The notes beneath the pieces are model-generated. The model saw only the letters and a program-made list of their open reading frames with translations. It was not told the DNA's origin and did no database searches. A stretch of 64,000 nucleotides of DNA from the NCBI GenBank assembly GCA_947502835.1, contig CANNBJ010000001.1:124001-188000 (forward strand), read 5' to 3'. Shown here piece by piece: positions 1-64,000 of this stretch; the first letter of the stretch is position 1, and each line of letters opens with the position of its first letter. Origin of the DNA: Bdellovibrionales bacterium. Its GTDB lineage: Bacteria > Bdellovibrionota > UBA1018 > CAIMNF01. The translations under genes and the position numbers were made by a program.

Positions 1-191
1 CCTTTTGAAGCAACAATGTCGACGGACAACAAGGACATCCACACGACGAGGGATTTGATCGGAAAACTCGATTTCAATCATGGACTTGCCTTCATGAAGC
101 TTGGACTTGCGTTCATGTCTGAACTTTCCATGGAGTAGTTTTCGAAGCAACGCACCGCATTTCCTAAAGTTTGAGAGGAAGGTTTCCGATC

Positions 192-902
192 ATGCGGATG
201 GGAGTGAATTTTATGGTGAAGGCTGCGTTTAGTGTTGTGATAGCAACGGTCATGGGGGTTTTGGCGGCGGGGTGCTCTCCGACGATCAGTGATTCCTCGA
301 TTTGTCGCTCGATGGGATATTTTGTGAGCCAAGCCGAGTGTACCGGGACTACACAGAGTTCGTGTGAAATGACCCAACTTTCGAGTCAAAGTACCGGAAA
401 AACGGTGATTTGTTGGAAGGTCGGGAGCGGGAACACTGTGTTTTCATCGCCTACACCTTTTTCTTCTCCTTCGCCGTTCCCAAGCCCTACTCCGGTTCAG
501 TCTTCAACTCCAAGACCGAGTCCTTTTCAATCCTCCACTCCCATCCCAAGCCCCACGCCAAATCTTTACGGAGCAATTCATTCAGACACCCAATGTGTCT
601 CTGCAGGGGGCGTAGTTCGTTGGCTGAATGATGTCACTCGGTACTGTCAGTTCATGGGTGCTTCATGTCCTTCCGAGTGGTCACCCTACAAGTCGAACGG
701 GATTGCGTGGACGGAGACCAGTCTTGCAACGGCGCTGGACCATATCAACTGCACCGGGGGCAGGATGACGGTGACCACAGGATTTCATGCGTTTGCTCCA
801 TTGGCAGTTGAATCAAAGACCTACTGCAGCTGGCGAAACTGCTTTACCTGCAAGCAATGGTCTACCGTTTACGCGAATGTGACCAGGGTTGGCTGTTACT
901 GA
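192..902 (+). CDS. Putative secreted lipoprotein with Ser/Pro/Thr linker
   Basis: The function is not recognised. Starting at the ATG at 192, which has an AGGAAGG ribosome site about nine bases upstream, the protein is 236 residues. It opens with a hydrophobic signal segment ending in a lipobox, LAAGC, with the lipidated Cys at residue 28. A roughly 50-residue linker of repeated SSPTP/PSP units follows, then a C-terminal part with several cysteines that could form disulfides (CVSAGG, YCQF, SWRNCFTC). This is the usual architecture of an envelope lipoprotein that holds a folded domain away from the membrane on a flexible stalk. The stop overlaps the stop of the convergent gene by a few bases. 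An in-frame ATG at 213 is a less likely start. Confidence 0.75.
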   Translation: MRMGVNFMVKAAFSVVIATVMGVLAAGCSPTISDSSICRSMGYFVSQAECTGTTQSSCEMTQLSSQSTGKTVICWKVGSGNTVFSSPTPFSSPSPFPSPTPVQSSTPRPSPFQSSTPIPSPTPNLYGAIHSDTQCVSAGGVVRWLNDVTRYCQFMGASCPSEWSPYKSNGIAWTETSLATALDHINCTGGRMTVTTGFHAFAPLAVESKTYCSWRNCFTCKQWSTVYANVTRVGCY

Positions 903-1519
903 CGAGGGTTCAGGATCTCATCGATCCGGTTTTTTCCTTTTTCAGGGTTCTCTTCATTTTCCAGGTAAAAGTTGAAGTATTTTTGGGCAAAATCTTGTGA
1001 TGCCGGAGCGGGATTTTTGAATTGCCGTGAGCCCTCGCGAATCACAGAATCCAAAACTTTTTCTTTCACGATCGGGGATGGGTCAATCTCGGCGACCCTT
1101 TTCAGAAGCTCGAATTTGATGTCCGGATCGATTCCGGTTTCAAGGTGTTCAATGAGTTCAAGGGGTGCGGCTTTTGTCTTGGCATACACCCATTTGTCGA
1201 GATCCGTCAGGGACTCAAAATGGACCTGTTCCCCTTGCATGAACAAACTCATGGGCTGAAATGGTGCGGAGGCGGGGGGCGGAGGCGTCGATACGGCGGG
1301 ACGGGGTGGGGAAGATTTGTCGAGGCCCAAGGCAAGGATCTCAGGATTTTTCGAAAGAAACTCTGCCATCTGCTTTGTGATTTTTCTTCGGGCATCGACC
1401 CGTTCCGGGGAGTTGTAGTTCGTAATGGAATCAATCGAATCGGGTCCTCCGAGAAGGACGATTCCAATCAGTGTGATGAAAAACAGACTGAGGAAAAACA
1501 GGCCCTGCAGCACGAGCAA
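896..1519 (-). CDS. Membrane-anchored protein of unknown function
   Basis: About 205 residues. A single strongly hydrophobic segment at residues 2-24 probably anchors the protein in the inner membrane with the rest in the periplasm. A Pro/Ala-rich stretch (PPRPAVSTPPPPA) separates the anchor from a charged helical C-terminal region (VEIDPSPIVKEKVLDSVIREG). No family is recognised. The start is uncertain: the longest frame begins with TTG, a GTG lies two codons further in, and neither has a convincing ribosome site. The gene is convergent with the lipoprotein gene, and their stop codons overlap. Confidence 0.65.
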   Translation of the reverse strand: MLVLQGLFFLSLFFITLIGIVLLGGPDSIDSITNYNSPERVDARRKITKQMAEFLSKNPEILALGLDKSSPPRPAVSTPPPPASAPFQPMSLFMQGEQVHFESLTDLDKWVYAKTKAAPLELIEHLETGIDPDIKFELLKRVAEIDPSPIVKEKVLDSVIREGSRQFKNPAPASQDFAQKYFNFYLENEENPEKGKNRIDEILNPRQ

Positions 1520-1564
1520 TAGTCTAACATGAACCGGCTGCGTTCGCTGAGGGTGACTCCACCA

Positions 1565-1760
1565 ACTGGCATCTTTCAGTGGGCATGGCCTTCGGGCTTA
1601 TGGAGGCAATCCCCTTTGATTCTTTAAGGTTTAGCCGACTCTTGCGAGTTCGGACTGACGAAAGCAAGGCCGCAGGACGCGGCTCGGAGGCTAAACCTTA
1701 AAGAATCAAAGGGGATTGCGTACCCAAATCCAGATGTCATGCCCACTGAAAGATGCCAGT
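1565..1760 (+). repeat. Nested palindromic element A1 (outer arms, inner arms, type-B core)
   Basis: The outer arms 1565-1587 and 1738-1760 are perfect 23-base inverted repeats beginning ACTGGC. Inside them 1606-1636 and 1689-1719 are perfect 31-base inverted repeats. The 52-base core (1637-1688) starts GACTCTTGCGAG and ends CGGCTCGGA. The core contains the hairpin GCCGC-AGGAC-GCGGC at 1669-1683. The same core ends recur near 39.0, 46.4 and 61.0 kb with other arm sequences. The element is intergenic, just upstream of the LexA-type box of imuA. Confidence 0.85.
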
Positions 1761-1788
1761 GGGAGGGTGTTCAAAAATGCGCTTGCGT

Positions 1789-1803
1789 GTTCGGTTTTTG
1801 TTC
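1789..1803 (+). promoter_or_regulatory. Candidate LexA operator GTTC-N7-GTTC
   Basis: GTTC at 1789-1792 and GTTC at 1800-1803 are separated by exactly seven bases, about 67 bases before the imuA start. This direct repeat is the known LexA box of Alphaproteobacteria, where it controls imuA-imuB-dnaE2 cassettes. Bdellovibrio LexA is reported to use a different palindrome. The site is seen directly; its use by LexA here is inferred from the genes that follow. Confidence 0.6.
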
Positions 1804-1869
1804 GGTATCTTGAAATGGAGTCTGCCGCGACGTCATTGCGGCTGATTTTAGATAAAACAGGTGGATTTG

Positions 1870-2427
1870 ATGAAAAACCGAGTTCCGCTCGAGGCGCTGA
1901 AAAGCTTGCTTCAGGAGCAGGCTCCCGTGCGCGCTCGCCGCGATCTGGGAGTGCTTCCGGGAAGTGAGCCGCCCCATCCTCTTCGTGCAGGCCAGATCAT
2001 CGAGGTCTTGGGTGAGGGGCGTTGGGGCTGGTGCATGAGGCTTCTGAGGGAGCGGGAGTCCTCACGGGCAGCGTGGCTCAGCCTTGATCAGGCTTTGCTC
2101 TTTCCAATGGCCTTGGCTCAAGAGGGAATCGCGCTTTCAAGAATCCTGTTTTTGGAGCGGGTGCCGGCTCTTCAGGGGCTTGATGTCCTGCTTCCTGTGC
2201 TTCGAAGTCGTTTGTTCGAGGTGGTGATGATGGATCAAGGGCTGCTTCCGCGGATGCGTCAGGATGCGCAGATTCGGAAAGTCCAGCTGACGGCAGAGGA
2301 GGCAGGGGCTGCGGTGTTGGTCCTGTCTCAGTTCCCGACGAACTCCTATGGAGTGCAGGTAAGGGTGGAGACGGGACCGGGAAGAGAGTTTCGTTTGGAA
2401 AAAGTCAAAGGAGGGACTGGAGAATGA
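1870..2427 (+). CDS. imuA: ImuA-like RecA-fold protein of the mutagenesis cassette
   Basis: A 185-residue protein in the place ImuA occupies before ImuB and DnaE2. ImuA proteins are RecA/SulA-like accessory factors of SOS translesion synthesis. The sequence fits a reduced RecA fold (AGQIIEVLGEGRWGWCMRLL, then LFEVVMMDQG near the Walker B position) with no intact Walker A, so ATPase activity is not expected. The ATG at 1870 was chosen because AGGTGG lies five bases upstream; a GTG at 1861 is possible. Its TGA overlaps the imuB ATG, which indicates translational coupling. A GTTC-N7-GTTC box upstream suggests DNA-damage induction. Confidence 0.75.
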   Translation: MKNRVPLEALKSLLQEQAPVRARRDLGVLPGSEPPHPLRAGQIIEVLGEGRWGWCMRLLRERESSRAAWLSLDQALLFPMALAQEGIALSRILFLERVPALQGLDVLLPVLRSRLFEVVMMDQGLLPRMRQDAQIRKVQLTAEEAGAAVLVLSQFPTNSYGVQVRVETGPGREFRLEKVKGGTGE

Positions 2428-3851
2428 TCGTTGAAAGTCATGAAAACCGAGTCGAGCGCAAAGCATCAGTTGCGCGGGTGGATGCCGATGCTCAGGGGTC
2501 CAGACAAGAATGGTGGTGTGTGGATCTCGGGCAAGCCACGCCAGTGAATCGGGATCACTTTGATCTGTTCACCGAAAGCCTGTTCCGTTTTACTCCGGAT
2601 CTGGTGCAGGGGCGAAACCGTGTGTTTCTTGAAATGTCGCGCACACGCAATCTTTTCAATCTCCATACACTGGCAAGCAGGATCGGAGTACTTGCCGGGC
2701 GCTATGGCTTCGACTCCTCTGTGATCCGCTTTGGTGTTGGAAAAACAATTCCCGCAGCGTGGGTGCAAACAAGGTGGCGGAATCGTGAACTCTCCGTTCT
2801 TCCAATGGATGCGTATTTCGACTTCATTGATCCATTGAACTTTTTTGAGCCGGATCGGGCAAGGCGCGAGCGACTCTCCGTGTTTCGGACTCTTGGAATG
2901 AAGACGATACAATCACTCTTTGATGTGCCAAAAGAGGCATGGCTTGTCCGCTTTGGTGAAGAGTTTGATGCCTTTCTTGAGCATCTTGAACATGGAGAAA
3001 AAATTTGCTGGAACCGGTTTGTTTCGAAAACCCCACTTGTTGAAAAAACCCGTTGGAATGCCGAAGAGTACGTGATTGATGCGGAAGGTCTCATCTTTCG
3101 CATCAAACCCTTGCTGGATCGCCTTTGTGAGCGCTTGTATTCCTTGCATGTTTCGATCCGGAAAATCGAGCTCACGCTGAAACTTGATCGCCCCGTTCCG
3201 GATCGAAAGATCACCCTTGGATTCACTTTTCCTCAAACCTCGCGTGTCTTGCTCTTGAAGCTCCTTCGAGAAAAGCTCTCCCGCGAAATGGAACGCAATC
3301 CCTTGTCGGATCCCGTAGTGGAAGTAGAGATGGCTGTTCTCGAAACCGGAAAGCGCGAGGTCACAAGCACACGGTTTTCTTTCAGTGAAAAAGACGAGCA
3401 AGCGGAGCTGGAGGAAGAACGATGGCTTGAGCTGATCTCTTTTCTTGGGCTGAAACTGAAAAATCGCGAGGATGTCTTTCAAGCTGAAACCACGGAGCAT
3501 CTTCTTCCCGAAAAATCATGGAAGAGAGTGCTTCTCTCCACGCCTGACCCGGCTCTTCGATTGGATCGTGTGTCGGGACTCTTTCCAAAGCGACCGGTTC
3601 GCCTCCTTTCGGAAGCAAAGACTCTGCGGAGGATGGGCGGGTACCTGAAATTGGAAGAAGGGCTTTTCAAGATCTGCGCAATCTCCGAGCCTGAGCATCT
3701 TTCAGGATATGAGTGGGATGTGGATGCTGGAGGAGCCTTCGATCGAACGTATTACCGGGTGAAGGTCGAGGATCGGGATGGAGGTTGTCAGGAGTGGTGG
3801 GTGTACAAGGATGAGCATCTGGGGAAGTTGAAACTCCATGGAGTATACTGA
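2424..3851 (+). CDS. imuB: ImuB-like Y-family polymerase homologue, probably non-catalytic
   Basis: 475 residues, between imuA and dnaE2. ImuB is a Y-family polymerase relative that has lost its catalytic acidic residues and acts as the hub linking ImuA, the beta clamp and DnaE2. The N-terminal part (EWWCVDLGQATPVNRDHF) lacks the DxD pattern of active Y-family enzymes. The C-terminal part matches the ImuB tail pattern: CAISEPEHLSGYEWD, FDRTYYRV, then EWWVYKDEHLGKLKLHGVY. No obvious clamp motif follows that tail. The gene overlaps imuA by four bases and dnaE2 by fourteen, so the three are almost certainly one operon. Confidence 0.8.
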   Translation: MIVESHENRVERKASVARVDADAQGSRQEWWCVDLGQATPVNRDHFDLFTESLFRFTPDLVQGRNRVFLEMSRTRNLFNLHTLASRIGVLAGRYGFDSSVIRFGVGKTIPAAWVQTRWRNRELSVLPMDAYFDFIDPLNFFEPDRARRERLSVFRTLGMKTIQSLFDVPKEAWLVRFGEEFDAFLEHLEHGEKICWNRFVSKTPLVEKTRWNAEEYVIDAEGLIFRIKPLLDRLCERLYSLHVSIRKIELTLKLDRPVPDRKITLGFTFPQTSRVLLLKLLREKLSREMERNPLSDPVVEVEMAVLETGKREVTSTRFSFSEKDEQAELEEERWLELISFLGLKLKNREDVFQAETTEHLLPEKSWKRVLLSTPDPALRLDRVSGLFPKRPVRLLSEAKTLRRMGGYLKLEEGLFKICAISEPEHLSGYEWDVDAGGAFDRTYYRVKVEDRDGGCQEWWVYKDEHLGKLKLHGVY

Positions 3852-6800
3852 GCTCAAATCCTATTCCTTTTATTCTTTCTTAAGAGGAGCGGGATCTCCC
3901 CGGAGCCTGATCGAGGAGGCAATCAAGCTTGGTCTTTCGGGGCTGGCACTTGTGGATCGGGGTGGGGTGTATGGTCTTCCCAAGGCCTTTCATGCGGTTC
4001 AGGAGCTTGCGGGAGCGACAAACTTCAAACTTTTGAGTGGATCCGAGATTCCGCTCCTTGGTGCGGGGAAACTCTCGCTCAGCCTCATTGCGCCCACGAG
4101 AACCGCGTATGGAGCAATGTGCAGGCTCCTGACATTGTCCCACGAGGGTGTGCCAAAGGGAGAGGGGGGGCTTTCGATGGATCGCCTTGTATCTTGTCTG
4201 CAAACCATACCCGGAGCAGATCAGATTTTTTTGTTCCCGGAGTGGCAAGAAGAGTGGTTTTTTTCAAGGAGTGCGCAAGGGGCGGTGCTTGACTCGCTTC
4301 AGTCTCTTTTTGATCTTCGAAATCCAAAGTGGATTCCTTTGACGCGATTCCGGGATGGGTTTGATCGGGAGCGCGAGGAGTTTGCTCTTCAAGCCCGCGA
4401 CCGCTTCGGAGTTCCCTGTGTGGCCACCCAAGGGGTCCTGTTTCCATCTTCAGAATCGCAGATTTTGCAGGACACGCTCAGTTCGATTCGGGAAGGCGCG
4501 CCTCTCTCAGAGATGGGTCTCAAGCTTTCCCGAAATGCCGGTAGAGTCTTGAAGTCTCCCCGTGAAATGCAGGATCTTTTTGCCGAACATCCGGAGATGA
4601 TTTCTGAGACCATGAGAATCCGCGATGCCGCCACCTTCTCACTCTCGGAACTCCGGTATCGCTATCCATCCGAATGGATCCCAAAACCCCATACGGCACA
4701 AAGCTATCTTGAGGAACTTTGTAAAAAAGGAGTGAAGGAGCGATACCGGGGGAATCCCGGTGATTCTGTGCTTCGACAATTGCAGCATGAGCTGCGATTG
4801 ATTTCAGAGCTTCGATTTGCGGATTATTTTCTTACTGTCCATGACATTGTGGAATTCGCACGTTCCCGGAAAATCCTCTGTCAGGGACGGGGTTCTGCTG
4901 CAAATTCCGTTGTATGCTACGTGCTTGGGATCACAGCGATCGATCCGGTCCGGATGAATCTCCTGTTTGAGAGGTTCTTATCAGCTGAACGGGGAGAGCC
5001 ACCCGACATTGATGTGGACTTTGAGCACGAACGGCGCGAGGAGGTGATTCAGTACCTTTATCAAAAATACGGGCGTGACCGCGCCGCCATGGTATCGGCG
5101 GTTGTGACCTATCGCCCGCGCTCCGCACTTCGGGATGTGGCAAAGGCCTTTTCACTTCCGGTTGGCACACTTTCGGCAAGGAAGGTCGAAAAGGAACTTC
5201 TTCTTTCCGATGGGGTGAGTGAGGCAAGGAGTTCAAAAATTCTCGAAGTGGTCGAGGCTCTTGAGGGATTTCCCAGGCACCTTTCGATTCATTCCGGAGG
5301 TTTTACTCTTTCAAGCGAGCCTGTCGACACGATTGTTCCGATCGAGCCTGCCACGATGGAGGGGCGGACCATCATCCAGTGGGACAAGTACGATCTTGAT
5401 ATTTTAGGACTTCTTAAAATCGATGTCCTTGCGCTTGGAATGTTGTCCGCAATCCGGAAGAACCTTGATGCCGTAGGCCTTCAACTTCACGAAGTACCGG
5501 TGGAGGATCCTGCAACCTACGCCATGATGTGCAGGGCGGATACGATCGGCGTCTTTCAAATCGAATCCCGCGCCCAGATGTCGATGCTGCCAAGGCTCAG
5601 GCCCAGGACTTTTTATGATCTTGTGGTTGAGGTCGCTCTCGTTCGGCCGGGTCCGATTGTCGGGAACATGGTTCATCCGTACCTGAAACGGAGGCGGGGT
5701 CTTGAACGGGTGGAGCTTCCGGACCCGCGTTTGGTTCCGATTTTGGGAAGAACCTACGGGGTGCCGATTTTTCAGGAACAAGTGATGAAAATGGCGGTGA
5801 CTCTTGCGGGATTTACTCCGGGTGAGGCCGATCAGCTGAGGCGTGCGATCGGAGCCTGGAGATCCAAGGGGTCGATGGATGAGATTGGAGAGAAGCTCAG
5901 AGTCGGTTTAAAAAAAGAGGGAATCCCGGACTCCTTTGCCGCAGTGATTTTTGAGCAGATCAAAGGGTTTTCAGAATATGGATTTCCGGAATCCCATGCA
6001 GCATCTTTTGCGCTTCTTACCTATGTTTCGGCGTATCTGAAGTGCCACCATCCGGCTGCTTTTCTTTGTGCTCTTTTGAATTCCCAGCCCATGGGGTTTT
6101 ATTCACCTCACACCTTGGTCGATGATGCCAAAAGGCACGGAGTGAAAGTGCTTCCAGTCTCGATTGCAGATTCTGATTGGGACTGCACACTGAATTTCAA
6201 GAAAGAAGTGAGGCTTGGGCTTCGCTACATCAAGGGGTTGAAGGAGGAGGCCGCAAGGAAGATGCTGCTTGAGCGCAAGAATCGTTCTTTTTCCGGATTT
6301 CATGATTTTGTCACAAGAACGGATTTTGATCTGCGCTCACTGCGCGCGCTTGCCATGAGTGGCGCTTTTGAGGTGATGGGACTTTCCAGTCGTGATGCCC
6401 TCTTTCGGGTTCTTTCCTTGCACGAAGGTCTGTTTCGTACGGTTCAGGCACAAGGGGAGTTGTTTCCCGGTGTGAGTCTTCCGGGGTTGAATGCTGCGGA
6501 GCTGGTGGTTCAGGATTATGATTCTCTTGGGCTCTCTGTGCGGGGACATCCGATGACCTATCTCCGTGAAAATCTTTTACAAAATCCAAAGTTCCGTGCC
6601 CGCGCTCGAACCACAACCTTTGAGGTGAAGCGAATGAGGAATGGGGCCTATGTGGTTCTGCCAGGGTTGTCGGTGGTCCTTCAGCGTCCGCCGACCGCAA
6701 AGGGGACCGCGTTTGCCACTCTTGAAGACGAACAGGGGGTGCTGGATTTGATTCTTCATCGGGATGTTTTCGTCCGAAACAAGGACGTGATTCGGGAGGA

Positions 6801-6933
6801 GGCTTTTTTCTGGGTAAAAGGCGTACTTCAGCGGGATGGCGATGCAACTCAGGTTGTGGTAAAAGCCATAGAGCCGATTTTTTCGGATTTCGACATCCCG
6901 ATTGCCCCTGGAGCCCACGCCCGGCGGTATTAA
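3838..6933 (+). CDS. dnaE2: Error-prone DNA polymerase III alpha subunit DnaE2
   Basis: 1031 residues, normal for DnaE2, the C-family polymerase that performs mutagenic bypass with ImuA and ImuB. The N-terminal PHP domain starts with the DnaE2 signature YSFYSFLRGAGSP, compared with SNFSFLRGA in relatives. The palm motif RGSAANSVVCYVLGI leads to PDIDVDFE near residues 388-395, with the two catalytic aspartates, and the third acidic residue is probably in KIDVLALG near residue 527. The tail LPGLSVVLQRPPTAKG with FATLEDEQG is the OB-fold region. The start lies inside the end of imuB. Confidence 0.95.
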   Translation: MEYTELKSYSFYSFLRGAGSPRSLIEEAIKLGLSGLALVDRGGVYGLPKAFHAVQELAGATNFKLLSGSEIPLLGAGKLSLSLIAPTRTAYGAMCRLLTLSHEGVPKGEGGLSMDRLVSCLQTIPGADQIFLFPEWQEEWFFSRSAQGAVLDSLQSLFDLRNPKWIPLTRFRDGFDREREEFALQARDRFGVPCVATQGVLFPSSESQILQDTLSSIREGAPLSEMGLKLSRNAGRVLKSPREMQDLFAEHPEMISETMRIRDAATFSLSELRYRYPSEWIPKPHTAQSYLEELCKKGVKERYRGNPGDSVLRQLQHELRLISELRFADYFLTVHDIVEFARSRKILCQGRGSAANSVVCYVLGITAIDPVRMNLLFERFLSAERGEPPDIDVDFEHERREEVIQYLYQKYGRDRAAMVSAVVTYRPRSALRDVAKAFSLPVGTLSARKVEKELLLSDGVSEARSSKILEVVEALEGFPRHLSIHSGGFTLSSEPVDTIVPIEPATMEGRTIIQWDKYDLDILGLLKIDVLALGMLSAIRKNLDAVGLQLHEVPVEDPATYAMMCRADTIGVFQIESRAQMSMLPRLRPRTFYDLVVEVALVRPGPIVGNMVHPYLKRRRGLERVELPDPRLVPILGRTYGVPIFQEQVMKMAVTLAGFTPGEADQLRRAIGAWRSKGSMDEIGEKLRVGLKKEGIPDSFAAVIFEQIKGFSEYGFPESHAASFALLTYVSAYLKCHHPAAFLCALLNSQPMGFYSPHTLVDDAKRHGVKVLPVSIADSDWDCTLNFKKEVRLGLRYIKGLKEEAARKMLLERKNRSFSGFHDFVTRTDFDLRSLRALAMSGAFEVMGLSSRDALFRVLSLHEGLFRTVQAQGELFPGVSLPGLNAAELVVQDYDSLGLSVRGHPMTYLRENLLQNPKFRARARTTTFEVKRMRNGAYVVLPGLSVVLQRPPTAKGTAFATLEDEQGVLDLILHRDVFVRNKDVIREEAFFWVKGVLQRDGDATQVVVKAIEPIFSDFDIPIAPGAHARRY

Positions 6934-6994
6934 TGGAAGGAATGTACGAAATGGCACCGATCAGTGTTATGGGTGATGGAGAGAAAGATTCACG

Positions 6995-7096
6995 CCTCTT
7001 CAAGAACAGGGGCTTGCGACTTTTTGAGCGAGCCCAGGACGGGCTGCAGCGAAAAGAACAGGAAGTTCGAGGAGAAAGCCCCTGTTCTTGAAGAGG
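6995..7096 (+). repeat. Palindromic element C1 with AGGA-loop hairpins
   Basis: Arms 6995-7015 and 7076-7096 are perfect 21-base inverted repeats. The 60-base core (7016-7075) contains GACTTTTTGAGCGAGCC and ends TTCGAGGAGA. It folds into AGCCC-AGGAC-GGGCT (7031-7045) and GAAC-AGGAA-GTTC (7056-7068). Nearly the same core occurs at 39307-39360 with wholly different arms. The element lies between dnaE2 and the small gene at 7159. Confidence 0.85.
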
Positions 7097-7158
7097 TGAG
7101 CTCCTTTCTCTTTATTCCCTCACCAACAGTGATCGTTGCCAGTCAAGAAAGGACCTTT

Positions 7159-7527
7159 ATGTTTCCAGGAATGGGAGGACTTGATCCCTCCAAAATGACC
7201 CCCGAAGTGATTGCGGAAATCACCGAAGCGATGAAGATGCTCACGCCCGAGCAAATGATGAAGCTTCAAAGCCTCATGCACAACCAGATGGCCGGATTTG
7301 ATGTCATGAAGGACATGGCGGCGCTTGAGCAGACGCTCCCCCAGGGGTTTCGTGAACGCATGGCGCGTGTCCTTTACATGGCAAACGGAATTGCAGTTCC
7401 AAAGCAGTCTCCCGAGGCTGCCAAGCTTCCTGGGAATCCGGACCAAGCCAGACTTGTGATCCTGAAGTCGGTTGCAAGCGGAATGATGAGCCCGGAGGAT
7501 GCGCTTAAGGTCTTGTTTCCTTCCTAG
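7159..7527 (+). CDS. Small conserved-looking protein, Met/Gln-rich helices
   Basis: 122 residues; function not recognised. The ATG at 7159 is preceded by AAAGGA at a good distance. Longer in-frame starts would put element C1 inside the coding sequence and were rejected. The protein looks fully helical and begins MFPGMGGLDPSKMTPE, then has LTPEQMMKLQSLMHNQM and ends with a short helix (SGMMSPEDALKVLF). There is no signal peptide or membrane segment, so it should be cytosolic. The 3' end overlaps the convergent gene by four bases. Confidence 0.7.
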   Translation: MFPGMGGLDPSKMTPEVIAEITEAMKMLTPEQMMKLQSLMHNQMAGFDVMKDMAALEQTLPQGFRERMARVLYMANGIAVPKQSPEAAKLPGNPDQARLVILKSVASGMMSPEDALKVLFPS

Positions 7528-8054
7528 TGCAGGAACTGTCCCTTGATGTCAGCCGTGAGGATCTCGACGATGCGTTTGTGGCATCTCTCTGATCCGCTTC
7601 CCGCGAAGGGGAGTGAGTCCTCCTGGAAGGATTCATGATGTCCACGATTTGAGTGCAGCACCCAATCCTGGCTTGTCCGGGTGAAGCCTCCTCGCAGGTA
7701 GGAGGTGTGCTTTGCTCCGTCGTGACGACATTCAAAATCCGCCAGGGATTTTTTGCACCAAGCCCCTGCATGATCCCGAAGGGCTGTGTTTTCTCCGAAC
7801 CAGATTTTTTGCTGCGACTCCCGCTTCAGTTCGACTTTACGGGTCGATTCGTTCAGGGTTTCAATCGCGTGATAAATCGCAAGTCCGCGGTCGATGCCTC
7901 CGGTTTCAAGGTCGGGACGCTTGATGGCCTCGCAGTGGATTCCTGATTGCGAGGCGGGGGCAGGAAGAGGCAGGAGTGCGATCGCAAGCACCATGCAGAG
8001 CCCCCCTCCGGTCTTGATGAAGTGTCTTGAGACAAAGAGATTGAGCGAATGCAT
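7524..8054 (-). CDS. Putative secreted protein of unknown function
   Basis: 176 residues. The N-terminus carries a signal-peptide-like stretch (GLCMVLAIALLPLPAPAS) that probably ends in a signal peptidase I site near residue 36. The mature part has four cysteines (IHCEAI, AWCKKS, FECRHD, ERCHKR) suited to two disulfides, consistent with the periplasm. GGGAGG lies just upstream of the start. No family is recognised. It is convergent with the small gene at 7159. Assignment to this strand rests on the signal peptide and ribosome site. Confidence 0.65.
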   Translation of the reverse strand: MHSLNLFVSRHFIKTGGGLCMVLAIALLPLPAPASQSGIHCEAIKRPDLETGGIDRGLAIYHAIETLNESTRKVELKRESQQKIWFGENTALRDHAGAWCKKSLADFECRHDGAKHTSYLRGGFTRTSQDWVLHSNRGHHESFQEDSLPFAGSGSERCHKRIVEILTADIKGQFLH

Positions 8055-8176
8055 GTAAAAGTCCTCCCGAAAGGTAATTCGGTCGGATCCTAAGGCTAAA
8101 TTGATTTTTTTTCAATCTTGGAGAAAGCCTCCATTCAAGCTTTGCATGCCTTGAGTCCCAAGATTACACTGGAATC

Positions 8177-9532
8177 ATGGATGAGGCGGGTACGGATCGG
8201 GATGTGGTCAGGGTGCTCCTGGTAGCGAAACAGGGGACGGTCAGGGACGGAATTTCTGAGAAGCTCGGATCGTATTATCCGGAACGAGCAGACATCCTGA
8301 TGTTTTCCACGGTGACGGAGGCCATCGAAAGCCTTGAGGCCGCGCCTCGCGAGTTTCACCTCGCACTTCTGGAGCAGGAGGGGCAGGGGGTAATTCTCCT
8401 GAAGGCCATCCTCGGTATTATGGGGGGCGCGGTCGCGGGGGTGATCACGAATCACCCCGAGAGTCTTGGCTCCTTGTCCGCCCAGGAGCGACCAGTCGAA
8501 GTTCTTGATCCAGAGGAGCTCTTGTCCGGTTTGTACCGACTGCTGAAAAGGTCGGCGACCCTGGGGCGATTGCCGCCTCCTAAACTCAATGAACGGGAGG
8601 AGTTTGTTTCCATCGGAATGGAGAGTCTTTCCGGGCTTGCGCCCCTTCAGAGCGATGTGTACGCACGTATCCGGAAGGATCATTATGTGTGTGTTTTCAA
8701 GAAAGGCTCCATCCTTGAACCCGCGGATCTGAAAAAGTTCATTGATTCCAAACGCACCGAGTTTCATGTCAAATCAAGTGAGATCAAAGAGACTTTGATT
8801 CAGGTTGCAGATCGTCTGGAGGAGGCGGGTCGTGCGGATGAAGTCCCTCTTGAGAAGGCAAGGAGTGAGTTTGTCTCCACACACACGCTGCTTCGGGATG
8901 TCGTGGGTCAGCTTGGGTTCACGGATGAGGCCCAGAAAATTGCGAAAAGTTGTGTGTCCATGGCGCTCAAGGCTCTTGGATCAAAGCCCAAGCTTTCCGA
9001 GATTCTTGAGGACCTCAGGCGAAAGGAGGGGGCCTACATTCCCGCTCATAGTTTCATGGTGGGGAATGTGGCGTGTGCACTTGCCCATCGTGTGGGCTGG
9101 AGCTCGAGTGCGACTTTTTTCAAATTGAGTTTGGCGGGTTTTCTGCATGACATCTCCTTGAATTCCGAGTCCCATGCGCGAATTCGCGATCTTGAACATG
9201 CGATTCGTTCAGGTCTTGAGGGAGAGGAGATCAAGTTCATCAAGTTGCACCCGGCACGCGCGTCCGAGTATTCGAAGCAGTTTGCCGAGATTCCCTCTGA
9301 CGTGGACATCATTCTTTCGCAGCATCATGAGAATCCCCGAGGCAACGGGTTTCCAAGAGGAATGCCAGGAAAACTCATCAGTCCCTTGAGCGCACTCTTC
9401 ATCATGGCACAAGATGTTGTACATGCAGTGTTGGATGATCCGAATCTGCAGTACGAGGACTTCTTCAGGACTCATTCCGCGGACTATGATGTGGGCCAAT
9501 TCAAGAAGATTCTTGCCCTGATCTTGAACTGA
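8177..9532 (+). CDS. Receiver-like plus degenerate HD-GYP domain protein
   Basis: 451 residues. Residues 1-125 resemble a response-regulator fold (VRVLLVAKQGTVRDGISEKL, then FHLALLEQEGQGVILLKAI) without a clear phosphoacceptor Asp. The C-terminal half is an HD domain: LAGFLHDIS gives the HD pair, HPARASEYSKQF a downstream His, and SQHHENPRGNGFPRG aligns with the HHExWDGxGYP motif of cyclic-di-GMP phosphodiesterases, with the GYP replaced by GFP and the WD lost. It may have weak or altered activity, or act as a sensor. Cytosolic, and apparently its own unit. Confidence 0.75.
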   Translation: MDEAGTDRDVVRVLLVAKQGTVRDGISEKLGSYYPERADILMFSTVTEAIESLEAAPREFHLALLEQEGQGVILLKAILGIMGGAVAGVITNHPESLGSLSAQERPVEVLDPEELLSGLYRLLKRSATLGRLPPPKLNEREEFVSIGMESLSGLAPLQSDVYARIRKDHYVCVFKKGSILEPADLKKFIDSKRTEFHVKSSEIKETLIQVADRLEEAGRADEVPLEKARSEFVSTHTLLRDVVGQLGFTDEAQKIAKSCVSMALKALGSKPKLSEILEDLRRKEGAYIPAHSFMVGNVACALAHRVGWSSSATFFKLSLAGFLHDISLNSESHARIRDLEHAIRSGLEGEEIKFIKLHPARASEYSKQFAEIPSDVDIILSQHHENPRGNGFPRGMPGKLISPLSALFIMAQDVVHAVLDDPNLQYEDFFRTHSADYDVGQFKKILALILN

Positions 9533-9547
9533 GTGGCGATCGGCCGA

Positions 9548-10474
9548 CTACTCCTTTTTGGGAGTCTTATCGCCATCAGAGGTGCCATCACCACCCGGAG
9601 GGGTTGGTGTGACGATTGGTTCGCCAGAGCCGCCATCTTGCGGATTTGGAGCTGGAGTTGAGCCGCCCGAGGTGCCATTTCCACCTGGGAGTGTCGGTGG
9701 TACGCTTGGCTTGACCGAACTGCCATTCTGTGGATTTGCAGGGTCATTAGAAGGTTTTTTTGGCCAGGCCTCATCGAGTGCACTTTCACCGGAAGGTTTC
9801 GCTTTGCCTGGTTTTGGCTCAAGCGTGACCACACACTCGGTTACCGGAGCAAGAGTGAAGGTCGCGCGGAAACAGATGACATGAATTCCCTTTTTCACCA
9901 AAACAGTGGTCCCCTCTTGCTGGCCTTTTCTCTTGGTGTCCACGGTTTCTGACTCCTCTACAGGAGAAAGCTTTCCATCCCAGATTCGGGCCGGCTCTTC
10001 TTTTTTGGTCATGCCGTCGAAAAGTTCCTGAGCCTGGATGCCGTGGATCGTGAACGTTGCCTCCCCGCCACCCGCCTTAACATTCACGGATCTTCCCTGA
10101 TAGCCGTCTTCATCTTCCTTCAGGCCCGCTTCGCTATCGTCCTCGCCGATCGGATACATTTCATGGAGCTCGCCCGTTTCAATCAGAAAACTGAGTGCGC
10201 ATTTGTATTCATACTTCGGGAGTATGGGATTCTTGTTGAGTTTTTCGCGGGTGCAAAGAACGTTTTGTCCGATTTTGGTGATCAATCGCTTGTCATCGCC
10301 ATCGCCACCGAACTCCTTCTTTTCAAGACGCTCGTAAAGAGCCTTTGCGTCGTCGCCTGCGATGGTTACGGTATATTCTTTTTTACCGGGGAAGGCCTGT
10401 GCCTCAAGCGCTGTGATAGAAATGCTCAGGGGCGCAAGAGCAAGAACGAACAAGGGGAGGGGTGATTTTTTCAT
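9548..10474 (-). CDS. Secreted protein with tandem Pro/Gly-rich C-terminal repeats
   Basis: 308 residues from the ATG at 10474, which has AAAGGATCGG upstream. A signal peptide (KKSPLPLFVLALAPLSISI... AQA) is followed by a domain with the segments YTVTIAGDDAKALYERL and ATFTIHGIQAQELFDGM. Each half carries this beta-strand plus helix pattern and later a Cys-bearing strand (QNVLCTRE, IHVICFRA), so the domain may be an internal duplication. The C-terminal 64 residues hold two copies of a unit of the form NPQ(N/D)G-P-PT-PGG(N/D)GTS. Function unknown; probably periplasmic or surface-exposed. Confidence 0.7.
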   Translation of the reverse strand: MKKSPLPLFVLALAPLSISITALEAQAFPGKKEYTVTIAGDDAKALYERLEKKEFGGDGDDKRLITKIGQNVLCTREKLNKNPILPKYEYKCALSFLIETGELHEMYPIGEDDSEAGLKEDEDGYQGRSVNVKAGGGEATFTIHGIQAQELFDGMTKKEEPARIWDGKLSPVEESETVDTKRKGQQEGTTVLVKKGIHVICFRATFTLAPVTECVVTLEPKPGKAKPSGESALDEAWPKKPSNDPANPQNGSSVKPSVPPTLPGGNGTSGGSTPAPNPQDGGSGEPIVTPTPPGGDGTSDGDKTPKKE

Positions 10475-10718
10475 AAATCCGATCCTTTTAAGCGGTTGCT
10501 CGTCGGGTTTTATCAAGCCGGATTAAATAAGTCAAGAATATTTGTGTCGAATGCACAGATCCATAGACTCACAGAACCCAAAGACTGTTGGTGCAGGAAA
10601 AATGGACGGCAAGGATCCGGAGACATTCCTTGGTTACAGAGGCGGCGTCATCTGATTCATTCCGATCCATCAATCGAATTCATGGAACCTCAATGCTTCC
10701 ACTAGGGTGCGATTCTCT

Positions 10719-10805
10719 AACTGGCCCCTTTGAATGGGCATGATCCTTGAGCGCCAGGGATTCGCTCAATGAGGCCCGCGGTCCTTGCCCACTCAAAGGG
10801 GCCAG
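10719..10805 (+). repeat. Palindromic element A2
   Basis: 10721-10740 and 10786-10805 pair over 20 bases with one mismatch and belong to the outer-arm family beginning AACTGGCC. The interior differs from A1: a 7-base stem TTGAGCG at 10747-10753 pairs with CGCTCAA at 10763-10769 around a nine-base loop CCAGGGATT, which holds AGGGA. The element lies between the divergent gene at 10474 and trhO. Apart from it, the 10475-10903 gap shows nothing I can name. Confidence 0.75.
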
Positions 10806-10903
10806 GTGGCAGATTCCAGATGCATTTTTCGTCCTCAACTGATAGGACTCTCGCGCCCCTTTTCAGATCAACCGCCGGGCTTGGAACCCGGAGAGGAGAG
10901 ACC

Positions 10904-11935
10904 ATGACGAATTATGTTTCCGCCTTCTTTTATTTCACGCGCCTGCAGAATCTCGAGCAGATCAAGGCCGATCTCGAACGTACAGCCCTGGATCTCGGAA
11001 TTCGCGGGCTCTTGATTCTAGGCCCCGAGGGAATCAACACCACCTGCGCAGCAGAGAGCCTTGAGGCCCTGGACTCGTACAAGACCTGGATCAAAAAATA
11101 CTTCAATGCGGAAGCCATCGTCTTCAAGGACTCAAGGAGTGATCGACCACCCTTCCGGAGATACAAGGTCAAGATCCGAGAGGAGATCGTCACAACTGGG
11201 CTCCCGGGTGTGATGCCGCCCGAGGGAAAGAACCATCATCTCTCTCCCGAGGAATGGAATCGCGTGCTGAAGGAAGAGTCCGATTTTGTCATGATTGATA
11301 CGCGGAACTGGTATGAGTTCAAGATCGGAACCTTCAAGGGTGCCTTGAATCCGGACATCGAGAAGTTCACGGATTTTCCCGAGTACATTGAAAAGCAGGG
11401 GATTTCAAAAGAGAAGAAGATGCTGATTTTCTGCACCGGGGGCATCCGGTGTGAAAAGGGGATTCTCGAGCTTCAAAATCAAGGGTACCGGGATGTGTAT
11501 CAGCTCGAGGGTGGAATTTTGAACTACCTCGAGAAGTTTCCGAATGACCGGTTTGAGGGTGAATGTTTTGTCTTTGATCACCGCGTGGCGGTGGATCAGA
11601 ATCTTGCGCCATCCAAGCAGTACGTTCTTTGTCCTCACTGCGGACAGCCCGGCGATACAAAGGTTGTGTGCAAACGCTGCGATCACGAGGACCGGATTTG
11701 CGAATCCTGTGCGGGAATTGAATCCAAACAGGACACCTGTTCCAAGAACTGCGCTCACCAGTGGGAGTTGAATCCCGGAAAAAAGGGACATCGCCAGCTG
11801 TTGCCCTTTGAACTCGAACATAAGGTACGCACCGGAGCGGCAGCCCTGGATGCCACGATTGCTGTCACACGAAAGAAAGTGACCCGGATCAATGAGCAGG
11901 GTCAAGCGGTTACTGTGAATTCATGCAACACCTGA
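10904..11935 (+). CDS. trhO: tRNA uridine(34) hydroxylase, rhodanese-related TrhO
   Basis: 343 residues from the ATG at 10904, which has GGAGAGGAGAG upstream; longer in-frame starts would run into palindrome A2. TrhO makes 5-hydroxyuridine at wobble position 34 of tRNA with molecular oxygen. Visible features are the N-terminal ferredoxin-like part (VSAFFYFTRLQ), the rhodanese domain with active-site FCTGGIRCEKG near residue 177, and a C-terminal cysteine cluster (CPHCGQPG, CKRCDHE, CESCAG) typical of longer family members. The next gene starts inside its 3' end, so the two RNA-modification genes are probably co-translated. Confidence 0.92.
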   Translation: MTNYVSAFFYFTRLQNLEQIKADLERTALDLGIRGLLILGPEGINTTCAAESLEALDSYKTWIKKYFNAEAIVFKDSRSDRPPFRRYKVKIREEIVTTGLPGVMPPEGKNHHLSPEEWNRVLKEESDFVMIDTRNWYEFKIGTFKGALNPDIEKFTDFPEYIEKQGISKEKKMLIFCTGGIRCEKGILELQNQGYRDVYQLEGGILNYLEKFPNDRFEGECFVFDHRVAVDQNLAPSKQYVLCPHCGQPGDTKVVCKRCDHEDRICESCAGIESKQDTCSKNCAHQWELNPGKKGHRQLLPFELEHKVRTGAAALDATIAVTRKKVTRINEQGQAVTVNSCNT

Positions 11936-12726
11936 GAGTTCTCTATTCTGACGAGGTTCTCATCGTGTTTGAGAAACCGGCAGGCGTTTCCGTGCATCCG
12001 TCCGAGCGTGCCATCAGGCAAGGTGAAAAACGCACCGAAACCGATGTGATCCGGATCCTGCGAGCCCAGACGGGACGCTCCGTATACCCGGTTCATCGTC
12101 TGGATCGAGCGACCCATGGGGTGATGGTCATGGCGTTCGACGGGAAGACTGCAGGTCTTCTGCAGCAGCAGTTCAAACAAGGAGAAGTCCAAAAGAGATA
12201 CCTGCTGATGTGTCGAGGATGGCTGCAAGATTCGGGAAGAATTGAAGAACCGCTTGAGTCCGATTCGGAACAGGAACCGGTCGTTTTCCAGGATGCGGTC
12301 ACGGATTTCCACACTCTGTTCCGCTTTGAGATTCCGGTGTCTTCCGGAAAGCATTCGAGTTCAAGATTCAGTGTCGTTCAGGCCTCTCCGAGAACGGGCA
12401 GGTTTCATCAAATCAGGCGGCACTTCAAAAAGATTTCCCACCCTTTGATCGGGGATTCCATGCACGGGGATGGCCGGCAAAACCGGATTTGGAGGGAGAT
12501 CCTGCAGGACAAGAGACTTTTCCTCATGGCCTGGACGATCGGGTTCCGGCACCCAAGAACGCAAGAATGCATGAAATTCAGGGCCCGTTTTGCAAAGTTC
12601 TGGCACCCGGTTTTTGATCGCGCCGGAGTTTGCCCCGTGGAAACCTTGAATCAGGAGACTTGGAGTCAGGAGACCATGGTTCCGGTGGAAGTGGTCGACG
12701 CCGCGTCCGCCACGAGTTCGTTCTGA
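11923..12726 (+). CDS. truC: RluA-family pseudouridine synthase, TruC-like
   Basis: 267 residues. RluA-family enzymes isomerise uridine in tRNA or rRNA. The catalytic motif VHRLDRATHGVMV, with the active Asp in HRLD, is intact, and the later motifs GRFHQIRRHFKKISHPLIGD and LFLMAWTIGFRHP match the TruC/RluA core. TruC modifies U65 of tRNA-Asp and tRNA-Ile; the exact target here is inferred from overall similarity. The start overlaps trhO by thirteen bases. Its last 61 bases overlap the convergent transporter gene, and the final 25 residues look like an added tail. Confidence 0.88.
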   Translation: MQHLRVLYSDEVLIVFEKPAGVSVHPSERAIRQGEKRTETDVIRILRAQTGRSVYPVHRLDRATHGVMVMAFDGKTAGLLQQQFKQGEVQKRYLLMCRGWLQDSGRIEEPLESDSEQEPVVFQDAVTDFHTLFRFEIPVSSGKHSSSRFSVVQASPRTGRFHQIRRHFKKISHPLIGDSMHGDGRQNRIWREILQDKRLFLMAWTIGFRHPRTQECMKFRARFAKFWHPVFDRAGVCPVETLNQETWSQETMVPVEVVDAASATSSF

Positions 12727-13667
12727 ATCAGGGCATCGAGTTGTTCCTTGGTAAGGGCGCGCGGTTCTGAAACGGGTTTTTTCATGGAAATCAAGGCTAC
12801 CGCGCCCAGGATCAGCAAGGTTCCAAGAACCATTTCCATTCGAATGGTTTCCCCAAGGAACAGTGCGCCCCAAAGAATCCCAAAGGCCGGAATCAGGTAG
12901 CCCACCATGAGTGTCTGCGTGGGGCCAACCCGATCAAAGAGGTGATAAAAAATCAAAAATCCGATCGAGCTGCACAAAAGGGAAAGACACAGAAGTGCGA
13001 CCCAGGTTCGTGATTCATAAAGAGCGGGAGAGGAGGGGTGGCCGGCCCATTCCATCAACGCAAAAGGCGAGAGCAGTAGACCGCCCAAAAGATGGCTCAG
13101 TGCTGCCATGGAGTAGGATCGAACCGAGGGCGCGAAGCGTTTCATGTAAATGCCGGAAAGTGCGTAGCAGGCGGCAGCGGTGAGGCCTGCAAGAGCCGCC
13201 ATTAGGGTCATGAGGCTCAGGCCGTTGGCATTTGATGCGGATCCGTGGGATCCGGTGAGGGCGATCAAGGTGACTCCGGAGGTTCCAATCAGGAACCCGG
13301 CCCCTTTTTTCCAGCTCATTTTCTCATCAAGCCAAATCAGCGCAAACACCGCCCCGAAGATCGGGGTTGTGGAATTCATGATGACAGACAGGCTTGAGGG
13401 CGCATGAAGGGCCGCGAAGGAATACAGAAAGAACGGGAGAGCTGCATTCAGTACTCCAACCGTAAGGTAATGTCGGAAATGCTTTTTGAACTCAAGGTCC
13501 ATTCCGAGGGTCTTCATCCCAAGGGTGAGCACCAAGCCAGAGATCAAGATTCGAAGGCACGCGGTGGGAAGAACTCCGATCACGGGAACCAGAATCTTCA
13601 TGAAAATGAACGAAGAACCCCAGATCGCCGCAAGAGCGGTGAGTTTGAACCAATTGAGTGTGGACAT
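12666..13667 (-). CDS. EamA-family (DMT superfamily) membrane transporter
   Basis: 333 residues with about ten predicted membrane helices in two repeated EamA halves: LTALAAIWGSSFIFMKI opens the first, and AACYALSGIYMKRFAP opens the second. Near the end, TLMVGYLIPAFGILWGALFLGE is the characteristic EamA helix-9 motif. Family members export amino acids, metabolites or drugs; the substrate cannot be read from sequence. The C-terminal 35 residues are cytosolic and are encoded in the stretch overlapping the pseudouridine synthase gene. Confidence 0.88.
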   Translation of the reverse strand: MSTLNWFKLTALAAIWGSSFIFMKILVPVIGVLPTACLRILISGLVLTLGMKTLGMDLEFKKHFRHYLTVGVLNAALPFFLYSFAALHAPSSLSVIMNSTTPIFGAVFALIWLDEKMSWKKGAGFLIGTSGVTLIALTGSHGSASNANGLSLMTLMAALAGLTAAACYALSGIYMKRFAPSVRSYSMAALSHLLGGLLLSPFALMEWAGHPSSPALYESRTWVALLCLSLLCSSIGFLIFYHLFDRVGPTQTLMVGYLIPAFGILWGALFLGETIRMEMVLGTLLILGAVALISMKKPVSEPRALTKEQLDALIQNELVADAASTTSTGTMVS

Positions 13668-13812
13668 GGGCGGACCTTATCTCAGATCTGACTTTTTTGA
13701 TACACTAATCTCAGGGAAAGTTCCTGCTGGACCTGCAAAGGAAAGGGGAGGGTCTTAACTCACCGGAACGAATAAAGAATTCCGAGCCATTCCCCCGAGG
13801 CAAGCGATTGCT

Positions 13813-14009
13813 AACTGCCCCCGAAGATTGCGCCTGGCCTGGATTTGAGGGGCTGCATGATGCTTGATGTGAGGCAGGTATTTGCCGGGATGCCACCTCA
13901 GTTCCGGGGCAGACTGATTCCTCTGCGGATTTCGATTCCAGAATCAGCGCAATACCAGTGAGTTAAAGCTGAATTCGGCCGCCCTCAGGCGCAATCTTCG
14001 GGGGCAGTT
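13813..14009. repeat. Long palindromic element D
   Basis: 13813-13836 and 13986-14009 are perfect 24-base inverted repeats starting AACTGCCCCC, so the outer end resembles the AACTGGCC arms of the A elements while the rest of the arm differs. The 149-base interior includes a hairpin with stem CTGATTC (13914-13920) and GAATCAG (13941-13947). It fills most of the gap between the genes ending at 14018 and starting at 13667. Confidence 0.75.
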
Positions 14010-14017
14010 TCAGGGAA

Positions 14018-14512
14018 TTACAGTTCCTTCTGAGAGAGCAGATCCTGGTAGCACGAAAGAAGGAGTCTTGCGGTTTTTGGTATTTCGATCCGATAGCTCC
14101 GGCGGAAACAGTCTTTCAACTCTGCGAGCGTTTCCTTTGATTCAAATGCGCTTTTGGATTCAATGAAGGCTTGGTGTTCTTCATGACAGGCCATATACAC
14201 AAGGCGCGCGGGATAGCCGCGGGGAAGCATCGCAGGGAAGAGGACCTGGCCCATTTCAATGAAGGGAGAATCCTCAGGCATCTTTTTCATCCGGCTCAAG
14301 GGAGTGAGATCCGCCTTTGTGGAATATTCCACCTCGAGTTTTTTCAATTTGGAGAACACCTCGCGTGGGGAGCGATGACTGCAATCTTTCAGTGTGTCTT
14401 CCAGGTTTCGCGACGCCCAGTGATCGAGTTCTGTTGCACTTTCGGCTGCAATGGACTGAATCGTGAAAAGGAGGGTTGCCGAGATCAGAAAAAAACGGTT
14501 CAAGGGTTTCAT
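14018..14512 (-). CDS. Small secreted protein of unknown function
   Basis: 164 residues from the ATG at 14512, which forms an ATGA overlap with the stop of the upstream transglycosylase gene and has AGAGGTG just ahead. A signal peptide (NRFFLISATLLFTIQSIAA) is followed by an acidic and basic helical domain with four cysteines (KDCSHR, MACHEE, KDCFRR, LSCYQD), suitable for two disulfides. The tight overlap suggests it works with the lytic transglycosylase in the periplasm, but no family is recognised. Confidence 0.75.
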   Translation of the reverse strand: MKPLNRFFLISATLLFTIQSIAAESATELDHWASRNLEDTLKDCSHRSPREVFSKLKKLEVEYSTKADLTPLSRMKKMPEDSPFIEMGQVLFPAMLPRGYPARLVYMACHEEHQAFIESKSAFESKETLAELKDCFRRSYRIEIPKTARLLLSCYQDLLSQKEL

Positions 14513-15717
14513 TCGTAGCACCTCTTTTTGTCGCAGTCGGATTTGACCCGCTTTGGGTTGTACGGATCCTGGGTTGGAAGGTTGGATCCCTTTTGCGCGC
14601 AGTTTCGGATCCCTTGAAGGTGTTGACGGGTTTCGTGGCTCTCCGGAAAAGACTCAATGCAGGACTTCATCGTGGACTTTGATCCACATTTTTTGGCAAA
14701 TCCCGGGGCCCCGTAATTGTAGGCTCCTGTGAGGAACAAAGCCGAGTCCACATCACTCATCCCGTTCACCCTGAGTTCGCCATCCACGCGTTTGACCTCC
14801 TTCAGGGAATCACTGTCATTGGAGGAGTTTCCGTCAAAATCCTCGTCAAGAAAGCTCACCGCGAGCATGGTGGCATCGAAAGTCTGTTTCAGCATCGAAA
14901 GGAGGGGTGCATACCGGTAACAGGAAGCCATTTCCTGCCTCAAGCAACCCTTTCCCCCCTTCGTGAGCGGGGACTTCCCGAAGTTGCAAGGATCCCCCTC
15001 GGTGCCGGTCCAGTACTTGTCCCAAAGCTCGCGGACTTTGCGTCGTGCGCGGTAGATGAGGAGTGTGGTTTCTTTCATCTTCAGGGCAGCGTTTTTTTGG
15101 TCCACAGAAAGTTTTCCGTTTTTCACTGCGGTCAACTCCTCCGTCACGCGCGCGATCTCCTCGGTCCACTCGGTCTGGGTGTGGACAAAGCATTTTTCAA
15201 GATCCTTCATGGTGTCGGGCATGAGTTGGGCGTAGCCCACTGCACCCGCGCCGCTTTTTGCCTTCGGATCAAACGAACTTTCCTTCATCAGAAGGCAGCT
15301 TTCCACGGACAAGGGGAGGTTGGTGATCTCACATGCGTATGCGACATAGGGGGCGAGGGATTTTTTGAAGTGGCAGAATTGCTGATCGGTCTCCCGGTAG
15401 CAGCTCAGGTAATTGATCAGATCCTTTTTGGGTTTTGGAGCGAAGGTCGTATTCAGGCTGTCCTGATTCGATTTTTGAAAGGGTGTGAAGAACCCCCTGA
15501 AGTAATCGCTCGAAAAGATGTCCGCACCGCATTCACCCTCCGAGAAGGGTGTGGAGTTTGTCATTCCCTTCGGCTTGTATCCGCATCCTCCCTGCGCGAG
15601 AGGGTCCTCCGCGCAATCGCAATTCCCGGAAAAGGCTTTTTCGGCGGACATCAACACAAGCAAGAGTGCCAAAGGCGCAAGAATCTTCACTCTCTCAGGG
15701 TAATCCAAACCGGGCAT
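14509..15717 (-). CDS. SLT-type lytic transglycosylase-like periplasmic protein
   Basis: 402 residues. A signal peptide (KILAPLALLLVLMSAEKAFSG) leads to a Cys-rich start (CDCAEDPLAQGGCGY). The catalytic region is a goose-lysozyme/SLT fold: ESSFDPKAKSGAGAVGYAQLMPDTMK carries the catalytic Glu, and GAYNYGAPGF is the matching late motif. Such enzymes cleave the MurNAc-GlcNAc bond of peptidoglycan. The central insert is unusually long and carries extra cysteines. The ATG at 15717 has no clear ribosome site; a GTG at 15690 is an alternative start. Followed by the small secreted gene with four-base overlap. Confidence 0.82.
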   Translation of the reverse strand: MPGLDYPERVKILAPLALLLVLMSAEKAFSGNCDCAEDPLAQGGCGYKPKGMTNSTPFSEGECGADIFSSDYFRGFFTPFQKSNQDSLNTTFAPKPKKDLINYLSCYRETDQQFCHFKKSLAPYVAYACEITNLPLSVESCLLMKESSFDPKAKSGAGAVGYAQLMPDTMKDLEKCFVHTQTEWTEEIARVTEELTAVKNGKLSVDQKNAALKMKETTLLIYRARRKVRELWDKYWTGTEGDPCNFGKSPLTKGGKGCLRQEMASCYRYAPLLSMLKQTFDATMLAVSFLDEDFDGNSSNDSDSLKEVKRVDGELRVNGMSDVDSALFLTGAYNYGAPGFAKKCGSKSTMKSCIESFPESHETRQHLQGIRNCAQKGSNLPTQDPYNPKRVKSDCDKKRCYE

Positions 15718-15801
15718 TTGTCATCATGTATTGACCTGAGGATGAATCGGATCCGGCAAAGTTTGCCTCGTCGTCCCGATCCGGTTCGGAGGGGTGCGGG
15801 G

Positions 15802-16470
15802 TCATTTTGAAATCATCGAAAGCACAGAAGCCACCAGTTTCCTGATTCCCTCATCCACCTCATGCATTGCCGGATTTTCATGCATGTAGGCGGGAGTGCT
15901 TGCGATGGGACGGGTTTCATCGACACAAGTGTCCGTGACCGATTTCGGGACGTGTCGATGACCGAGGACTTTCATTTGCGAGTCCAAGTCCTGGTCAACC
16001 GGACCGAGAGTCAGAGTGAGGCCTTTCCCCTTGAAGTGCAGGGCAAGCACCATCGGAGCAATGCAGATCGCCCCGATCGGCTTTTTCAGGTTCCAAAAAC
16101 CATCCAGCGCCCGCGCAACCTCGGGTCTGACAGAGGCTTCCGTCCCCTTGCTCGCATAATCACAGAGGTTCTTTGCCGCTCCGAAGCCTCCGGGAAGGAT
16201 GAGGGCATCGAATTCTGTCGCATCAAGATCGCTCAGGCGCTTTACCTTTCCGCGCGCGATTCGTGCGGATTCCACAAGTTGGTTGCGAGTGTCGGACATC
16301 GGGGAGCCACTCAGGCAGTCGACCACGTCGGCTTGCGGAGCATTCTGCGCGAAACATTGGACTTCGGCTCCGTTTGCGGAGAGGGCGTTCAGGGTGAACA
16401 CAGCCTCATGGATTTCAGAGCCGTCCTTAAATCCGGCTCCGCAGAGAATCACTGCAACTTTCTTTTTCAT
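15802..16470 (-). CDS. elbB: ElbB-like DJ-1/PfpI-family protein
   Basis: 222 residues from the ATG at 16470 (MKKKVAVILCGAGFKDGSEIHE). The ElbB family is a branch of the class I glutamine amidotransferase-like superfamily, linked to isoprenoid biosynthesis and to weak glyoxalase activity. The nucleophile elbow is AICIAPMVLA, and the preceding LILPGGFGAAKNLCDYA is characteristic. ETRPIASTPAYMHENPAMHEVDEGIRKLV closes the domain as in E. coli ElbB. A longer open frame upstream shows no matching residues and was left out. The methyltransferase gene starts just upstream on the same strand. Confidence 0.9.
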   Translation of the reverse strand: MKKKVAVILCGAGFKDGSEIHEAVFTLNALSANGAEVQCFAQNAPQADVVDCLSGSPMSDTRNQLVESARIARGKVKRLSDLDATEFDALILPGGFGAAKNLCDYASKGTEASVRPEVARALDGFWNLKKPIGAICIAPMVLALHFKGKGLTLTLGPVDQDLDSQMKVLGHRHVPKSVTDTCVDETRPIASTPAYMHENPAMHEVDEGIRKLVASVLSMISK

Positions 16471-16480
16471 GTCGGGAAGA

Positions 16481-17206
16481 CTAGCACGAAAATTGGAAAA
16501 CCTGAACGGGCCTCTTTTTCTCCAGGCGGTGCTCGGGAAGATGTGAGCTTTCCTCGACATGAAACACGAATTCGGAGCGTTGGAAGCCGAGCCGCTCAAA
16601 CTCCGCAAGCGCAGCCTTCAAGTAGGAGCGTCCCGGGTCCGACAGATAGATCGATCCTCCCGGTGCAAGCAAGTGCCGGAGCGCATGAACCAGATCGGAC
16701 GGATGGCGTTTTTCGTAAAGCACATCACTTGCCAGGACGAAGTCATAGGTTCCCGGTTGAATCCCGGGAGTGGAGTCGGGCCGGGTCCAATCCCATGGCG
16801 AATAATTGATTCTTACTTCGTTCAGGGCGGCGTTTTTTTCGAGCCAAAAGGGCACATCGGGATGAAAATCCGTTGCCAGAATCGAGGCTCCGATTTTCGC
16901 TGCGAGAATCGAGGGCAGGCCGAGTCCGCAGCCCACCTCGATTCCGGATTTCTTGTTGAACAGCGATTTCCGCTCGCTCATGAAGGTTCCGAGAGCCCGT
17001 GCGGAAGGCCAGATTGTGGCAAAATACGGACAAAGATCAAGGAGTCGGGACTCCTCCTCCGGGGTTTCCGGAGCGTACTTCTCGCACAGCTCATCCAGTG
17101 CCCGATCCATGTTTCGGATGGACCACAAATGGATCGGAATCGAACCCGTCTTTTCGATCGTGGTGGTCATGTCATAGTCCAGAAGCGGGGATTGAAGGGG
17201 TTTCAC
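16481..17206 (-). CDS. Class I SAM-dependent methyltransferase
   Basis: 241 residues from a GTG at 17206; an ATG at 17170 (MTTTIEKTG) is also possible, and neither has a good ribosome site. The SAM-binding loop is EVGCGLGLPSILAAKIGA, followed by ATDFHPD at the ribose-binding acidic position and FVLASDVLYEKRHPSDLV at motif IV. This pattern resembles the protein-lysine methyltransferase group (Methyltransf_16). The substrate is unknown. Only a short gap separates it from the divergent EamA gene, so their promoters must overlap. Confidence 0.8.
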   Translation of the reverse strand: MKPLQSPLLDYDMTTTIEKTGSIPIHLWSIRNMDRALDELCEKYAPETPEEESRLLDLCPYFATIWPSARALGTFMSERKSLFNKKSGIEVGCGLGLPSILAAKIGASILATDFHPDVPFWLEKNAALNEVRINYSPWDWTRPDSTPGIQPGTYDFVLASDVLYEKRHPSDLVHALRHLLAPGGSIYLSDPGRSYLKAALAEFERLGFQRSEFVFHVEESSHLPEHRLEKKRPVQVFQFSC

Positions 17207-17220
17207 GAAGAGGGATTGTA

Positions 17221-18150
17221 ATGGAAGCGTCCGGCCGATACAAATGTTTCATGGGATCATTCCTTGTCATCGTCTCGGGCTTTGGTTTTGCCACGCTCGG
17301 GATTTTTGGAAAGCTCGCGTTTGCGGCCGGATTTTCGAGGAACTCCACCTTGTTTCTTCGCTTTCTTCTTGCGCTTCCCCTGATGGGGATTCTGGTTTTC
17401 CTTCGGCGAAACAGTCGTCCCGCCGCGAAAACGATTTTCATTTCCTTTTGCCTGGGTGCGATCGGAATCGGGGTCGAAGCCTCCCTGTTCTTTGTCACAC
17501 TCGAGCATTTCGGAGCCGCTTTGACGGGGATTTTCCTCTATCTTTACCCTGCATTTGTTGCGCTGATTTCCCACTTCCTGCTTCGGGAGCGGATGGGGTC
17601 CAGGGGGGCGCTCTGTGTGGGGGTGGCGTTGATGGGCAGCGTACTCACGGCAGGGGTGTTGGAGGATTCAGGAGCCGGAGTGGTGTCGCCGCTAGCGGAT
17701 CCGGCGGGGTTGGTCGCGGGAGTTCTCACAGGGGCTTGGTATGCGGTTTATGTGCTTGCAGGGAGTCGGGTCACGCGGAATGCCGATCCGCTTTGGGTCA
17801 GCAGTGTAGTGGTGGCAGGGGGGCTTTTTTCCTTCGCTGTTTTGGCTGGCGTGGAATCCTTGTCGTCCGGCGCGGCGTTGATTCCGGCGAGCGCTTTGGG
17901 AGAGAGTGCTCTTCGCTCCGGACTCACCATCACTGGACTTGCGGTCTTCTCCACAGTGCTTCCTTTTGCCACCTTGTATGCCGGCATGAAAAGGATCGGG
18001 GCGGTCAGGGCTTCGCTTCTCTCCACCCTCGAATTGGTCTTCACCATTCTTCTTGCATCCGTTTTTCTCGACGAGAATTTGACGCCAGGACAGTGGGTCG
18101 GTGCCACATTGATCCTACTTTCTGTTTTACTCACTCCCAAGCATGGTTGA
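17221..18150 (+). CDS. EamA-family (DMT superfamily) membrane transporter
   Basis: 309 residues from the ATG at 17221, which has GAGGGA upstream; longer in-frame starts would overlap the divergent methyltransferase gene. Ten hydrophobic helices form two EamA halves: FLVIVSGFGFATLGIFGKLAF opens the first, and VLTGAWYAVYVLAGSRV opens the second. The final pair, RASLLSTLELVFTILLASVFLDE and WVGATLILLSVLL, is typical. Substrate unknown. The PlsB-like gene follows 12 bases later, so they may be co-transcribed. Confidence 0.87.
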   Translation: MEASGRYKCFMGSFLVIVSGFGFATLGIFGKLAFAAGFSRNSTLFLRFLLALPLMGILVFLRRNSRPAAKTIFISFCLGAIGIGVEASLFFVTLEHFGAALTGIFLYLYPAFVALISHFLLRERMGSRGALCVGVALMGSVLTAGVLEDSGAGVVSPLADPAGLVAGVLTGAWYAVYVLAGSRVTRNADPLWVSSVVVAGGLFSFAVLAGVESLSSGAALIPASALGESALRSGLTITGLAVFSTVLPFATLYAGMKRIGAVRASLLSTLELVFTILLASVFLDENLTPGQWVGATLILLSVLLTPKHG

Positions 18151-18162
18151 GAATGGAGGAAT

Positions 18163-19881
18163 ATGATCATTGATCCTCGTACCGGATCCAATCCCGCCGT
18201 CCGTTTCGAGCACCATCCCGCAGTCCGGGGAGAGATTTATCGACTCGATGACCGCGAGTACCGGGAAGCCATCATTGAAGAAGTGGTACGCAGGACGATG
18301 GGGGATCTTTCCAAGGGTGATCCCCGGATGTTGATCGAGGAAACCCTCTACCAGGAGAGAATCCGCATCCGGAAGGTCCGCTCCAACTGGCTCAGTTCTC
18401 CCGACCTTGCCGCACGGAATTTGCGGGATCGAAAGTTCCTGCAAGAGATCCAATCCAGTGTGAGGGGAGCGGTCGGTCTTGAGGACAATCGTGATCTTGT
18501 CCGGAAATTCACAGAACACTTTGCGTCGGAGATTTGCGGGAATTTCGAGCCGAAGATGTATGATTTCGCAATCCGCATGGTGCCCTGGTTTTTCAGTTGG
18601 CTCCTGAATGCCGCGAGCCTGAAGAGATTTTCCCCTTTCGGAATGAGCGAGAGTCTCCAAAGCAGGTTGCGTGTCGTGGGCGAAGTGGAGCATCTCCAAA
18701 GACTGTCCCGCAAGGGAACGATCCTTCTGGTTCCCACCCATTTGAGCAACATCGACAGCGTGCTCATCGGTTATGTGATTCATCTGATGTCACTTCCTCC
18801 CTTTGCATACGGGGCGGGGTTGAACCTGTTCAGCAACCCGCTTCTCAGTTTTTCGATGTCCAGGCTCGGCGCGTACACCGTGGATCGTCAGAAATCGAGT
18901 CAGGTCTACAAGCATGCGCTCAAGAACTATTCCACAAGCATCCTGAAGCGGGGGATTCACAGCATTTTCTTTCCTGCGGGTGGACGGGTGAGGTCAGGCG
19001 CAATCGAAAGCCACTTGAAGCTCGGTTTGCTCGGGACGGCCCTGCAAGCCCAGCTTGAGCGGTATCAGGAGGGGCATCCGTCTCCCAACATTTACGTGGT
19101 TCCGATGGTCATGAATTATCCGTTTGTCTTCGAGGCATCCTCCCTCATCGAGGATTACCTTGAATCGGCGGGGAAGCACCGGTTCATGTCGAATGATGGC
19201 GGCGAGGCTGTCCCGTTCTTCAAGATCATGAGCTTTTTCTGGAAGCTGTTCTCCACCCGTTCGGAGATGTGGGTGCGGGTCGGAAAGCCTTTGGACGTCT
19301 TCGGGAATTTCGTGGATGAAAACGGGGTCTCGCTCGGGCCCAACGGAACGCGAATCGATCCCAAGCGGTTTTTCATGACCAAGGGTGAAATCTCGGCGGT
19401 GCCCCAGAGGGACCGCGAGTACACCGCACTGCTCGGGAGCCGGATCTCGGAGCGCTACCATGCAGAGAATGTCGTGCTCAGCTCGCATTTGGTCGCCTAT
19501 TCCTTGTTTGAAGCCCTCCGCAAGAGTTATCCGGGCCTCGATCTCTTCCGGTTTCTCAGGCTTTCCCGCGCCCAAAGGATGGTTCCTTCGGCCCGATTCT
19601 TCGAAGAGGCGGAGAGGTGTTTTCATCTTGTCCGGCAGGCTTCGGATCAAGGTCGGCTGTATTTGTCAAACACGCTTCACTGCGGGGATGTGAAGATCTG
19701 GGTGGAGGACGGTGTTCGCCAACTCGGCCTCTTCCACGATGCGAAGGTGGTCAAAAACGAGGACGGGGCATACTCTACGGAAGACATGAACTTGCTTTAT
19801 TACTACCGGAATCGATTGACCGGATACGGATTCGGATCGGATTTCGCGGGAGAAACGGATGAAAAAGGGTTTCTGGTCTAA
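18163..19881 (+). CDS. PlsB-like glycerol-phosphate acyltransferase
   Basis: 572 residues, shorter than the roughly 800 of E. coli PlsB. The acyltransferase core has block I as PTHLSNIDSVLIGYV (HX4D intact), block II as SMSRLGAYTVDR, block III as FFPAGGRVRSG and block IV as IYVVPMVMNYPFVFE. In PlsB and PlsC, block III normally carries a Glu (EGGRSR or EGTRSR); here that position is Ala. The gene overlaps gpsA by 23 bases. GpsA makes sn-glycerol-3-phosphate, so a first-acylation role in phospholipid synthesis is the natural reading. GGAGG precedes the ATG. Confidence 0.8.
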   Translation: MIIDPRTGSNPAVRFEHHPAVRGEIYRLDDREYREAIIEEVVRRTMGDLSKGDPRMLIEETLYQERIRIRKVRSNWLSSPDLAARNLRDRKFLQEIQSSVRGAVGLEDNRDLVRKFTEHFASEICGNFEPKMYDFAIRMVPWFFSWLLNAASLKRFSPFGMSESLQSRLRVVGEVEHLQRLSRKGTILLVPTHLSNIDSVLIGYVIHLMSLPPFAYGAGLNLFSNPLLSFSMSRLGAYTVDRQKSSQVYKHALKNYSTSILKRGIHSIFFPAGGRVRSGAIESHLKLGLLGTALQAQLERYQEGHPSPNIYVVPMVMNYPFVFEASSLIEDYLESAGKHRFMSNDGGEAVPFFKIMSFFWKLFSTRSEMWVRVGKPLDVFGNFVDENGVSLGPNGTRIDPKRFFMTKGEISAVPQRDREYTALLGSRISERYHAENVVLSSHLVAYSLFEALRKSYPGLDLFRFLRLSRAQRMVPSARFFEEAERCFHLVRQASDQGRLYLSNTLHCGDVKIWVEDGVRQLGLFHDAKVVKNEDGAYSTEDMNLLYYYRNRLTGYGFGSDFAGETDEKGFLV

Positions 19882-20881
19882 TTCGAAAGTTGCAGTGCTC
19901 GGAGGCGGAAGTTTCGGGACGGTTCTTGCGAATCTTGCGGCCCGGAATTGTTCCGAGGTGACCCTGTACGTGAGGGCGGAAGACCAGGCACGGGCCATGA
20001 ATTCCACCCGGATGAATCCGAATTATGTGAAGGATCTGATCCTAGATTCAAAGATCCGTGCCGTAAGCTCCTTTGAAAAGGTTTTTGAGCGGGATCAGGA
20101 TGTGGTGATTTTTGCACTGCCCTCGCATGCAACAAGGACACAGGCGAAGGTGGTTGCGCCGTATTTCAAGGGGAATGAAATCGTGCTTCACGCCACCAAG
20201 GGAATCGAGGAGCAAAGCCTGAAGAGGATTTCGCAGGTGCTTGAGGAGGAGATTCCCATTCTCCGGATCGGCGCCATCTCCGGTCCGAATCTTGCCGGGG
20301 AAATTGCAAAGAACGAACCCGCAGCCACGGTCGTTGCCTCGAAGTTCGATGACGTGCTGGAAGCCGGTGAGGAGATTTTCACAACCGAGCGCTTCCGGGT
20401 ATACACGACCCATGACATTGTGGGTGTGGAATGGGGCGGGACCTTGAAGAATATCTTTGCCATTGCCAGCGGAATCCTCGAAAGCAAGGGCCTCGGTTGG
20501 AACACGAAGTCCCTTCTCCTTTCGCGGGGGCTTGCAGAGATGGTGCGCTTTGGGGTTGCCATGGGGGCATCGCCCGAGACTTTTCTCGGACTCTCCGGGA
20601 TGGGAGACCTGATTGCGACCTGCAGCTCGAGTCAGTCGCGGAATTTCCGGGTGGGGTACCATCTTGCAAAGGGCGAGACCCTTGAGGATGTGATCGCCGA
20701 ACTCGGTCAGGTGGCCGAGGGCGTGCGCACCACAAAAATCGTATATGAGTTTGCAAGGTCGCGCGGTGTGGAAATGCCCATCACCGAATCGGTGTACCGG
20801 ATCCTTCAGGGGGAGTGGACCGCAGAACAAGGGGTGAGTCACCTGATGACCCGGCCCCAAGTGGAAGACAGGTGGGTTTGA
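19859..20881 (+). CDS. gpsA: NAD(P)-dependent glycerol-3-phosphate dehydrogenase
   Basis: 340 residues, normal length. GpsA reduces dihydroxyacetone phosphate to sn-glycerol-3-phosphate in the cytosol. The Rossmann motif VAVLGGGSFGTVLANLAARN is at the N-terminus, ISGPNLAGEIAKNEPAATVVAS is the family's central motif, and VEWGGTLKNIFAIASG carries the catalytic Lys. LGLSGMGDLIATCSSSQSRNFRVG and EGVRTTKIVYEFA complete the C-terminal domain. It overlaps the upstream acyltransferase gene, which would use its product. Confidence 0.96.
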   Translation: MKKGFWSNSKVAVLGGGSFGTVLANLAARNCSEVTLYVRAEDQARAMNSTRMNPNYVKDLILDSKIRAVSSFEKVFERDQDVVIFALPSHATRTQAKVVAPYFKGNEIVLHATKGIEEQSLKRISQVLEEEIPILRIGAISGPNLAGEIAKNEPAATVVASKFDDVLEAGEEIFTTERFRVYTTHDIVGVEWGGTLKNIFAIASGILESKGLGWNTKSLLLSRGLAEMVRFGVAMGASPETFLGLSGMGDLIATCSSSQSRNFRVGYHLAKGETLEDVIAELGQVAEGVRTTKIVYEFARSRGVEMPITESVYRILQGEWTAEQGVSHLMTRPQVEDRWV

Positions 20882-20882
20882 C

Positions 20883-21911
20883 ATGGAAAGCGTGAAAGAG
20901 CGTCTGCAGGATCTTCTGGGGTTCGAACCGCTGATCGTTCTTACCCTTCTTGGTGCGATTGCATACTTCATTTATCGAACCCTTCTGCGCAAGGTGAATC
21001 CCTCAAGACACCAGATGATTCGAAATCTGTTTGGCGAGCTTACCAGTTCCTACCTGATTTTCGCGGCCTTCTGGATCTTCCAGTTCTTGATTCAAAATCA
21101 GCTCCAGTTCCTCGAGCGGTTTTATTCCTATGTCGGAATGGCCGCTGCCGCGTTCGGTGCGCTCGTTCTCGTTCGGACCACGAAAATTCTCGTTTTCGAA
21201 TACCTTTTCTACAAGAGCATGACGGCCGGGGTTCCCGTGCTGCTGGTGAATCTTGTGACCCTGGTGTTTTCAATCTTTATCGCGGCATGGCTCTCCACAT
21301 CCGTATTCGGGATCCGCTGGGCACCGCTTCTTGCAACATCCGCATTAGTCTCCGTGGTGCTTGGTCTCGCCCTCCAGGACACGCTGGGGAATCTCTTTGC
21401 GGGAGTCGCGCTTCAATTTGACAAGCCATATGAGATCGGAGATTGGATCGAGGTCCACGGTTCAAATGGCGAGGTGTTTGTCGGGGAAGTTCACGAGATC
21501 ACGTGGCGTGCGACCATTCTGTTTGGTTTCTTTGACGAGGTGCTGACCCTTCCGAACCGGCTCGTGGCCCAATCAGATGTTTCGAATTATTCTGCACGGA
21601 AGAAGCCCATCCATCGGGGCTTGAACCTCACTCTTGATCCCGGTGCCGACGAAACCAAGGTGAAAGAGATTCTCCATCGGGTTCTCCGGGAGACGCCCGG
21701 AGTCCTCCAGGATCTTCCTCATCTGGTGATGCTTCGGGAGATCACCGAACGGGGAGCTCTGTATCGTCTGTTTTATCCGATCGTGCATTACAATCAGCAG
21801 TACATCATCGTGGATGACATCTTGATGAGGGCCCAGAGCGAGTTGAAAAAGGCAGGAATCCAGACTTCCCGACTGAGGGTGGAAGCTGTCGGGGTGGAAC
21901 CTGTAAAATAA
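20883..21911 (+). CDS. MscS-family mechanosensitive ion channel
   Basis: 342 residues beginning two bases after the gpsA stop. Four membrane helices are visible (ALTLLGAIAYFIYRTLL, SSYLIFAAFWIFQFLI, YVGMAAAAFGALVLV, VLLVNLVTLVFSIFIAAWL). The pore-lining helix and gate then follow: LLATSALVSVVLGLALQDTLGNLFAGVALQ. After it comes the MscS beta domain (YEIGDWIEVHGSNGEVFVGEVHEITWRATI) and a cytosolic alpha/beta domain. The channel releases solutes on hypo-osmotic shock. Operon position behind plsB-like and gpsA suggests joint expression with membrane lipid synthesis. Confidence 0.92.
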   Translation: MESVKERLQDLLGFEPLIVLTLLGAIAYFIYRTLLRKVNPSRHQMIRNLFGELTSSYLIFAAFWIFQFLIQNQLQFLERFYSYVGMAAAAFGALVLVRTTKILVFEYLFYKSMTAGVPVLLVNLVTLVFSIFIAAWLSTSVFGIRWAPLLATSALVSVVLGLALQDTLGNLFAGVALQFDKPYEIGDWIEVHGSNGEVFVGEVHEITWRATILFGFFDEVLTLPNRLVAQSDVSNYSARKKPIHRGLNLTLDPGADETKVKEILHRVLRETPGVLQDLPHLVMLREITERGALYRLFYPIVHYNQQYIIVDDILMRAQSELKKAGIQTSRLRVEAVGVEPVK

Positions 21912-22003
21912 ACTAAAATTGTTTAAACTTTGGACAGCGGGACTTCCTCAAGTCGGTTTTAGGGGTCTTTCGCGCACGGCATGCGTCTTGCTAAACGAAA
22001 ATC

Positions 22004-23155
22004 ATGGAATTTTCGTTTCTCCGGATGTTCGCCCCCTTGGCATTTCTGGCGCTTACGCCGCTTTCGGGTTTCGCCCAGGTGGATCCCCTGGCCACCTCCG
22101 AGGCCAAGGCCCTCTACCAGAAGCTCTTTCGGACCTCCCGCAACTTCAATGAAGGGAAGATCTTGTACGGCCACCAAAATGCCTTTCATGAGGGTCGGGG
22201 CTGGCGCCTTCAGGGCAATTCCGATTGGCATGGATCCCTGCCGGAGACCGATCTCCACAAATTCATCGGCAAGGATCCCGCTGTGGTCGGCTACGATTTT
22301 GCCGAGGTGGGAGACTGGAACGAGGACCTCGTCGTGAACCAAATGAGGGCGATCCACCAAAAAGGGGGGGTGGTCACCCTTTCATGGCACATTCCAAACT
22401 TCGACGCATCCGGTACGGATTCCGATGCCTGGAACACTTCAGGCGGCACTGTAAAGAAGATCCTTCGCGATCCCGGTTTTCGTGGATTGTTTGTGCGAAG
22501 GCTTGATCGATTGGTCCATTTTCTTGAGCGGGTGAGGGATGTACCCATCATCTTCCGGCCCTGGCATGAGCATAATTATTTCTGGTTTTGGTGGGGAAAT
22601 TCGCACTGCACTCCTGAGGAGTACAAAAGTCTCTGGAGGCTGACCTCTCGCCATCTCATGAAGAAGGGCATTCATCATCTTTTGTATGCATATTCTCCGA
22701 ATGACATCGGGGATGACTATTTCGAGCGATACCCGGGTGACCGGTTTGTCGATGTCCTGGGTGTCGACACGTATTTCAAGTCCATGCCGGAAAATCTCTA
22801 TTTCCTCGGTGTGAGCCCCCTTGATGAATGGAAAAATGATGTCGTGACCCTGCTTGGCTGGGCCGAGGAACGCGGAAAGATTCCCGCCATCACCGAGTTC
22901 GGGAATGAAGGAATCGTGTATTCCAGATTCTGGACCGACTACTTTTCCTGGCCCATGGAGCGGGATGGGCTTCGTCAATTTGCGAGCCGGAAAGGGATCC
23001 CTGCCCCCCGGTTGAAGCCCGCGTATTCACTTCTTTGGCGCAATGACCGGGACTCCCCGAAGCATTTCTACTCACCCTTCCCCGGGGCTCCCGAGAACGC
23101 GAACTTCAAGGAACTGCTGACAAAAGGAGTGCTTGGATTTCTCGGCGATCTTTGA
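22004..23155 (+). CDS. Secreted glycoside hydrolase family 26 beta-mannanase
   Basis: 383 residues with a signal peptide (FLRMFAPLAFLALTPLSGFAQ). GH26 enzymes cleave beta-1,4-mannan. The family motifs are present: GKILYGHQNAFHEGRGW near the start, VTLSWHIPNF, FRPWHEHNYFWFWWG with the acid/base Glu at residue 189, and PAITEFGNEG with the nucleophile Glu at residue 298. The absence of a carbohydrate-binding module and the length are normal for a single-domain enzyme. It stands alone between the MscS gene and a convergent greB, with a small hairpin (23157-23171) after its stop. It suggests use or remodelling of plant or algal mannan. Confidence 0.92.
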   Translation: MEFSFLRMFAPLAFLALTPLSGFAQVDPLATSEAKALYQKLFRTSRNFNEGKILYGHQNAFHEGRGWRLQGNSDWHGSLPETDLHKFIGKDPAVVGYDFAEVGDWNEDLVVNQMRAIHQKGGVVTLSWHIPNFDASGTDSDAWNTSGGTVKKILRDPGFRGLFVRRLDRLVHFLERVRDVPIIFRPWHEHNYFWFWWGNSHCTPEEYKSLWRLTSRHLMKKGIHHLLYAYSPNDIGDDYFERYPGDRFVDVLGVDTYFKSMPENLYFLGVSPLDEWKNDVVTLLGWAEERGKIPAITEFGNEGIVYSRFWTDYFSWPMERDGLRQFASRKGIPAPRLKPAYSLLWRNDRDSPKHFYSPFPGAPENANFKELLTKGVLGFLGDL

Positions 23156-23156
23156 T

Positions 23157-23171
23157 GGTGAATTCATCACC
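23157..23171. terminator. Small symmetric hairpin between convergent genes
   Basis: GGTGA-ATTCA-TCACC forms a five-base-pair stem immediately after the mannanase stop and just before the end of greB on the other strand. There is no T-run, so rho-independent termination is doubtful; its position between convergent genes is the only support. Confidence 0.35.
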
Positions 23172-23174
23172 TTG

Positions 23175-23744
23175 TCAGGAGATCTCCAAATATTCGATCT
23201 TCAGGATTTCAAGTTCTTCCTCGCCCTTGGGTGACTGGAACAGCGGAGTGTCGCCTGTGGTTTGATTGAGCAGAGCTTTTGCGAGGGGCGAAATCCATGA
23301 GATTTTCCCCGCGGCCGGATCTGTTTCATCGATCCCCACAATTCTCACCTTCTTGATTTGCTCATCTTCGTTTCGGAACGTGACGGTCGCACCGAACTGG
23401 ACCTTTGCGGACTTTACCGTGCAAGGATCGATCACTTCCGCGATTTCAAGACGCTTGGAAAGAAATCGGATCCGGCGATCGATTTCGCGGAGTTTTCGCT
23501 TTCCGTAGATGTAATCCGCATTTTCGGATCGATCTCCGTTGGAGGCGGCCCAAGCGACCACCTGGGTCAGGTCCGGGCGGGTTTTGTACAAGAGCTCGTG
23601 AAGCTCGTTCTTCAGGCGCTCATGCCCCTTTGGAGTGATGTAGTTCTTTCGATGGGGGAGTGCCGCGAGTCCTGCATCGGGCGCTGCTCCCGAATCCTCA
23701 TCCTCCTCGCCGCCATCTCTTTCTTTGGTAAACGCCTTGCTCAT
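23175..23744 (-). CDS. greB: GreA/GreB-type transcript cleavage factor
   Basis: 189 residues. An acidic, low-complexity N-terminal extension of about 30 residues (DGGEEDEDSGAAPD) precedes a complete Gre protein. The coiled-coil begins NYITPKGHERLKNELHELL, and the tip motif GDRSENADYIYGKRKLREIDRRIRFLSKRLE contains the two acidic residues that place Mg in the RNA polymerase active site. The C-terminal FKBP-like domain ends ISPLAKALLNQTTGDT. The YIYGKRKLREID pattern favours GreB over GreA. It rescues backtracked RNA polymerase. The acidic extension is unusual. Confidence 0.9.
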   Translation of the reverse strand: MSKAFTKERDGGEEDEDSGAAPDAGLAALPHRKNYITPKGHERLKNELHELLYKTRPDLTQVVAWAASNGDRSENADYIYGKRKLREIDRRIRFLSKRLEIAEVIDPCTVKSAKVQFGATVTFRNEDEQIKKVRIVGIDETDPAAGKISWISPLAKALLNQTTGDTPLFQSPKGEEELEILKIEYLEIS

Positions 23745-23788
23745 GTTTTTTCAGCATAGGGGCACGCTTCTCGCATTGGCAAGGGTGC

Positions 23789-24157
23789 ATGTGGAAAAGT
23801 GAGCACAAAAGAGCCATTGGGCTCCGGTACGAACGGAAGGCCGAAGAGTATTTACGCTCCAAGGGATACCGGATTCTCGGGAGAAATCTCCATTTCAAGG
23901 GCGGTGAAATCGACCTTGTGTGTGAAGGCGAGGGCGGGGAAGGTGGGATCCTGGTGTTTGTGGAAGTCCGGATGCGGGACCCGAGATCATTTTCAAGCCC
24001 GGAGGAAAGTCTCTGCGGCCGAAAAAAGAGTCGACTGCGCTTGGCCTGCAATTCATACCTTGCCCGCTACCGGGGGATGGCCCGGGAAATCAGAATTGAC
24101 CTGGTTTCGTTTGACGGAGAGGGCATTCACCACAGGTTGAACTTCATTTCATTCTGA
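23789..24157 (+). CDS. YraN/UPF0102-family endonuclease-like protein
   Basis: 122 residues, the usual length. The YraN family has a Holliday-junction-resolvase-like nuclease fold. Motifs seen: GLRYERKAEEYLRSKGYRILGRNLHFKGGEIDLVCEG with the conserved E-x-D, then LVFVEVRMRDPRSF with the E-V-K-like third motif, here EVR. The Lys of the usual EVK is replaced by Arg. The cellular role is unsettled in all species. Divergent from greB and convergent with the STAS gene. Confidence 0.85.
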   Translation: MWKSEHKRAIGLRYERKAEEYLRSKGYRILGRNLHFKGGEIDLVCEGEGGEGGILVFVEVRMRDPRSFSSPEESLCGRKKSRLRLACNSYLARYRGMAREIRIDLVSFDGEGIHHRLNFISF

Positions 24158-24181
24158 AGGTGCTGCTTCCGCGGATTCCGG

Positions 24182-24556
24182 TCACTGCTCGAGGATCGGC
24201 TTGCCGTTCTTTCGGGAAAGCGCCTCATCGTCGTAGAAGTCAAACTCGTTGGTTTCATCAAAGGCCTTCATGATTTTCTTGAACTCCGAGCGGACCCCGC
24301 AATACTTGGGTACGATATCGGACTGCTGATGAATCGCTTTCAGGCTTTGCACGAACTGGGTGATGCCGCTTGAGCCCACGAATTCAAGTTCCTTCAGGTT
24401 GAGGACGATTTTTTTCGCGCTCTGGTCGGTCCGGTTCTGGTTTTGCGAGACCGTGCGATTGATCAGGTTGCAGACTTCGTCCTGGGTTTCATAGTCCACT
24501 TTGCCGTCAAGCGAGATGATGATGGATTCATGGGTGTTCTTGATTCGTGCTTTCAT
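24182..24556 (-). CDS. STAS-domain protein, anti-sigma-antagonist-like
   Basis: 124 residues from the ATG at 24556, chosen because AAGGAG lies five bases upstream; a GTG two codons earlier is possible. The STAS core is visible: IIISLDGKVDYETQDEV, then KIVLNLKELEFVGSSGITQFVQSL, in which the Ser after VGS corresponds to the phosphorylatable residue of SpoIIAA-type antagonists. Such proteins take part in partner-switching control of sigma factors or other effectors. No cognate kinase or phosphatase gene is adjacent. The C-terminal 30 residues are an acidic tail beyond the usual domain. Confidence 0.85.
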   Translation of the reverse strand: MKARIKNTHESIIISLDGKVDYETQDEVCNLINRTVSQNQNRTDQSAKKIVLNLKELEFVGSSGITQFVQSLKAIHQQSDIVPKYCGVRSEFKKIMKAFDETNEFDFYDDEALSRKNGKPILEQ

Positions 24557-24588
24557 TTTCACTCCTTAAAAAGTAACCTTCCTACAGA

Positions 24589-25491
24589 ATGCCAAGGACT
24601 GAAACTCGAGACAATCGGCAGAATTTGCCCCGAATTTCAATGATTGCAACACCGATCGGAAACCTCTCCGACCTGAGTGCGCGCGCCATTGAGTCTCTTC
24701 GTGCCGTGGATGAAATCTGGTGTGAGGACACCCGGCATACCCAGGCACTCTTGTCAGCGCTCGGAATCAAGGGAAAGCTCCTGAGGCGTGTGGATCAACA
24801 CATCGCTTCAGACGAGCTCGGCGCCCTTCTGGAGGGGGTTAGGGCGCGCTCCTTGTGGGTCGGTGTTGTCACGGATGCCGGAACTCCCGGATTGAGCGAT
24901 CCGGGGGCTCGTCTGATGGAGCAGCTCGGGAAGTTTCCCGAAATCCAGTCCGAGCCGGTACCCGGGCCTTCCGCTCTCTCGGCGCTGGTCTCGATAGGGG
25001 GGTTCAGCGGAAGTTCTCTTTATTTTCATGGGTTTTTTCCGCGGGAGCGTAGTGAGGCGCTTGAATTGTTAACGAGCTTGAAAGATTCAGTCATCAGTCC
25101 GAACTGGGTCTTTTTTGAAAGCCCGCATCGGATTCGGGACGCATGGGGGGTGCTTGCCGAATGGTGTCGCGCCGCGGGAGAGGAGCCCGGCTTTGTCTTT
25201 GCAAAAGAGCTGACAAAGGTCCACGAAAGGGTGCTTCGAGGCCGGGGGGTCGACTTTCTGAAAGGGCTTCAGGAACAAGAGCTTGATGAGAGAGGCGAGT
25301 GGGCATTTGCCCTTTTATTTTCTAAAGAAAGTTTAAATAAAAAACAACCAGCCCCGGAGTGGGAACCTGCCTTGGAATGCCTCCTTCAGGCGGGGATTTC
25401 GCCGAAATCCGCCAGCCTGATTGTCATGGAGCGGTTCTCCATCGCGAAAAATTTGGCGTACAAGCGGGCTCTGGAATTGCAAAAAAAATAA
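24589..25491 (+). CDS. rsmI: 16S rRNA (cytidine-1402-2'-O)-methyltransferase
   Basis: 300 residues. RsmI methylates the ribose of C1402 in the ribosomal P site, using SAM. The tetrapyrrole-methylase fold is clear: ISMIATPIGNLSDLSARAIESLRAVDEIWCEDTRHTQ at the start, VGVVTDAGTPGLSDPGARLM for the SAM pocket, and VPGPSALSALVSIGGFSGSSLYFHGF. SPHRIRDAWGVL and FAKELTKVHERVLRG complete the family pattern. A short N-terminal extension (MPRTETRDNRQN) is present; an ATG at 24640 would remove it. No ribosome site decides between them. Confidence 0.93.
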   Translation: MPRTETRDNRQNLPRISMIATPIGNLSDLSARAIESLRAVDEIWCEDTRHTQALLSALGIKGKLLRRVDQHIASDELGALLEGVRARSLWVGVVTDAGTPGLSDPGARLMEQLGKFPEIQSEPVPGPSALSALVSIGGFSGSSLYFHGFFPRERSEALELLTSLKDSVISPNWVFFESPHRIRDAWGVLAEWCRAAGEEPGFVFAKELTKVHERVLRGRGVDFLKGLQEQELDERGEWAFALLFSKESLNKKQPAPEWEPALECLLQAGISPKSASLIVMERFSIAKNLAYKRALELQKK

Positions 25492-25508
25492 AATTCACCT
25501 CAAAGCTA

Positions 25509-25536
25509 TTGACCCCGAAACGAAGCCTTGTATCCT
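25509..25536 (+). promoter_or_regulatory. Sigma-70-type promoter for the 25.5-25.75 kb leader
   Basis: TTGACC at 25509-25514 and TATCCT at 25531-25536 are 16 bases apart, placing a transcription start near 25543. That leaves about 205 bases of untranslated leader before the HD-GYP gene at 25748. Confidence 0.55.
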
Positions 25537-25542
25537 GAATGA

Positions 25543-25747
25543 GTGTGGTTGTGGTTGAGTCCATGGATGGATTCGTAGCGGGAGAAAAAATCTCTGTTCG
25601 GGCGGCAAGGCCGCCGAAAAAAGCTCCACTGCCCCGGCAAGATCAGGATGACACCTTGCCGGGGCATTCTTTCACCCGCTCTTGAACTGCAATCGCCGGT
25701 TTTAATCCCGATTCCATCAGGACGATGGATGAAAGAGAGCAGATTGC
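25543..25747 (+). ncRNA. Structured leader or small RNA with GGA-loop hairpins
   Basis: The leader contains, in order: stem GAGTCCA/TGGATTC around loop TGGA (25557-25574); stem GGCGGC/GCCGCC (about 25600-25615); an 11-bp perfect stem beginning GCCCCGGCAAG (25631-25641 with 25655-25665) around a 13-base loop containing AGGA; and CCATC-AGGAC-GATGG (25714-25728), 20 bases before the ATG. Three loops thus present GGA. The third hairpin, followed by ATTCTTTC, could end a separate RNA of roughly 125 bases. CsrA/RsmA-type recognition is inferred, not shown. Confidence 0.5.
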
Positions 25748-26365
25748 ATGGATGCAAGGACGCTTCCTCTCCCTCCGGTTCCGGCTGAACAAGCCGCACT
25801 TGAACTCGAAACAGTTTTGCTTGAGCTGCTGATGCGAAAAAGCAGCGAAACCCACGGTCACTCCGCTCGTGTGGGCGAGCTTGCCCGTGAATGGGTGGAG
25901 CACATGCACTCGCGTTCGAAGTGGCTTGGGGTGAGTGCAAGCGAGATCGCCCAGAGTGCCCGCTACCATGATGTGGGGAAGGTTGCGGTTCAAAACGAGA
26001 TTCTGAACAAGGCGGGGCCTCTTGATTCCGCGGAGCGCGAGCAAATGAACGCCCATGCACGCATCGGATACGAGCTTTTCCGCAATGTATCGAGTTTAGA
26101 ATCGGTTGCTCTTGGAATCCTCCACCACCATGAGCGGTGGGACGGAGGGGGGTATCCTGCAGGCTTGAAGGGACAGGAAATCCCCTTTGTAGCCCGAGTG
26201 ATCGGAATCATCGATGCCTTTGATGCCATGACGAGCAACCGGTGTTACCAGCGAGCGCGTTCCCCCGAGTCTGCAATCGAGGAAATCCGTTTAAGCGGTG
26301 GAACCCAGTTTTGTCCGGATCTTGTTCAGGATTTTGCTGAATTTCTCAATGCACGGAACACATAA
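25748..26365 (+). CDS. HD-GYP-domain cyclic-di-GMP phosphodiesterase
   Basis: 205 residues, essentially a stand-alone HD-GYP domain. HD-GYP enzymes hydrolyse cyclic-di-GMP. All signature parts are intact: HSARVGELA, ARYHDVGKVAVQNEILNKAG with the HD pair, MNAHARIGYELF, LHHHERWDGGGYPAGLKGQEIP with HHExWDGxGYP, and VIGIIDAFDAMTSNRCY. No sensor domain or membrane segment is attached, so control must come from a partner or from expression. The long leader with AGGA-loop hairpins, one only 20 bases before the start, suggests post-transcriptional control. It contrasts with the degenerate relative at 8177. Confidence 0.93.
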   Translation: MDARTLPLPPVPAEQAALELETVLLELLMRKSSETHGHSARVGELAREWVEHMHSRSKWLGVSASEIAQSARYHDVGKVAVQNEILNKAGPLDSAEREQMNAHARIGYELFRNVSSLESVALGILHHHERWDGGGYPAGLKGQEIPFVARVIGIIDAFDAMTSNRCYQRARSPESAIEEIRLSGGTQFCPDLVQDFAEFLNARNT

Positions 26366-26386
26366 TCCTGATACTCTGAGGGGGTT

Positions 26387-27253
26387 ATGTCATCATGGTT
26401 CGACGATTTGAAAACGCCCCGTTTCAAGGGCGAATCCCAGACTCGCGTTGCAAAGATCCCGGAAGGGTTGTGGGGCAAATGCCCGCAATGCGGAGAGATC
26501 ATCCAGACCCGCCAGCTGCAGGAGAATTTCTCTGTTTGCGGCGAGTGCGACCATCATCTCAGGATCTCCGCTCTTGATCGCGTTGCCCTGCTTACCGACG
26601 AGAATTCCTTTGCCCCTTATGGCGAGGATTTCAAGTCCAATGATCCGCTCAAGTTTGATGATTCCAAGCCCTATCGGGATCGCCTTGCGCAATCCATGAA
26701 AAGCCACAAGATCAATGATGCGTTCATCGCGGGCAAGGGCACGCTGAACGGTCTTGGTTTCCATCTCGGTGTGTTCGAGTTCAAGTTCATGGGTGGCAGC
26801 ATGGGTGTTGTAGTCGGGGAAAAGATCACCATGACTCTGGAAAACGCATTGAAAGACCGCCTTCCTGCGGTGGTCATATCCGCGAGCGGCGGGGCGCGGA
26901 TGCAAGAGGGAATTCTCTCGCTCATGCAGATGGCAAAGACCTCCGCTGTGATTCAGAAAATGCGGGACGCCGGTGTGCCGTACATTTCGATTCTGACTGA
27001 TCCGACCACCGGCGGGGTGGCTGCATCGTTTGCATCATTGGGAGATGTGATTCTTGCCGAACCTCGGGCGCTCATCGGGTTTGCGGGCCCGCGGGTGATT
27101 GAACAAACCATTCGTCAAAAATTACCGGAAGGATTCCAGCGCAGCGAGTTTCTCCTCCAGCATGGATTCGTGGACCGGATTGTTCATCGTCGGGAGATGC
27201 GCGCGGAGCTTCATCAGCTCTTCGTTCGTCTGGGGAATCGGTGCAAGTTCTAA
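26387..27253 (+). CDS. accD: Acetyl-CoA carboxylase carboxyltransferase beta subunit
   Basis: 288 residues, normal length. With AccA, AccD transfers carboxyl from biotin to acetyl-CoA, giving malonyl-CoA for fatty acid synthesis. The N-terminal zinc ribbon is CPQCGEIIQ...CGECDHH. The crotonase-fold core includes GGSMGVVVGEKITMTLENAL, VISASGGARMQEGILSLMQMAKTSA, and TDPTTGGVAASFASLGDVILAEP followed by GFAGPRVIEQTIRQKLPEGFQ. GAGGGGG precedes the ATG. Its last thirteen bases overlap the start of lptD, so fatty acid supply and lipopolysaccharide export are co-expressed. Confidence 0.96.
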   Translation: MSSWFDDLKTPRFKGESQTRVAKIPEGLWGKCPQCGEIIQTRQLQENFSVCGECDHHLRISALDRVALLTDENSFAPYGEDFKSNDPLKFDDSKPYRDRLAQSMKSHKINDAFIAGKGTLNGLGFHLGVFEFKFMGGSMGVVVGEKITMTLENALKDRLPAVVISASGGARMQEGILSLMQMAKTSAVIQKMRDAGVPYISILTDPTTGGVAASFASLGDVILAEPRALIGFAGPRVIEQTIRQKLPEGFQRSEFLLQHGFVDRIVHRREMRAELHQLFVRLGNRCKF

Positions 27254-29565
27254 GGGGATTTGCACTACTCTGTCTTCTTCAAATCCTGAGTTTCGAACAA
27301 ATCACCCCGGCATCGGCCGAGACCGCCAAAAAAATCCCGCCCGAAGGTGCCCGCAAGCTCGCGCAGATCGGTGCCGATCATACGGTGTTGAGGCGCAAAG
27401 AGAAGATCGTAGAGTTGCGAGGCAATGCTTATCTTCTTCGGGACAATGAGTCCCTTCGTGCGGACTCGATCGATTACAGCAGTGAATCCGAGCATGTCTA
27501 TGCGAAGGGAAGGGTGCTGTATCAGTACGGGGAATACACGATTCGCGCGGACTCAATCGATATCGACCTGAACACGCACTTCGGCACTGTGATCAACGGG
27601 AGCGTCACCAATGGGCGCTTCTCGCTTCGCGGGTCCACCCTCAAGCAGGAGGGAATCGACCATTTTCTGGTAAAGGACTACACCTACACGACATGCACGG
27701 ATTGCCCGAACTCTTGGGAGCTCACGGGGAAAGACGTGGACTTCACGATCGAGGGCTATGCCTACATCCACGACTTTGTGTTCAAGATCCGGGATGCCTC
27801 GCTCATGTGGCTCCCGTTTCTTGTGGTCCCGGCAAAGACCAAGCGTCAGAGCGGGCTTTTGTTTCCCCGCTTCGGTGTGAATCAGGTGTACGGTGCATTT
27901 GCGGTGCAGCCGTATTTTCTTGCCTTGAATGATTGGTCCGATATGACGTTTGGTGCCGGTTATTATTCCTCGCGGGGATCACGATTTGAATGGGAAGGAC
28001 GCTATGCTTTGACGGATCGTTCGCAAGGCACGCTGAATTTTACGATGACCCGCGACGCTTCCGTTGAGGGCCTCAAGTCGCGATATGCGATCCGGACGGC
28101 GCTTTCGCAGGAGCTTCCGTTTGGATTTGAAGGGAAGTTGCGACTGAACGAGGTGAGTGACTCGGGCTATCCGATCACCTATTCCGAGGATGTGCCGGGG
28201 CGTTTGGAGCCGGTGCTTGCGAGTGATTTGTTTTTTTCAAGGAATTCGCCCGACGTCAGTACAGTGATTTCGCTCAGGCGTTTCCGGAATTTGCTCCAGT
28301 TTGATTCGGAAGGGCGACCAAAAAGCGGATTTGATCCTGCCACGGTTCAGGAGTTTCCAAGGGTGGTGGTCAACTCGAATGACAAATTTGTTTTTGGCCA
28401 AAGCTTTGCGGCAGGACTTGAGGCCAGATTCAACCGGTTCACGAGGGAGGCGGGACCCTTCGATCTCTTTACGGTCGGTTCGACAACGACCGAAACGATT
28501 CGCGAGGCCAATCGCTTCACCCTGATTCCGAATCTCTATACGACACTCAATCCGAAGCCATGGCTTTCGATCACGCCCTCCGTTCAGTACCGATCGTTTT
28601 TTTACAACTTCAACGGGGTGTATCCGAACCTCGCTCGTGGGTACCTGCTCGGGCAGGCCGAGATGAGTTTGCAACTTGAAAAGGTGTATCCATCAAGCGA
28701 ACCCGGGGTCGCCTACAAGCATACGATTCGTCCGATGTTCACATATTCTGTGATTCCCACCATCCAGTCGCCGCCCGATCACCCCTTCGTCACCCAAGTG
28801 CAGAGTCAGGCGCGGCCCGGGCAATATTTCGACAACTCCGACATCGTTCCCGAGCGCGCGACGCAGAATTTGAACAGTTATTTCACGCCACTCGGGAACT
28901 CGCTGACCTATGGAGTGGTGTCGCAAATTTTCAAAAAGGAGCCGTCTCAGGATGGTGGCTCGAAATTAGCCCGCCGGTTTGAAGCAGGCCTCACCCAGAC
29001 TCTGGATTTGCTTGAGGCGAAACGCTTGATCGAGAATTCATCCCTTGATGACCGGATCATTCTTTCGCCTTTGTTCACCCATTTCAACTATTCCGATGAT
29101 TCCTTCAGCGCGGGACTCGAGTATACTTATTATTCGTTTTTGGAGCGGTATCAAAATGCGCAGCTCATTCCAAATCCGAGCCCTCATCGGCTGAGCACCA
29201 ATTTTTCTTGGGTTTGGGCCAGGATGTTAAAGGACGGACTTCTGCGATTTGAGCGAAGTATTTCAACCGGGTATACCTTTTCGAAGCTTTCTGCGAAGGT
29301 TTCCTCCCTTCAGGTTTCGGGCAATTTTTCGCTCAACGATTACGTGATGCCGAAGGCCATGCTTTCCTATAACCTGATTGCTGGAAATTTCGCTTTGCTC
29401 GACAGCATGTTCGGGGTGCTGTTTCAAAGCCCTTCCCGGTGTTGGCAGCTTGAGCTCGGGCTGGTTCGATCGATTGACCGGGGGACCGGGCCGATTCTGA
29501 ACTTCGCATTAAACCTTTCTGGTGAATCTTTCGGGGCTCTGGATGATTCGTTGAAAAAACCCTGA
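27241..29565 (+). CDS. lptD: LPS-assembly outer membrane protein LptD
   Basis: 774 residues starting at a GTG inside the accD 3' end. LptD inserts lipopolysaccharide into the outer leaflet. A signal peptide (VLRGFALLCLLQILS...ASA) is followed by an N-terminal OstA-like jelly-roll (HTVLRRKEKIVELRGNAYLLRDNESLRADSIDY, then VYAKGRVLYQYGEYTIRADSI). The typical junction YTTCTDCPNSWELTGKDV leads into VPAKTKRQSGLLFPRFGVNQVYG at the start of the large beta-barrel, which runs to the C-terminus. TTCTDCP supplies two cysteines; the late cysteine pair of E. coli LptD is not seen, so the disulfide pattern differs. It is direct evidence of an LPS-bearing outer membrane. Confidence 0.93.
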   Translation: MQVLRGFALLCLLQILSFEQITPASAETAKKIPPEGARKLAQIGADHTVLRRKEKIVELRGNAYLLRDNESLRADSIDYSSESEHVYAKGRVLYQYGEYTIRADSIDIDLNTHFGTVINGSVTNGRFSLRGSTLKQEGIDHFLVKDYTYTTCTDCPNSWELTGKDVDFTIEGYAYIHDFVFKIRDASLMWLPFLVVPAKTKRQSGLLFPRFGVNQVYGAFAVQPYFLALNDWSDMTFGAGYYSSRGSRFEWEGRYALTDRSQGTLNFTMTRDASVEGLKSRYAIRTALSQELPFGFEGKLRLNEVSDSGYPITYSEDVPGRLEPVLASDLFFSRNSPDVSTVISLRRFRNLLQFDSEGRPKSGFDPATVQEFPRVVVNSNDKFVFGQSFAAGLEARFNRFTREAGPFDLFTVGSTTTETIREANRFTLIPNLYTTLNPKPWLSITPSVQYRSFFYNFNGVYPNLARGYLLGQAEMSLQLEKVYPSSEPGVAYKHTIRPMFTYSVIPTIQSPPDHPFVTQVQSQARPGQYFDNSDIVPERATQNLNSYFTPLGNSLTYGVVSQIFKKEPSQDGGSKLARRFEAGLTQTLDLLEAKRLIENSSLDDRIILSPLFTHFNYSDDSFSAGLEYTYYSFLERYQNAQLIPNPSPHRLSTNFSWVWARMLKDGLLRFERSISTGYTFSKLSAKVSSLQVSGNFSLNDYVMPKAMLSYNLIAGNFALLDSMFGVLFQSPSRCWQLELGLVRSIDRGTGPILNFALNLSGESFGALDDSLKKP

Positions 29566-29587
29566 TGCGTCGGTACACTCGGGGAAT

Positions 29588-30349
29588 ATGAAAATTCTCC
29601 TCTCGAACGACGATGGGGTGCATGCTCCCGGACTTCGCTTTCTGTATGAAGAGCTGAAAAAAATGGGATCGGTGAAAGTGATTGCCCCGCTCGAAGAAAA
29701 GAGCACCATGGGTCACTCGCTGACCCTCCACAAGCCACTCAGGCTTCTGAACATCAGCAAGGATTTCTATGGAGTCAGTGGATCCCCTGCCGACTGCGTT
29801 TATCTTGGCATGCGTCATGTTTTAAAGGGAGCTCCCGACATCGTGGTTTCTGGAATCAATCGCGGAGCGAATCTTGGGCAGGATGTGTACTACTCGGGGA
29901 CCGTTTCTGCGGCGCGTGAAGGATGTATGCTTGGAATTCCGTCTTACGCGGTGAGTCTCGATGTGGACTTCAAAAATCGTAAACCTGAGACCAAGCTTCA
30001 CTATTCGAGCGCCGCAAAAATGGCGGTGAAGGTCATTCAGGAATACCACAAGCGCGGATTTCCCAAGTTCACGCTTTTAAACATCAATGTTCCGGATCGC
30101 CCCATGAATCGGATCAAGGGGATCAAGCCCGCGCGTCAAGGATTTCGCTTTTATTCGAGCGAGGTGTTGAAGCGCACCGACCACCGCGGAAAAGATTACT
30201 TCTGGGTGGGCGGTCAGTATCATGGTTTCGAGCAGGAAACCGATACGGATTGTGCGATCGTTCACAAAGGGTATGTGGCGGTGTCTCCATTGAAGTTGGA
30301 TGTGACGGACATGGCGTACCTTGAAGAAATGAAACGGATCGCGGAATAG
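29588..30349 (+). CDS. surE: 5'/3'-nucleotidase SurE
   Basis: 253 residues, normal length. SurE removes phosphate from nucleoside monophosphates and short polyphosphate in a divalent-metal-dependent way. The metal site MKILLSNDDGVHAPGL (Asp8, Asp9) opens the protein. VIAPLEEKSTMGHSLTLHKPLRL, GSPADCVYLGMRHVL and DIVVSGINRGANLGQDVYYSGTVSAAREG are family motifs with the remaining metal ligands. An NlpD-like gene follows nine bases later, echoing the surE-(pcm)-nlpD order of enterobacteria, although rpoS is not seen. Confidence 0.95.
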   Translation: MKILLSNDDGVHAPGLRFLYEELKKMGSVKVIAPLEEKSTMGHSLTLHKPLRLLNISKDFYGVSGSPADCVYLGMRHVLKGAPDIVVSGINRGANLGQDVYYSGTVSAAREGCMLGIPSYAVSLDVDFKNRKPETKLHYSSAAKMAVKVIQEYHKRGFPKFTLLNINVPDRPMNRIKGIKPARQGFRFYSSEVLKRTDHRGKDYFWVGGQYHGFEQETDTDCAIVHKGYVAVSPLKLDVTDMAYLEEMKRIAE

Positions 30350-30357
30350 AAGGGCGC

Positions 30358-31023
30358 ATGGTTCTGAACCGGGTAAAGGCAATCATCAATGCAGTACAGT
30401 CATCAGGGCTTTTTGGCATTGCAGGGGTTGCGCTACTCCTTTCAGCCTGTTCGACTGCTCCCTCAAAATCATCACGCCAGGGTCTTTTGGATCAGGGTGA
30501 CAGACGGATTGGCGCGAAGTTTTTTAAAAAGACCGTAAACGATACTTACAGTCCAAAGGCGTTTGGAGAGATCAAGCTTCCAGGCCGTTGGCAGTGGCCG
30601 CTTGAGAACATTCAAATTTCATCCTCTTATGGCGAGCGCGGTCGCAAATTCCACCAGGGCGTGGACCTTCGGGCGCATGTGGGAACGCCGGTGCTTGCGT
30701 CAGCGGATGGAGAAGTGGTGTATGTGGGTTCTAAGATTCGCGGCTATGGCCGCATGGTGGTGCTGAAGCACGCGGATGGATTTTATACCGTGTATGCCCA
30801 TCACTCAAAGAACCTGGTCAAGATCGGTAAAAAAGTGGAAGCAGGTGAGAAGATCGCGCTTTCTGGAAAATCCGGACGCGCAAGTGGCGCACACTTGCAT
30901 TTCGAGCTCCGCCGCGGAGCTCAGAGTATCGACCCAGAGTACGCTTTCAACGGGCACCTAAAGAGTGCCGCCAATCGCAAGATTGCGAGCAAGTCGAAGA
31001 TCAAGCTTAGATTTGAGGAGTGA
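30358..31023 (+). CDS. M23-family lipoprotein, NlpD-like
   Basis: 221 residues. A signal with lipobox (GVALLLSACSTAP) anchors it to a membrane. There is no LysM domain, unlike true NlpD. The C-terminal lysostaphin-type M23 domain has GERGRKFHQGVDLRAHVGTPVLASADGEVVYVG, GRMVVLKHADGFYTVYAHHSKNLVKIG and SGRASGAHLHFELR. The zinc-ligand motifs HxxxD and HxH are both present, so it could be an active endopeptidase, whereas E. coli NlpD is an inactive amidase activator. Position after surE suggests envelope maintenance at division. Confidence 0.88.
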   Translation: MVLNRVKAIINAVQSSGLFGIAGVALLLSACSTAPSKSSRQGLLDQGDRRIGAKFFKKTVNDTYSPKAFGEIKLPGRWQWPLENIQISSSYGERGRKFHQGVDLRAHVGTPVLASADGEVVYVGSKIRGYGRMVVLKHADGFYTVYAHHSKNLVKIGKKVEAGEKIALSGKSGRASGAHLHFELRRGAQSIDPEYAFNGHLKSAANRKIASKSKIKLRFEE

Positions 31024-31030
31024 GTGGGGA

Positions 31031-32293
31031 TTATTCCTCTACATCGCCCACTACATTGGTTGCTTGAAGATTGAGGACTACTTTTTTAGGTATAAGAACG
31101 CCTGCAGGGTGAGGCGACGAGTATCCCACTCCTGCTTGACCCATAGAGTTCGCCCCCCAGCATTCAACCGTTTCATCGTTTTTCAAGGCACAAGCAAATA
31201 AAGAGCCGACAGCGATCGCTTTGGCATTGACGTTTGATTTCACCGAAAAGAATGAATGAGTTTGACTATTGTTGCCTAACTGTCCGGATACATTTCCCCC
31301 AGCGCACCTTACGTTACCAAAGCTAGTTAAAATGCAGGTATTGTAGTCGCTGGTACTTACTTTCATTGGAACTTCGCCACCAATTAGGCCATTTAAAAAG
31401 CCAGGTGTTGGCGAGGTGTGTGATGGGGCAGAGTTGCCGATATAGGGTAAAAGATCGGAGGGTGGTGCCTCACCATTCCCAAATACTCCCATGTAGTTGT
31501 AGCCCCAACAGTAGACACCACTGGCACCATGATTTTCGTCTTCGACAACTGCGCATACGTGCGTAGAGGCAAGATCAAAATCCTTTACCTTTGTCGCCGG
31601 GATGACATTAGAATTTAATCCGTTTATGCTCATTCCGTTGAAATATTTGTTTCCTTCACAGCTCAATTGATTCTGTAAATTGGTTCCACAGCGGACTCGA
31701 GCGTGTTGAAGAATCATTTTCATTGGGTTCCAATAACTCAGGTTCGCTATCGGATATTGAAGGAGTGGTTGGCCAAGGTTTAGAAATTGATCGGAGGGAG
31801 TTGAAATTTTTCCTAGGAAACCTAAGGAACCAAAAATGTCGGTGAACGTATTGCCAATTGAAGTTTGGCTAGGTGTCGAACTCCCCATGTTCAGGCCCCA
31901 ACAGTACGTCTTTCCGTCTTGAGTCAATGCACATGCATCACTTTCAGCTGCGACGATTTTTTCAACAGGACTTGGAAAATCAATCTTTTTTGCAATGCTG
32001 GAATTTGCACTCAGTCCAGGGGCTGCTCCCCAGCAAAACACTTCGCGAGCATCTCCGACAACTGCACATGCGAAGTTACTACCCGCGGTAATACTTTTTA
32101 CTCTGGTTAAATATTTGGGAGGTGGGTTCGGGGCAACTCCTTTTTCGAGGTTCCCTTCTAGATCAGTGGGAAATTGTTCCTCTGATGAAATTGTGGCAGT
32201 TTCTTCAGCCGAATCCAAACCCACAACCTTTTCTAAACAGAAACCAGCTTCAGGTAGGAGAGACAAGCTTACCAAGACAAAAAGATTTAACAT
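31031..32293 (-). CDS. Secreted RCC1-repeat beta-propeller protein
   Basis: 420 residues with a signal peptide (MLNLFVLVSLSLLPEAGFC). Repeats of the RCC1/BLIP-II type recur: SNFACAVVGDAREVFCWGA, ESDACALTQDGKTYCWGLN, STHVCAVVEDENHGASGVYCWGYN, YNTCILTSFGNVRCAGGN and LFACALKNDETVECWGANSMGQAG. Each has a Cys on either side of the strand pair, giving probable intra-blade disulfides. Such propellers are usually binding modules; a ligand cannot be named. The base composition is visibly more AT-rich than that of neighbouring genes, which suggests recent acquisition. It is convergent with the NlpD-like gene. Confidence 0.85.
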   Translation of the reverse strand: MLNLFVLVSLSLLPEAGFCLEKVVGLDSAEETATISSEEQFPTDLEGNLEKGVAPNPPPKYLTRVKSITAGSNFACAVVGDAREVFCWGAAPGLSANSSIAKKIDFPSPVEKIVAAESDACALTQDGKTYCWGLNMGSSTPSQTSIGNTFTDIFGSLGFLGKISTPSDQFLNLGQPLLQYPIANLSYWNPMKMILQHARVRCGTNLQNQLSCEGNKYFNGMSINGLNSNVIPATKVKDFDLASTHVCAVVEDENHGASGVYCWGYNYMGVFGNGEAPPSDLLPYIGNSAPSHTSPTPGFLNGLIGGEVPMKVSTSDYNTCILTSFGNVRCAGGNVSGQLGNNSQTHSFFSVKSNVNAKAIAVGSLFACALKNDETVECWGANSMGQAGVGYSSPHPAGVLIPKKVVLNLQATNVVGDVEE

Positions 32294-32458
32294 AGAAACA
32301 GCATACTTAAGGAATTAATTTCTTGAAAGTGTGTCAGTCCTGATTTTCGAATCCTGGAATTACCAGAGTTTGTAGTAGTCGTTGATTCGACGATGTGTCA
32401 AAGTCGACAGGGTTTGTCTTCCTTAGAAGGAGTTTGTTTCTAAGTTATATTTGGGGTC

Positions 32459-33145
32459 TTGATGATACGTTTAGTTTTCCCTCTTTTTTTCATTTTTATT
32501 ACCTTTCCCTGTTTCGCCCTCCCAGCTCAAGTCATCCTCCTTCGTCATGCTGAAAAGCCCTATCCGGAAGAGGGCTCGCACCTGAGCGAAGAGGGGTGGG
32601 CACGGGCGCGTGCGCTGTCGGATTATTTTTTGAAAAATCCAGAGGCCACACGGTTCGGAAAAGTTGCAGGGCTTTATGCCGTGAGGCCTGATCGGCCGGA
32701 CGGATCCGTGCGATCCATCGAGACGCTGACTCCGACCTCACAAGCGCTTCAGGTTAAAATCCAGACAGGCTTCACAAAGCTTGAGGTTTCGGCACTTGCG
32801 CAAGAAATCCTGAAATCTCCTGCATTTGACGGACGCACAGTTGTCGTGTGCTGGGAGCACAAGCGAATCCCGGAAATCGCAAAAGCACTTGGCGCAAAGG
32901 ATGCCCCCGAGGAGTGGGGCGGAAAAGTCTACGACCGGCTTTGGTATCTGCGCTTTGATTCCACGGGGAGAGTTGAGTTCCTTGATTTGCCCCAGAGCCA
33001 TTCCGTTGGCCTTTTTGCCCGTTCGGATGGTTTTGTGCTAAACCAAATCCGTGCGCGCAGTGATTTATTTTCTTCCGGCTCTCGCGGTCTTTTTTTCAAC
33101 GCTTGTTCACGCGTTCAGTCCAGCTCAGCACTCCACGAGTCTTGA
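32459..33145 (+). CDS. Secreted histidine-phosphatase-superfamily protein
   Basis: 228 residues with a signal peptide (RLVFPLFFIFITFPCFA). The phosphohistidine motif is VILLRHAEKPYPEEGSHLSEEGWARARALSDYF, and the second catalytic His is in VVVCWEHKRIPEIAKAL. The pattern fits small broad-specificity phosphatases of the branch containing phosphoglycerate mutases. Substrate unknown; location periplasmic. The last 86-95 bases overlap the start of the serine hydrolase gene in another frame. The alternative ATG at 32462 would shorten it by one residue. Confidence 0.85.
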   Translation: MMIRLVFPLFFIFITFPCFALPAQVILLRHAEKPYPEEGSHLSEEGWARARALSDYFLKNPEATRFGKVAGLYAVRPDRPDGSVRSIETLTPTSQALQVKIQTGFTKLEVSALAQEILKSPAFDGRTVVVCWEHKRIPEIAKALGAKDAPEEWGGKVYDRLWYLRFDSTGRVEFLDLPQSHSVGLFARSDGFVLNQIRARSDLFSSGSRGLFFNACSRVQSSSALHES

Positions 33146-34163
33146 GCAAATTCGGAGACACTACCGAGTACCGGGGCTTGGGGCTGCCATTTTTAGGGGC
33201 TCTGCCGAGGGCGGCTTCTCCTTTGTTGAGGTAACCGGAAAAAGAAAGTCCGGACACAAGGCAACTCTTAAACCCGAGGATGCCTTTCATTTGGGCTCAT
33301 GCACGAAGTCCATGACTGCACTCCTGATTGCTTTGGCCGTGAACGAGGGCAAGCTCCGGTATCAATCCACACTGGGCGAGCTTCTTTCAAGTGTACCGAT
33401 GGATCCATCCCTAAAGGCTGTGAGCATCGCCCACCTTCTGGTCCACACCTCCGGGATCGGCGGAGATTCGGTATTGGATGAGGGATTGGACCAAACCGTG
33501 CTTCAAGATGTTTTAGCAGATCAGATCGAGGAGAGGCGGGCACGCGAGCTGCTCGTGCGGGAGATTTTGCAGGTTCCAGTTCGAACTCTTCCAGGTTTGA
33601 AGTTTGAGTACAGTAATCCTGGATTTATTTTGCTTGGACACTTGCTTGAGAAGGTTTACGACCGCTCTTTTTCTGACTTGATGAAAGAAAAGCTGTTTTC
33701 ACCTCTTGGGATGAGTTCCTGTGGCTTCGGGGTAGCACCTAAGGTTGCAGGACATGAGCATGTAGCCAATGGCTATGTTCCACGCATGGAGGACAATCCC
33801 AGAGTTTACGGACCGGCAGGCGGAGTGCACTGCTCCCTTCAGGATTGGATGAAATATGCCGCGTTTCAGATTGAACTCTATCAGGAGCGATCGGGATTTC
33901 TTGCCCCCGTGATTGTGAAGGGTCTTTTTCAGGCCGTGAATCCAGAAGGGCATACACTCGGAGGTTGGGTTACTGCGGACTCAGAGGGGAGTCGGGTTTT
34001 GGTTTTCGAGGGAAGCAATACCTTGAATTACGCCGCGATTTTGATTTATCCCGAAAGGGAGCTTGCCCTTGCGGCCACCTCAAATGCGGGAGGCGATCAG
34101 GCCCGCCAGGCTACTTTGGAAGGCATAAGGTTTGCCCGAGAGTCTGCAAGGAAACGAGAGTGA
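33051..34163 (+). CDS. Serine hydrolase of the class C beta-lactamase family
   Basis: 370 residues from a GTG at 33051; a GTG at 33060 is equally possible. A signal peptide (VIYFLPALAVFFSTLVHAF) directs it to the periplasm. The active site SxxK is HLGSCTKS with Ser83 and Lys86, and the YxN motif is FEYSNPG. FSPLGMSSCGFG and HTSGI match the beta-lactamase/PBP-like esterase family (PF00144). The substrate may be a peptide, D-amino-acid ester or beta-lactam. It starts within the histidine phosphatase gene, indicating coupled translation of two periplasmic hydrolases. Confidence 0.88.
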   Translation: MRAVIYFLPALAVFFSTLVHAFSPAQHSTSLEQIRRHYRVPGLGAAIFRGSAEGGFSFVEVTGKRKSGHKATLKPEDAFHLGSCTKSMTALLIALAVNEGKLRYQSTLGELLSSVPMDPSLKAVSIAHLLVHTSGIGGDSVLDEGLDQTVLQDVLADQIEERRARELLVREILQVPVRTLPGLKFEYSNPGFILLGHLLEKVYDRSFSDLMKEKLFSPLGMSSCGFGVAPKVAGHEHVANGYVPRMEDNPRVYGPAGGVHCSLQDWMKYAAFQIELYQERSGFLAPVIVKGLFQAVNPEGHTLGGWVTADSEGSRVLVFEGSNTLNYAAILIYPERELALAATSNAGGDQARQATLEGIRFARESARKRE

Positions 34164-34216
34164 TGATGATCGAGTGAAGGGACTCGGTTCTACTCTTCCC
34201 TCGGCTCATGAAAGCT

Positions 34217-34254
34217 AAAAAGGCCCGCCGACCAAACGGTCAGCGAGCCTTTTT
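34217..34254. terminator. Strong bidirectional intrinsic terminator
   Basis: The stem runs from AAAAAGGC at 34217 to GCCTTTTT at 34254, with GACC-AAAC-GGTC at its tip. A-rich and T-rich flanks on both sides let it stop both the serine hydrolase transcript from the left and the tRNA-Asp transcript from the right. Confidence 0.85.
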
Positions 34255-34256
34255 AA

Positions 34257-34333
34257 TGGCGGGAGTGATGGGACTCGAACCCACGGCCTTCGCCGTGACA
34301 GGGCGACGTTGTAACCAACTCAACTACACCCCC
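34257..34333 (-). tRNA. tRNA-Asp (anticodon GTC)
   Basis: 77 bases on the minus strand. The acceptor stem GGGGGTG pairs with CACTCCC with one G-T pair, discriminator G73 and encoded CCA. The D stem is GTTG/CAAC, the anticodon stem TCGCC/GGCGA with loop CTGTCAC reading GTC, and the T stem GTGGG/CCCAT with loop TTCGAGT. All identity features for aspartate are consistent. Confidence 0.95.
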
Positions 34334-34373
34334 GCTATAGAGATGTCTCTGCAAGGTAACCAAAGCAGAGGGG

Positions 34374-34402
34374 TTTGTAAAGCCCCAACTCGTTCATTTC
34401 AA
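34374..34402 (-). promoter_or_regulatory. Promoter of tRNA-Asp
   Basis: Read on the minus strand, TTGAAA (34397-34402) and TACAAA (34374-34379) are 17 bases apart, giving a start near 34367 and a leader of about 34 bases before the tRNA. Confidence 0.5.
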
Positions 34403-34452
34403 GGGGGGCTCTGCTGATGAGAGGCCTTCACTCCCGAGGAGGCACAGGGTTT

Positions 34453-35265
34453 CTAGCGAATCCCAAATCCGCATTTTTTCATCAAAACCGCCTGAACCTG
34501 CTCATCGGTGGGGTACAGGAAGTTCACATCCGAGTTGGGGTTCTGATCAAACAGGAGAGATGAGGGCATTTTACAGGTCTTCGTCCCGCGCGTGACGGTC
34601 GCTGTGGTGCCAAGCCTTGGATCGCCCCCTCGGCGATTCACCCGGATCAGGGTTCCCGTCCCACTGTATTCGAGCGCTGCGAACTTTCGTTTGAAACGAT
34701 CTGGGTTTTTGTCCAAAGGGGAGGTCTCGCGAAACACTCCACGCAGGATTTCCTTCGTTTTTGCATCAAAAACGATTTCCTCACCATTGGGGAGGGTGAC
34801 TTTCAGCTCCTCACTCGTGTTACCGCCCTCGATCATTTCAATTGCAGGAAGATTGTGGCGTGGAAACAGATAAAGATAGCTCTCCATTCGGTTTGAAAGA
34901 TATTCATCCGGCGTATCGGTCACCGAAAAATAGATGTCCTGGCGCGCTCTGTTCTGAAAGCGGAAGTGATACTCCCGATCCGGTCCTGTGCCAATTTCGG
35001 TTGCGGGCACGGGGATAATCCGGTTCGGGCCCGTGTTTGAAAGACTAAAGCCAAGGATGTGGCCGGTTGTTTCGGACTCGGTGATCATGAAGTCGCCAAA
35101 AGGACTTGAGCGCATGACCTGATCACCTGCCACAATCGGGGAGACCCGGTCGCTCAAGGGTGGGAGGGGGCGAGAAAGATCGTTGATGGTTTGGCCGAAG
35201 GATGGACTTTGTGAAAACAAGACTTGAATCAGGGCCAGGGAGAGCAAGGGGAATGGGTGGCGCAT
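34453..35265 (-). CDS. Secreted protein of unknown function
   Basis: 270 residues. The signal peptide is FPLLSLALIQVLFSQSPSFGQ. The mature protein is beta-rich with a pattern of polar strands (HILGFSLSNTGPNRIIPVPAT, REYHFRFQNRARQDIYFSVTD) and ends with a region bearing two cysteines (TKTCKMPSS, KKCGFGI), probably a disulfide. AAAAGGAG precedes the start. No family is recognised; a periplasmic or surface location is expected. It stands alone between tRNA-Asp and the divergent symporter gene. Confidence 0.75.
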   Translation of the reverse strand: MRHPFPLLSLALIQVLFSQSPSFGQTINDLSRPLPPLSDRVSPIVAGDQVMRSSPFGDFMITESETTGHILGFSLSNTGPNRIIPVPATEIGTGPDREYHFRFQNRARQDIYFSVTDTPDEYLSNRMESYLYLFPRHNLPAIEMIEGGNTSEELKVTLPNGEEIVFDAKTKEILRGVFRETSPLDKNPDRFKRKFAALEYSGTGTLIRVNRRGGDPRLGTTATVTRGTKTCKMPSSLLFDQNPNSDVNFLYPTDEQVQAVLMKKCGFGIR

Positions 35266-35373
35266 GTAGGGCTCCTTTTCTAAACGAGATTGGTTTAATC
35301 GGAGCGGGTGTTTTTATCAAGGATTTATTTAAAAAAGTTGCGAAGGGGTCATTTTCGCCGATAGACTCCCGAA

Positions 35374-36600
35374 ATGCTTAGGAAAGTGAAACTTACGACC
35401 TGGATTTTCATCGCGCTCCTGTTTGGCCTGGCGCTCGGGCACTATGCGCCTGAATTCGCGCTTTCGCTGAAATCCCTCCGGACCCTCTTTTTGAACGGAG
35501 TCAAGTGCATCATCGCGCCCCTGATTTTTGCGTCCATTGTTCTTGGCATCAATTCCGCGGGTTCTGTAAAGGGTCTCGGGCGCACCGGAGTTCGCGCCAT
35601 CATCTATTTTGAGATTGCGACCACTCTTGCCCTGATCGTGGGGCTCTTCATGGTGAATTGGCTGAGACCAGGAGACGGCATCTCGCTCAGCGTCCCCGTG
35701 TCGGAGTTGGTGAGCAAAGCTCAAGAGACGAAACTTTCGTTTTCCGGATTCTTTGAGCATCTCCTCCCGACCAATTTTGCAGAAGCGATCGTGAAGGGCG
35801 ATGTGCTTCAGATCGTGATTTTTTCCACGATTTTTGGGATCGCAACCCTCCTTGCCGGCGAAAAGGGGCGTCCAATGGTAACCTTTGCCGAGTCTTTGAA
35901 TGAGGTGATGTTCAAGTTCACGGGCATCATCATGAGTCTTGCCCCGATCGGTGTCGGGGCAGCGGCGGCAACAGGTGTTGCAGAACATGGAATCGGAGTG
36001 GTGATTCCACTTCTGAAGCTTGTGGGAACCCTCTACCTTGCGCTCCTTGTTTTTGTGGTGATCGTTTTGGTTCCTGCCATGATTTATGCTCGGGTGAATA
36101 TGATGGCTTTTCTACGCGAAATCAGGCCGGCTCTCCTCCTTGCCTTTGCCACGACCTCCAGTGAAAGCGCCTTTCCTCATGCCCTTGAGTCGCTTGAAAA
36201 AATGGGTGTGAAGAAGCGAATTTCGAGCTTCGTGCTGCCTCTTGGGTATTCCTTCAATCTGGATGGTTCGACGCTGTATCTTGCCTTGGCTTCCGTGTTT
36301 GTAGCCCAGGCAGCCGGCATTGAGCTTTCACTCTGGACTCAGCTCACGATGATGCTCACTCTGATGTTGACCACCAAGGGTGTTGCGGCGGTTCCGCGCG
36401 CAAGTCTTGTGGTGCTCTCGGGTACGCTCACAGCTTTTGGATTGCCGCTTGAGGGGATCACCTTGATTCTCGGAGTGGATGAATTCATGGACATGGCGCG
36501 CACCACGGTGAATTTGCTTGGAAACTGTGTGGCAACCCTTGTGGTTTCCCGCTGGGAGGGAGAGGCACTATCACCCGAATTCAGTAGGGTTGAAGCCTGA
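35374..36600 (+). CDS. Dicarboxylate/amino acid:cation symporter (DAACS)
   Basis: 408 residues with eight membrane helices and two re-entrant loops, as in GltP and GltPh. The serine-rich HP1 motif is FATTSSESAFPHALE, TM7 carries YSFNLDGSTLYLALASVFVAQAAG (the NMDGT-like Na-binding motif appears as NLDGS), HP2 is TTKGVAAVPRASLVVL, and TM8 has GVDEFMDMARTTVNLLGNCVATLVVSRWEG. These indicate cation-coupled uptake of glutamate, aspartate or C4-dicarboxylates. There is no operon partner on this strand. Confidence 0.95.
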   Translation: MLRKVKLTTWIFIALLFGLALGHYAPEFALSLKSLRTLFLNGVKCIIAPLIFASIVLGINSAGSVKGLGRTGVRAIIYFEIATTLALIVGLFMVNWLRPGDGISLSVPVSELVSKAQETKLSFSGFFEHLLPTNFAEAIVKGDVLQIVIFSTIFGIATLLAGEKGRPMVTFAESLNEVMFKFTGIIMSLAPIGVGAAAATGVAEHGIGVVIPLLKLVGTLYLALLVFVVIVLVPAMIYARVNMMAFLREIRPALLLAFATTSSESAFPHALESLEKMGVKKRISSFVLPLGYSFNLDGSTLYLALASVFVAQAAGIELSLWTQLTMMLTLMLTTKGVAAVPRASLVVLSGTLTAFGLPLEGITLILGVDEFMDMARTTVNLLGNCVATLVVSRWEGEALSPEFSRVEA

Positions 36601-36607
36601 GGCTCGC

Positions 36608-37075
36608 TTACGCAGGCTTTGGAGCGTGGATCAGGGTCTTGAGATCCATCCGGAACAGCACTTCCATCTTATTTGGAAAGATGTGTTTTTGGATGATGCC
36701 TTCTCCAAAGGTAGGGTGCGAAATCCGATCCCCAACGAAGAAATGTTCGTTCGCAGCATACTGTCGAATCGCCTTTGCGTTTGCGTTGAGCTGCTTCATC
36801 CATTCAAGTTCAATAGGTACGGTTTTCTCAGCTTTTGATTCGCGGGGAGCACGAGAGGAGGTTCCGGGACTGCCACGTGAGGGGGCGACGGCTCCCGGCT
36901 CCTTTACCCCTTTTTTAGGCTTGTAGTTGTGCTCACTTTTGCAAGTCCTGCAAATCACGCGAGCCGGCATACCCCCCATCATGGACATGATGGTGTGGCC
37001 GAGATCCATCTTGCAGCGGGTGCAGAAACAAACGAGTTCTTTTCCAACGGTCAGGGCTGTGCTTTGGGTGTTCAT
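36608..37075 (-). CDS. Zinc-ribbon protein with CarD/Tudor-like C-terminus
   Basis: 155 residues. The N-terminus has CFCTRCKMDLGHTI and VICRTCKSEHNY, two CxxC pairs forming a likely zinc ribbon. A basic, Ser/Pro-rich linker follows (KKGVKEPGAVAPSRGSPGTSSRAPRES). The C-terminal part, FFVGDRISHPTFGEGIIQKHIFPNKMEVLFRMDLKTLIH, resembles the Tudor-like RNA-polymerase-binding folds of CarD or the UvrD C-terminus (VGDxVxHxxFGxGxV). It probably binds DNA or the transcription machinery. The uvrC gene is divergent from it, which makes a DNA-repair link possible but unproven. Confidence 0.7.
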   Translation of the reverse strand: MNTQSTALTVGKELVCFCTRCKMDLGHTIMSMMGGMPARVICRTCKSEHNYKPKKGVKEPGAVAPSRGSPGTSSRAPRESKAEKTVPIELEWMKQLNANAKAIRQYAANEHFFVGDRISHPTFGEGIIQKHIFPNKMEVLFRMDLKTLIHAPKPA

Positions 37076-37116
37076 GTGCTCCCGGATAAGATAACGTAAA
37101 AGGCACGAACTGAGCT

Positions 37117-38829
37117 ATGGAAAAAAGGTCAGATAAGAAATCCGCATTGCTCGAGCAGGCGAAAGCTCTTGCCACCTCGCCCGGGGTGTATTTGATGAAA
37201 AACCCGGATGGTCAAATTCTCTATGTGGGGAAGGCGAAAAGCCTGCGGTCACGCGTAAGTTCCTACTTTCAGCCCATTGTTCATGAGCACCCTCGAACAG
37301 AACTCATGCTCTCCGAGGTGATTGCGTTTGAGATCATCCATACCGAGACCGAAAACGAGGCCCTGGTACTGGAATGTACCCTGATCAAACGCTATAAACC
37401 GCGCTTCAACATTCGATTAAAGGACGACAAGCATTACCCCTATCTATCCGTTTCATTGAGCGATGAATTTCCGCGGATTGAGTGGACCAGGAAGGTGAAT
37501 CGCGAGGATGCGCGCTATTTTGGTCCCTTTCCATCGAGTTTTGCCGCTCGTATCGTGATGAGGCTTTTGACCGAAGCATTTCAGCTCAGGGATTGTGACT
37601 CGAATACCTTCGCGCATCGTTCGCGGGCATGCATTCTCCATCAAATGGGCAAGTGTTCCGCTCCCTGTGTGGGGAAGGTGAGCTCTGAGGAATATGGGGA
37701 ACAGCTTGCCCGCGCGATCGGGGTGATGGAGGGAAAAAGCAAGGGCTTCATCAAGGACCTGAAAAAGGAAATGAAGCTTGCCGCAGAAGAGGAACGCTAC
37801 GAGGACGCCGCACGGATTCGAGATCAAGTTCAAGCGGTGCAAATTGTATCCCAGACCCAGTCTGTGGTGGACGCGGATCAGAGGCTTGACCTTGATGTCT
37901 TCTCGATTGCCGAGAAGGAAGGAATCGCTCACGGAGTGGTGCTGCAAGTCCGGGGCGGGAAGCTTTTGTCGGTCAAGCATTATGATGTGCAGAACTTTGA
38001 TGGAACGCTCTCCAGGGGCGATATCTTGCATGATTTCCTGACTCAACATGTGCTTTTGATGGAGGAGGGGAATGAGCTCGTTCATGCAAAATCCTTTTTG
38101 ATGAAGGAGCTTCCCTTGGATCATGAGTTTTTGGAGGGTGCGCTCAAAATCACCATTGAAACCCCGAAATCTGCCGCGCAAAAGCAATTGGTTTCTGTGG
38201 CCGAGACCAATGCCCGATTCGCGGTTGAGAACTCAAAGCGCGAGAGCGCGGGACACGGAATCCAGGCGCTCGAGGAGATACGTGAGAAGCTCGGGCTTGA
38301 ACGCACTCCGCGCCGGATTGAGTGCTATGACATCTCGAACACCCAGGGCGAGGATTCGGTTGCGTCGAGGGTCGTGTTTATGGATGGCGCGCCCGAGAAA
38401 ACACTGTATCGCCGTTATAAGATCAAGACTGTGAAGGGGGCTGATGATTTCGCTTCGATGCGGGAGATTTTTGAACGCCGGTTTTCCAAGATGGACATGG
38501 GGCCAGGAAATGAAAAACCGGATCTTGTGGTGGTCGATGGGGGCAAAGGGCAGCTCGCGCAGGCCCGTGCCATATTCGAGGATCTGTCGATTCAGGGGGT
38601 GGATCTGGTGGGTCTTGCAAAGGCCCGGACTGAATCCAATTTCCAATCTAAGGAAGTCGAGAGTTCGATGGAGCGGATTTTCATTCCGAATCGGGTAAAT
38701 CCGATTCCGCTGTATCCGCACACTCGAGCATATAAGTTACTGACCCATATCAGGGATGAAGCCCATCGCTTTGCGATTACATTTCATCGCAAGCTTCGGG
38801 ATAAAAGAAGCCTTCAGTCACGAGAATGA
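37117..38829 (+). CDS. uvrC: UvrC-like excinuclease subunit lacking the C-terminal HhH
   Basis: 570 residues. UvrC makes both incisions in nucleotide excision repair. The GIY-YIG domain is complete (SPGVYLMKNPDGQILYVGKAKSLRSRVSSYF), as are the Cys-rich linker (RACILHQMGKCSAPCVG), the UVR motif (EERYEDAARIRDQVQAVQ) and the RNase-H-like nuclease (RIECYDISNTQGEDSVASRVVFMDG; PDLVVVDGGKGQL). The protein ends at HRFAITFHRKLRDKRSLQSRE, exactly where the (HhH)2 DNA-binding domain normally follows. No HhH-coding remnant is visible downstream in any frame, so this looks like a true short form, not a recent frameshift. Confidence 0.92.
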   Translation: MEKRSDKKSALLEQAKALATSPGVYLMKNPDGQILYVGKAKSLRSRVSSYFQPIVHEHPRTELMLSEVIAFEIIHTETENEALVLECTLIKRYKPRFNIRLKDDKHYPYLSVSLSDEFPRIEWTRKVNREDARYFGPFPSSFAARIVMRLLTEAFQLRDCDSNTFAHRSRACILHQMGKCSAPCVGKVSSEEYGEQLARAIGVMEGKSKGFIKDLKKEMKLAAEEERYEDAARIRDQVQAVQIVSQTQSVVDADQRLDLDVFSIAEKEGIAHGVVLQVRGGKLLSVKHYDVQNFDGTLSRGDILHDFLTQHVLLMEEGNELVHAKSFLMKELPLDHEFLEGALKITIETPKSAAQKQLVSVAETNARFAVENSKRESAGHGIQALEEIREKLGLERTPRRIECYDISNTQGEDSVASRVVFMDGAPEKTLYRRYKIKTVKGADDFASMREIFERRFSKMDMGPGNEKPDLVVVDGGKGQLAQARAIFEDLSIQGVDLVGLAKARTESNFQSKEVESSMERIFIPNRVNPIPLYPHTRAYKLLTHIRDEAHRFAITFHRKLRDKRSLQSRE

Positions 38830-38949
38830 TCGTGATTTAGGCTAGAAGAATACGGCCTTGGCCGGCCAGCAGTTGCTGGATCAATCGCTTCAATTGTCGC
38901 ATACGCAGACCGTATCAAGGATTAACTGATCAGACAAGGAGGATTTTCC

Positions 38950-39169
38950 AACTGGCCACTTTGATTGGGCACAGACAACTTGGCACTCACTTTAGGCGGT
39001 TTGGAATCATTGAACTTTGGTCTCCAAGCCGCATCCTGCTCCGGCGTGGCATGCACCCCACACCCGGGCTCCTGCCCGGGTGTGGCTCGCGAGAGTCGAC
39101 CAAACTCCAATGATTCCAAACCGCTCTAGGGAGGTCACAGAGGCCTGTGCCCAATCAAAGTGGCCAGTT
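38950..39169 (-). repeat. Nested palindromic element A3 (type-B core on minus strand)
   Basis: Outer arms 38950-38974 and 39145-39169 are perfect 25-base inverted repeats starting AACTGGCCAC. Inner arms run 38996-39020 and about 39101-39125, including a perfect 17-base block. The core, read on the minus strand, begins GACTCTCGCGAG and ends GCGGCTTGGA. It contains an 11-bp perfect stem (39059-39069 with 39074-39084) with loop AGGA, and GC-AGGAT-GC at 39031-39039. It lies in the 600-base gap after uvrC, together with C2. Confidence 0.85.
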
Positions 39170-39282
39170 CGAGTAGCCTTCAGGCCGCAGACCGAACGGG
39201 GCAGTTGCATGATTTTCATGAATTCGGCGCCATTCCGACAATCTGTTCTCATTTGCGAATTTTTTTGGGGGCGGTTCAAGGG

Positions 39283-39384
39283 CCTCTTTGGGTCATGAGG
39301 GCTTACGACTTTTTGAGCGAGCCAGGATGGCGAAAGCGAAAAGAACAGGATGTTCGTGGAGTAAGCCCTCATGATCCAAAGAGG
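39283..39384 (+). repeat. Palindromic element C2 with AGGA-loop hairpins
   Basis: Arms 39283-39306 and 39361-39384 pair over 24 bases with a single G.T. The core 39307-39360 starts GACTTTTTGAGCGAGCC and ends TTCGTGGA, and is nearly the same as the core of C1 although the arms are unrelated. Hairpins GCC-AGGAT-GGC (39321-39331) and GAAC-AGGAT-GTTC (39343-39355) are present. The stretch 39170-39282 between A3 and C2 shows nothing I can name. Confidence 0.85.
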
Positions 39385-39432
39385 ATGTTGACCCTGTCTT
39401 CCCCGAAAGCAATCGCGATTGAGGCCAGCTTG

Positions 39433-40593
39433 TTAAGAGAGCGCCTGACTCAGATCGGCAATGAGATCCTTCACATCCTCGATTCCGACGCTGATCCGGA
39501 TCAGAGAGTCTGAAATCCCGAGAGCTTTCCGATTTTCTGCTGGGACCGAGGCATGGGTCATGATTGCGGGGTGTTCGATCAGGGACTCCACACCGCCCAA
39601 GCTTTCGGCCAGGGTGAAGAGACGGGTTTTTTCGAGAACCCGGGTTGCTTCGCTGAGTCCGCCCTTTACCTCAAACGAGATCATTCCCCCAAAGCCGTGC
39701 ATTTGTGCGCGAGCAAGTTCATGCTGGGGGTGGGAGGGGAGGCCAGGGTATAAAACCTTGGTGACTTTCGGATGGGCCTCTAGGAATTTTGCGATCTCAA
39801 AGGCATTCTGCTCATGTTCCTTCATCCGGACATGAAGGGTCTTTAGCCCCCTCATCACAAGGAAACAATCCTGTGGTCCGGGAACCGCGCCCACAGAGTT
39901 CTGAAGGAATTTCACCGATTCATACAGGTCATCGCGGCTTGTGATGAAAACTCCACCCACAACGTCGCTATGGCCGTTCATGTACTTGGTCACGGAATGA
40001 ATGACCGCATCGGCACCGAGCTCCAGGGGGCGCTGAAAGTAGGGGCTCATGAACGTGTTGTCGACGATGCTGAGAACATTCTTTTCGCGAGCAAGCGATG
40101 CAAGTGCTTTGATGTCGAAGATCTTGAGCATCGGGTTTGTCGGGCTTTCAATCCAGAGCATCCGGGTGTTCGGACGAAATGCGGCTTTTACTTTCGAGAG
40201 GTCCGAGAGATCCATGAACGTGAAATCAAGGCCGAAGCGACGAAGGACTTTGTCAAACAAGCGGAAGGTCCCGCCATAGACATCATCACTGCAAATCACG
40301 TGATCGCCGGATTTCAAGGTGTGCAAGAGAGTGTCGATCGTGGCAAGGCCCGAGGAGAACGCGAGTGCGTACTTTCCATTTTCCAGGCTTGCCACACAGG
40401 TCTCGTAGGCGGTCCTTGTGGGGTTTCCGGTGCGGGCGTATTCGTAGCCCGTGTGTTTGCCTGGAGAGCTTTGCGCGAAGGTGCTCGTTTGATAAATCGG
40501 CACCATCACGGCCCCGGTCCTCGGATCGGGCTCCTGGCCCGCATGAATGGCTTTGGTTCCAAATCCTGACGTGGAAATCTTGATCTCGCTCAT
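39433..40593 (-). CDS. PLP-dependent Cys/Met metabolism enzyme (gamma-synthase/lyase)
   Basis: 386 residues from the ATG at 40593, which overlaps the gshA stop as ATGA. It is a fold-type I enzyme of the cystathionine gamma-synthase/gamma-lyase family. Landmarks: GFGTKAIHAGQEPDPRTGAVMVPIYQTSTFAQ, YEYARTGNPTRTAYE, FSSGLATIDTLLHTLKSGDHVICSDDVYGGTFRLF, and SVTKYMNGHSDVVGG with the PLP-binding Lys. SLGGVESLIEHPAIMTHASVP is also typical. Synthase and lyase activities cannot be separated reliably by eye. Coupling to gshA suggests a lyase supplying cysteine for glutathione. Confidence 0.9.
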   Translation of the reverse strand: MSEIKISTSGFGTKAIHAGQEPDPRTGAVMVPIYQTSTFAQSSPGKHTGYEYARTGNPTRTAYETCVASLENGKYALAFSSGLATIDTLLHTLKSGDHVICSDDVYGGTFRLFDKVLRRFGLDFTFMDLSDLSKVKAAFRPNTRMLWIESPTNPMLKIFDIKALASLAREKNVLSIVDNTFMSPYFQRPLELGADAVIHSVTKYMNGHSDVVGGVFITSRDDLYESVKFLQNSVGAVPGPQDCFLVMRGLKTLHVRMKEHEQNAFEIAKFLEAHPKVTKVLYPGLPSHPQHELARAQMHGFGGMISFEVKGGLSEATRVLEKTRLFTLAESLGGVESLIEHPAIMTHASVPAENRKALGISDSLIRISVGIEDVKDLIADLSQALS

Positions 40594-41861
40594 GGGCCGA
40601 GAGTTTGCCTGATCTCGCAAGCTGCAGCAAGGGCAGAAAGTCGGCCGATCACACCATAAACGGCTTCGAGCAGCGGCAGTTCATCAAACTCCTTGGTCTC
40701 AATGCAATCACTCAAGTCCTTGAAACAGAGTTTTTTGAAAAACATGCCCTGGCTGTTCAGGTTGTCCATTTCATCCCGTTCGGTGTTGGCCCGAATGAAA
40801 CCCCCGATCAGGTGTCCGTTCATGAGGTAAATCACGGGCTCGGAGGTGGACCCTTCGGTCACCATTTGGGTCGGAATCCCTTCCTGAACCAAGACCTGTT
40901 CGATCTGGGTTTTTCCTTTTCCGGTACTCATCTTGTTCTTGGTCCGCCGATTCATTGAAATCAGTTCATCTGCGGAGTGGATCACCATGATTCCCATTCC
41001 GTAGGTTCCGGAATCATTCTTGATGAAGAGTGCGGGTTTGCGATCAATCGAGTGCAGCAGGTATTGCTCCTCGATTCTTTTCAGCATTCTGGAAGCGGTA
41101 TCTGCAACCTGATCCACGCCGAGGCCATCGTTGAAATTCACGGGGCCCACGGCCTCGCTTTCAATCGAAATGAGCCAAGGGTCGATGCCCACGAGCGCGG
41201 CAAACTCGGTTGCAAGTTCGTTGTAGAAGCGGAAGTGCGTGCTCTTTTTGCGGCTATGCCATCCCATGCGATGGGAGGGGAGTACGGGCTGAGAAATTTC
41301 ATCGAGGATCTTCGGGTACCCCGAGGAATAATCGTGATTCAGGATCAACCAGTCCGGGACGAAGCCCGAACTTGAGCAAAGCTTTCCGTTTTCAATCCTT
41401 CCCGGATGCTGAGGGAGTGTTTTTTCGCTCGCGGTGGTGAGGGTGAGTTTTTCAGGGATTCCGTCGATCCGGATGATTTCCACCTCAAAACCCGCTTCCT
41501 CGAAAATGGAACGGAGGTGGTAGAGGTTCTCGAGATAGAATTTATTCTCGGTATGGTTTTCGGGAATGATTCCGATTTTTGAAGGCAGTGGTCCGGTACC
41601 CGCGATTTTTGAAATCTCGTCCTTGAAGATCCCAACCGCATGCTCTAAATCGATCTCGCAAATGTTGTTGAAACCTGCTGGATAAAGGTTGCAATCCACC
41701 GGTGCCACCTTCTCGCCGGAATCACGGATGTCAATCGAGCAGTAGAATGGTGCGGGAAACTCGGAGAATTTCTTTAGAAACCACGCGTCGATTTTTTCAT
41801 GATGATCGACGATGGCCTTTGCGAGATCGTTTTTTGGGTTTCGGGGGCTGATAGGGGGCAT
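40590..41861 (-). CDS. gshA: Glutamate-cysteine ligase, ferrooxidans-type family
   Basis: 423 residues. It makes gamma-glutamylcysteine, the first step of glutathione synthesis. The protein belongs to the ATP-grasp-like GshA family first recognised in Acidithiobacillus ferrooxidans, not the E. coli type: VDCNLYPAGFNNICEIDLEHA, then ALFIKNDSGTYGMGIMVIHSADEL and YLMNGHLIGGFIRANTERDEMDNLNSQGM. Its stop overlaps the PLP enzyme's start; its own start lies 65 bases inside the upstream TPR gene. The monothiol glutaredoxin at 46888 is a likely user of glutathione. Confidence 0.88.
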   Translation of the reverse strand: MPPISPRNPKNDLAKAIVDHHEKIDAWFLKKFSEFPAPFYCSIDIRDSGEKVAPVDCNLYPAGFNNICEIDLEHAVGIFKDEISKIAGTGPLPSKIGIIPENHTENKFYLENLYHLRSIFEEAGFEVEIIRIDGIPEKLTLTTASEKTLPQHPGRIENGKLCSSSGFVPDWLILNHDYSSGYPKILDEISQPVLPSHRMGWHSRKKSTHFRFYNELATEFAALVGIDPWLISIESEAVGPVNFNDGLGVDQVADTASRMLKRIEEQYLLHSIDRKPALFIKNDSGTYGMGIMVIHSADELISMNRRTKNKMSTGKGKTQIEQVLVQEGIPTQMVTEGSTSEPVIYLMNGHLIGGFIRANTERDEMDNLNSQGMFFKKLCFKDLSDCIETKEFDELPLLEAVYGVIGRLSALAAACEIRQTLGP

Positions 41862-42756
41862 AGCACTTCACCAGATACTCTTGGAGTCCTTTTGCAAAGT
41901 CGAAAGTCGCCTTCAGATCCTTGCCGATTTTTTCCTTCAGGTAGGAGTCGATCTTGAGCTTCTGAAGCTCATGATCAAAAAACGTGAACGACTCACACCA
42001 GTCTTGAATGATAGTGGGGTTTAAAACCGTTTGGGCAAGGGGGAGGGCGGATTTAAAACAAAGATTCTTCTTTGAGAAATAATCGAGGGTCTCTTCTTCG
42101 GTAACGGATTTGTCCTTCAAAAGGTGGCTCGTGATGCACTGGCGGGTGATCAGGCTCATCTTCAGGCCGGGGAGCATTTTCTGAAAGGATTCAATGGGTT
42201 CTTGCTCAAGTACCTCACGCAAAAGATCCAGCTCTGCCGTGGCGCCTTGGTATTGTTTTTCTTCGAGCAGGGTTTGAAACCGGATCGAGTAGGCCAATGC
42301 CTTTTGCCTAGAGTCGGCTCCGTGATCAAGCAATTCCGTAGCAAGAGTTCGGGCGCCAAGGAAGTTCTTCAGATTCAGCGCGGCCTCCGCCATGAAGGCT
42401 CGCGCCTGATTGATGATGCCCTCGGCAGGGCGTCGAAGAACAAGTTCTTGCCCGTACTTCATGACCTCAGGAAATTGTCGGTCCGAGAGAAGGGCGGTCA
42501 GGAGCCCGAGGTAGGAGTCTTCGGTTTTTGGAAGGCTCGGGTAGCGGTCCACGCGGCGTTTGAAATCGCGGGCCGCTTGTTTGTAATCTTTTTTGGTGAG
42601 CGCCTCGTTTGCGTTTTGCTCAAGGAATCGAGCCTCTTGCTCGGACCTTGGCCCCGGGTTTGGGATTTCCTCCTGGGCAAGTGCAGGTGTGACCGGTACC
42701 GGTTCGAGGGCGAGGGCGAATGCGAGCAAGAAAACCAATGAGATTTTAAGGCCCAT
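41797..42756 (-). CDS. Secreted TPR-like protein of unknown function
   Basis: 319 residues. A signal peptide (LKISLVFLLAFALALEPVPVTPALAQ) precedes TPR-like helical pairs (NANEALTKKDYKQAARDFKRRVDRYP, then YLGLLTALLSDRQFPEVMKYGQELVLRRP). Later helices contain three cysteines. The C-terminus is basic (PKPKKRSRKGHRRSS). It is probably a periplasmic scaffold. The 3' end overlaps the gshA start by 65 bases, so the genes are transcribed together even if functionally unrelated. The family is not recognised beyond the repeat type. Confidence 0.78.
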   Translation of the reverse strand: MGLKISLVFLLAFALALEPVPVTPALAQEEIPNPGPRSEQEARFLEQNANEALTKKDYKQAARDFKRRVDRYPSLPKTEDSYLGLLTALLSDRQFPEVMKYGQELVLRRPAEGIINQARAFMAEAALNLKNFLGARTLATELLDHGADSRQKALAYSIRFQTLLEEKQYQGATAELDLLREVLEQEPIESFQKMLPGLKMSLITRQCITSHLLKDKSVTEEETLDYFSKKNLCFKSALPLAQTVLNPTIIQDWCESFTFFDHELQKLKIDSYLKEKIGKDLKATFDFAKGLQEYLVKCYAPYQPPKPKKRSRKGHRRSS

Positions 42757-42775
42757 AGAGTACCTTCAGGCTACC

Positions 42776-44059
42776 ATGAAGCCGAATCGACACGCACTGA
42801 TTTTCAGCACGGTTTGGCCTGAGCCCGATTCCTCTGCGGCGGGTGTTCGCCAAATGCAATGGATCAGGCTTCTTCTGCAGGATTTCGAGAGGGTGTCGCT
42901 GATCTCACCTGCCAAGCCGAAGGGGGAGCATGATTGGGGGAGGGTTGAAGTTCCGGACCGGGTCGAGTTTGTTCCAATGCCGCTCAATGATTGGTCCGTG
43001 CGGGATCGGTTGGTCGAGATGAATCCGGAACTTGTCTTGTTTGACCGTTTTTTGCTGGAGGAGCAATTCGGGGCGATCGTGTATGAGGCTCTTCCGGATG
43101 CTCTTGTGTTGATTGAAACCCAAGACTTGCATTTGGTCAGGCGCGCGCGGGAGCAGGCAAGGCTCGGTGAGATCCCCCGGGGTGTCGCACCCGGGTTTTA
43201 CCGGACGGAGACTGCGATTCGCGAGACCGCAGCGATTGAGCGCGCGGATTATTCCTTTGTGGTTTCCTCCTTCGAGGAGCACCTGCTGAGAGATGGGTTC
43301 GGGATCGGGTCTGAAAAGCAGGCCTGGATGCCCTTTTTTTATGACCCTCCGGTTCTTTCGAATTCGACCGCGGGGTTTGCCGAGCGATCGGACTTCGTGT
43401 GGATCGGGAATTTCAGGCATGCTCCAAACGCAGACGGACTCCGTTGGCTTCGGGAGAGGATCTGGCCCGGGATCCGGGAACGGATTCCAGGGGCGAAGTG
43501 CCGTGTGTATGGAGCCTACCCTTCGGAGGAATTCATGGCCTGGAATCGCGACAAGAGCTCGGGCATCGAGGTGATGGGGCCCGCACGACATCTTGACGAA
43601 GTCTTTTTGAAGGCGCGAGTGAATCTCGCACCCCTCCGATTCGGTGCCGGCGTGAAAGGAAAAATCCTCGAGGGATTTCGCTACGGGGTTCCCGCGGTCA
43701 CGACATGGATCGGGTTTGAGGGATTGATGGATCTCTCCCGGTCTCCGGATGAGTTTCCGGGTAGGGTTGTGGAGCATTCGGGGGGAGCTCAGGAATTCAT
43801 TGAGGCTGCGGTGCGCATGCATCAGGAGCCCCTCAAGTGGATGAGCGAGCATGAGAAGGCGATTGTATTGATGAAAACGGAGTTTTCGCAAGAGCGGGTG
43901 GAGCCCTTGCTACGTCAACGGGTCCGCGAATTGCTTTCCAAAAAAAGCGACGGAACTTTACCGGTCTGGAGAAGCAGGATCCTCAGGCATGAGCTTTCCA
44001 ATTCACGGAAGTATTTTTCAAAGTGGATTGAGGAGAAAGAGCGAAAGTCCAGGGAATGA
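42776..44059 (+). CDS. GT4-like glycosyltransferase
   Basis: 427 residues from the ATG at 42776; longer in-frame starts overlap the divergent gene. The GT-B fold is suggested by the N-terminal HALIFSTVWPEPDSSAAGVRQMQWIRLL and by the C-terminal half: DFVWIGNFRHAPNADGLRWLRERIWPGIRERIPGAKCRVYGAYPSEEF, then APLRFGAGVKGKILEGFRYGVPAVTTWIGFEG, which is the E-x7-E-like donor-binding region of GT4 enzymes. Acceptor and sugar are unknown. It stands alone, not in an obvious O-antigen or capsule cluster. No membrane segment is present. Confidence 0.85.
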   Translation: MKPNRHALIFSTVWPEPDSSAAGVRQMQWIRLLLQDFERVSLISPAKPKGEHDWGRVEVPDRVEFVPMPLNDWSVRDRLVEMNPELVLFDRFLLEEQFGAIVYEALPDALVLIETQDLHLVRRAREQARLGEIPRGVAPGFYRTETAIRETAAIERADYSFVVSSFEEHLLRDGFGIGSEKQAWMPFFYDPPVLSNSTAGFAERSDFVWIGNFRHAPNADGLRWLRERIWPGIRERIPGAKCRVYGAYPSEEFMAWNRDKSSGIEVMGPARHLDEVFLKARVNLAPLRFGAGVKGKILEGFRYGVPAVTTWIGFEGLMDLSRSPDEFPGRVVEHSGGAQEFIEAAVRMHQEPLKWMSEHEKAIVLMKTEFSQERVEPLLRQRVRELLSKKSDGTLPVWRSRILRHELSNSRKYFSKWIEEKERKSRE

Positions 44060-44075
44060 CCGGTGTGGTTGCGGA

Positions 44076-44273
44076 TCAATCGAGGATCGGCATGTCACCC
44101 ATGGATTCGATGAACGAAGAAGTCCCTGGTTCGGAGGAGGGGGTGCGGTCCGTTTTGGACTCAAGGCTCGGCGTGCTGAAAATTGCGATTCCAACGATGA
44201 TGGCGCAGACTCCACCCAAAAAAGTGAAGAGCAGATTCTCCGCGTGGTTTGCCTGGAATTCGAATTCATTCAT
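44076..44273 (-). CDS. Small single-span membrane protein
   Basis: 65 residues from MNEFEFQANHAEN; a TTG start further upstream would add nine residues. One hydrophobic segment, LLFTFLGGVCAIIVGIAIFS, spans the membrane, and the C-terminal tail is Ser/Glu/Asp-rich (KTDRTPSSEPGTSSFIES). No family is recognised. Support is the clean membrane span and the lack of a competing frame; the ribosome site is weak. Confidence 0.55.
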   Translation of the reverse strand: MNEFEFQANHAENLLFTFLGGVCAIIVGIAIFSTPSLESKTDRTPSSEPGTSSFIESMGDMPILD

Positions 44274-44319
44274 ACCTGTAGTCTCATCGGCAGGCGTCAA
44301 TAAAACTTGAGTAAAGAAA

Positions 44320-45081
44320 TCAGGAAATAAGCGAGCTGGTTCTGGGGCAGCTTTTCCTTCGGACCTTTACGGAATGAATCGGAAGTCCATCCTTGATGAA
44401 GAGCCGCTCAAACAGGGTCACGGCGGGGATGGTGAGGAGCTTTGCGTTCGGGTTGCCTGCATGCAGGTCCCGGGTCATCTCGATGATTTCAAAAGTATCA
44501 CTCAGCGAATGGAGGTTTTCGAGGATGAACTCGAAGTATTCGGCGTGGTCCGTCTTCAAATGGAAAATACCGGTCTTGCTCAACAGGGGAGCAACCGAGA
44601 GAAGCCATTCGCGATCCGCGGTCCGGTTTTTCTTCTGGGCTTTTTTGGGCCATGGATCCGGGAAGAACATATGCAGAAAATCGACCTCTCCTTCGGTAAA
44701 CATGAAGGGAAGCCGGTCTGCGTTCGCCCGGAACGCCAAGAGATTGCGGACCTCGAACTTTTGTGATTTCTCGGCCAACCGGTAGATCTGTTTGAACTTC
44801 CAGTCGATGCCGATGTAAAGCGCATTTGGGTTTTGTCGGGCCCATTCCAGGCACACGTGTCCCGCATTGCAGCCGATTTCGACATGCAGGGGGATTCCCG
44901 AAACCGAAGCCTTGCTGCCGGAAACGGGGAAGTGATTCCTCCAGTTTCCGCGGTGGGCTTCTGTATCGTGGTCTGTGTACGCAAGTCCCCTGAGACCCTC
45001 CGGGAGGTTTTTCAACTTCTCCCAGTAGATGTTCTTTGAGGGGGCGTACCTGAATTCGGGGCTAGACACCGAGCGAGACAT
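44320..45081 (-). CDS. trmB: tRNA (guanine-N7-)-methyltransferase TrmB
   Basis: 253 residues. TrmB makes m7G46 in the variable loop of many tRNAs. The SAM motif is LHVEIGCNAGHVCLEWARQNP, followed by YIGIDWKFKQIYRLAEK, then LPFMFTEGEVDFLHMFFPDPWPKKAQKKNR with the PDPWPK catalytic segment. LLSKTGIFHLKTDHAEYFEFILENL completes the family. The N-terminal 55 residues (SPEFRYAPSKNIYWEKL) are a lineage-specific extension. The flagellin gene lies upstream on the same strand, with a hairpin between. Confidence 0.93.
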   Translation of the reverse strand: MSRSVSSPEFRYAPSKNIYWEKLKNLPEGLRGLAYTDHDTEAHRGNWRNHFPVSGSKASVSGIPLHVEIGCNAGHVCLEWARQNPNALYIGIDWKFKQIYRLAEKSQKFEVRNLLAFRANADRLPFMFTEGEVDFLHMFFPDPWPKKAQKKNRTADREWLLSVAPLLSKTGIFHLKTDHAEYFEFILENLHSLSDTFEIIEMTRDLHAGNPNAKLLTIPAVTLFERLFIKDGLPIHSVKVRRKSCPRTSSLIS

Positions 45082-45193
45082 AAATAGGACAAGGGGTGTA
45101 ACTCGAATGATATCGCTTTGTAAAGGCTTTGGGCCCTTTGGCCGGAGCTTTCACTGCCGACCTGGCGGAATATGCACTCTCGTTTTCAGGGAG

Positions 45194-45220
45194 CGCACAC
45201 CCCGCCAGGCGGAGTGTGCG
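45194..45220 (-). terminator. GC-rich hairpin after the flagellin gene
   Basis: CGCACAC at 45194-45200 pairs with GTGTGCG at 45214-45220, and the stem continues through CCGCC/GGCGG with one mismatch. It lies about 50 bases beyond the flagellin stop on the minus strand. No T-run follows, so the ending may be factor-dependent or the hairpin may only protect the 3' end. Confidence 0.5.
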
Positions 45221-45225
45221 TATCA

Positions 45226-45242
45226 TGAGTCATCCGGACTCA
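45226..45242 (-). promoter_or_regulatory. GGA-loop hairpin in the flagellin 3' region
   Basis: On the minus strand TGAGTC pairs with GACTCA around the five-base loop CGGAT, about 30 bases after the flagellin stop. It is smaller than the leader hairpin but shows the same presentation of GGA in a pentaloop. Confidence 0.45.
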
Positions 45243-45269
45243 ATCCCATGTTGTCTATCGCTCGGGGTC

Positions 45270-46103
45270 TTAGCCGAGAAGTTTCAGAACTTGTTGCGGA
45301 TTCGCATTGGCTTGGCCAAGGACCGAGATTCCGGCCTGAGCAAGAATGTTGTTCTTGGTCAGTTCAGAGGTCTCTGCAGCCATGTCCGTGTCACGGATCC
45401 GGGAGCGTGCGGCTTCCAAGTTCTCGCGGTAGGTCCCGATGTTGTTGATCGTGGACTGGAGGCGGTTTTGGAGTGCGCCGAGAGCCGAGCGGTTCTCATT
45501 CAAGCGGGTGAGCGCTGAATCGAGTTTCGCAAGGTTCACTTGGGAGGATTCTTTGTTTGCAGTTGAGATTCCCTCAATTCCGAGGGCGTCTGTTCCGACG
45601 TTCTGTTGTTGAGCGTCGAATACCAGGCGATCCTGGGCTGCATTATTATTGATTCCGACTTGGATTTCGAGCTTGTTGCCGGAACCATTCAAAAGTTTGG
45701 TGCCATTGAATTCAGTAGTGGTCGCGATTCGATCGATTTCGGAGCGCAACTGCTGAACTTCTTTATCGATGAAGCTTCTTTCCTTGTCACCGATGGTGTC
45801 GGAAGCAGCCTGGATCGAGAGTTCTCTCATTCGGACGAGAATGTTTGCAATCTCGTTGGTTCCGCCTTCGGCCACTTGAATCATCGAGATCCCGTCCTGG
45901 GCGTTTCTGCCTGCCTGGGAGAGGGAGCGGGTGGATGCACGGATTCGCTCTGAAATTGCGAGTCCTGCAGCATCATCGCCTGCACGGTTGATTCGGTTAC
46001 CAGAAGAGAGGCGCTCAAGTGAGCCCTCTTGTGCCCTACGGTTTTGATCCAAGTTACGCTGGGCGATCATCGCTTGGAGGTTAGTATTGATACGCAAACC
46101 CAT
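45270..46103 (-). CDS. fliC: Flagellin
   Basis: 277 residues, the compact size with little or no variable D2/D3 region. The N-terminal D0/D1 helices (MGLRINTNLQAMIAQRNLDQNRRAQEGSLERLSSGNRINRAGDDAAGLAISERIRA) and the C-terminal helices (SRIRDTDMAAETSELTKNNILAQAGISVLGQANANPQQVLKLLG) are standard. It is exported by the flagellar type III apparatus and forms the filament. AAGGAG precedes the ATG, a sigma-28-type promoter lies about 95 bases upstream, and the leader holds an AGGA-loop hairpin. No other flagellar genes are in the window, so this is an isolated filament gene. Confidence 0.97.
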   Translation of the reverse strand: MGLRINTNLQAMIAQRNLDQNRRAQEGSLERLSSGNRINRAGDDAAGLAISERIRASTRSLSQAGRNAQDGISMIQVAEGGTNEIANILVRMRELSIQAASDTIGDKERSFIDKEVQQLRSEIDRIATTTEFNGTKLLNGSGNKLEIQVGINNNAAQDRLVFDAQQQNVGTDALGIEGISTANKESSQVNLAKLDSALTRLNENRSALGALQNRLQSTINNIGTYRENLEAARSRIRDTDMAAETSELTKNNILAQAGISVLGQANANPQQVLKLLG

Positions 46104-46145
46104 GGTTAGTCTCCTTTTTCAACATAGGTATTCTTCCATGAGTTA

Positions 46146-46163
46146 ATCGTGATCCTTCACGAT
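46146..46163 (-). promoter_or_regulatory. AGGA-loop hairpin in the flagellin leader
   Basis: On the minus strand ATCGTGA-AGGA-TCACGAT forms a perfect seven-base-pair stem with loop AGGA, 43-60 bases before the flagellin ATG and downstream of the sigma-28-type promoter. Together with the AAGGAG ribosome site it gives two A(N)GGA sites in the leader, the arrangement known for CsrA control of flagellin in Bacillus. Confidence 0.6.
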
Positions 46164-46196
46164 ATCAGGCAGTCCGAGAATCGCCCGACAATGTGC

Positions 46197-46223
46197 ATAT
46201 CGGCGGTGTCCTTTTTGACTTGA
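46197..46223 (-). promoter_or_regulatory. Sigma-28 (FliA)-type promoter of flagellin
   Basis: On the minus strand TCAAGTCA (46216-46223), an 11-base spacer and GCCGATAT (46197-46204) match the flagellar consensus TAAAGTTT-N11-GCCGATAA at 12 of 16 positions. Transcription would start near 46190, leaving a leader of about 85 bases. Confidence 0.8.
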
Positions 46224-46384
46224 GAAAAAAATGCAGTGATAACAGCAAGTTATACCAGATTAAAGAAATCAGGTATTTTTAAACTGCTGATATTTAAATA
46301 AAATTCGCGCAAAAGGGGGGACTCAGAAGGCCGGAAAAAAATGCAGCGCGCTCGTGATTGTAGAGCCGGGTGAGTGCCAGGGGA

Positions 46385-46546
46385 GTCTCTGAATTGATGT
46401 GGTTTTGGCCGACTCTCGCGAGTTACACCCGGGCAGGAGCCCGGGTGAGGGGTGCATGCCACGCCGGAGCAGGATGCGTAGGCGACCTGACGCCAGCGAG
46501 GCCGCAGGACGCGGCTCGGAGGCTAAAACCACATCAATTCAGAGAC
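46385..46546 (+). repeat. Palindromic element with type-B core (B46)
   Basis: Arms 46385-46410 and 46521-46546 pair over 26 bases with one G.T. The 110-base core starts GACTCTCGCGAG and ends GCGGCTCGGA, as in A1. It carries a perfect nine-base-pair stem CACCCGGGC with loop AGGA (46426-46447), a GC-AGGAT-GC hairpin inside a CGCC/GGCG stem (46462-46484), and GCCGC-AGGAC-GCGGC (46501-46515). It lies between the divergent flagellin and bolA genes. Between the promoter and this element (46224-46384) I see nothing definite. Confidence 0.85.
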
Positions 46547-46636
46547 TTCTCTTACCTCAGATTGCTCCATACCCAATCTTCGGGTGTCGTGTATCGCTTG
46601 CTTCCGGTTTTCTGGATTTTCTGCTATAAACCTCGC

Positions 46637-46891
46637 ATGACTCCCGAACAAGTGAAGGCCCGAATCAAGCAACTCCATGCGGAAACCCACGTGGAAGTGA
46701 CCGATCTCACCGGAACCATGGATCACTACCAGGTTCTGGTGGTGAGCCCCGCGTTTGAAGGCAAGATGATGATCGAACAGCAGAAGATGATCATGGGCTT
46801 GCTCAAGGCCGAGATCGATACCGAAGAAGTTCATGCGCTTACCATGAAAACCTACACGCCTGCGCAATACCAAAAATTTGGAGGAAAATGA
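46637..46891 (+). CDS. bolA: BolA-family protein
   Basis: 84 residues from the ATG at 46637; longer in-frame starts would run through element B46. BolA-like proteins bind Fe-S clusters together with CGFS glutaredoxins and take part in iron signalling or cluster delivery. The fold signature is HVEVTDLTGTMDHYQVLVVSPAFEGKMMIEQQKMIMGLLKAEIDTEEVHALTMKTYTP. The conserved His in the HALTM strand is a usual cluster ligand. The last four bases overlap the glutaredoxin start (GGAAAATGAAAATG), giving a classic BolA-Grx4 pair. Confidence 0.93.
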   Translation: MTPEQVKARIKQLHAETHVEVTDLTGTMDHYQVLVVSPAFEGKMMIEQQKMIMGLLKAEIDTEEVHALTMKTYTPAQYQKFGGK

Positions 46892-47208
46892 AAATGGCAC
46901 ATCCCCTGACCAATGAAGTTGAAAAGCTCGTAACCCAAAATGAAGTGGTGATCTACATGAAGGGCTCACCCGAGTTCCCCATGTGCGGATTTTCAGCTCG
47001 TGCCGTCGCGGTCTTGAAAGCCGCAGGCGTGAGCAAGATCGCATCCTTTGATGTGTTGTCCGATGACGACATGTGGACCGCACTGGAAGAGTTCACCCAA
47101 TGGCCGACCGTTCCCCAGATCTTCATCAAAGGGAAGTTTGTCGGAGGGTGCGACATCGTGACCGAGATGTTTGAGCGCGGTGAGCTTCAAGAAGCCCTGA
47201 AGTCCTGA
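46888..47208 (+). CDS. grxD: Monothiol CGFS glutaredoxin, Grx4 type
   Basis: 106 residues. The active site FPMCGFSARA (Cys33) and the glutathione-binding segments KGSPEFP, QWPTVPQIFIKG and VGGCDIV are as in Grx4/Grx5. Such proteins hold a [2Fe-2S] cluster with glutathione, or with BolA as hetero-partner, and deliver clusters. The start overlaps bolA by four bases. Glutathione could come from the gshA pathway encoded at 40.6-41.9 kb. An ATG two codons later (MAHPLT) is an alternative start. Confidence 0.95.
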   Translation: MKMAHPLTNEVEKLVTQNEVVIYMKGSPEFPMCGFSARAVAVLKAAGVSKIASFDVLSDDDMWTALEEFTQWPTVPQIFIKGKFVGGCDIVTEMFERGELQEALKS

Positions 47209-47230
47209 CGGGGCGTTTGGTTGCACTCAT

Positions 47231-48256
47231 TCAAGCATGCGACGGTAAATACAAAACTTCGTCAATCGTGCGTGCGCCAAACAGGATCATGAACAAGCGA
47301 TCGAGCCCGATTGCGATCCCGGACGTCGGGGGCATCCGCTCAATTGCGGTGAGCAACTCCTCATCGATCGGAGACTCGGGCCAATCCGAGCCGTAGGTTT
47401 CCTTGCGGATTTTCTGATCTTTTTCGAAGTTCAGTCTTTGTTTGGCCGGATCCCGCAATTCATCAAACGCGTTTCCAAGTTCAGTTCTCCCCACATACAC
47501 TTCGAAACGGTTCGCCCACGCAAATCCCGTTTCATCCAAGACCGGATTGCAGAGCGAGCTTTGACTGAGCGGGTAGTGGGTCACAAAAAAAGCCTCATGT
47601 TCGGGAAGCTTGGGTTCGATCAAATTCAACCAAAGTTTGAAATACAGGTCATCCCAGGGCTCATGGTCTTCGGCGGCAAGCCCGTGGCGGCGGCACAGCT
47701 CCGCGAGGGTCCTGGCCTCGGTGAGTTCCCGAAGATTCACTCCCAGGTGATGCAGGAACAGATCGACGACGCGAAATCGACGCCATGGACCTTCCAACGA
47801 AAGGGTCCGGCCCGCACTCTCAAAGCGCAAGCTCTGATGGGTGCGCAGGGCGAGGTTGCAGAAGAGTGTTTCAACCCGGTCTTGCAGCCCTTCCAGGCTC
47901 AGGTTCGTTTCATAAAACTCAAGCATCGTGAATTCCGGATGATGCTCGGGGGAGCGGGGCTCATTCCGAAAGGATGAACAAATTTGAAAAATCCTGGGCA
48001 TTCCCTTCGCGAGGAGCTTTTTCATCCCGAACTCCGGGGATGTGGGCAGGAATCTCGGGGGGGTGCCATCAGGGCCGTGGAGCTCGAAGGGGCGGATGTG
48101 GGGTTCCATCCCCGGGCTTTGTACGATCATCGGGGTTCGGACCTCGCGGTAGCCGAGATTCCAAAAAAATTCCCGAATGGATCGCTCCAGGTCGCTGCGT
48201 TTTTCCATGAGGGTGATTTGCCGAGTCATCATTTGGGGAGGATCAAACCATGACAT
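47231..48256 (-). CDS. epmA: EF-P-(R)-beta-lysine ligase EpmA
   Basis: 341 residues. EpmA (GenX/PoxA) is a class II LysRS paralogue without anticodon-binding domain that attaches lysine to elongation factor P. The catalytic core has FFWNLGYREVRTPMIVQSPGMEPHI, FLPTSPEFGMKKLLAKGMPRIFQICSSFRNEP, HHPEFTMLEFY (motif 2) and PPTSGIAIGLDRLFMILFGARTIDEVLYLP (motif 3). The length and lack of an OB domain separate it from LysRS. EpmB and efp are not in the window. The Nudix gene is divergent from it. Confidence 0.94.
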   Translation of the reverse strand: MSWFDPPQMMTRQITLMEKRSDLERSIREFFWNLGYREVRTPMIVQSPGMEPHIRPFELHGPDGTPPRFLPTSPEFGMKKLLAKGMPRIFQICSSFRNEPRSPEHHPEFTMLEFYETNLSLEGLQDRVETLFCNLALRTHQSLRFESAGRTLSLEGPWRRFRVVDLFLHHLGVNLRELTEARTLAELCRRHGLAAEDHEPWDDLYFKLWLNLIEPKLPEHEAFFVTHYPLSQSSLCNPVLDETGFAWANRFEVYVGRTELGNAFDELRDPAKQRLNFEKDQKIRKETYGSDWPESPIDEELLTAIERMPPTSGIAIGLDRLFMILFGARTIDEVLYLPSHA

Positions 48257-48308
48257 GCTTCAAACTTGAAAGGAAGCGTGTATTGTATTTGTGGCAGGAG
48301 AAACAGGG

Positions 48309-48902
48309 ATGAATGCTCTCTTTGAGGCCCTTAAATTAATCGAAAAGCTGAAAGAGCCGGGGTTTCCGTTTCCGAGTTCGGGGGAATCCCGTGCACGTGC
48401 CTCTGTCCTTGCACTGTTTTCGGGAGAAACCTTCGATTGTGCCGAAATCCTCCTGCTCAAGCGCTCCTCCACCGTTCTCACTCATCCCGATCAGGTGGCA
48501 TTTCCCGGAGGAGGGGTTGAGGAGCAGGATCTCGGCAGTCCGGTTGAGACGGCGCTTCGTGAGACTTTTGAAGAAGTCGGAATTGTTCGCGACGGGATCC
48601 TTCCTGTGGGAGTGCTCCCGGGCCTTCCGACCGTAAGCGGGGGAATGTTTGTCTCCCCTGTTCTTGCATTCGCCACTCCCAAGGCGAGGGGTGCGCCGAT
48701 CATCCCGGATCCCTCCGAGGTGGCGCATGCGGGATGGGTGCGGGTCCGCGACCTGGTGTTCACTCGAACGGAAGAGGAGCGCATGGTTCGGGGAGCGCGG
48801 ATTCTTTTGCCGGAATTTCAATGGGAGCAGGAAAGGATGTGGGGGATGACCGCATTGATTTTTGATCTCATTTTAAGGCGGTATGCTAGGATCGGGGAAT
48901 GA
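48309..48902 (+). CDS. Nudix hydrolase, CoA pyrophosphatase-like
   Basis: 197 residues from the ATG at 48309, which has AGGAG eight bases upstream. The segment LLLKRSSTVLTHPDQVAFPGGGVEEQDLGSPVETALRETFEEVGI combines the Nudix box (REtFEEVGI) with the preceding LLTxRS...H...QVAFPGG signature of the NUDT7/YeaB CoA-pyrophosphatase group. These cleave CoA to 3',5'-ADP and phosphopantetheine. The C-terminal part (RMWGMTALIFDLILRRYARIG) is also typical. Its stop overlaps the next gene's ATG. Confidence 0.9.
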   Translation: MNALFEALKLIEKLKEPGFPFPSSGESRARASVLALFSGETFDCAEILLLKRSSTVLTHPDQVAFPGGGVEEQDLGSPVETALRETFEEVGIVRDGILPVGVLPGLPTVSGGMFVSPVLAFATPKARGAPIIPDPSEVAHAGWVRVRDLVFTRTEEERMVRGARILLPEFQWEQERMWGMTALIFDLILRRYARIGE

Positions 48903-49423
48903 TGAAGCACTGGAACGTCCTGGCATTGGCAGCGATTGTTTTTTTCACCCAAATGAATCAAAAGGCCCTTGCGGCGGGGGAGCCATGGAAGGGGCAAACC
49001 GAGGTGAGCCCCGTTGAGCTCGGCTTGATGGCGGGTGCTGCGATTTACGGGGATGATGTGCATTGGAGTTCCCTTGCCACCATTGCCTATCTATTCAAGG
49101 ATCAAGGGTTTCTGGATGACATCGATGATCGCGTCTGGATTGAGATGGAACTCGGTCCCACGTTTTTTTCCACTGATAATTCGAATCAAACGGGTCTCCA
49201 ATACAGCACGCATTTGCGTTGGGACTTCACCTACAATGAGACTTGGACCTTGTACGGTCTTGGCGGTCTGTCGGGATATGGTCTTCCCGAAAGCGAAGGC
49301 TCCGCGTTTACGATTCACCCGAGGTTTGGAGCAGGTGTTCAGTATCAGACCAAGGCGGCTCTCATGTTTCGGGGCGAAGTTTCAGCTGAGTTCATCGGTC
49401 TCGGAGTTGCGCTCAACTTCTAG
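48899..49423 (+). CDS. Small outer-membrane beta-barrel-like protein
   Basis: 174 residues. A signal peptide (HWNVLALAAIVFFTQMNQKALA) is followed by alternating amphipathic strands with aromatic residues (LATIAYLFKDQGF, RVWIEMELGPTFFSTD, TGLQYSTHLRWDFTYNETWTLYGLGGLSGYG, FTIHPRFGAGVQYQ) and a C-terminal strand ending in Phe (FIGLGVALNF). That end pattern is a BAM recognition signal. An eight-stranded barrel of the OmpA/PagL size is likely. The specific function is unknown. Overlaps the Nudix gene by four bases. Confidence 0.78.
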   Translation: MMKHWNVLALAAIVFFTQMNQKALAAGEPWKGQTEVSPVELGLMAGAAIYGDDVHWSSLATIAYLFKDQGFLDDIDDRVWIEMELGPTFFSTDNSNQTGLQYSTHLRWDFTYNETWTLYGLGGLSGYGLPESEGSAFTIHPRFGAGVQYQTKAALMFRGEVSAEFIGLGVALNF

Positions 49424-49441
49424 GATTTGGAAATCGCAGGC

Positions 49442-50011
49442 ATGATCAAGATGGCAGATCTTTTTCCGCACCCCGGAGGTGAAACCCGGGAAACCATCGG
49501 TGTCACGATCCGTTCCGGTGCCTCAATTCTGGGCGGAATGCTCGAGCTGCATTATGAACTGAGAGCGAATCCCGGAGAGTCTCTCCCGGGAGTGTTTCAA
49601 GACCTTCCGCCGCTCCGTGTGGATCGGAAGTCCGAGCTTTGGAAGGAAATCTGCTTTGAAGCCTTCCTTCCTGCACGGGATCGGGAATCGTATGTTGAGT
49701 TCAATGGCGCGATGAACGGGGATTGGGATCTTTATCATTTCGATTCCTACCGGTCCGGAATGAGGCGCGTCCCCTGTGAGGTGGATGCATCGCCCCGACT
49801 CTTGTCACGTGAGGGAGGGGGATCGCTCTTTCGGATCGCCTTTTCTCTGCCGGAGTCCCTTTTTTCTGGACTCGGGGCGCTTGGCCCGATCGGATTGACA
49901 ACGGTATTGAAAACAGAAACCGGGACCACGTACTGGGCCCTCAACCATAAGGGGATGAAGCCCGACTTTCATCTCCGATCGAGCTTCCTTTATGATCCAA
50001 TTCGGAATTGA
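49442..50011 (+). CDS. DOMON-like domain protein
   Basis: 189 residues from the ATG at 49442; an ATG at 49451 and a TTG at 49427 are alternatives. The pattern LHYELRANPGESLPGVFQDLPPLRVDRKSELWKEICFEAFLPARDRESYVEFNGAMNGDWDLYHFDSYRSGMR matches the DOMON-like beta-sandwich proteins often found next to NamZ (DUF1343) and MurB-related genes. The domain probably binds a carbohydrate or haem. No signal peptide is seen. It overlaps namZ by 20 bases, which strengthens a cell-wall-sugar link. Confidence 0.72.
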   Translation: MIKMADLFPHPGGETRETIGVTIRSGASILGGMLELHYELRANPGESLPGVFQDLPPLRVDRKSELWKEICFEAFLPARDRESYVEFNGAMNGDWDLYHFDSYRSGMRRVPCEVDASPRLLSREGGGSLFRIAFSLPESLFSGLGALGPIGLTTVLKTETGTTYWALNHKGMKPDFHLRSSFLYDPIRN

Positions 50012-51197
50012 TCGACTGCTCAGTGAACCAGAACTTCAAAAACCACTCAAAGGAAAGAGGCTTGGGTTGCTTGCGCACCCCGCATCGGTGACGGAAGACC
50101 TGACCCATTCGCTCGATGCCATCGCGAGTGTGCCGGGGCTCAGGCTCTCCTGTGCTTTTGGTCCCCAGCATGGGATGCGCGGAGAAAAACAGTACAACAT
50201 GATCGAGTCCGAGGATTATGTCGATCCGGTCCATGGAATTCCCGTATTCAGCCTGTATGGAAAAACGAGGAGACCCACCGATGCAATGCTCTCGCAGTGC
50301 GATCTGGTTCTTGTGGATCTGCAGGATCTTGGCTGCCGGATCTACACCTATCTCACAACCCTGGTGTACATGATGCAAGAGTGTGCACGGCTCGGGAAAC
50401 CTGTTTGGGTGCTGGATCGCCCGAATCCCGCGGGTCGGGCCATCGAAGGAAGCATCTTGAGGTCGGGCTATGAGAGTTTTGTCGGCGTGGGGCCGGTGAT
50501 CATGCGGCATGGACTCACGCTGGGTGAGATCGCGGTTTATGCAAAAGACGAATTCAAGATTCCGGTGGAGCTGAAAGTGGTCGAGATGAAGGGGTACCGG
50601 ATCAATGAGGCCCCTGGATATGGATGGCCTCTTGAGCAGAGGGCTTGGGTGAATCCGAGTCCGAATGCTCCAATGCTGTCCATGGCCCGTTGTTATTCGG
50701 GGACCGTGATGCTCGAGGGAACCACGCTTTCAGAGGGGCGGGGCACGACACGGCCACTTGAGGGGTTCGGCGCCCCTGACCTGGATGGCTCCCGCATCCT
50801 TGCGGAAATGCAGAAGCTCGCACCAGAATGGCTGAAAGGGTGCATTTTGAGGCCTTTTTATTTCGAGCCCACTTTCTACAAGCATCAGGGAAAGCTGTGC
50901 AGCGGAATCCAGATCCATGTGGATCATGCAGCCTATGACCCAAATGCCTTTCGGCCTTACCGGATCCAGGCACTGGCATTCAAGGCGATTCGGAATTTGC
51001 ATCCGGAGTATTCGCTTTTCCGGGATTTTCCGTACGAATATGTGTTTGACCGCCTTGCGATTGATGTGATCACGGGGGGCGATGAGCTCAGGCTTTGGGT
51101 GGATGATCGAGGTGCGAAAATTTCTGACCTCGAGACCATCTTGGTTCGTGATGAGAAACTCTGGAAGGAGAAGACCGCCCATGTTCACCTCTATTGA
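49992..51197 (+). CDS. namZ: DUF1343/NamZ-type exo-beta-N-acetylmuramidase
   Basis: 401 residues without a clear signal peptide. NamZ (YbbC, GH171) removes N-acetylmuramic acid from the non-reducing ends of peptidoglycan fragments. Features: FGIDRLL, LGLLAHPASV, CAFGPQHGMRGEKQYNMIESEDYVDPVHGIPVFSLYG, DLVLVDLQDLGCRIYTYLTTL, WVLDRPNPAGRAIEG, and CYSGTVMLEGTTLSEGRGTTRPLEGFGAPDLD. These form the two-domain family pattern in full. It is overlapped on both sides (DOMON-like and DacB genes), giving a peptidoglycan-turnover operon. Confidence 0.9.
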   Translation: MIQFGIDRLLSEPELQKPLKGKRLGLLAHPASVTEDLTHSLDAIASVPGLRLSCAFGPQHGMRGEKQYNMIESEDYVDPVHGIPVFSLYGKTRRPTDAMLSQCDLVLVDLQDLGCRIYTYLTTLVYMMQECARLGKPVWVLDRPNPAGRAIEGSILRSGYESFVGVGPVIMRHGLTLGEIAVYAKDEFKIPVELKVVEMKGYRINEAPGYGWPLEQRAWVNPSPNAPMLSMARCYSGTVMLEGTTLSEGRGTTRPLEGFGAPDLDGSRILAEMQKLAPEWLKGCILRPFYFEPTFYKHQGKLCSGIQIHVDHAAYDPNAFRPYRIQALAFKAIRNLHPEYSLFRDFPYEYVFDRLAIDVITGGDELRLWVDDRGAKISDLETILVRDEKLWKEKTAHVHLY

Positions 51198-52596
51198 TTT
51201 TTGGAGAGAGTCCGGAGCTCGAAACTTTGGCGCATCTCTGGTGCTTGGATTTGTGTTATTTGGTCTTCCGGGACCTGCGGCCGAGGCCAAGAAAAGCCGG
51301 CTTGAGCAGGTTTTGAGTTCCATGGCGGCAAAGGGACAGGCAAGTGCCGAGATCGTGAACCTCACCAACTCGCGCGAACTCGTAAAGGCGGGGGCGGAGC
51401 AGCCGCTGAATCCGGCCTCCAGCATCAAGCTGTTCACAGCCTATGTCGCGCTCTCCAGGCTTGGGATCAACTATCAATTTAAAACCCGGGTGCAAAAGAC
51501 ACCGGATGGTTCTCTTTGCGTGAAGGGCGGAGGGGATCCTTCGTTTGTGATGGAGGACCTGTATTTGCTGGTGCAGGGGATGAAACGAAAGGGGCTTGAT
51601 TCCTACTCCGGGAAAATCACACTGGATGCATCGGTGTTTGATGAAGAGATGTATCCCGAGGATCGCTCGGACCAGGACAGTGAGCGGGCCTACAATTCAC
51701 CCATTTCCGGCCTGAACTTCAACTACAATACGATCACCGTATTTGTGAGTCCATCAGACAAGGGGAAGCCCGCAAAGATCGGCCCCGATTTCCAGTTCGA
51801 CTTTGTGAAGGTGGAGGGGAAGGTGATGACCGCAGGAGGCACGGATGTGACCTGGGACAAAAAGGGGAAGGGTGAGCTTGAAGTGGTGAGTCTTGGCGGA
51901 AAGATCGCCGAGGGCGGTGAGGAATGGAGAAAGCCATTCCGCATCCGGAATCCATCGAAGGCCTTCGGGCAGGCGATGGCGATGATGCTGGAATCTTCCG
52001 GGGTTCGAGCCGTGGAAAAGGTGAGCCTTGCGAGCGGCACCTGTCCCGTCGATGGACCCGTGTTTTTCGAATATGCAAGCAAGCCGCTTTCTTTCATCGT
52101 GGGGCTCATGAACAAGTATTCGAACAATTTCATCGCGGATTCGCTTGTGAAGGCGCTTGATCACGAAGTGAATCGCCGCGCGGGCACTGCGGCCGGGGGC
52201 TTGGCTTACATTCGGACCGAGCTTGAGAAGATCGGGATCAGTTCGACTGCCAAGGGGCGCTCGTTTGTAGCCGGATCAGGCTTGACCCTTGAGAACCGCA
52301 TGTCGGCAAGCGACTTCACGAAGCTCCTTAAGCACATCCATAAAGAAAAGGCCCTTCTTCCCGAAATGTTCGCGTCCCTTCCCATCGCGGCAGTCGACGG
52401 GACCCTCAGGCGCAAATACCGCGAAACGGCGGTTTCAAAGCTTCTGCGCGGAAAAACGGGAAGCTTAAGCGGCGTGCAGTCGCTTGTGGGCGTGTATCCG
52501 AATCGCTCAGGCGAGTGGATCGCGGTCTCGATCATTGTGAATGGCGGACAGTCGATTCCGGAGAGCGAACTTGCAGCATTCCTTGCCGATCACTGA
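51181..52596 (+). CDS. dacB: D-Ala-D-Ala carboxypeptidase/endopeptidase, PBP4 (S13) family
   Basis: 471 residues from the ATG at 51181, within the namZ 3' end. The signal segment is FGASLVLGFVLFGLPGPAAEA. PBP4 enzymes trim peptidoglycan stem peptides and cross-links in the periplasm. Active-site motifs: NPASSIKLF (Ser80, Lys83), YSNNF (Ser314, Asn316) and GKTGSL (Lys425). The large insert typical of S13 enzymes lies between the first two. ISGLNFNYNTITVFVSP and SGLTLENRMSA are family blocks. The stop overlaps convergent rmuC by seven bases. Confidence 0.93.
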   Translation: MFTSIDFWRESGARNFGASLVLGFVLFGLPGPAAEAKKSRLEQVLSSMAAKGQASAEIVNLTNSRELVKAGAEQPLNPASSIKLFTAYVALSRLGINYQFKTRVQKTPDGSLCVKGGGDPSFVMEDLYLLVQGMKRKGLDSYSGKITLDASVFDEEMYPEDRSDQDSERAYNSPISGLNFNYNTITVFVSPSDKGKPAKIGPDFQFDFVKVEGKVMTAGGTDVTWDKKGKGELEVVSLGGKIAEGGEEWRKPFRIRNPSKAFGQAMAMMLESSGVRAVEKVSLASGTCPVDGPVFFEYASKPLSFIVGLMNKYSNNFIADSLVKALDHEVNRRAGTAAGGLAYIRTELEKIGISSTAKGRSFVAGSGLTLENRMSASDFTKLLKHIHKEKALLPEMFASLPIAAVDGTLRRKYRETAVSKLLRGKTGSLSGVQSLVGVYPNRSGEWIAVSIIVNGGQSIPESELAAFLADH

Positions 52597-53840
52597 CTCT
52601 CGATTGCCCTAACCGTGTGGTCAAGAGGGGTAAGACCGCTCTCTGCGCCCAGATTTCCGCCAAGCTCACGAGCCTTTTCGATCGACTTCTGAACACTTTG
52701 GTTTCCGTACCAGGACTTGTCGATCGCCTCGTTCCAGGCGCGAGTTGCCTGGTCCAATCCAGACTGGACACGGCCCAGACGTTTCACAAAGGTTTCAATC
52801 CGGTCTCCGAGCTGACTCACGGCCTGCGAGAGCTCAAGCGCCTTTTCCGAGAGACGGAATTGCTTCCAGCCGTGGGCGATCAGCATGATGAGAGGCAGGA
52901 TCGTTGCGGGGGATGCAAGGAATACCTTTCTGTCCATCGCCCAGCGAAACAGGTCCTGGTCGACATCAAAGGCCGCACGAATCGCTGCTTCGGAGGGTAC
53001 AAAGAGCACCACATACGGGAGCGAGTCGTTCACATGCTTTTGGTATTCCTTGCTCGAGAGGTCTGTGATCCGGGTGCGAAGGCGTTTTGCAAAATCAAGG
53101 TGGAGCGCGCGGCGCGAGGCTTCGGTCTCGACCGTCTCGCTCTCAAGGTAGCTGTCGAAGATCGAGGCCTTCGAGTCAATCACCAGATGCTGCCCGCTCT
53201 GAGGGAGGCGGATCACAAAATCGGGCTTCAGCGTGTTGCCATCGCCGCCGGTTGCGGTGTCCTGCTCTTGAAAATCGATTCCGGACACAAGATCGCTCTG
53301 GGCCAGGATATTGCGGAGAACGAGTTCCCCCCAGCGACCGCGTACGCTCTGTGAGGTGGTGAGTGCGGATTTGAGGCGCTCGGTTTCCTGAATGAGTCGC
53401 ACTTCCTGCTGCGAAATGGTTTCAATCTGCTTTTGGAGGGAGGCGTAATGCTGGGTGCGCTCCTTTTCGAAATTCTGGATCTGGTCGGTGGTGGCTTTCA
53501 GTCGATTCTTGATTTCCTCAAACGATTGATTGAACTCGATCTTCTTTTTGTCGAGCTCGTGTTCGCTCTCCTGTTTCAATGCCTTTTTCTGGGTTTCGAG
53601 GTTTTGGTTGAGGATATCCTGGGCAACAAGCGAAAATTGTTCCTTCAAGCGCTGCTCGCTCATTTCATGGTCCCGGATGCGTTCTTCCAGGAGTTGTTTT
53701 TGTTGCGTCAGGCTCTGCTCATGGGTTGACTTCAGGGTGTCGACCTCACGGCGGAATGTCTGCTCGCGATTCCGTGTCATGAAATACACCAGGAGGGTTC
53801 CGAAGAGGGTTCCAAGGATGAAGGCAATCAGGGTTTCCAT
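52590..53840 (-). CDS. rmuC: DNA recombination protein RmuC
   Basis: 416 residues. RmuC limits inversions at short inverted repeats and has a PD-(D/E)XK nuclease-like fold. An N-terminal membrane anchor (LIAFILGTLFGTLLVYFM) is followed by a long coiled coil (residues about 25-175) and the conserved domain: VRGRWGELVLRNILAQSDLVSGIDFQEQ, KPDFVIRLPQSGQHLVIDSKASIFDSYLE and LPYVVLFVPSEAAIRAAFD. This matches the family completely. Its presence in a genome with so many long palindromes may be relevant. Convergent with dacB. Confidence 0.94.
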   Translation of the reverse strand: METLIAFILGTLFGTLLVYFMTRNREQTFRREVDTLKSTHEQSLTQQKQLLEERIRDHEMSEQRLKEQFSLVAQDILNQNLETQKKALKQESEHELDKKKIEFNQSFEEIKNRLKATTDQIQNFEKERTQHYASLQKQIETISQQEVRLIQETERLKSALTTSQSVRGRWGELVLRNILAQSDLVSGIDFQEQDTATGGDGNTLKPDFVIRLPQSGQHLVIDSKASIFDSYLESETVETEASRRALHLDFAKRLRTRITDLSSKEYQKHVNDSLPYVVLFVPSEAAIRAAFDVDQDLFRWAMDRKVFLASPATILPLIMLIAHGWKQFRLSEKALELSQAVSQLGDRIETFVKRLGRVQSGLDQATRAWNEAIDKSWYGNQSVQKSIEKARELGGNLGAESGLTPLDHTVRAIESQ

Positions 53841-53869
53841 GAGTCAAGGGTCTCCATTCGGTGTATCGT

Positions 53870-55555
53870 TCAGGGGTAGTTGATCGGCTCGACAAACTGT
53901 AGGTCAGGCTCGATTCTTTTACAAGAGTTCCACGAAAAGGGCCGGTTCAGGCGTTTTCGTGCCCGCGCAGCAAGGCGCTCGTCCACAGTCTTGAAGCCAA
54001 GAATTGTCTGATAATCCTTGATTGCGGATTCACGGCTCCCAAGCAAGTCGCTTGCGGAGGCCCTGAAATAAAGAGCCACTTGGTAGAGATGTTCCGAGAG
54101 CGGTTCTTTCAGTGCCCTGTCGAAACAGGAATGTGCTTCTTGTGCCTGGTGATCCATCAATTCAAAGTACCCGCGCTGCATGAGGAGGTGGGGATCTTTC
54201 GGGTGGATCTCCGTTGCCTGGATGAGATAGGCGTGCGCAACCTTGGCATCCTCGGATCGAACTTGATACGAGACATACGCTTGGTGATAAAGATGAAGGG
54301 CTTTTTGGAAGGAGTCCCCGAGGGGCAGTCCGAGTTCGAGGGGAGCAGGGTCGAACAGGGAATCGATCTTTGAAAAATCCCTTGGAATTTTAAGGTAGGG
54401 TCCGATTCCGGTCGGTGTCTCCTGGCGAATCGAGAGATGGATGCAGTCTTCCACCGGGTCGAAAGCACAGCTTTGGATTGTGGTGATGACACTCGTGACA
54501 TTTCCATAGATTCGGAGTTCTCCGGTGTTGGGTTCAACATGGGAGCCGAGAGTGGAGAGTGCCTGTCTCCAGTTGAAGTCGGCCGAAAGCACCTTTGCGC
54601 TCTCCTCCATTCTGGCTTTTCTGGCCTCACTGTCTTCGAAGAAAGCACCGGAAAAATGGAGTTCATGCTTTCGAAATTCAGGAGACTGGAAGGTGTTGGA
54701 ATGGGCCATTCCGCCGCTGTGGTCCGGCTTTCTCACATGGATTTCTCCCCGCACCATTTCCACGGTAACCGATTGGTTCTCTGCGAAGCTGGTCAGATTC
54801 AGCGCCCAGCTTCCCATGGGCTTGAATCGCCTGCAAAACTCGATCGCTTGATCAAGGGAGCGCGCTTTCTCGAGGATTTCCTCCCCGAGAAAGAAAATCG
54901 GAACCCCCTTCAAGCTCACATTCTTGGAAAAGTGGGCATGAAGTGAAATCGCAATTCCGCTCTCGTTCCATCCGGTGAGTCCTGAAATCTGCATTCCGAG
55001 GCTTGAGACCGAGGCGTACTTTTGCGATCCGGGGTTGCTTGGTTCATGGAAGAAAATCGCCTGATGGGTATCCCAGTAGGATGCGGCAGGATAGTCGAGA
55101 TTGCGGAAAAAACGGGTGGTTCCGTTCGTGCAGATGCGAACGGTCGAGCATCCGGGCAGTCCCTGCAGGAGGCGGTTTCGGGTCTTCGGGCTTGCGGATG
55201 CGGCGAGGATCATCAGAAGGTCCGGCTGGTAGAGAGTGAGCCAGATCTTCTTGAGGGGGATTTTGGATGCGCGGGCGAACGGTTCGATCCGTTCGCGATA
55301 CACTTTCGGGAGCCTGAGAAAGCGCTCGAGGACAAAAGCCTCGTACAACCCCCCCATGAGTTTCCCGAGTCCGGGAACCCTTTGGGTGGCACGCTTGATC
55401 AGTGTCTGGTTTTTCTTTGAGAGGGGGGTGAAGGCGAGTCTCTTTTGCTCGTCTTTGGAGAGGCCTGCGATGAAACGGCCGTGTTGCTCGGCGCGTTCGC
55501 GGTGGGTGCCTGAAAGTCTGATCAAGTGGATGTTTTTTACTATCCGAGTTTCCAT
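53870..55555 (-). CDS. C45-like Ntn-hydrolase with C-terminal TPR region
   Basis: 561 residues from the ATG at 55555; the open frame extends upstream but only in Arg/His-rich, non-protein-like sequence. GLPGCSTVRICTNGTTRFFRNLDYP resembles the acyl-CoA:6-APA acyltransferase (peptidase C45) family, whose precursors self-cleave before the Cys. GTHRERAEQHGRFIAGLS, ISGLTGWNESGIAISLHAHFSK and NLTSFAENQSVTVEMVRGEIHV fit the same fold. Residues about 430-545 look like TPR helices (KVAHAYLIQATEIHPKDPHLLMQRGYFELMDHQ). No signal peptide is seen. It probably cleaves or transfers an amide-linked acyl group; substrate unknown. It overlaps the upstream antiporter gene by 16 bases. Confidence 0.78.
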   Translation of the reverse strand: METRIVKNIHLIRLSGTHRERAEQHGRFIAGLSKDEQKRLAFTPLSKKNQTLIKRATQRVPGLGKLMGGLYEAFVLERFLRLPKVYRERIEPFARASKIPLKKIWLTLYQPDLLMILAASASPKTRNRLLQGLPGCSTVRICTNGTTRFFRNLDYPAASYWDTHQAIFFHEPSNPGSQKYASVSSLGMQISGLTGWNESGIAISLHAHFSKNVSLKGVPIFFLGEEILEKARSLDQAIEFCRRFKPMGSWALNLTSFAENQSVTVEMVRGEIHVRKPDHSGGMAHSNTFQSPEFRKHELHFSGAFFEDSEARKARMEESAKVLSADFNWRQALSTLGSHVEPNTGELRIYGNVTSVITTIQSCAFDPVEDCIHLSIRQETPTGIGPYLKIPRDFSKIDSLFDPAPLELGLPLGDSFQKALHLYHQAYVSYQVRSEDAKVAHAYLIQATEIHPKDPHLLMQRGYFELMDHQAQEAHSCFDRALKEPLSEHLYQVALYFRASASDLLGSRESAIKDYQTILGFKTVDERLAARARKRLNRPFSWNSCKRIEPDLQFVEPINYP

Positions 55556-56796
55556 AGGAAGGCTCCTGCGATGAGAGTGGGGACGAATGCGTGGAGAAAC
55601 AGTTTTTTGGCCTGAAGACCGTCTGTGCCGAACCGTGAACGCAAGATTGAATAGCCGGCCGGATTCGGTGCGTTTGCGATGAGGGTGAGGCCCCCTCCCG
55701 CCACCGCTCCTGCCACAATGAAGTACCGTGAGGAATCGGAAAGTTCCGGGACCCGGGCTGCCAGGGAGGTGAGTGCGGCATTGTCGGTGATGGCCGTGAG
55801 TCCGGTTGCCATGAGGAACAAAGTGCCTTCGCGAAAGCGCGTGATCACGGGGGAGAGCCACCAGGATTGATCTGCGGTCAGAATGGCAAGCCCTGCGAGG
55901 AAGGCTCCTACCATCATCCCTGATTTAATCTGTAGGGAGCCCTGGTGCCGGGAAGTGAGCTTCAAATAGCCATACGCAACACCAAAGAGGAGAATCAGGA
56001 GTTTCGGATGGTGTGACAAGAGCATCGAGGCTCCGAGGAAGGCCAAGTTCACGAGGAAAACAGGAATCGGGATTTTGGCCCTGGGATTTGGCATTTCTTC
56101 TTTCTTTCCTCGAAGTTCCTTTTGGTTCAGGAGGCAAACCCAGGCCGCGTTGGTGAGGACGGCAAGAGCGGATCTGATTCCAAAATGGGAAAACACGAAG
56201 GGAGTGTCCCAGCCCCAGGGTTTTGCCACCATCAACACCGGCGGGGCTGCGAATGCCGTGAGCACTCCTCCGATCGAGACATTCACAAAAAGCACTCCCA
56301 AGGTTGAGTACAAAAGACGCGTCGATGGCTTTGGGCCCAGGATTTCATAATGGAGAATCAGGGCACACACAGTCATTGCAGCCGGCTCTGTGATGAGTGA
56401 ACCCAGAAGGGGGCCCGCCCCAAGGACGCTGACTACGGCCGGAATTCGGCTTCTGGCAATGGACTTTGGCCAGGGAATCAGGCTCGGAATCCAATCCAGA
56501 AGTGTATCGGCCAGGCTCAATACGGGTTTGCTTGAAGCCAAAATCATGATGACCACGACGAAGACAGGTTCGGAGAAGCTGAGCTTTTCAAGCCAGGAGT
56601 AGCTCTCGGAGAGCGGGGCCAGGGCAAAGTGCAGTAGGAGGAAAAGCGCTCCCCAGCCCGCAAACACCAACTCCACTTCCGACAGCAGATAAAGAAACCG
56701 ATTCTTGCTTCGTGAGAAACGGCTCGCGTTGAAGGTATGCAGGAGAGCGAGTCCCAGGCATGCGCTCGCGACCCATTCCAAAGGTGTTGGGGCCAT
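55540..56796 (-). CDS. Putative Na+/H+ antiporter (Na_H_antiport_3 family)
   Basis: 418 residues from the ATG at 56796; a TTG 12 codons earlier is possible. About eleven hydrophobic helices. Key segments are VVVIMILASSKPVLSLADTLLDWIPSL, LGAGPLLGSLITEPAAMTVCALIL, LYSTLGVLFVNVSIGGVLTAFAAPPVLMVA, TGLTAITDNAALTSLAARVP and VAGGGLTLIANAPNPAGYSIL. The T-D-N and N-x-P motifs suit ion-transporter-superfamily antiporters. The cation is inferred from the family name only. The Ntn-hydrolase gene follows with overlap. Confidence 0.82.
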   Translation of the reverse strand: MAPTPLEWVASACLGLALLHTFNASRFSRSKNRFLYLLSEVELVFAGWGALFLLLHFALAPLSESYSWLEKLSFSEPVFVVVIMILASSKPVLSLADTLLDWIPSLIPWPKSIARSRIPAVVSVLGAGPLLGSLITEPAAMTVCALILHYEILGPKPSTRLLYSTLGVLFVNVSIGGVLTAFAAPPVLMVAKPWGWDTPFVFSHFGIRSALAVLTNAAWVCLLNQKELRGKKEEMPNPRAKIPIPVFLVNLAFLGASMLLSHHPKLLILLFGVAYGYLKLTSRHQGSLQIKSGMMVGAFLAGLAILTADQSWWLSPVITRFREGTLFLMATGLTAITDNAALTSLAARVPELSDSSRYFIVAGAVAGGGLTLIANAPNPAGYSILRSRFGTDGLQAKKLFLHAFVPTLIAGAFLWKLG

Positions 56797-56978
56797 GGGC
56801 GAAAGCCTATGGCAGGGGGGAGGGGCTTTCAAATGAAAAACATCATGAATTCATATCTTTACACCTGAGCCCCTTAGCCTGTTTCCAGTCCCCGTTGCTT
56901 TGCGCAATGATTTTCATTGATTCGAAGCTCCTTCTTGTGCCAAGGTCTCAACGACTTTCGTTGAGAAGGAGGACTCCG

Positions 56979-57710
56979 ATGAAAATTCTGACTGCACTGT
57001 TACTTGCATTGCTGACCTTTAGTTCCGCCCTTGCATCCAAGGGACCCGTTCGTGAATTGCAGTTTGATCGGGATGTGGAGCCTGCATTGAAGAAACAAAT
57101 GACCGATGACCTTGCCTTCATCGGAACGGTAAAGAGCGAGAAGAGCACACCGCTCCACCAAAAGATCTTTGGTCGGGTGGAGGGTTCGACGTATTCGGAA
57201 TGGTTCGGCTCCCGGATCTATTCGGTGGGGAAGAACTCTTGCGGCAGCGCGAATGCGGTTGCCTGTGTGATCCCGTTCATGGACAGCAACAAAATGTGGG
57301 TGACCAAAAACTACACCCAATTTGATCATCCCCAAATTGCACGCGTTTCGGTGATCTTTCACGAGGCTCGCCACTCCGAGGTGCAGAACGGGAACTGGAG
57401 CCATGCCACATGCCCCAGGCCTTTCCGCGATGAGAACGGCAATGACATGAAGAGCATCTGGACAGGAGCAGTCCTTGCCGGTCAGCCGGCCTGCGATGTT
57501 ACGCCCTACGGATCGTACGGCAGTGCCACCATTTTCCTGAAGAACATCGGGATGAACTGCGCAAACTGCACGGAGAAGGTGAAGGCCGATGCCGACCTCT
57601 TTGGCACTGACCAACTGGGTCGGGTTATCGATGCGAAAGCAAAAGCCGCAATGAATGCCGACTTTTCGACGAAACGGAGTACGCGCGTGCGCGCACTGGC
57701 GATCCAGTGA
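56979..57710 (+). CDS. Secreted HExxH metalloprotease-like protein
   Basis: 243 residues from the ATG at 56979, which has AAGGAGGA upstream and a CTCAACG-ACTTT-CGTTGAG hairpin (about 56947-56965) just before that. The signal peptide is KILTALLLALLTFSSALA. The motif ARVSVIFHEARHSEVQNGNWSH contains HEARH, a zincin HExxH, with a further His nearby. Cysteines occur in pairs (SCGSANAVAC, TCPRPF, ACDV, NCANC), suggesting several disulfides. I do not recognise a named peptidase family. The following gene begins on its stop codon (GTGA), so the two are coupled. Confidence 0.75.
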   Translation: MKILTALLLALLTFSSALASKGPVRELQFDRDVEPALKKQMTDDLAFIGTVKSEKSTPLHQKIFGRVEGSTYSEWFGSRIYSVGKNSCGSANAVACVIPFMDSNKMWVTKNYTQFDHPQIARVSVIFHEARHSEVQNGNWSHATCPRPFRDENGNDMKSIWTGAVLAGQPACDVTPYGSYGSATIFLKNIGMNCANCTEKVKADADLFGTDQLGRVIDAKAKAAMNADFSTKRSTRVRALAIQ

Positions 57711-58459
57711 GCTCCCGGTCGCGATCTCGTCTATGGTTCCTGGCGCTTGGGATCTCGTTTGGACTCATCCTGATGTTTGTCCTTGCCTCGGGCCCGGACA
57801 GAATCCAAACGACATCCTCGGTCAAGCCTGAGGGACCGGGACGTCCTTCCGGGCAAGAGGCAGCACCCAAGACTGCCCCTTTGGGGGATGAGGCAGGAAG
57901 TCATGTTTCTGAGCCCACGAGCGAGGTTTCCATGCTTCCCCCCTCCGAGCAACGGAAGCTTTCCATCCTCTCCGAGATCCTGGAATCGAAGAACGACAAC
58001 GACCCTCGTTACGATAGCGAGCTTCGGGATTTTTCACCCGAGGCAAAACGTGCGATGACGCGCAGGTATTCCGATACCCGCCTTGAGAAGCGCAATGAGC
58101 GGGGCACGTATGTGTTCCTGATTGGGCGCGAAATCAAGGACTCCACCGATGTCGCATTCCTGCAATCCGTGCTCATGGAAAGACCTTGTTTGAGTCTTGA
58201 AAATTGCGACCGGGCACCCGAGGGACACTCGGGGGATGAGGAGCACCTGGGTGCAATCAACGAAACTACTGCAAATTACCCCCAACTTGTGTCGATTCGG
58301 GCACTGCGGCACCGTATGGATGAGATGATCGAAGCCGGTCAAGAGTCGGCTCCTCTTTTTTCTGTTCTCCTTCAGGCGATTCGTGAGAGTAAGAGTTCTT
58401 CGAATCCCCGAGTGGTCGAGGAGGCCACCCGGATCTTGAAGGAGCTAAAGCGTGAGTAA
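57707..58459 (+). CDS. Membrane-anchored protein of unknown function
   Basis: 250 residues from a GTG overlapping the preceding stop. One N-terminal membrane helix (RLWFLALGISFGLILMFVLASG) is followed by a disordered Pro/Gly/Ser linker (residues about 35-75) and a helical domain with two cysteines (RPCLSLENC). The C-terminal helices (RALRHRMDEMIEAG, SNPRVVEEATRILKELKR) resemble HEAT-like pairs. No family is recognised. Coupling to the HExxH protein upstream and to the cytochrome b gene downstream (eight-base overlap) suggests a shared envelope function. Confidence 0.7.
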   Translation: MSSRSRSRLWFLALGISFGLILMFVLASGPDRIQTTSSVKPEGPGRPSGQEAAPKTAPLGDEAGSHVSEPTSEVSMLPPSEQRKLSILSEILESKNDNDPRYDSELRDFSPEAKRAMTRRYSDTRLEKRNERGTYVFLIGREIKDSTDVAFLQSVLMERPCLSLENCDRAPEGHSGDEEHLGAINETTANYPQLVSIRALRHRMDEMIEAGQESAPLFSVLLQAIRESKSSSNPRVVEEATRILKELKRE

Positions 58460-59009
58460 GTCCGATCCAAAACCCCTTTCCTTTCGAATCTGGCACTGGA
58501 CAAACGGAATTGTGCTGCTTCTTTCGATCCTGACTGTGGTTCTTCGAAAAACCTTTTTGAATTCGAAAAAAATGGCGGCCACCATGCAAAGCGAATTCGG
58601 ATCGGCCGGGATCACAGTAAGCGAGGATCAGGCAAGGAGGGTGGGGCGCGCGATCCGGGATGGAATGTGGGAGTGGCATTATCGCTTGGGGTTTGTTCTT
58701 GCGGCCTTGCTTGTGGTGAGAGTGTTGTTTGTGAAACGAAAGCTCCCGAGACCCAAGGGCCTGAAAAACAGTGTTCATGCCGCATTCTTTGCAGCAATTG
58801 CCTTCATGGCGGTCACGGGACTTGTGATGTATTTTTCGGGCTCGATTGGTCTTTCCGAAGAAGTGGTGGATGAGATTGTCGAGATCCATGAGCTCGGGCA
58901 GTGGTTCTTTTTTGCCTTTGTTCCGCTTCATATCTTGGCCGTCATCCGTGCGGAGGCTACCGATGAGCCCGGGATCACCTCAGGCATGATTCACGGGAAG
59001 GATTCCTGA
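58452..59009 (+). CDS. Cytochrome b561-like membrane protein
   Basis: 185 residues from a GTG. Four membrane helices carry histidines in the positions expected for two b-type haems: FRIWHWTNGIVLLLSIL, MWEWHYRLGFVLAALLVV, IVEIHELGQWFFFAFVPLHILAVI. The pattern is that of di-haem cytochrome b561 or the hydrogenase cytochrome b group, which pass electrons across the membrane. The natural partner is not evident; the two coupled upstream genes encode envelope proteins without haem motifs. Confidence 0.83.
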   Translation: MSKSDPKPLSFRIWHWTNGIVLLLSILTVVLRKTFLNSKKMAATMQSEFGSAGITVSEDQARRVGRAIRDGMWEWHYRLGFVLAALLVVRVLFVKRKLPRPKGLKNSVHAAFFAAIAFMAVTGLVMYFSGSIGLSEEVVDEIVEIHELGQWFFFAFVPLHILAVIRAEATDEPGITSGMIHGKDS

Positions 59010-59025
59010 AGCAAAGGCTTAGTTC

Positions 59026-59397
59026 ATGAGCGAGAAGAACACCCGTCTTGTGTATTCGACCGACCCTGAACTCAATCGCAAGTGTCCGCGATGCAAGGAA
59101 GTGGTGTCGGAGTGTACTTGCGAGCCTGAGGTTGATCCAAAAGCAGTGAAGTACATTGCGGTTCTTCGGATTGAAAAGCAGGGCAGGGGCGGAAAGACGG
59201 TTACGGTGATCGATCGTTTGCCGAAGAACGAAATTTTCCTAAAGGAGCTTTGCACCAAGCTCAAAAAACAGTGCGGTACTGGTGGAACCTACCTGACCTC
59301 AGGCAAAGACGGGGTGATCGAAATCCAAGGAGATCGCATCGAGCAGATCCGCAGCATTCTTCAAAAAGAAGGCATTCCCGTCAAGGGCGGGCGCTAG
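59026..59397 (+). CDS. SUI1/YciH-type translation factor homologue
   Basis: 123 residues. The bacterial YciH family is related to eIF1 and influences start-codon fidelity. A Cys-rich N-terminal part (RKCPRCKEVVSECTCEP) may bind zinc. The SUI1 fold follows: VLRIEKQGRGGKTVTVIDRLPKNEIFLKELCTKLKKQCGTGGTYLTSGKDGVIEIQGDRIEQIRSILQKEGI. The conserved basic loop GRGGKTVT and the GTGGT segment are intact. The gene stands between the cytochrome b and KirBac genes with short gaps. Confidence 0.93.
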   Translation: MSEKNTRLVYSTDPELNRKCPRCKEVVSECTCEPEVDPKAVKYIAVLRIEKQGRGGKTVTVIDRLPKNEIFLKELCTKLKKQCGTGGTYLTSGKDGVIEIQGDRIEQIRSILQKEGIPVKGGR

Positions 59398-59404
59398 GGT
59401 ACAT

Positions 59405-60298
59405 ATGGAACGATTCAGGATGGTTCGCAAGGATGGCAAGCTCAACATCGAAAGCAGCAGGAGCGGTGTCCGATGGAGTGATTTGTACCATGATCTCATC
59501 AATCTCAGTTGGCCGAGGTTCACGATCTGGTTTGGCATGGTGTTCTTTGCCATCAATTGTATTTTTGGATTGATCTACTTTCAGATTCCAGCCGAGCAGT
59601 TCGATGGTTTGCGGCACCCCTCCGGAATCGACAGGTTCTTTGACAGTTTTTTCTTCAGCGTTCAGACCTTGGGCACCATCGGATATGGCCATGTTTCGCC
59701 AACAGGGACTCTGGCAAACCTTGTGGTGACGATTGAGTGTTATACGGGATTGTTCGTGGTTGCGTTGATGACAGGGCTCATCTTCACCAGGTTTTCAAAA
59801 CCCCATGTCAAGGTCGTGTTCAGTCAGAATTCAGTGATCAAGAAGTTCGGTGATGTGCCTTGCCTGATGTTTCGGATCGCTAACGAACGCCAAAACCACA
59901 TTACCGATGCCTCGGTGAAAGTGCATTTGGTGATGGATGATCCGGATACCGGGTACCGCGAATTCACCGAGCTTTTGCTTGAACGTTCCGAGTCTCCACT
60001 TTTTGCCCTCTCGTGGACCATCGCCCATGATCTCGATTCAAAGAGTCCGATGGGGCGGTTGGGGCTTACGGAGTTGAAAAAACGTTCTGCGGAACTCATT
60101 GTTTCCTTTCGTGGAATCGATGCAACCCTCTCCCAGGAGATTCGTGCGAAGTCCTCCTATACCGTCGATGAGATCCTTCCTGATCATGATTTTGTGGATG
60201 TGATTGAACGCAGTCCCCATGGGCTTGCGCGCCTCAGGATGGAGCGGTTCAATGAGGTGATAAAAGTTCAGGCTGGTAGAGAAATTCAAAGGAGCTGA
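59405..60298 (+). CDS. KirBac-type inward-rectifier potassium channel
   Basis: 297 residues. Two membrane helices (WPRFTIWFGMVFFAINCIFGLIYF and ANLVVTIECYTGLFVVALMTGLIFTRFSKP) flank the pore loop FDSFFFSVQTLGTIGYGHVSP with the selectivity filter TIGYG at residues 91-95. The cytosolic immunoglobulin-like domain starts VKVVFSQNSVIKKFGDVPCLMFRIANERQNHITDASVKVHLV, as in KirBac1.1. The amphipathic slide helix includes RWSDLYHDLINLSW. It conducts K+ and would be gated by lipid or ligand. A CDF-type transporter gene follows ten bases later. Confidence 0.93.
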   Translation: MERFRMVRKDGKLNIESSRSGVRWSDLYHDLINLSWPRFTIWFGMVFFAINCIFGLIYFQIPAEQFDGLRHPSGIDRFFDSFFFSVQTLGTIGYGHVSPTGTLANLVVTIECYTGLFVVALMTGLIFTRFSKPHVKVVFSQNSVIKKFGDVPCLMFRIANERQNHITDASVKVHLVMDDPDTGYREFTELLLERSESPLFALSWTIAHDLDSKSPMGRLGLTELKKRSAELIVSFRGIDATLSQEIRAKSSYTVDEILPDHDFVDVIERSPHGLARLRMERFNEVIKVQAGREIQRS

Positions 60299-60307
60299 TA
60301 CCAATTT

Positions 60308-60910
60308 ATGGATGAGTGTTGTCATGGAAAGGGCGAGGAGCTCGCGAAGCTAAAGAATCAGCACGGGGCTTTGCTGAAAATCGTGCTCGTCATCAATCTG
60401 ATCATGTTTTTGGTTGAAGTGGTTGCTGGTTGGTTGACCCATTCCACCTCCCTCTACGCGGACTCTCTCGACATGTTGGGTGACGCATTTGTGTACGCGA
60501 TCAGTTTGTATGTCATTGGCCGTGGACCTGCTTGGAGTGCACGGGTAAGTCTCATCAAGGGAGTGATGATGCTCCTGCTCGGGAGCTTGGTGTTGTTTCA
60601 GATCACGGGCAGGTTTTTGGCACCTGTCGTACCCGACGCTAAACCCATGGGTGTAATTGCTGTTCTTGCGCTCCTGGCGAACACCACTTGTGCTGTGCTG
60701 CTCCTTCGCCATCGAAACGATGATCTCAACATGCGTTCCACTTGGTTGTGTTCGCGGAACGATGTTCTCGCAAACGTGGGCGTGATCCTTGCCGCAGGGA
60801 TGGTTGCAGTTACCGGGAGTCATCTGCCGGATTTGGGAATCGGCCTTTTGATTTCCGGGGTGGTGCTTCATTCGGGGTATAGCGTGGTGCGGGATTCCCT
60901 TGCAGCTTAA
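60308..60910 (+). CDS. Short CDF-type cation transporter, membrane domain only
   Basis: 200 residues. The N-terminus MDECCHGKGEELAKLKNQHGALLKIVLVINLIMF has a Cys-Cys-His cluster that may bind metal. The transport motifs of cation diffusion facilitators are present: SLYADSLDMLGDAFVYAISLYV with the D-x3-D site in TM2, and RNDVLANVGVILAAGMVAV for TM5, where the usual first residue of the site is Asn instead of His or Asp. The C-terminal dimerisation domain of typical CDF proteins is missing. Efflux of Zn, Co or Fe is plausible; specificity is not determined. Confidence 0.82.
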   Translation: MDECCHGKGEELAKLKNQHGALLKIVLVINLIMFLVEVVAGWLTHSTSLYADSLDMLGDAFVYAISLYVIGRGPAWSARVSLIKGVMMLLLGSLVLFQITGRFLAPVVPDAKPMGVIAVLALLANTTCAVLLLRHRNDDLNMRSTWLCSRNDVLANVGVILAAGMVAVTGSHLPDLGIGLLISGVVLHSGYSVVRDSLAA

Positions 60911-60920
60911 GGAGATTAAG

Positions 60921-61083
60921 AACTGGCCATTTTGAGTGGGCCTGGCCTTCGGGCGAGTGGGGGCGAACCCCTTTGATTCTTTGAGGTTTAGCCGACTCTT
61001 ACGAGCTCGGAGGCTAAACCTCAAAGAATCAAAGGGATTTCTTACCCAAAACATAACGCCATGCCCATTCAAAGTGGCCAGTT
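60921..61083 (+). repeat. Nested palindromic element A4 (short type-B core)
   Basis: Outer arms 60921-60941 and 61063-61083 pair over 21 bases with two G.T positions and start AACTGGCCAT. Inner arms 60969-60993 and 61012-61036 are perfect over 25 bases and share most of the sequence of the A1 inner arms, with paired changes. The core is reduced to 18 bases, GACTCTTACGAGCTCGGA, keeping only the two ends of the type-B core. It lies between the CDF gene and ssrA. Confidence 0.85.
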
Positions 61084-61139
61084 GAAATCAAGTAAATCAA
61101 TTTGTGAGGTCTGGCCTCGGTTTAGGTTCCAAAGTGTGG

Positions 61140-61145
61140 TACACT
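61140..61145 (+). promoter_or_regulatory. ssrA: -10 element of ssrA
   Basis: TACACT lies eight bases before the mature 5' end of tmRNA at 61154. A -35 at the usual distance is not convincing. Confidence 0.45.
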
Positions 61146-61153
61146 GAGTTTGT

Positions 61154-61503
61154 GGGGCCGTCACGGTTTCGACGGGAGACGTGAAGTCCTTCATGCATGC
61201 CGAGGTGCGATCAGGCCTCGTTAAACAGGTCGCAAAATGTAATTGCTAACGATTACGCACTTGCAGCTTAATTAAAAGCTACAACGTTTTTAAAGTCTAA
61301 GTCCTCGGGATTTTAAAAACGCCAATTAGAGGGCTGGTCTAGCCGGGTTCGTTGACCCTAAGCAAAGACGAGATCAATTCAACGGAGGATCCAAGGAGCC
61401 GGTTACGGGGCGACTCGGGTTCAATCTAAAACCGTGGCTAAGCATGTAGAGTGGGGAGATGGAGCTCTTTCGGACGTGGGTTCAATTCCCACCGGCTCCA
61501 CCA
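61154..61503 (+). ncRNA. ssrA: Transfer-messenger RNA
   Basis: 350 bases, one-piece type. The 5' end GGGGCCG pairs with CGGCTCC near the 3' end with a G3.U70 pair (alanine identity), followed by A and an encoded CCA. The T-arm reads GTGGGTTCAATTCCCAC. The tag frame at 61245-61271 is GCT AAC GAT TAC GCA CTT GCA GCT TAA, giving ANDYALAA. tmRNA with SmpB frees stalled ribosomes and marks the nascent peptide for proteolysis. Copies of its 3' end occur downstream. Confidence 0.97.
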
Positions 61504-61510
61504 TTTTTTC

Positions 61511-61601
61511 AAATAAAGGGCTTATCGTTCTGATCAAAACTTCAAACAGTCCTCGCTTCGCTGCGGAACTTGTTTTGATCAGAACGATAAGCCCTTTGTT
61601 T
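61511..61601. repeat. Palindromic element E after ssrA
   Basis: 61511-61540 and 61572-61601 are 30-base inverted repeats with one T.G position, containing AAAGGGCTTATCG. The 31-base core (61541-61571) includes CTCGCTTCGCTGCGGAAC. The T-run ATTTTTTC directly after the tmRNA CCA precedes it, so it may also mark the end of the ssrA transcript. Confidence 0.8.
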
Positions 61602-61756
61602 CATGAACGGGAGTGGCGGTGGGAATTGAACGGGAGATCTGCGTGCAGACTGAATGTCTGCTTTGCGAGCGTGATGCGAGCAAAAGGAGATCGACCTGGG
61701 GTGGAATGAGCGCGAGCGGATGGAGCGCGAATGGAACCCAATTCCCACCGGCTCCA

Positions 61757-61882
61757 CCATTTTTTCCGAATTTCCTTTTTTAGTTCGTCTCCCTCGATTC
61801 GCCTCAGTCCGCCTTACTGTGAGTAAGGCTCCTTTGCTCATCTCGCTCGACTTTCTAAAAAATGAAATTGGGAAAAAATGGG
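61757..61882. repeat. Palindromic element F, first copy
   Basis: Arms starting CCATTTTTTCCGAATTTC and ending GAAATTGGGAAAAAATGG pair with two mismatches. The core has a GCCTTAC-TGTGA-GTAAGGC hairpin (61812-61830). The second copy (62002-62126) has the same core and a better-matched arm pair. Confidence 0.65.
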
Positions 61883-62001
61883 TTGAGTAGGTGGAGATGA
61901 AGAAGCCACGCGCGAGCGTGATGCGAGCAAAAGGAGATCGACCTGGGGTGGAATGAGCGCGAGCGGATGGAGCGCGAATGGAACCCAATTCCCACCGGCT
62001 C

Positions 62002-62126
62002 CACCATTTTTCCGAATTTCCTTTTTTAGTTCGTCTCCCTTGATTCGCGTCAGTCCGCCTTACTGTGAGTAAGGCTCCTTTGCTCATCTCGCTCGACTTT
62101 CTAAAAAAGGAAATTGGGAAAAATGG
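62002..62126. repeat. Palindromic element F, second copy
   Basis: Arms start CCATTTTTCCGAATTTCC and end GGAAATTGGGAAAAATGG, with one mismatch (G opposite G). The core matches the first copy except for a few bases and keeps the same central GCCTTAC/GTAAGGC hairpin. Confidence 0.65.
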
Positions 62127-62243
62127 TCGTTCTCGTGCCGGTGGGAATTGAACGGGAGATCTGCGTGCAGACTGAATGTCTGCTTTGCGAGCGGGATACG
62201 AACAGAAGGAGCTCTGTCAGCTATTAGTCAGGTCGAAGATCAC

Positions 62244-63053
62244 TCACCCTTGATCCATGATTGGACCGGTTCTTGGAGATTTTTTGTCCAAGGTTTTTTG
62301 TTCTGAAAGCATTTGGTCCAAAGCCAGTCCCGCGGCTTTCAGGTTGTGCATTGAATGCTTCGAATCCTCGGTTTGAAACAAGCGGATGTCCCCGGGATTT
62401 GGAAGCGGACTCTGATTTCCAATCAGGTACTGATCCACAAAACCCCGAAGCGCATTTTCTGCATTCGTTTCATCAATCCCGAGCCATTTGAGGCGGCCCT
62501 CGGCATAGAGTGTGGTGAATCCGTTGACCAATGCCCAGCAATGCATCGATTTGTGATAGGGATCACCCGGCCCAACAATGCCTGCTGACTGGCAAATTTC
62601 AATGACTCGTTTCAGGAGAGCATACGCCATGCCCGCAGCCTGCTCAAGTTTCGGGTGCTCGGGCGAAGGGCAAATGGGCGAGGTGAGCATCAGTTTAAAA
62701 TGCTGGGGGTGTTTCAGACCCATTTTAAAATAAGACTGTGCGCAGGCTTGCAGGAGTTCTTTAGGTTGATCTTGATAAGTGAGAAATGCCTCCCACATAT
62801 ATTGAAATTTGATTTCAAAGCCCTGCTGGCTGATCGCCGCTAAAAGTTCATCGCGGTCCTTGAAGTGACGATAGGGTGCTGCCTGGCTGACCCCGGCCTT
62901 GAGTGCTAAGGTGCGAAGAGACAATGCCTCGAGCGGGTGCTTTTCCAAAAAGCGAATCGCCGTTTGGATCAACGTCTTTTTCAGACTTCCGTGGTGATAG
63001 GAGTCCTGATTCGATTTGGCGTGGAGTGCTTCCTGTGCCGACTTTCGCTTCAT
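62244..63053 (-). CDS. TetR-family transcriptional regulator
   Basis: 269 residues. The N-terminal helix-turn-helix is KKTLIQTAIRFLEKHPLEALSLRTLALKAGVSQAAPYRHFKDRDELLAAISQQGFE, with the TetR signature AGVSxxxxYRHFxxRDEL. The ligand-binding domain has the WHG-like segment (MHCWALVNGFTTLYAEGRL) of the TetR_C_13 group. The C-terminal 45 residues are polar and probably extended. It is divergent from the RND transporter gene, with palindromic operator candidates in between, so it most likely represses that exporter until a substrate binds. Confidence 0.93.
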   Translation of the reverse strand: MKRKSAQEALHAKSNQDSYHHGSLKKTLIQTAIRFLEKHPLEALSLRTLALKAGVSQAAPYRHFKDRDELLAAISQQGFEIKFQYMWEAFLTYQDQPKELLQACAQSYFKMGLKHPQHFKLMLTSPICPSPEHPKLEQAAGMAYALLKRVIEICQSAGIVGPGDPYHKSMHCWALVNGFTTLYAEGRLKWLGIDETNAENALRGFVDQYLIGNQSPLPNPGDIRLFQTEDSKHSMHNLKAAGLALDQMLSEQKTLDKKSPRTGPIMDQG

Positions 63054-63089
63054 ACCTTCGTAAGTATATCACAAAACAAATCCTCATTT

Positions 63090-63132
63090 AAATGTTAACA
63101 ACATTTACATTTTATGTTATTAATGTTAACAT
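63090..63132. promoter_or_regulatory. Candidate TetR operators between divergent genes
   Basis: AAATGTT-AAC-AACATTT at 63090-63106 and ATGTTAACAT at 63123-63132 are two inverted repeats sharing ATGTTAAC. Both lie in the 80-base AT-rich gap between the TetR gene and the RND gene, and the second one ends at the RND start codon. Confidence 0.6.
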
Positions 63133-64000
63133 ATGGAAAACTATCTCAAATTCATCATCTCGAATCGCAAATGGGTCATGGGGCTCACTGCATTGGTAAC
63201 TCTAGGCTTGCTTGCCCAGCTTCGCTCCCTCCAGGTGATCATTGACCCCGATAGTGCGCTTCCCCAAACCCATCCCTATATTGTGACGGGCAAGACAATT
63301 GAAACTGTGTTTGGAAACAAGTTCACGGTCGTGATTGGACTCAGTCCAAAAACGGGCGATGTTTATCAGCCAGAAGTGCTTGAGAAAGTTGCCCGCATTA
63401 CGGATCGAATCATCAAGAGCCCGGCCGCGGTGAAGAGCAACGTAATGAGCCTTTCAGCGAGAAAGGCCAAGGACATCTCGGGAAACGCCGAGGGTATGAC
63501 CGTAAGACCCCTGATGGAGCAAATTCCCAATACCCAAGAGGGGCTCGCCTTACTCAAGGCCTCTGTCGAGAAAAATCCGGCCTATACTGATTTATTGGTC
63601 TCCCGGGATTCTCGCACGACGCAAATCGTGGCCGAGTTCAAAAAAATTAACGGTGGATTTCAAGCGATTACACAGGTGGTTCGGGATGCTGTTGAGCCCG
63701 AGCTTGGTGAAACCGTGGACATTCAGATTTCGGGCCTGCCGGTGTTTTTAGGACTTCTTGAAACGTTTTCCCAACGAATGGGTTTCTTGTTTCCAATTGC
63801 TCTCCTCATCATTGGGCTCATTCATTACGAGGCATTTCGAACCGTGCAGGCCTTGTTCTTGCCGCTCGTTACCGCGATGCTTGCAGTGGCATGGTCGATG
63901 GGACTTCTGGGTTTGTTGAAAGAACCATTTGATGTGTTCAACGCCTCGACACCGATTCTGATTCTGGCCATCGCGGCGGGGCATGCCGTACAGATTCTGA
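63133..64000 (+). CDS. RND/MMPL-superfamily exporter, 5' part only
   Basis: The reading frame from ATG at 63133 is open to the window edge (289 residues seen). It begins MENYLKFIISNRKWVMGL, a first membrane helix, followed by a large periplasmic domain (VIIDPDSALPQTHPYIVTGKTIETVFGNKFTVVIGL) and a helix cluster starting LETFSQRMGFLFPIALLIIGLIHYEAFRTVQALFLPLVTAMLAVAWSMG. This layout matches single-polypeptide RND exporters of the MMPL/HAE2 or hopanoid/sterol-type group, not the tripartite HAE1 pumps. The 3' end lies outside. Probably controlled by the divergent TetR protein. Confidence 0.88.
   Translation, partial: MENYLKFIISNRKWVMGLTALVTLGLLAQLRSLQVIIDPDSALPQTHPYIVTGKTIETVFGNKFTVVIGLSPKTGDVYQPEVLEKVARITDRIIKSPAAVKSNVMSLSARKAKDISGNAEGMTVRPLMEQIPNTQEGLALLKASVEKNPAYTDLLVSRDSRTTQIVAEFKKINGGFQAITQVVRDAVEPELGETVDIQISGLPVFLGLLETFSQRMGFLFPIALLIIGLIHYEAFRTVQALFLPLVTAMLAVAWSMGLLGLLKEPFDVFNASTPILILAIAAGHAVQIL

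Follow-up and report, generated by a model that had tools for sequence, protein, structure and literature searches.

A conserved small RNA with CsrA-type loops beside an HD-GYP gene in one order of Bdellovibrionota, a candidate antagonist of CsrA

Small RNAs that sequester CsrA are known mainly from Gammaproteobacteria, FliW being regarded as the antagonist employed in other phyla. In organisms that possess FliW, the usual target of CsrA is flagellin, and no sRNA that antagonizes CsrA is known for B. subtilis and C. jejuni, which have the FliW-CsrA-flagellin switch. The E. coli sRNA McaS titrates CsrA in addition to pairing with mRNAs, and the merRNA of Bdellovibrio is related to the c-di-GMP riboswitches. 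This merRNA is an abundant RNA (PMC3627812). A high-affinity CsrA/RsmE site consists of a hexaloop, ANGGAX with variable N and X, that sits immediately on a stem, and omission of N (AGGAX) lowers the affinity 10 to 1000-fold (PMC4005645). Antagonism of CsrA by an sRNA and by FliW has been called mutually exclusive (PMC7366521). FliW is reported to be absent from Gammaproteobacteria and to be anti-correlated with BarA-UvrY, the system driving such sRNAs (PMC4682653, PMC7652899), at -0.95 to -0.97 (PMC4682653), and PMC7652899 leaves it as a question for future work whether there is any species in which FliW and sRNAs act jointly. No paper joining CsrA with Bdellovibrionota was found in a literature search that excluded subscription papers and preprints, and a prior description is possible.

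The locus described here lies in the window, a stretch of 64,000 nt from a Bdellovibrionales bacterium (GCA_947502835.1, contig CANNBJ010000001.1, 124,001-188,000 of the forward strand), in whose numbering coordinates are given. Its focal region (25509-25747), located between rsmI and an HD-GYP phosphodiesterase gene, almost certainly carries a stand-alone RNA gene, here called RNA1 (Table 1). Judged by sequence comparison, RNA1 is a small RNA that no catalogue has listed so far and that is conserved across one order of Bdellovibrionota, and it is predicted to be a discrete RNA from its own promoter and intrinsic terminator, both of which are conserved in relatives. An earlier note on this DNA had described the promoter pair and the GGA loops as we found them, and had proposed either a 205-base leader with three GGA loops or an Rsm-like RNA of about 125 bases. 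Each of these proposals proved right in part. The stand-alone Rsm-like RNA is strongly borne out by order-wide conservation, covariation, the ANGGAN and AGGAN loops, the terminator, and the existence of another RNA built in the same way (RNA2). The third loop had to be separated from it: the second GGA-bearing stem ends RNA1, and the third loop therefore belongs to the leader of the downstream HD-GYP gene.

Table 1. Features of the RNA1 locus, a flagellin locus of the window, and RNA2. Positions are in window numbering, except for RNA2.
Feature	Position	Strand	Remarks
rsmI, upstream neighbour	24589..25491	+	Syntenic across the order
RNA1 promoter TTGACC-N16-TATCCT	25509..25536	+	-35 box 25509-25514, -10 box 25531-25536, spacer 16 nt; pair kept upstream of the RNA in relatives
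RNA1, predicted stand-alone small RNA, ~130 nt	25542..25674	+	Model R1, E 3e-25; 50/55 genomes of the order
5' element GTGTGGTTGTGG	25543..25554	+	Common to RNA1 and RNA2 (GTGTGGTTGCGG in RNA2)
Hairpin 1 GAGUCC-AUGGAU-GGAUUC	25557..25574	+	CsrA-type hexaloop ANGGAN; stem 99.3% paired
Hairpin 2 GCGGGAGA..TCTCT	25578..25595	+	GGA in 5' side of weak stem; GGGAGA mostly conserved
Terminator hairpin, tip UC-AGGAU-GA	25630..25666	+	CsrA-type pentaloop; perfect 12-bp stem (25630-25641/25655-25666), the 13-base loop pairing further to form the tip; covariation; z = -6.0 when folded alone
Weak T-tract TTCTTT of the terminator	25667..25672	+	6-8 T in many relatives
HD-GYP leader hairpin UCCAUC-AGGAC-GAUGGA	25713..25729	+	CsrA-type pentaloop; recurs on different stems
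Start-codon hairpin UUGC-AUGGAU-GCAA	25744..25757	+	ANGGAN loop formed by start codon and Asp codon
HD-GYP phosphodiesterase gene, 205 aa	25748..26365	+	Pfam HD_5, 2.6e-31; HDVGK and HHERWDGGGYP motifs
Flagellin gene with the leader hairpin below	45270-46103	-	
Flagellin leader hairpin AUCGUG-AAGGAU-CACGAU	46146..46163	-	~43-60 nt before the flagellin start
RNA2 (locus L105/L185)	G000:C3:154870-155058		Divergent to Methyltransf_32 methyltransferase gene; model R2, E 7e-34

The promoter is the sole sigma-70-like pair between 25000 and 26200, where 0.7 are expected in shuffled sequences, and thus taken alone stands at chance level; upstream of RNA1 in relatives a TTGAC(C)..TATCCT/TACACT/TAGACT pair is conserved. 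The 5' start of RNA1 was placed from the spacing to the -10 box and from conservation. None of 200 shuffles folds as strongly as 25543-25670 (z = -4.1). Conservation within RNA1 is highest in its 5' element, GUGUGGUUGUGG, which is near-invariant across 50 genomes, contains no GGA and may serve in processing, protein binding or base pairing. Hairpin 2 varies in loop and length among relatives, and its GGA is a possible third, weaker CsrA site. The T-tract of the terminator is weak in the source genome, so that some read-through into the HD-GYP mRNA, and with it a contribution of the RNA1 region in cis, is possible.

A DNA search of 58 relatives gave matches in each of the 11 remaining genomes of the genus, with weaker ones in many genomes of the order; every match whose position was checked lies in the rsmI neighbourhood. 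The covariance model R1, built from 16 aligned RNA1 sequences, was run on a sample of 291 genomes of the phylum, including 55 of the order (33 near-complete). RNA1 was found in 50 of these 55 genomes and in 32 of the 33 near-complete ones, so that the earlier note's own grounds for rejection, a region lacking conservation, did not materialize. Outside the order R1 gave one marginal match, which resembles a gene-end terminator; the matches in G018:C12, G029:C2, G106, G064 and G056 were likewise set aside as marginal, since they resemble either unrelated repeats or terminators at gene ends. When 84,980 species genomes were scanned with a sequence pattern, 36 loci came out, nearly all in MAGs titled Bdellovibrionales, Oligoflexia or Bacteriovoracaceae, and the few titled otherwise (e.g. 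'Lysobacteraceae', 'Nitrosovibrio') match contigs of the same order.

In the alignment of 50 RNA1 sequences, 97.0% of cells are paired and double-sided changes occur in 13 of 19 pairs, a result equalled by none of 500 shuffles. This alignment was fitted to model R1, and the cleaner support for covariation therefore comes from a MAFFT alignment (n = 16) independent of it: 98.3% of cells paired, double-sided changes in 8 of 18 pairs, and again 0 of 500 shuffles equal. Hairpin 2, which MAFFT misaligned between families, was excluded from the count. The terminator hairpin alone displays double-sided changes in 9 of 10 stem pairs and in all three tip pairs. An Rfam search of the RNA1 region gave no family at the gathering score or at E<=5, only two chance-level matches, in agreement with the earlier view that no riboswitch class is recognizable here; the covariance models of CsrB, CsrC, PrrB/RsmZ, RsmX and RsmY were unmatched at the same thresholds. 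A divergent 6S RNA, considered because of the pairing ends, was rejected, as the 6S RNA of this genome is located elsewhere.

The loops are the part of RNA1 that points to CsrA. Hairpin 1 carries an ANGGAN loop in 50 of 50 genomes, with A, C, G or U at the second position and A, C or U at the sixth, and the terminator tip carries AGGAN in 47 of 49 (the two exceptions are AUGGA and CAAGGAU). Tip stems have been wholly replaced with the loop kept, as in GCC-AGGAU-GGC (L170), GAAAC-AGGAC-GUUUC (L096) and CCC-AAGGAU-GGG (L184). CsrA-type hairpins, counted with stems of at least 5 bp and compared with shuffles and permuted loop motifs, are present in 48 of the 50 RNA1 sequences; shuffling leaves about 1, and the permuted control loops give 0-1. 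Both RNAs have at least two A(N)GGA loop motifs, RNA1 two in nearly all of the 50 genomes and RNA2 three. Given the affinities of ANGGAX and AGGAX loops, RNA1 has one predicted high-affinity site and one predicted weaker site. CsrA is encoded in 53 of the 55 genomes of the order, including all 33 near-complete ones, and that of the source genome retains L4 and R44, residues of established importance for RNA contact. On these grounds RNA1 very probably binds CsrA, and sequestration of CsrA is its likely main role. Several points count against such a role: the well-formed sites of RNA1 number only two, fewer than in CsrB or RsmZ, which implies a capacity of about one CsrA dimer; the terminator tip is of the weaker AGGAX type, and the T-tract is poor in the source genome; GUGUGGUUGUGG, the most conserved part, lacks GGA; RNA1 was undetected in G013, an assembly that is 97% complete; and with FliW present in 53 of 55 genomes, antagonism of CsrA does not strictly require an sRNA.

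RNA2 was reached through weak secondary R1 matches in other genomes, which were first suspected to be 6S RNA, a suspicion denied by Rfam. The covariance model R2 detects it in every one of the 12 genomes of the genus, and also in the sister genus (2.8e-7), and gave no convincing match beyond them. RNA2 is longer than RNA1 and is located at an unrelated locus, has a TTGACA-N16 promoter in 12 of 12 genomes and carries the same 5' element (GUGUGGUUGCGG). Its hairpins GCUUC-ANGGAN-GARGC and AUCG-ANGGAN-UGAUC each keep the ANGGAN loop in 12 of 12 genomes, and a third GGA hairpin is more variable. One design with common loops at two unrelated loci argues for a shared partner protein. About 65 nt upstream of the RNA2 -35 box lies a palindrome, TCTTAGAT-N5-ATCTAAGA, that several genomes of the genus conserve (L097, L098, L100, L104-L107); a regulator may bind there to control RNA2 or else the divergent methyltransferase gene.

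RNA1 and RNA2 resemble RsmX/RsmY/RsmZ and CsrB/CsrC in being stand-alone RNAs with a terminator and stem-borne ANGGAN hexaloops, in occurring more than once per genome, and in being accompanied by an encoded CsrA. They differ in that RNA1 matches no Rfam family, belongs to Bdellovibrionota, occupies an rsmI/HD-GYP locus in genomes that also possess FliW, and has only two or three sites compared with 22 GGA in CsrB. McaS, whose sequence is unrelated, is similar in its few GGA sites with room for about one CsrA dimer and in that a different conserved element may give it pairing as a second function, although no pairing target was identified for RNA1. The merRNA, too, is non-coding, comes from this phylum and has a link to c-di-GMP, but the window gave no match to a c-di-GMP riboswitch (GEMM).

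Downstream of RNA1, CsrA-type hairpins occur in 20 out of 48 regions of 150 nt, versus 0.38 in shuffles. The leader hairpin of the HD-GYP gene covaries in its stems among relatives, taking the forms CCUAUUC-AGGAU-GAAUGGG, CCGUUC-AGGAU-GAACGG, CGACUC-AGGAA-GAGUCG and CCCAUUC-AAGGAU-GAGUGGG within the genus and AGGAAGCC-AGGAU-GGUUUCCU, among others, in other families. As a separate CsrA-type hairpin with changing stems, it upholds the earlier suggestion that CsrA is connected with the c-di-GMP gene of this locus. The start-codon loop, AUGGAU or AUGGAC, is borne on stems of 5-6 bp in L005, L006, L007 and L015. Two hairpins, one of them across the start codon, are the arrangement that lets a CsrA dimer block ribosomes on other CsrA targets; by analogy, the two HD-GYP hairpins would act likewise, and the HD-GYP mRNA is a probable CsrA target in the genus. 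Flagellin genes show comparable features: three of the seven flagellin leaders of the source genome carry a CsrA-type hairpin whose stem has 5 bp or more, where shuffles give 0.11; one of the three hairpins, ACCUUC-AUGGAG-GAAGGU (L190), holds the Shine-Dalgarno sequence in its loop, and another is the one in the window (46146-46163).

The best overall explanation, which we regard as having a strong claim to be correct, is a CsrA-sequestering sRNA encoded beside a CsrA-controlled c-di-GMP phosphodiesterase gene. RNA1 would bind and sequester a CsrA dimer through the hexaloop of hairpin 1 and the pentaloop of the terminator tip, probably working with RNA2 and its three ANGGAN hexaloops. CsrA would repress mRNAs that carry the same hairpins, namely those of the HD-GYP gene, through its leader and start-codon hairpins, and of the flagellin genes, and a rise of RNA1 and RNA2 would free these mRNAs from CsrA. 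It is improbable that RNA1 is instead a trans-acting base-pairing sRNA, with GUGUGGUUGUGG as a seed for CA-rich mRNA sites and GGA loops that serve stability or CsrA-assisted pairing. The near-invariance of the 5' element over 50 genomes and its recurrence in RNA2 fit such a function, but its genome-wide matches (64, against 51 for a reversed-pattern control, both totals) reveal no clear enrichment, some predicted folds pair part of it near the terminator, and it would leave unexplained both the A.GGA. loops kept while both N drift and the recurrence of these loops in mRNA leaders. Just as doubtful is a cis-acting HD-GYP leader of 205 nt, in which CsrA on the internal-hairpin tip and the two downstream hairpins would set termination and translation. 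The weak TTCTTT tract, the CsrA-type hairpins beyond the terminator and the lack of any further promoter found between RNA1 and the HD-GYP gene agree with it; however, a full terminator with 6-8 T follows the same hairpin in many relatives, G016 keeps RNA1 although accD and not HD-GYP comes next, and RNA2, whose locus is unrelated, repeats the design. That the locus is plain intergenic DNA, with a terminator and chance GGA loops, is hardly credible, for although promoter and GGA matches stand at chance level in a single sequence and the window has hairpins of this sort at other places, the conservation, covariation and loop invariance go far beyond shuffles and refute it.

The order resembles the B. 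subtilis and C. jejuni switch in that csrA and fliW are neighbours, adjoining in 53 of the 55 genomes (in the source genome as well both CsrA and FliW are encoded), and in that the C-terminus of CsrA is extended and includes N55, which has been proposed to contact FliW (PMC13407953); it differs from that switch by the addition of an RNA with CsrA-type loops. The sequences incline us to the view that FliW and the RNA antagonists act on the same CsrA. With similar reserve we favour a scheme in which CsrA of the whole order is controlled by FliW and a pair of sponge RNAs, the gene of one sponge adjoining that of a CsrA-target phosphodiesterase and thereby tying motility to c-di-GMP. Such an arrangement suggests an origin of RNA sponges outside Gammaproteobacteria as well, and since the order encodes both FliW and a conserved candidate RNA pair, the question of joint action becomes directly testable. 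With R1, a covariance model is at hand for an RNA family absent from the catalogues, whose gene adjoins a candidate c-di-GMP target. As to individual genomes, G013 encodes CsrA and FliW and has no detectable RNA1, and in G041 and G043, assemblies that are 82% complete, RNA1 was found with no match to CsrA or FliW. The flagellin leaders with CsrA-type hairpins in the source genome are a further likeness to the FliW-CsrA-flagellin switch. At G000:C2:76978-79442, three consecutive flagellin genes have leaders with different CsrA-type hairpins, including L190.
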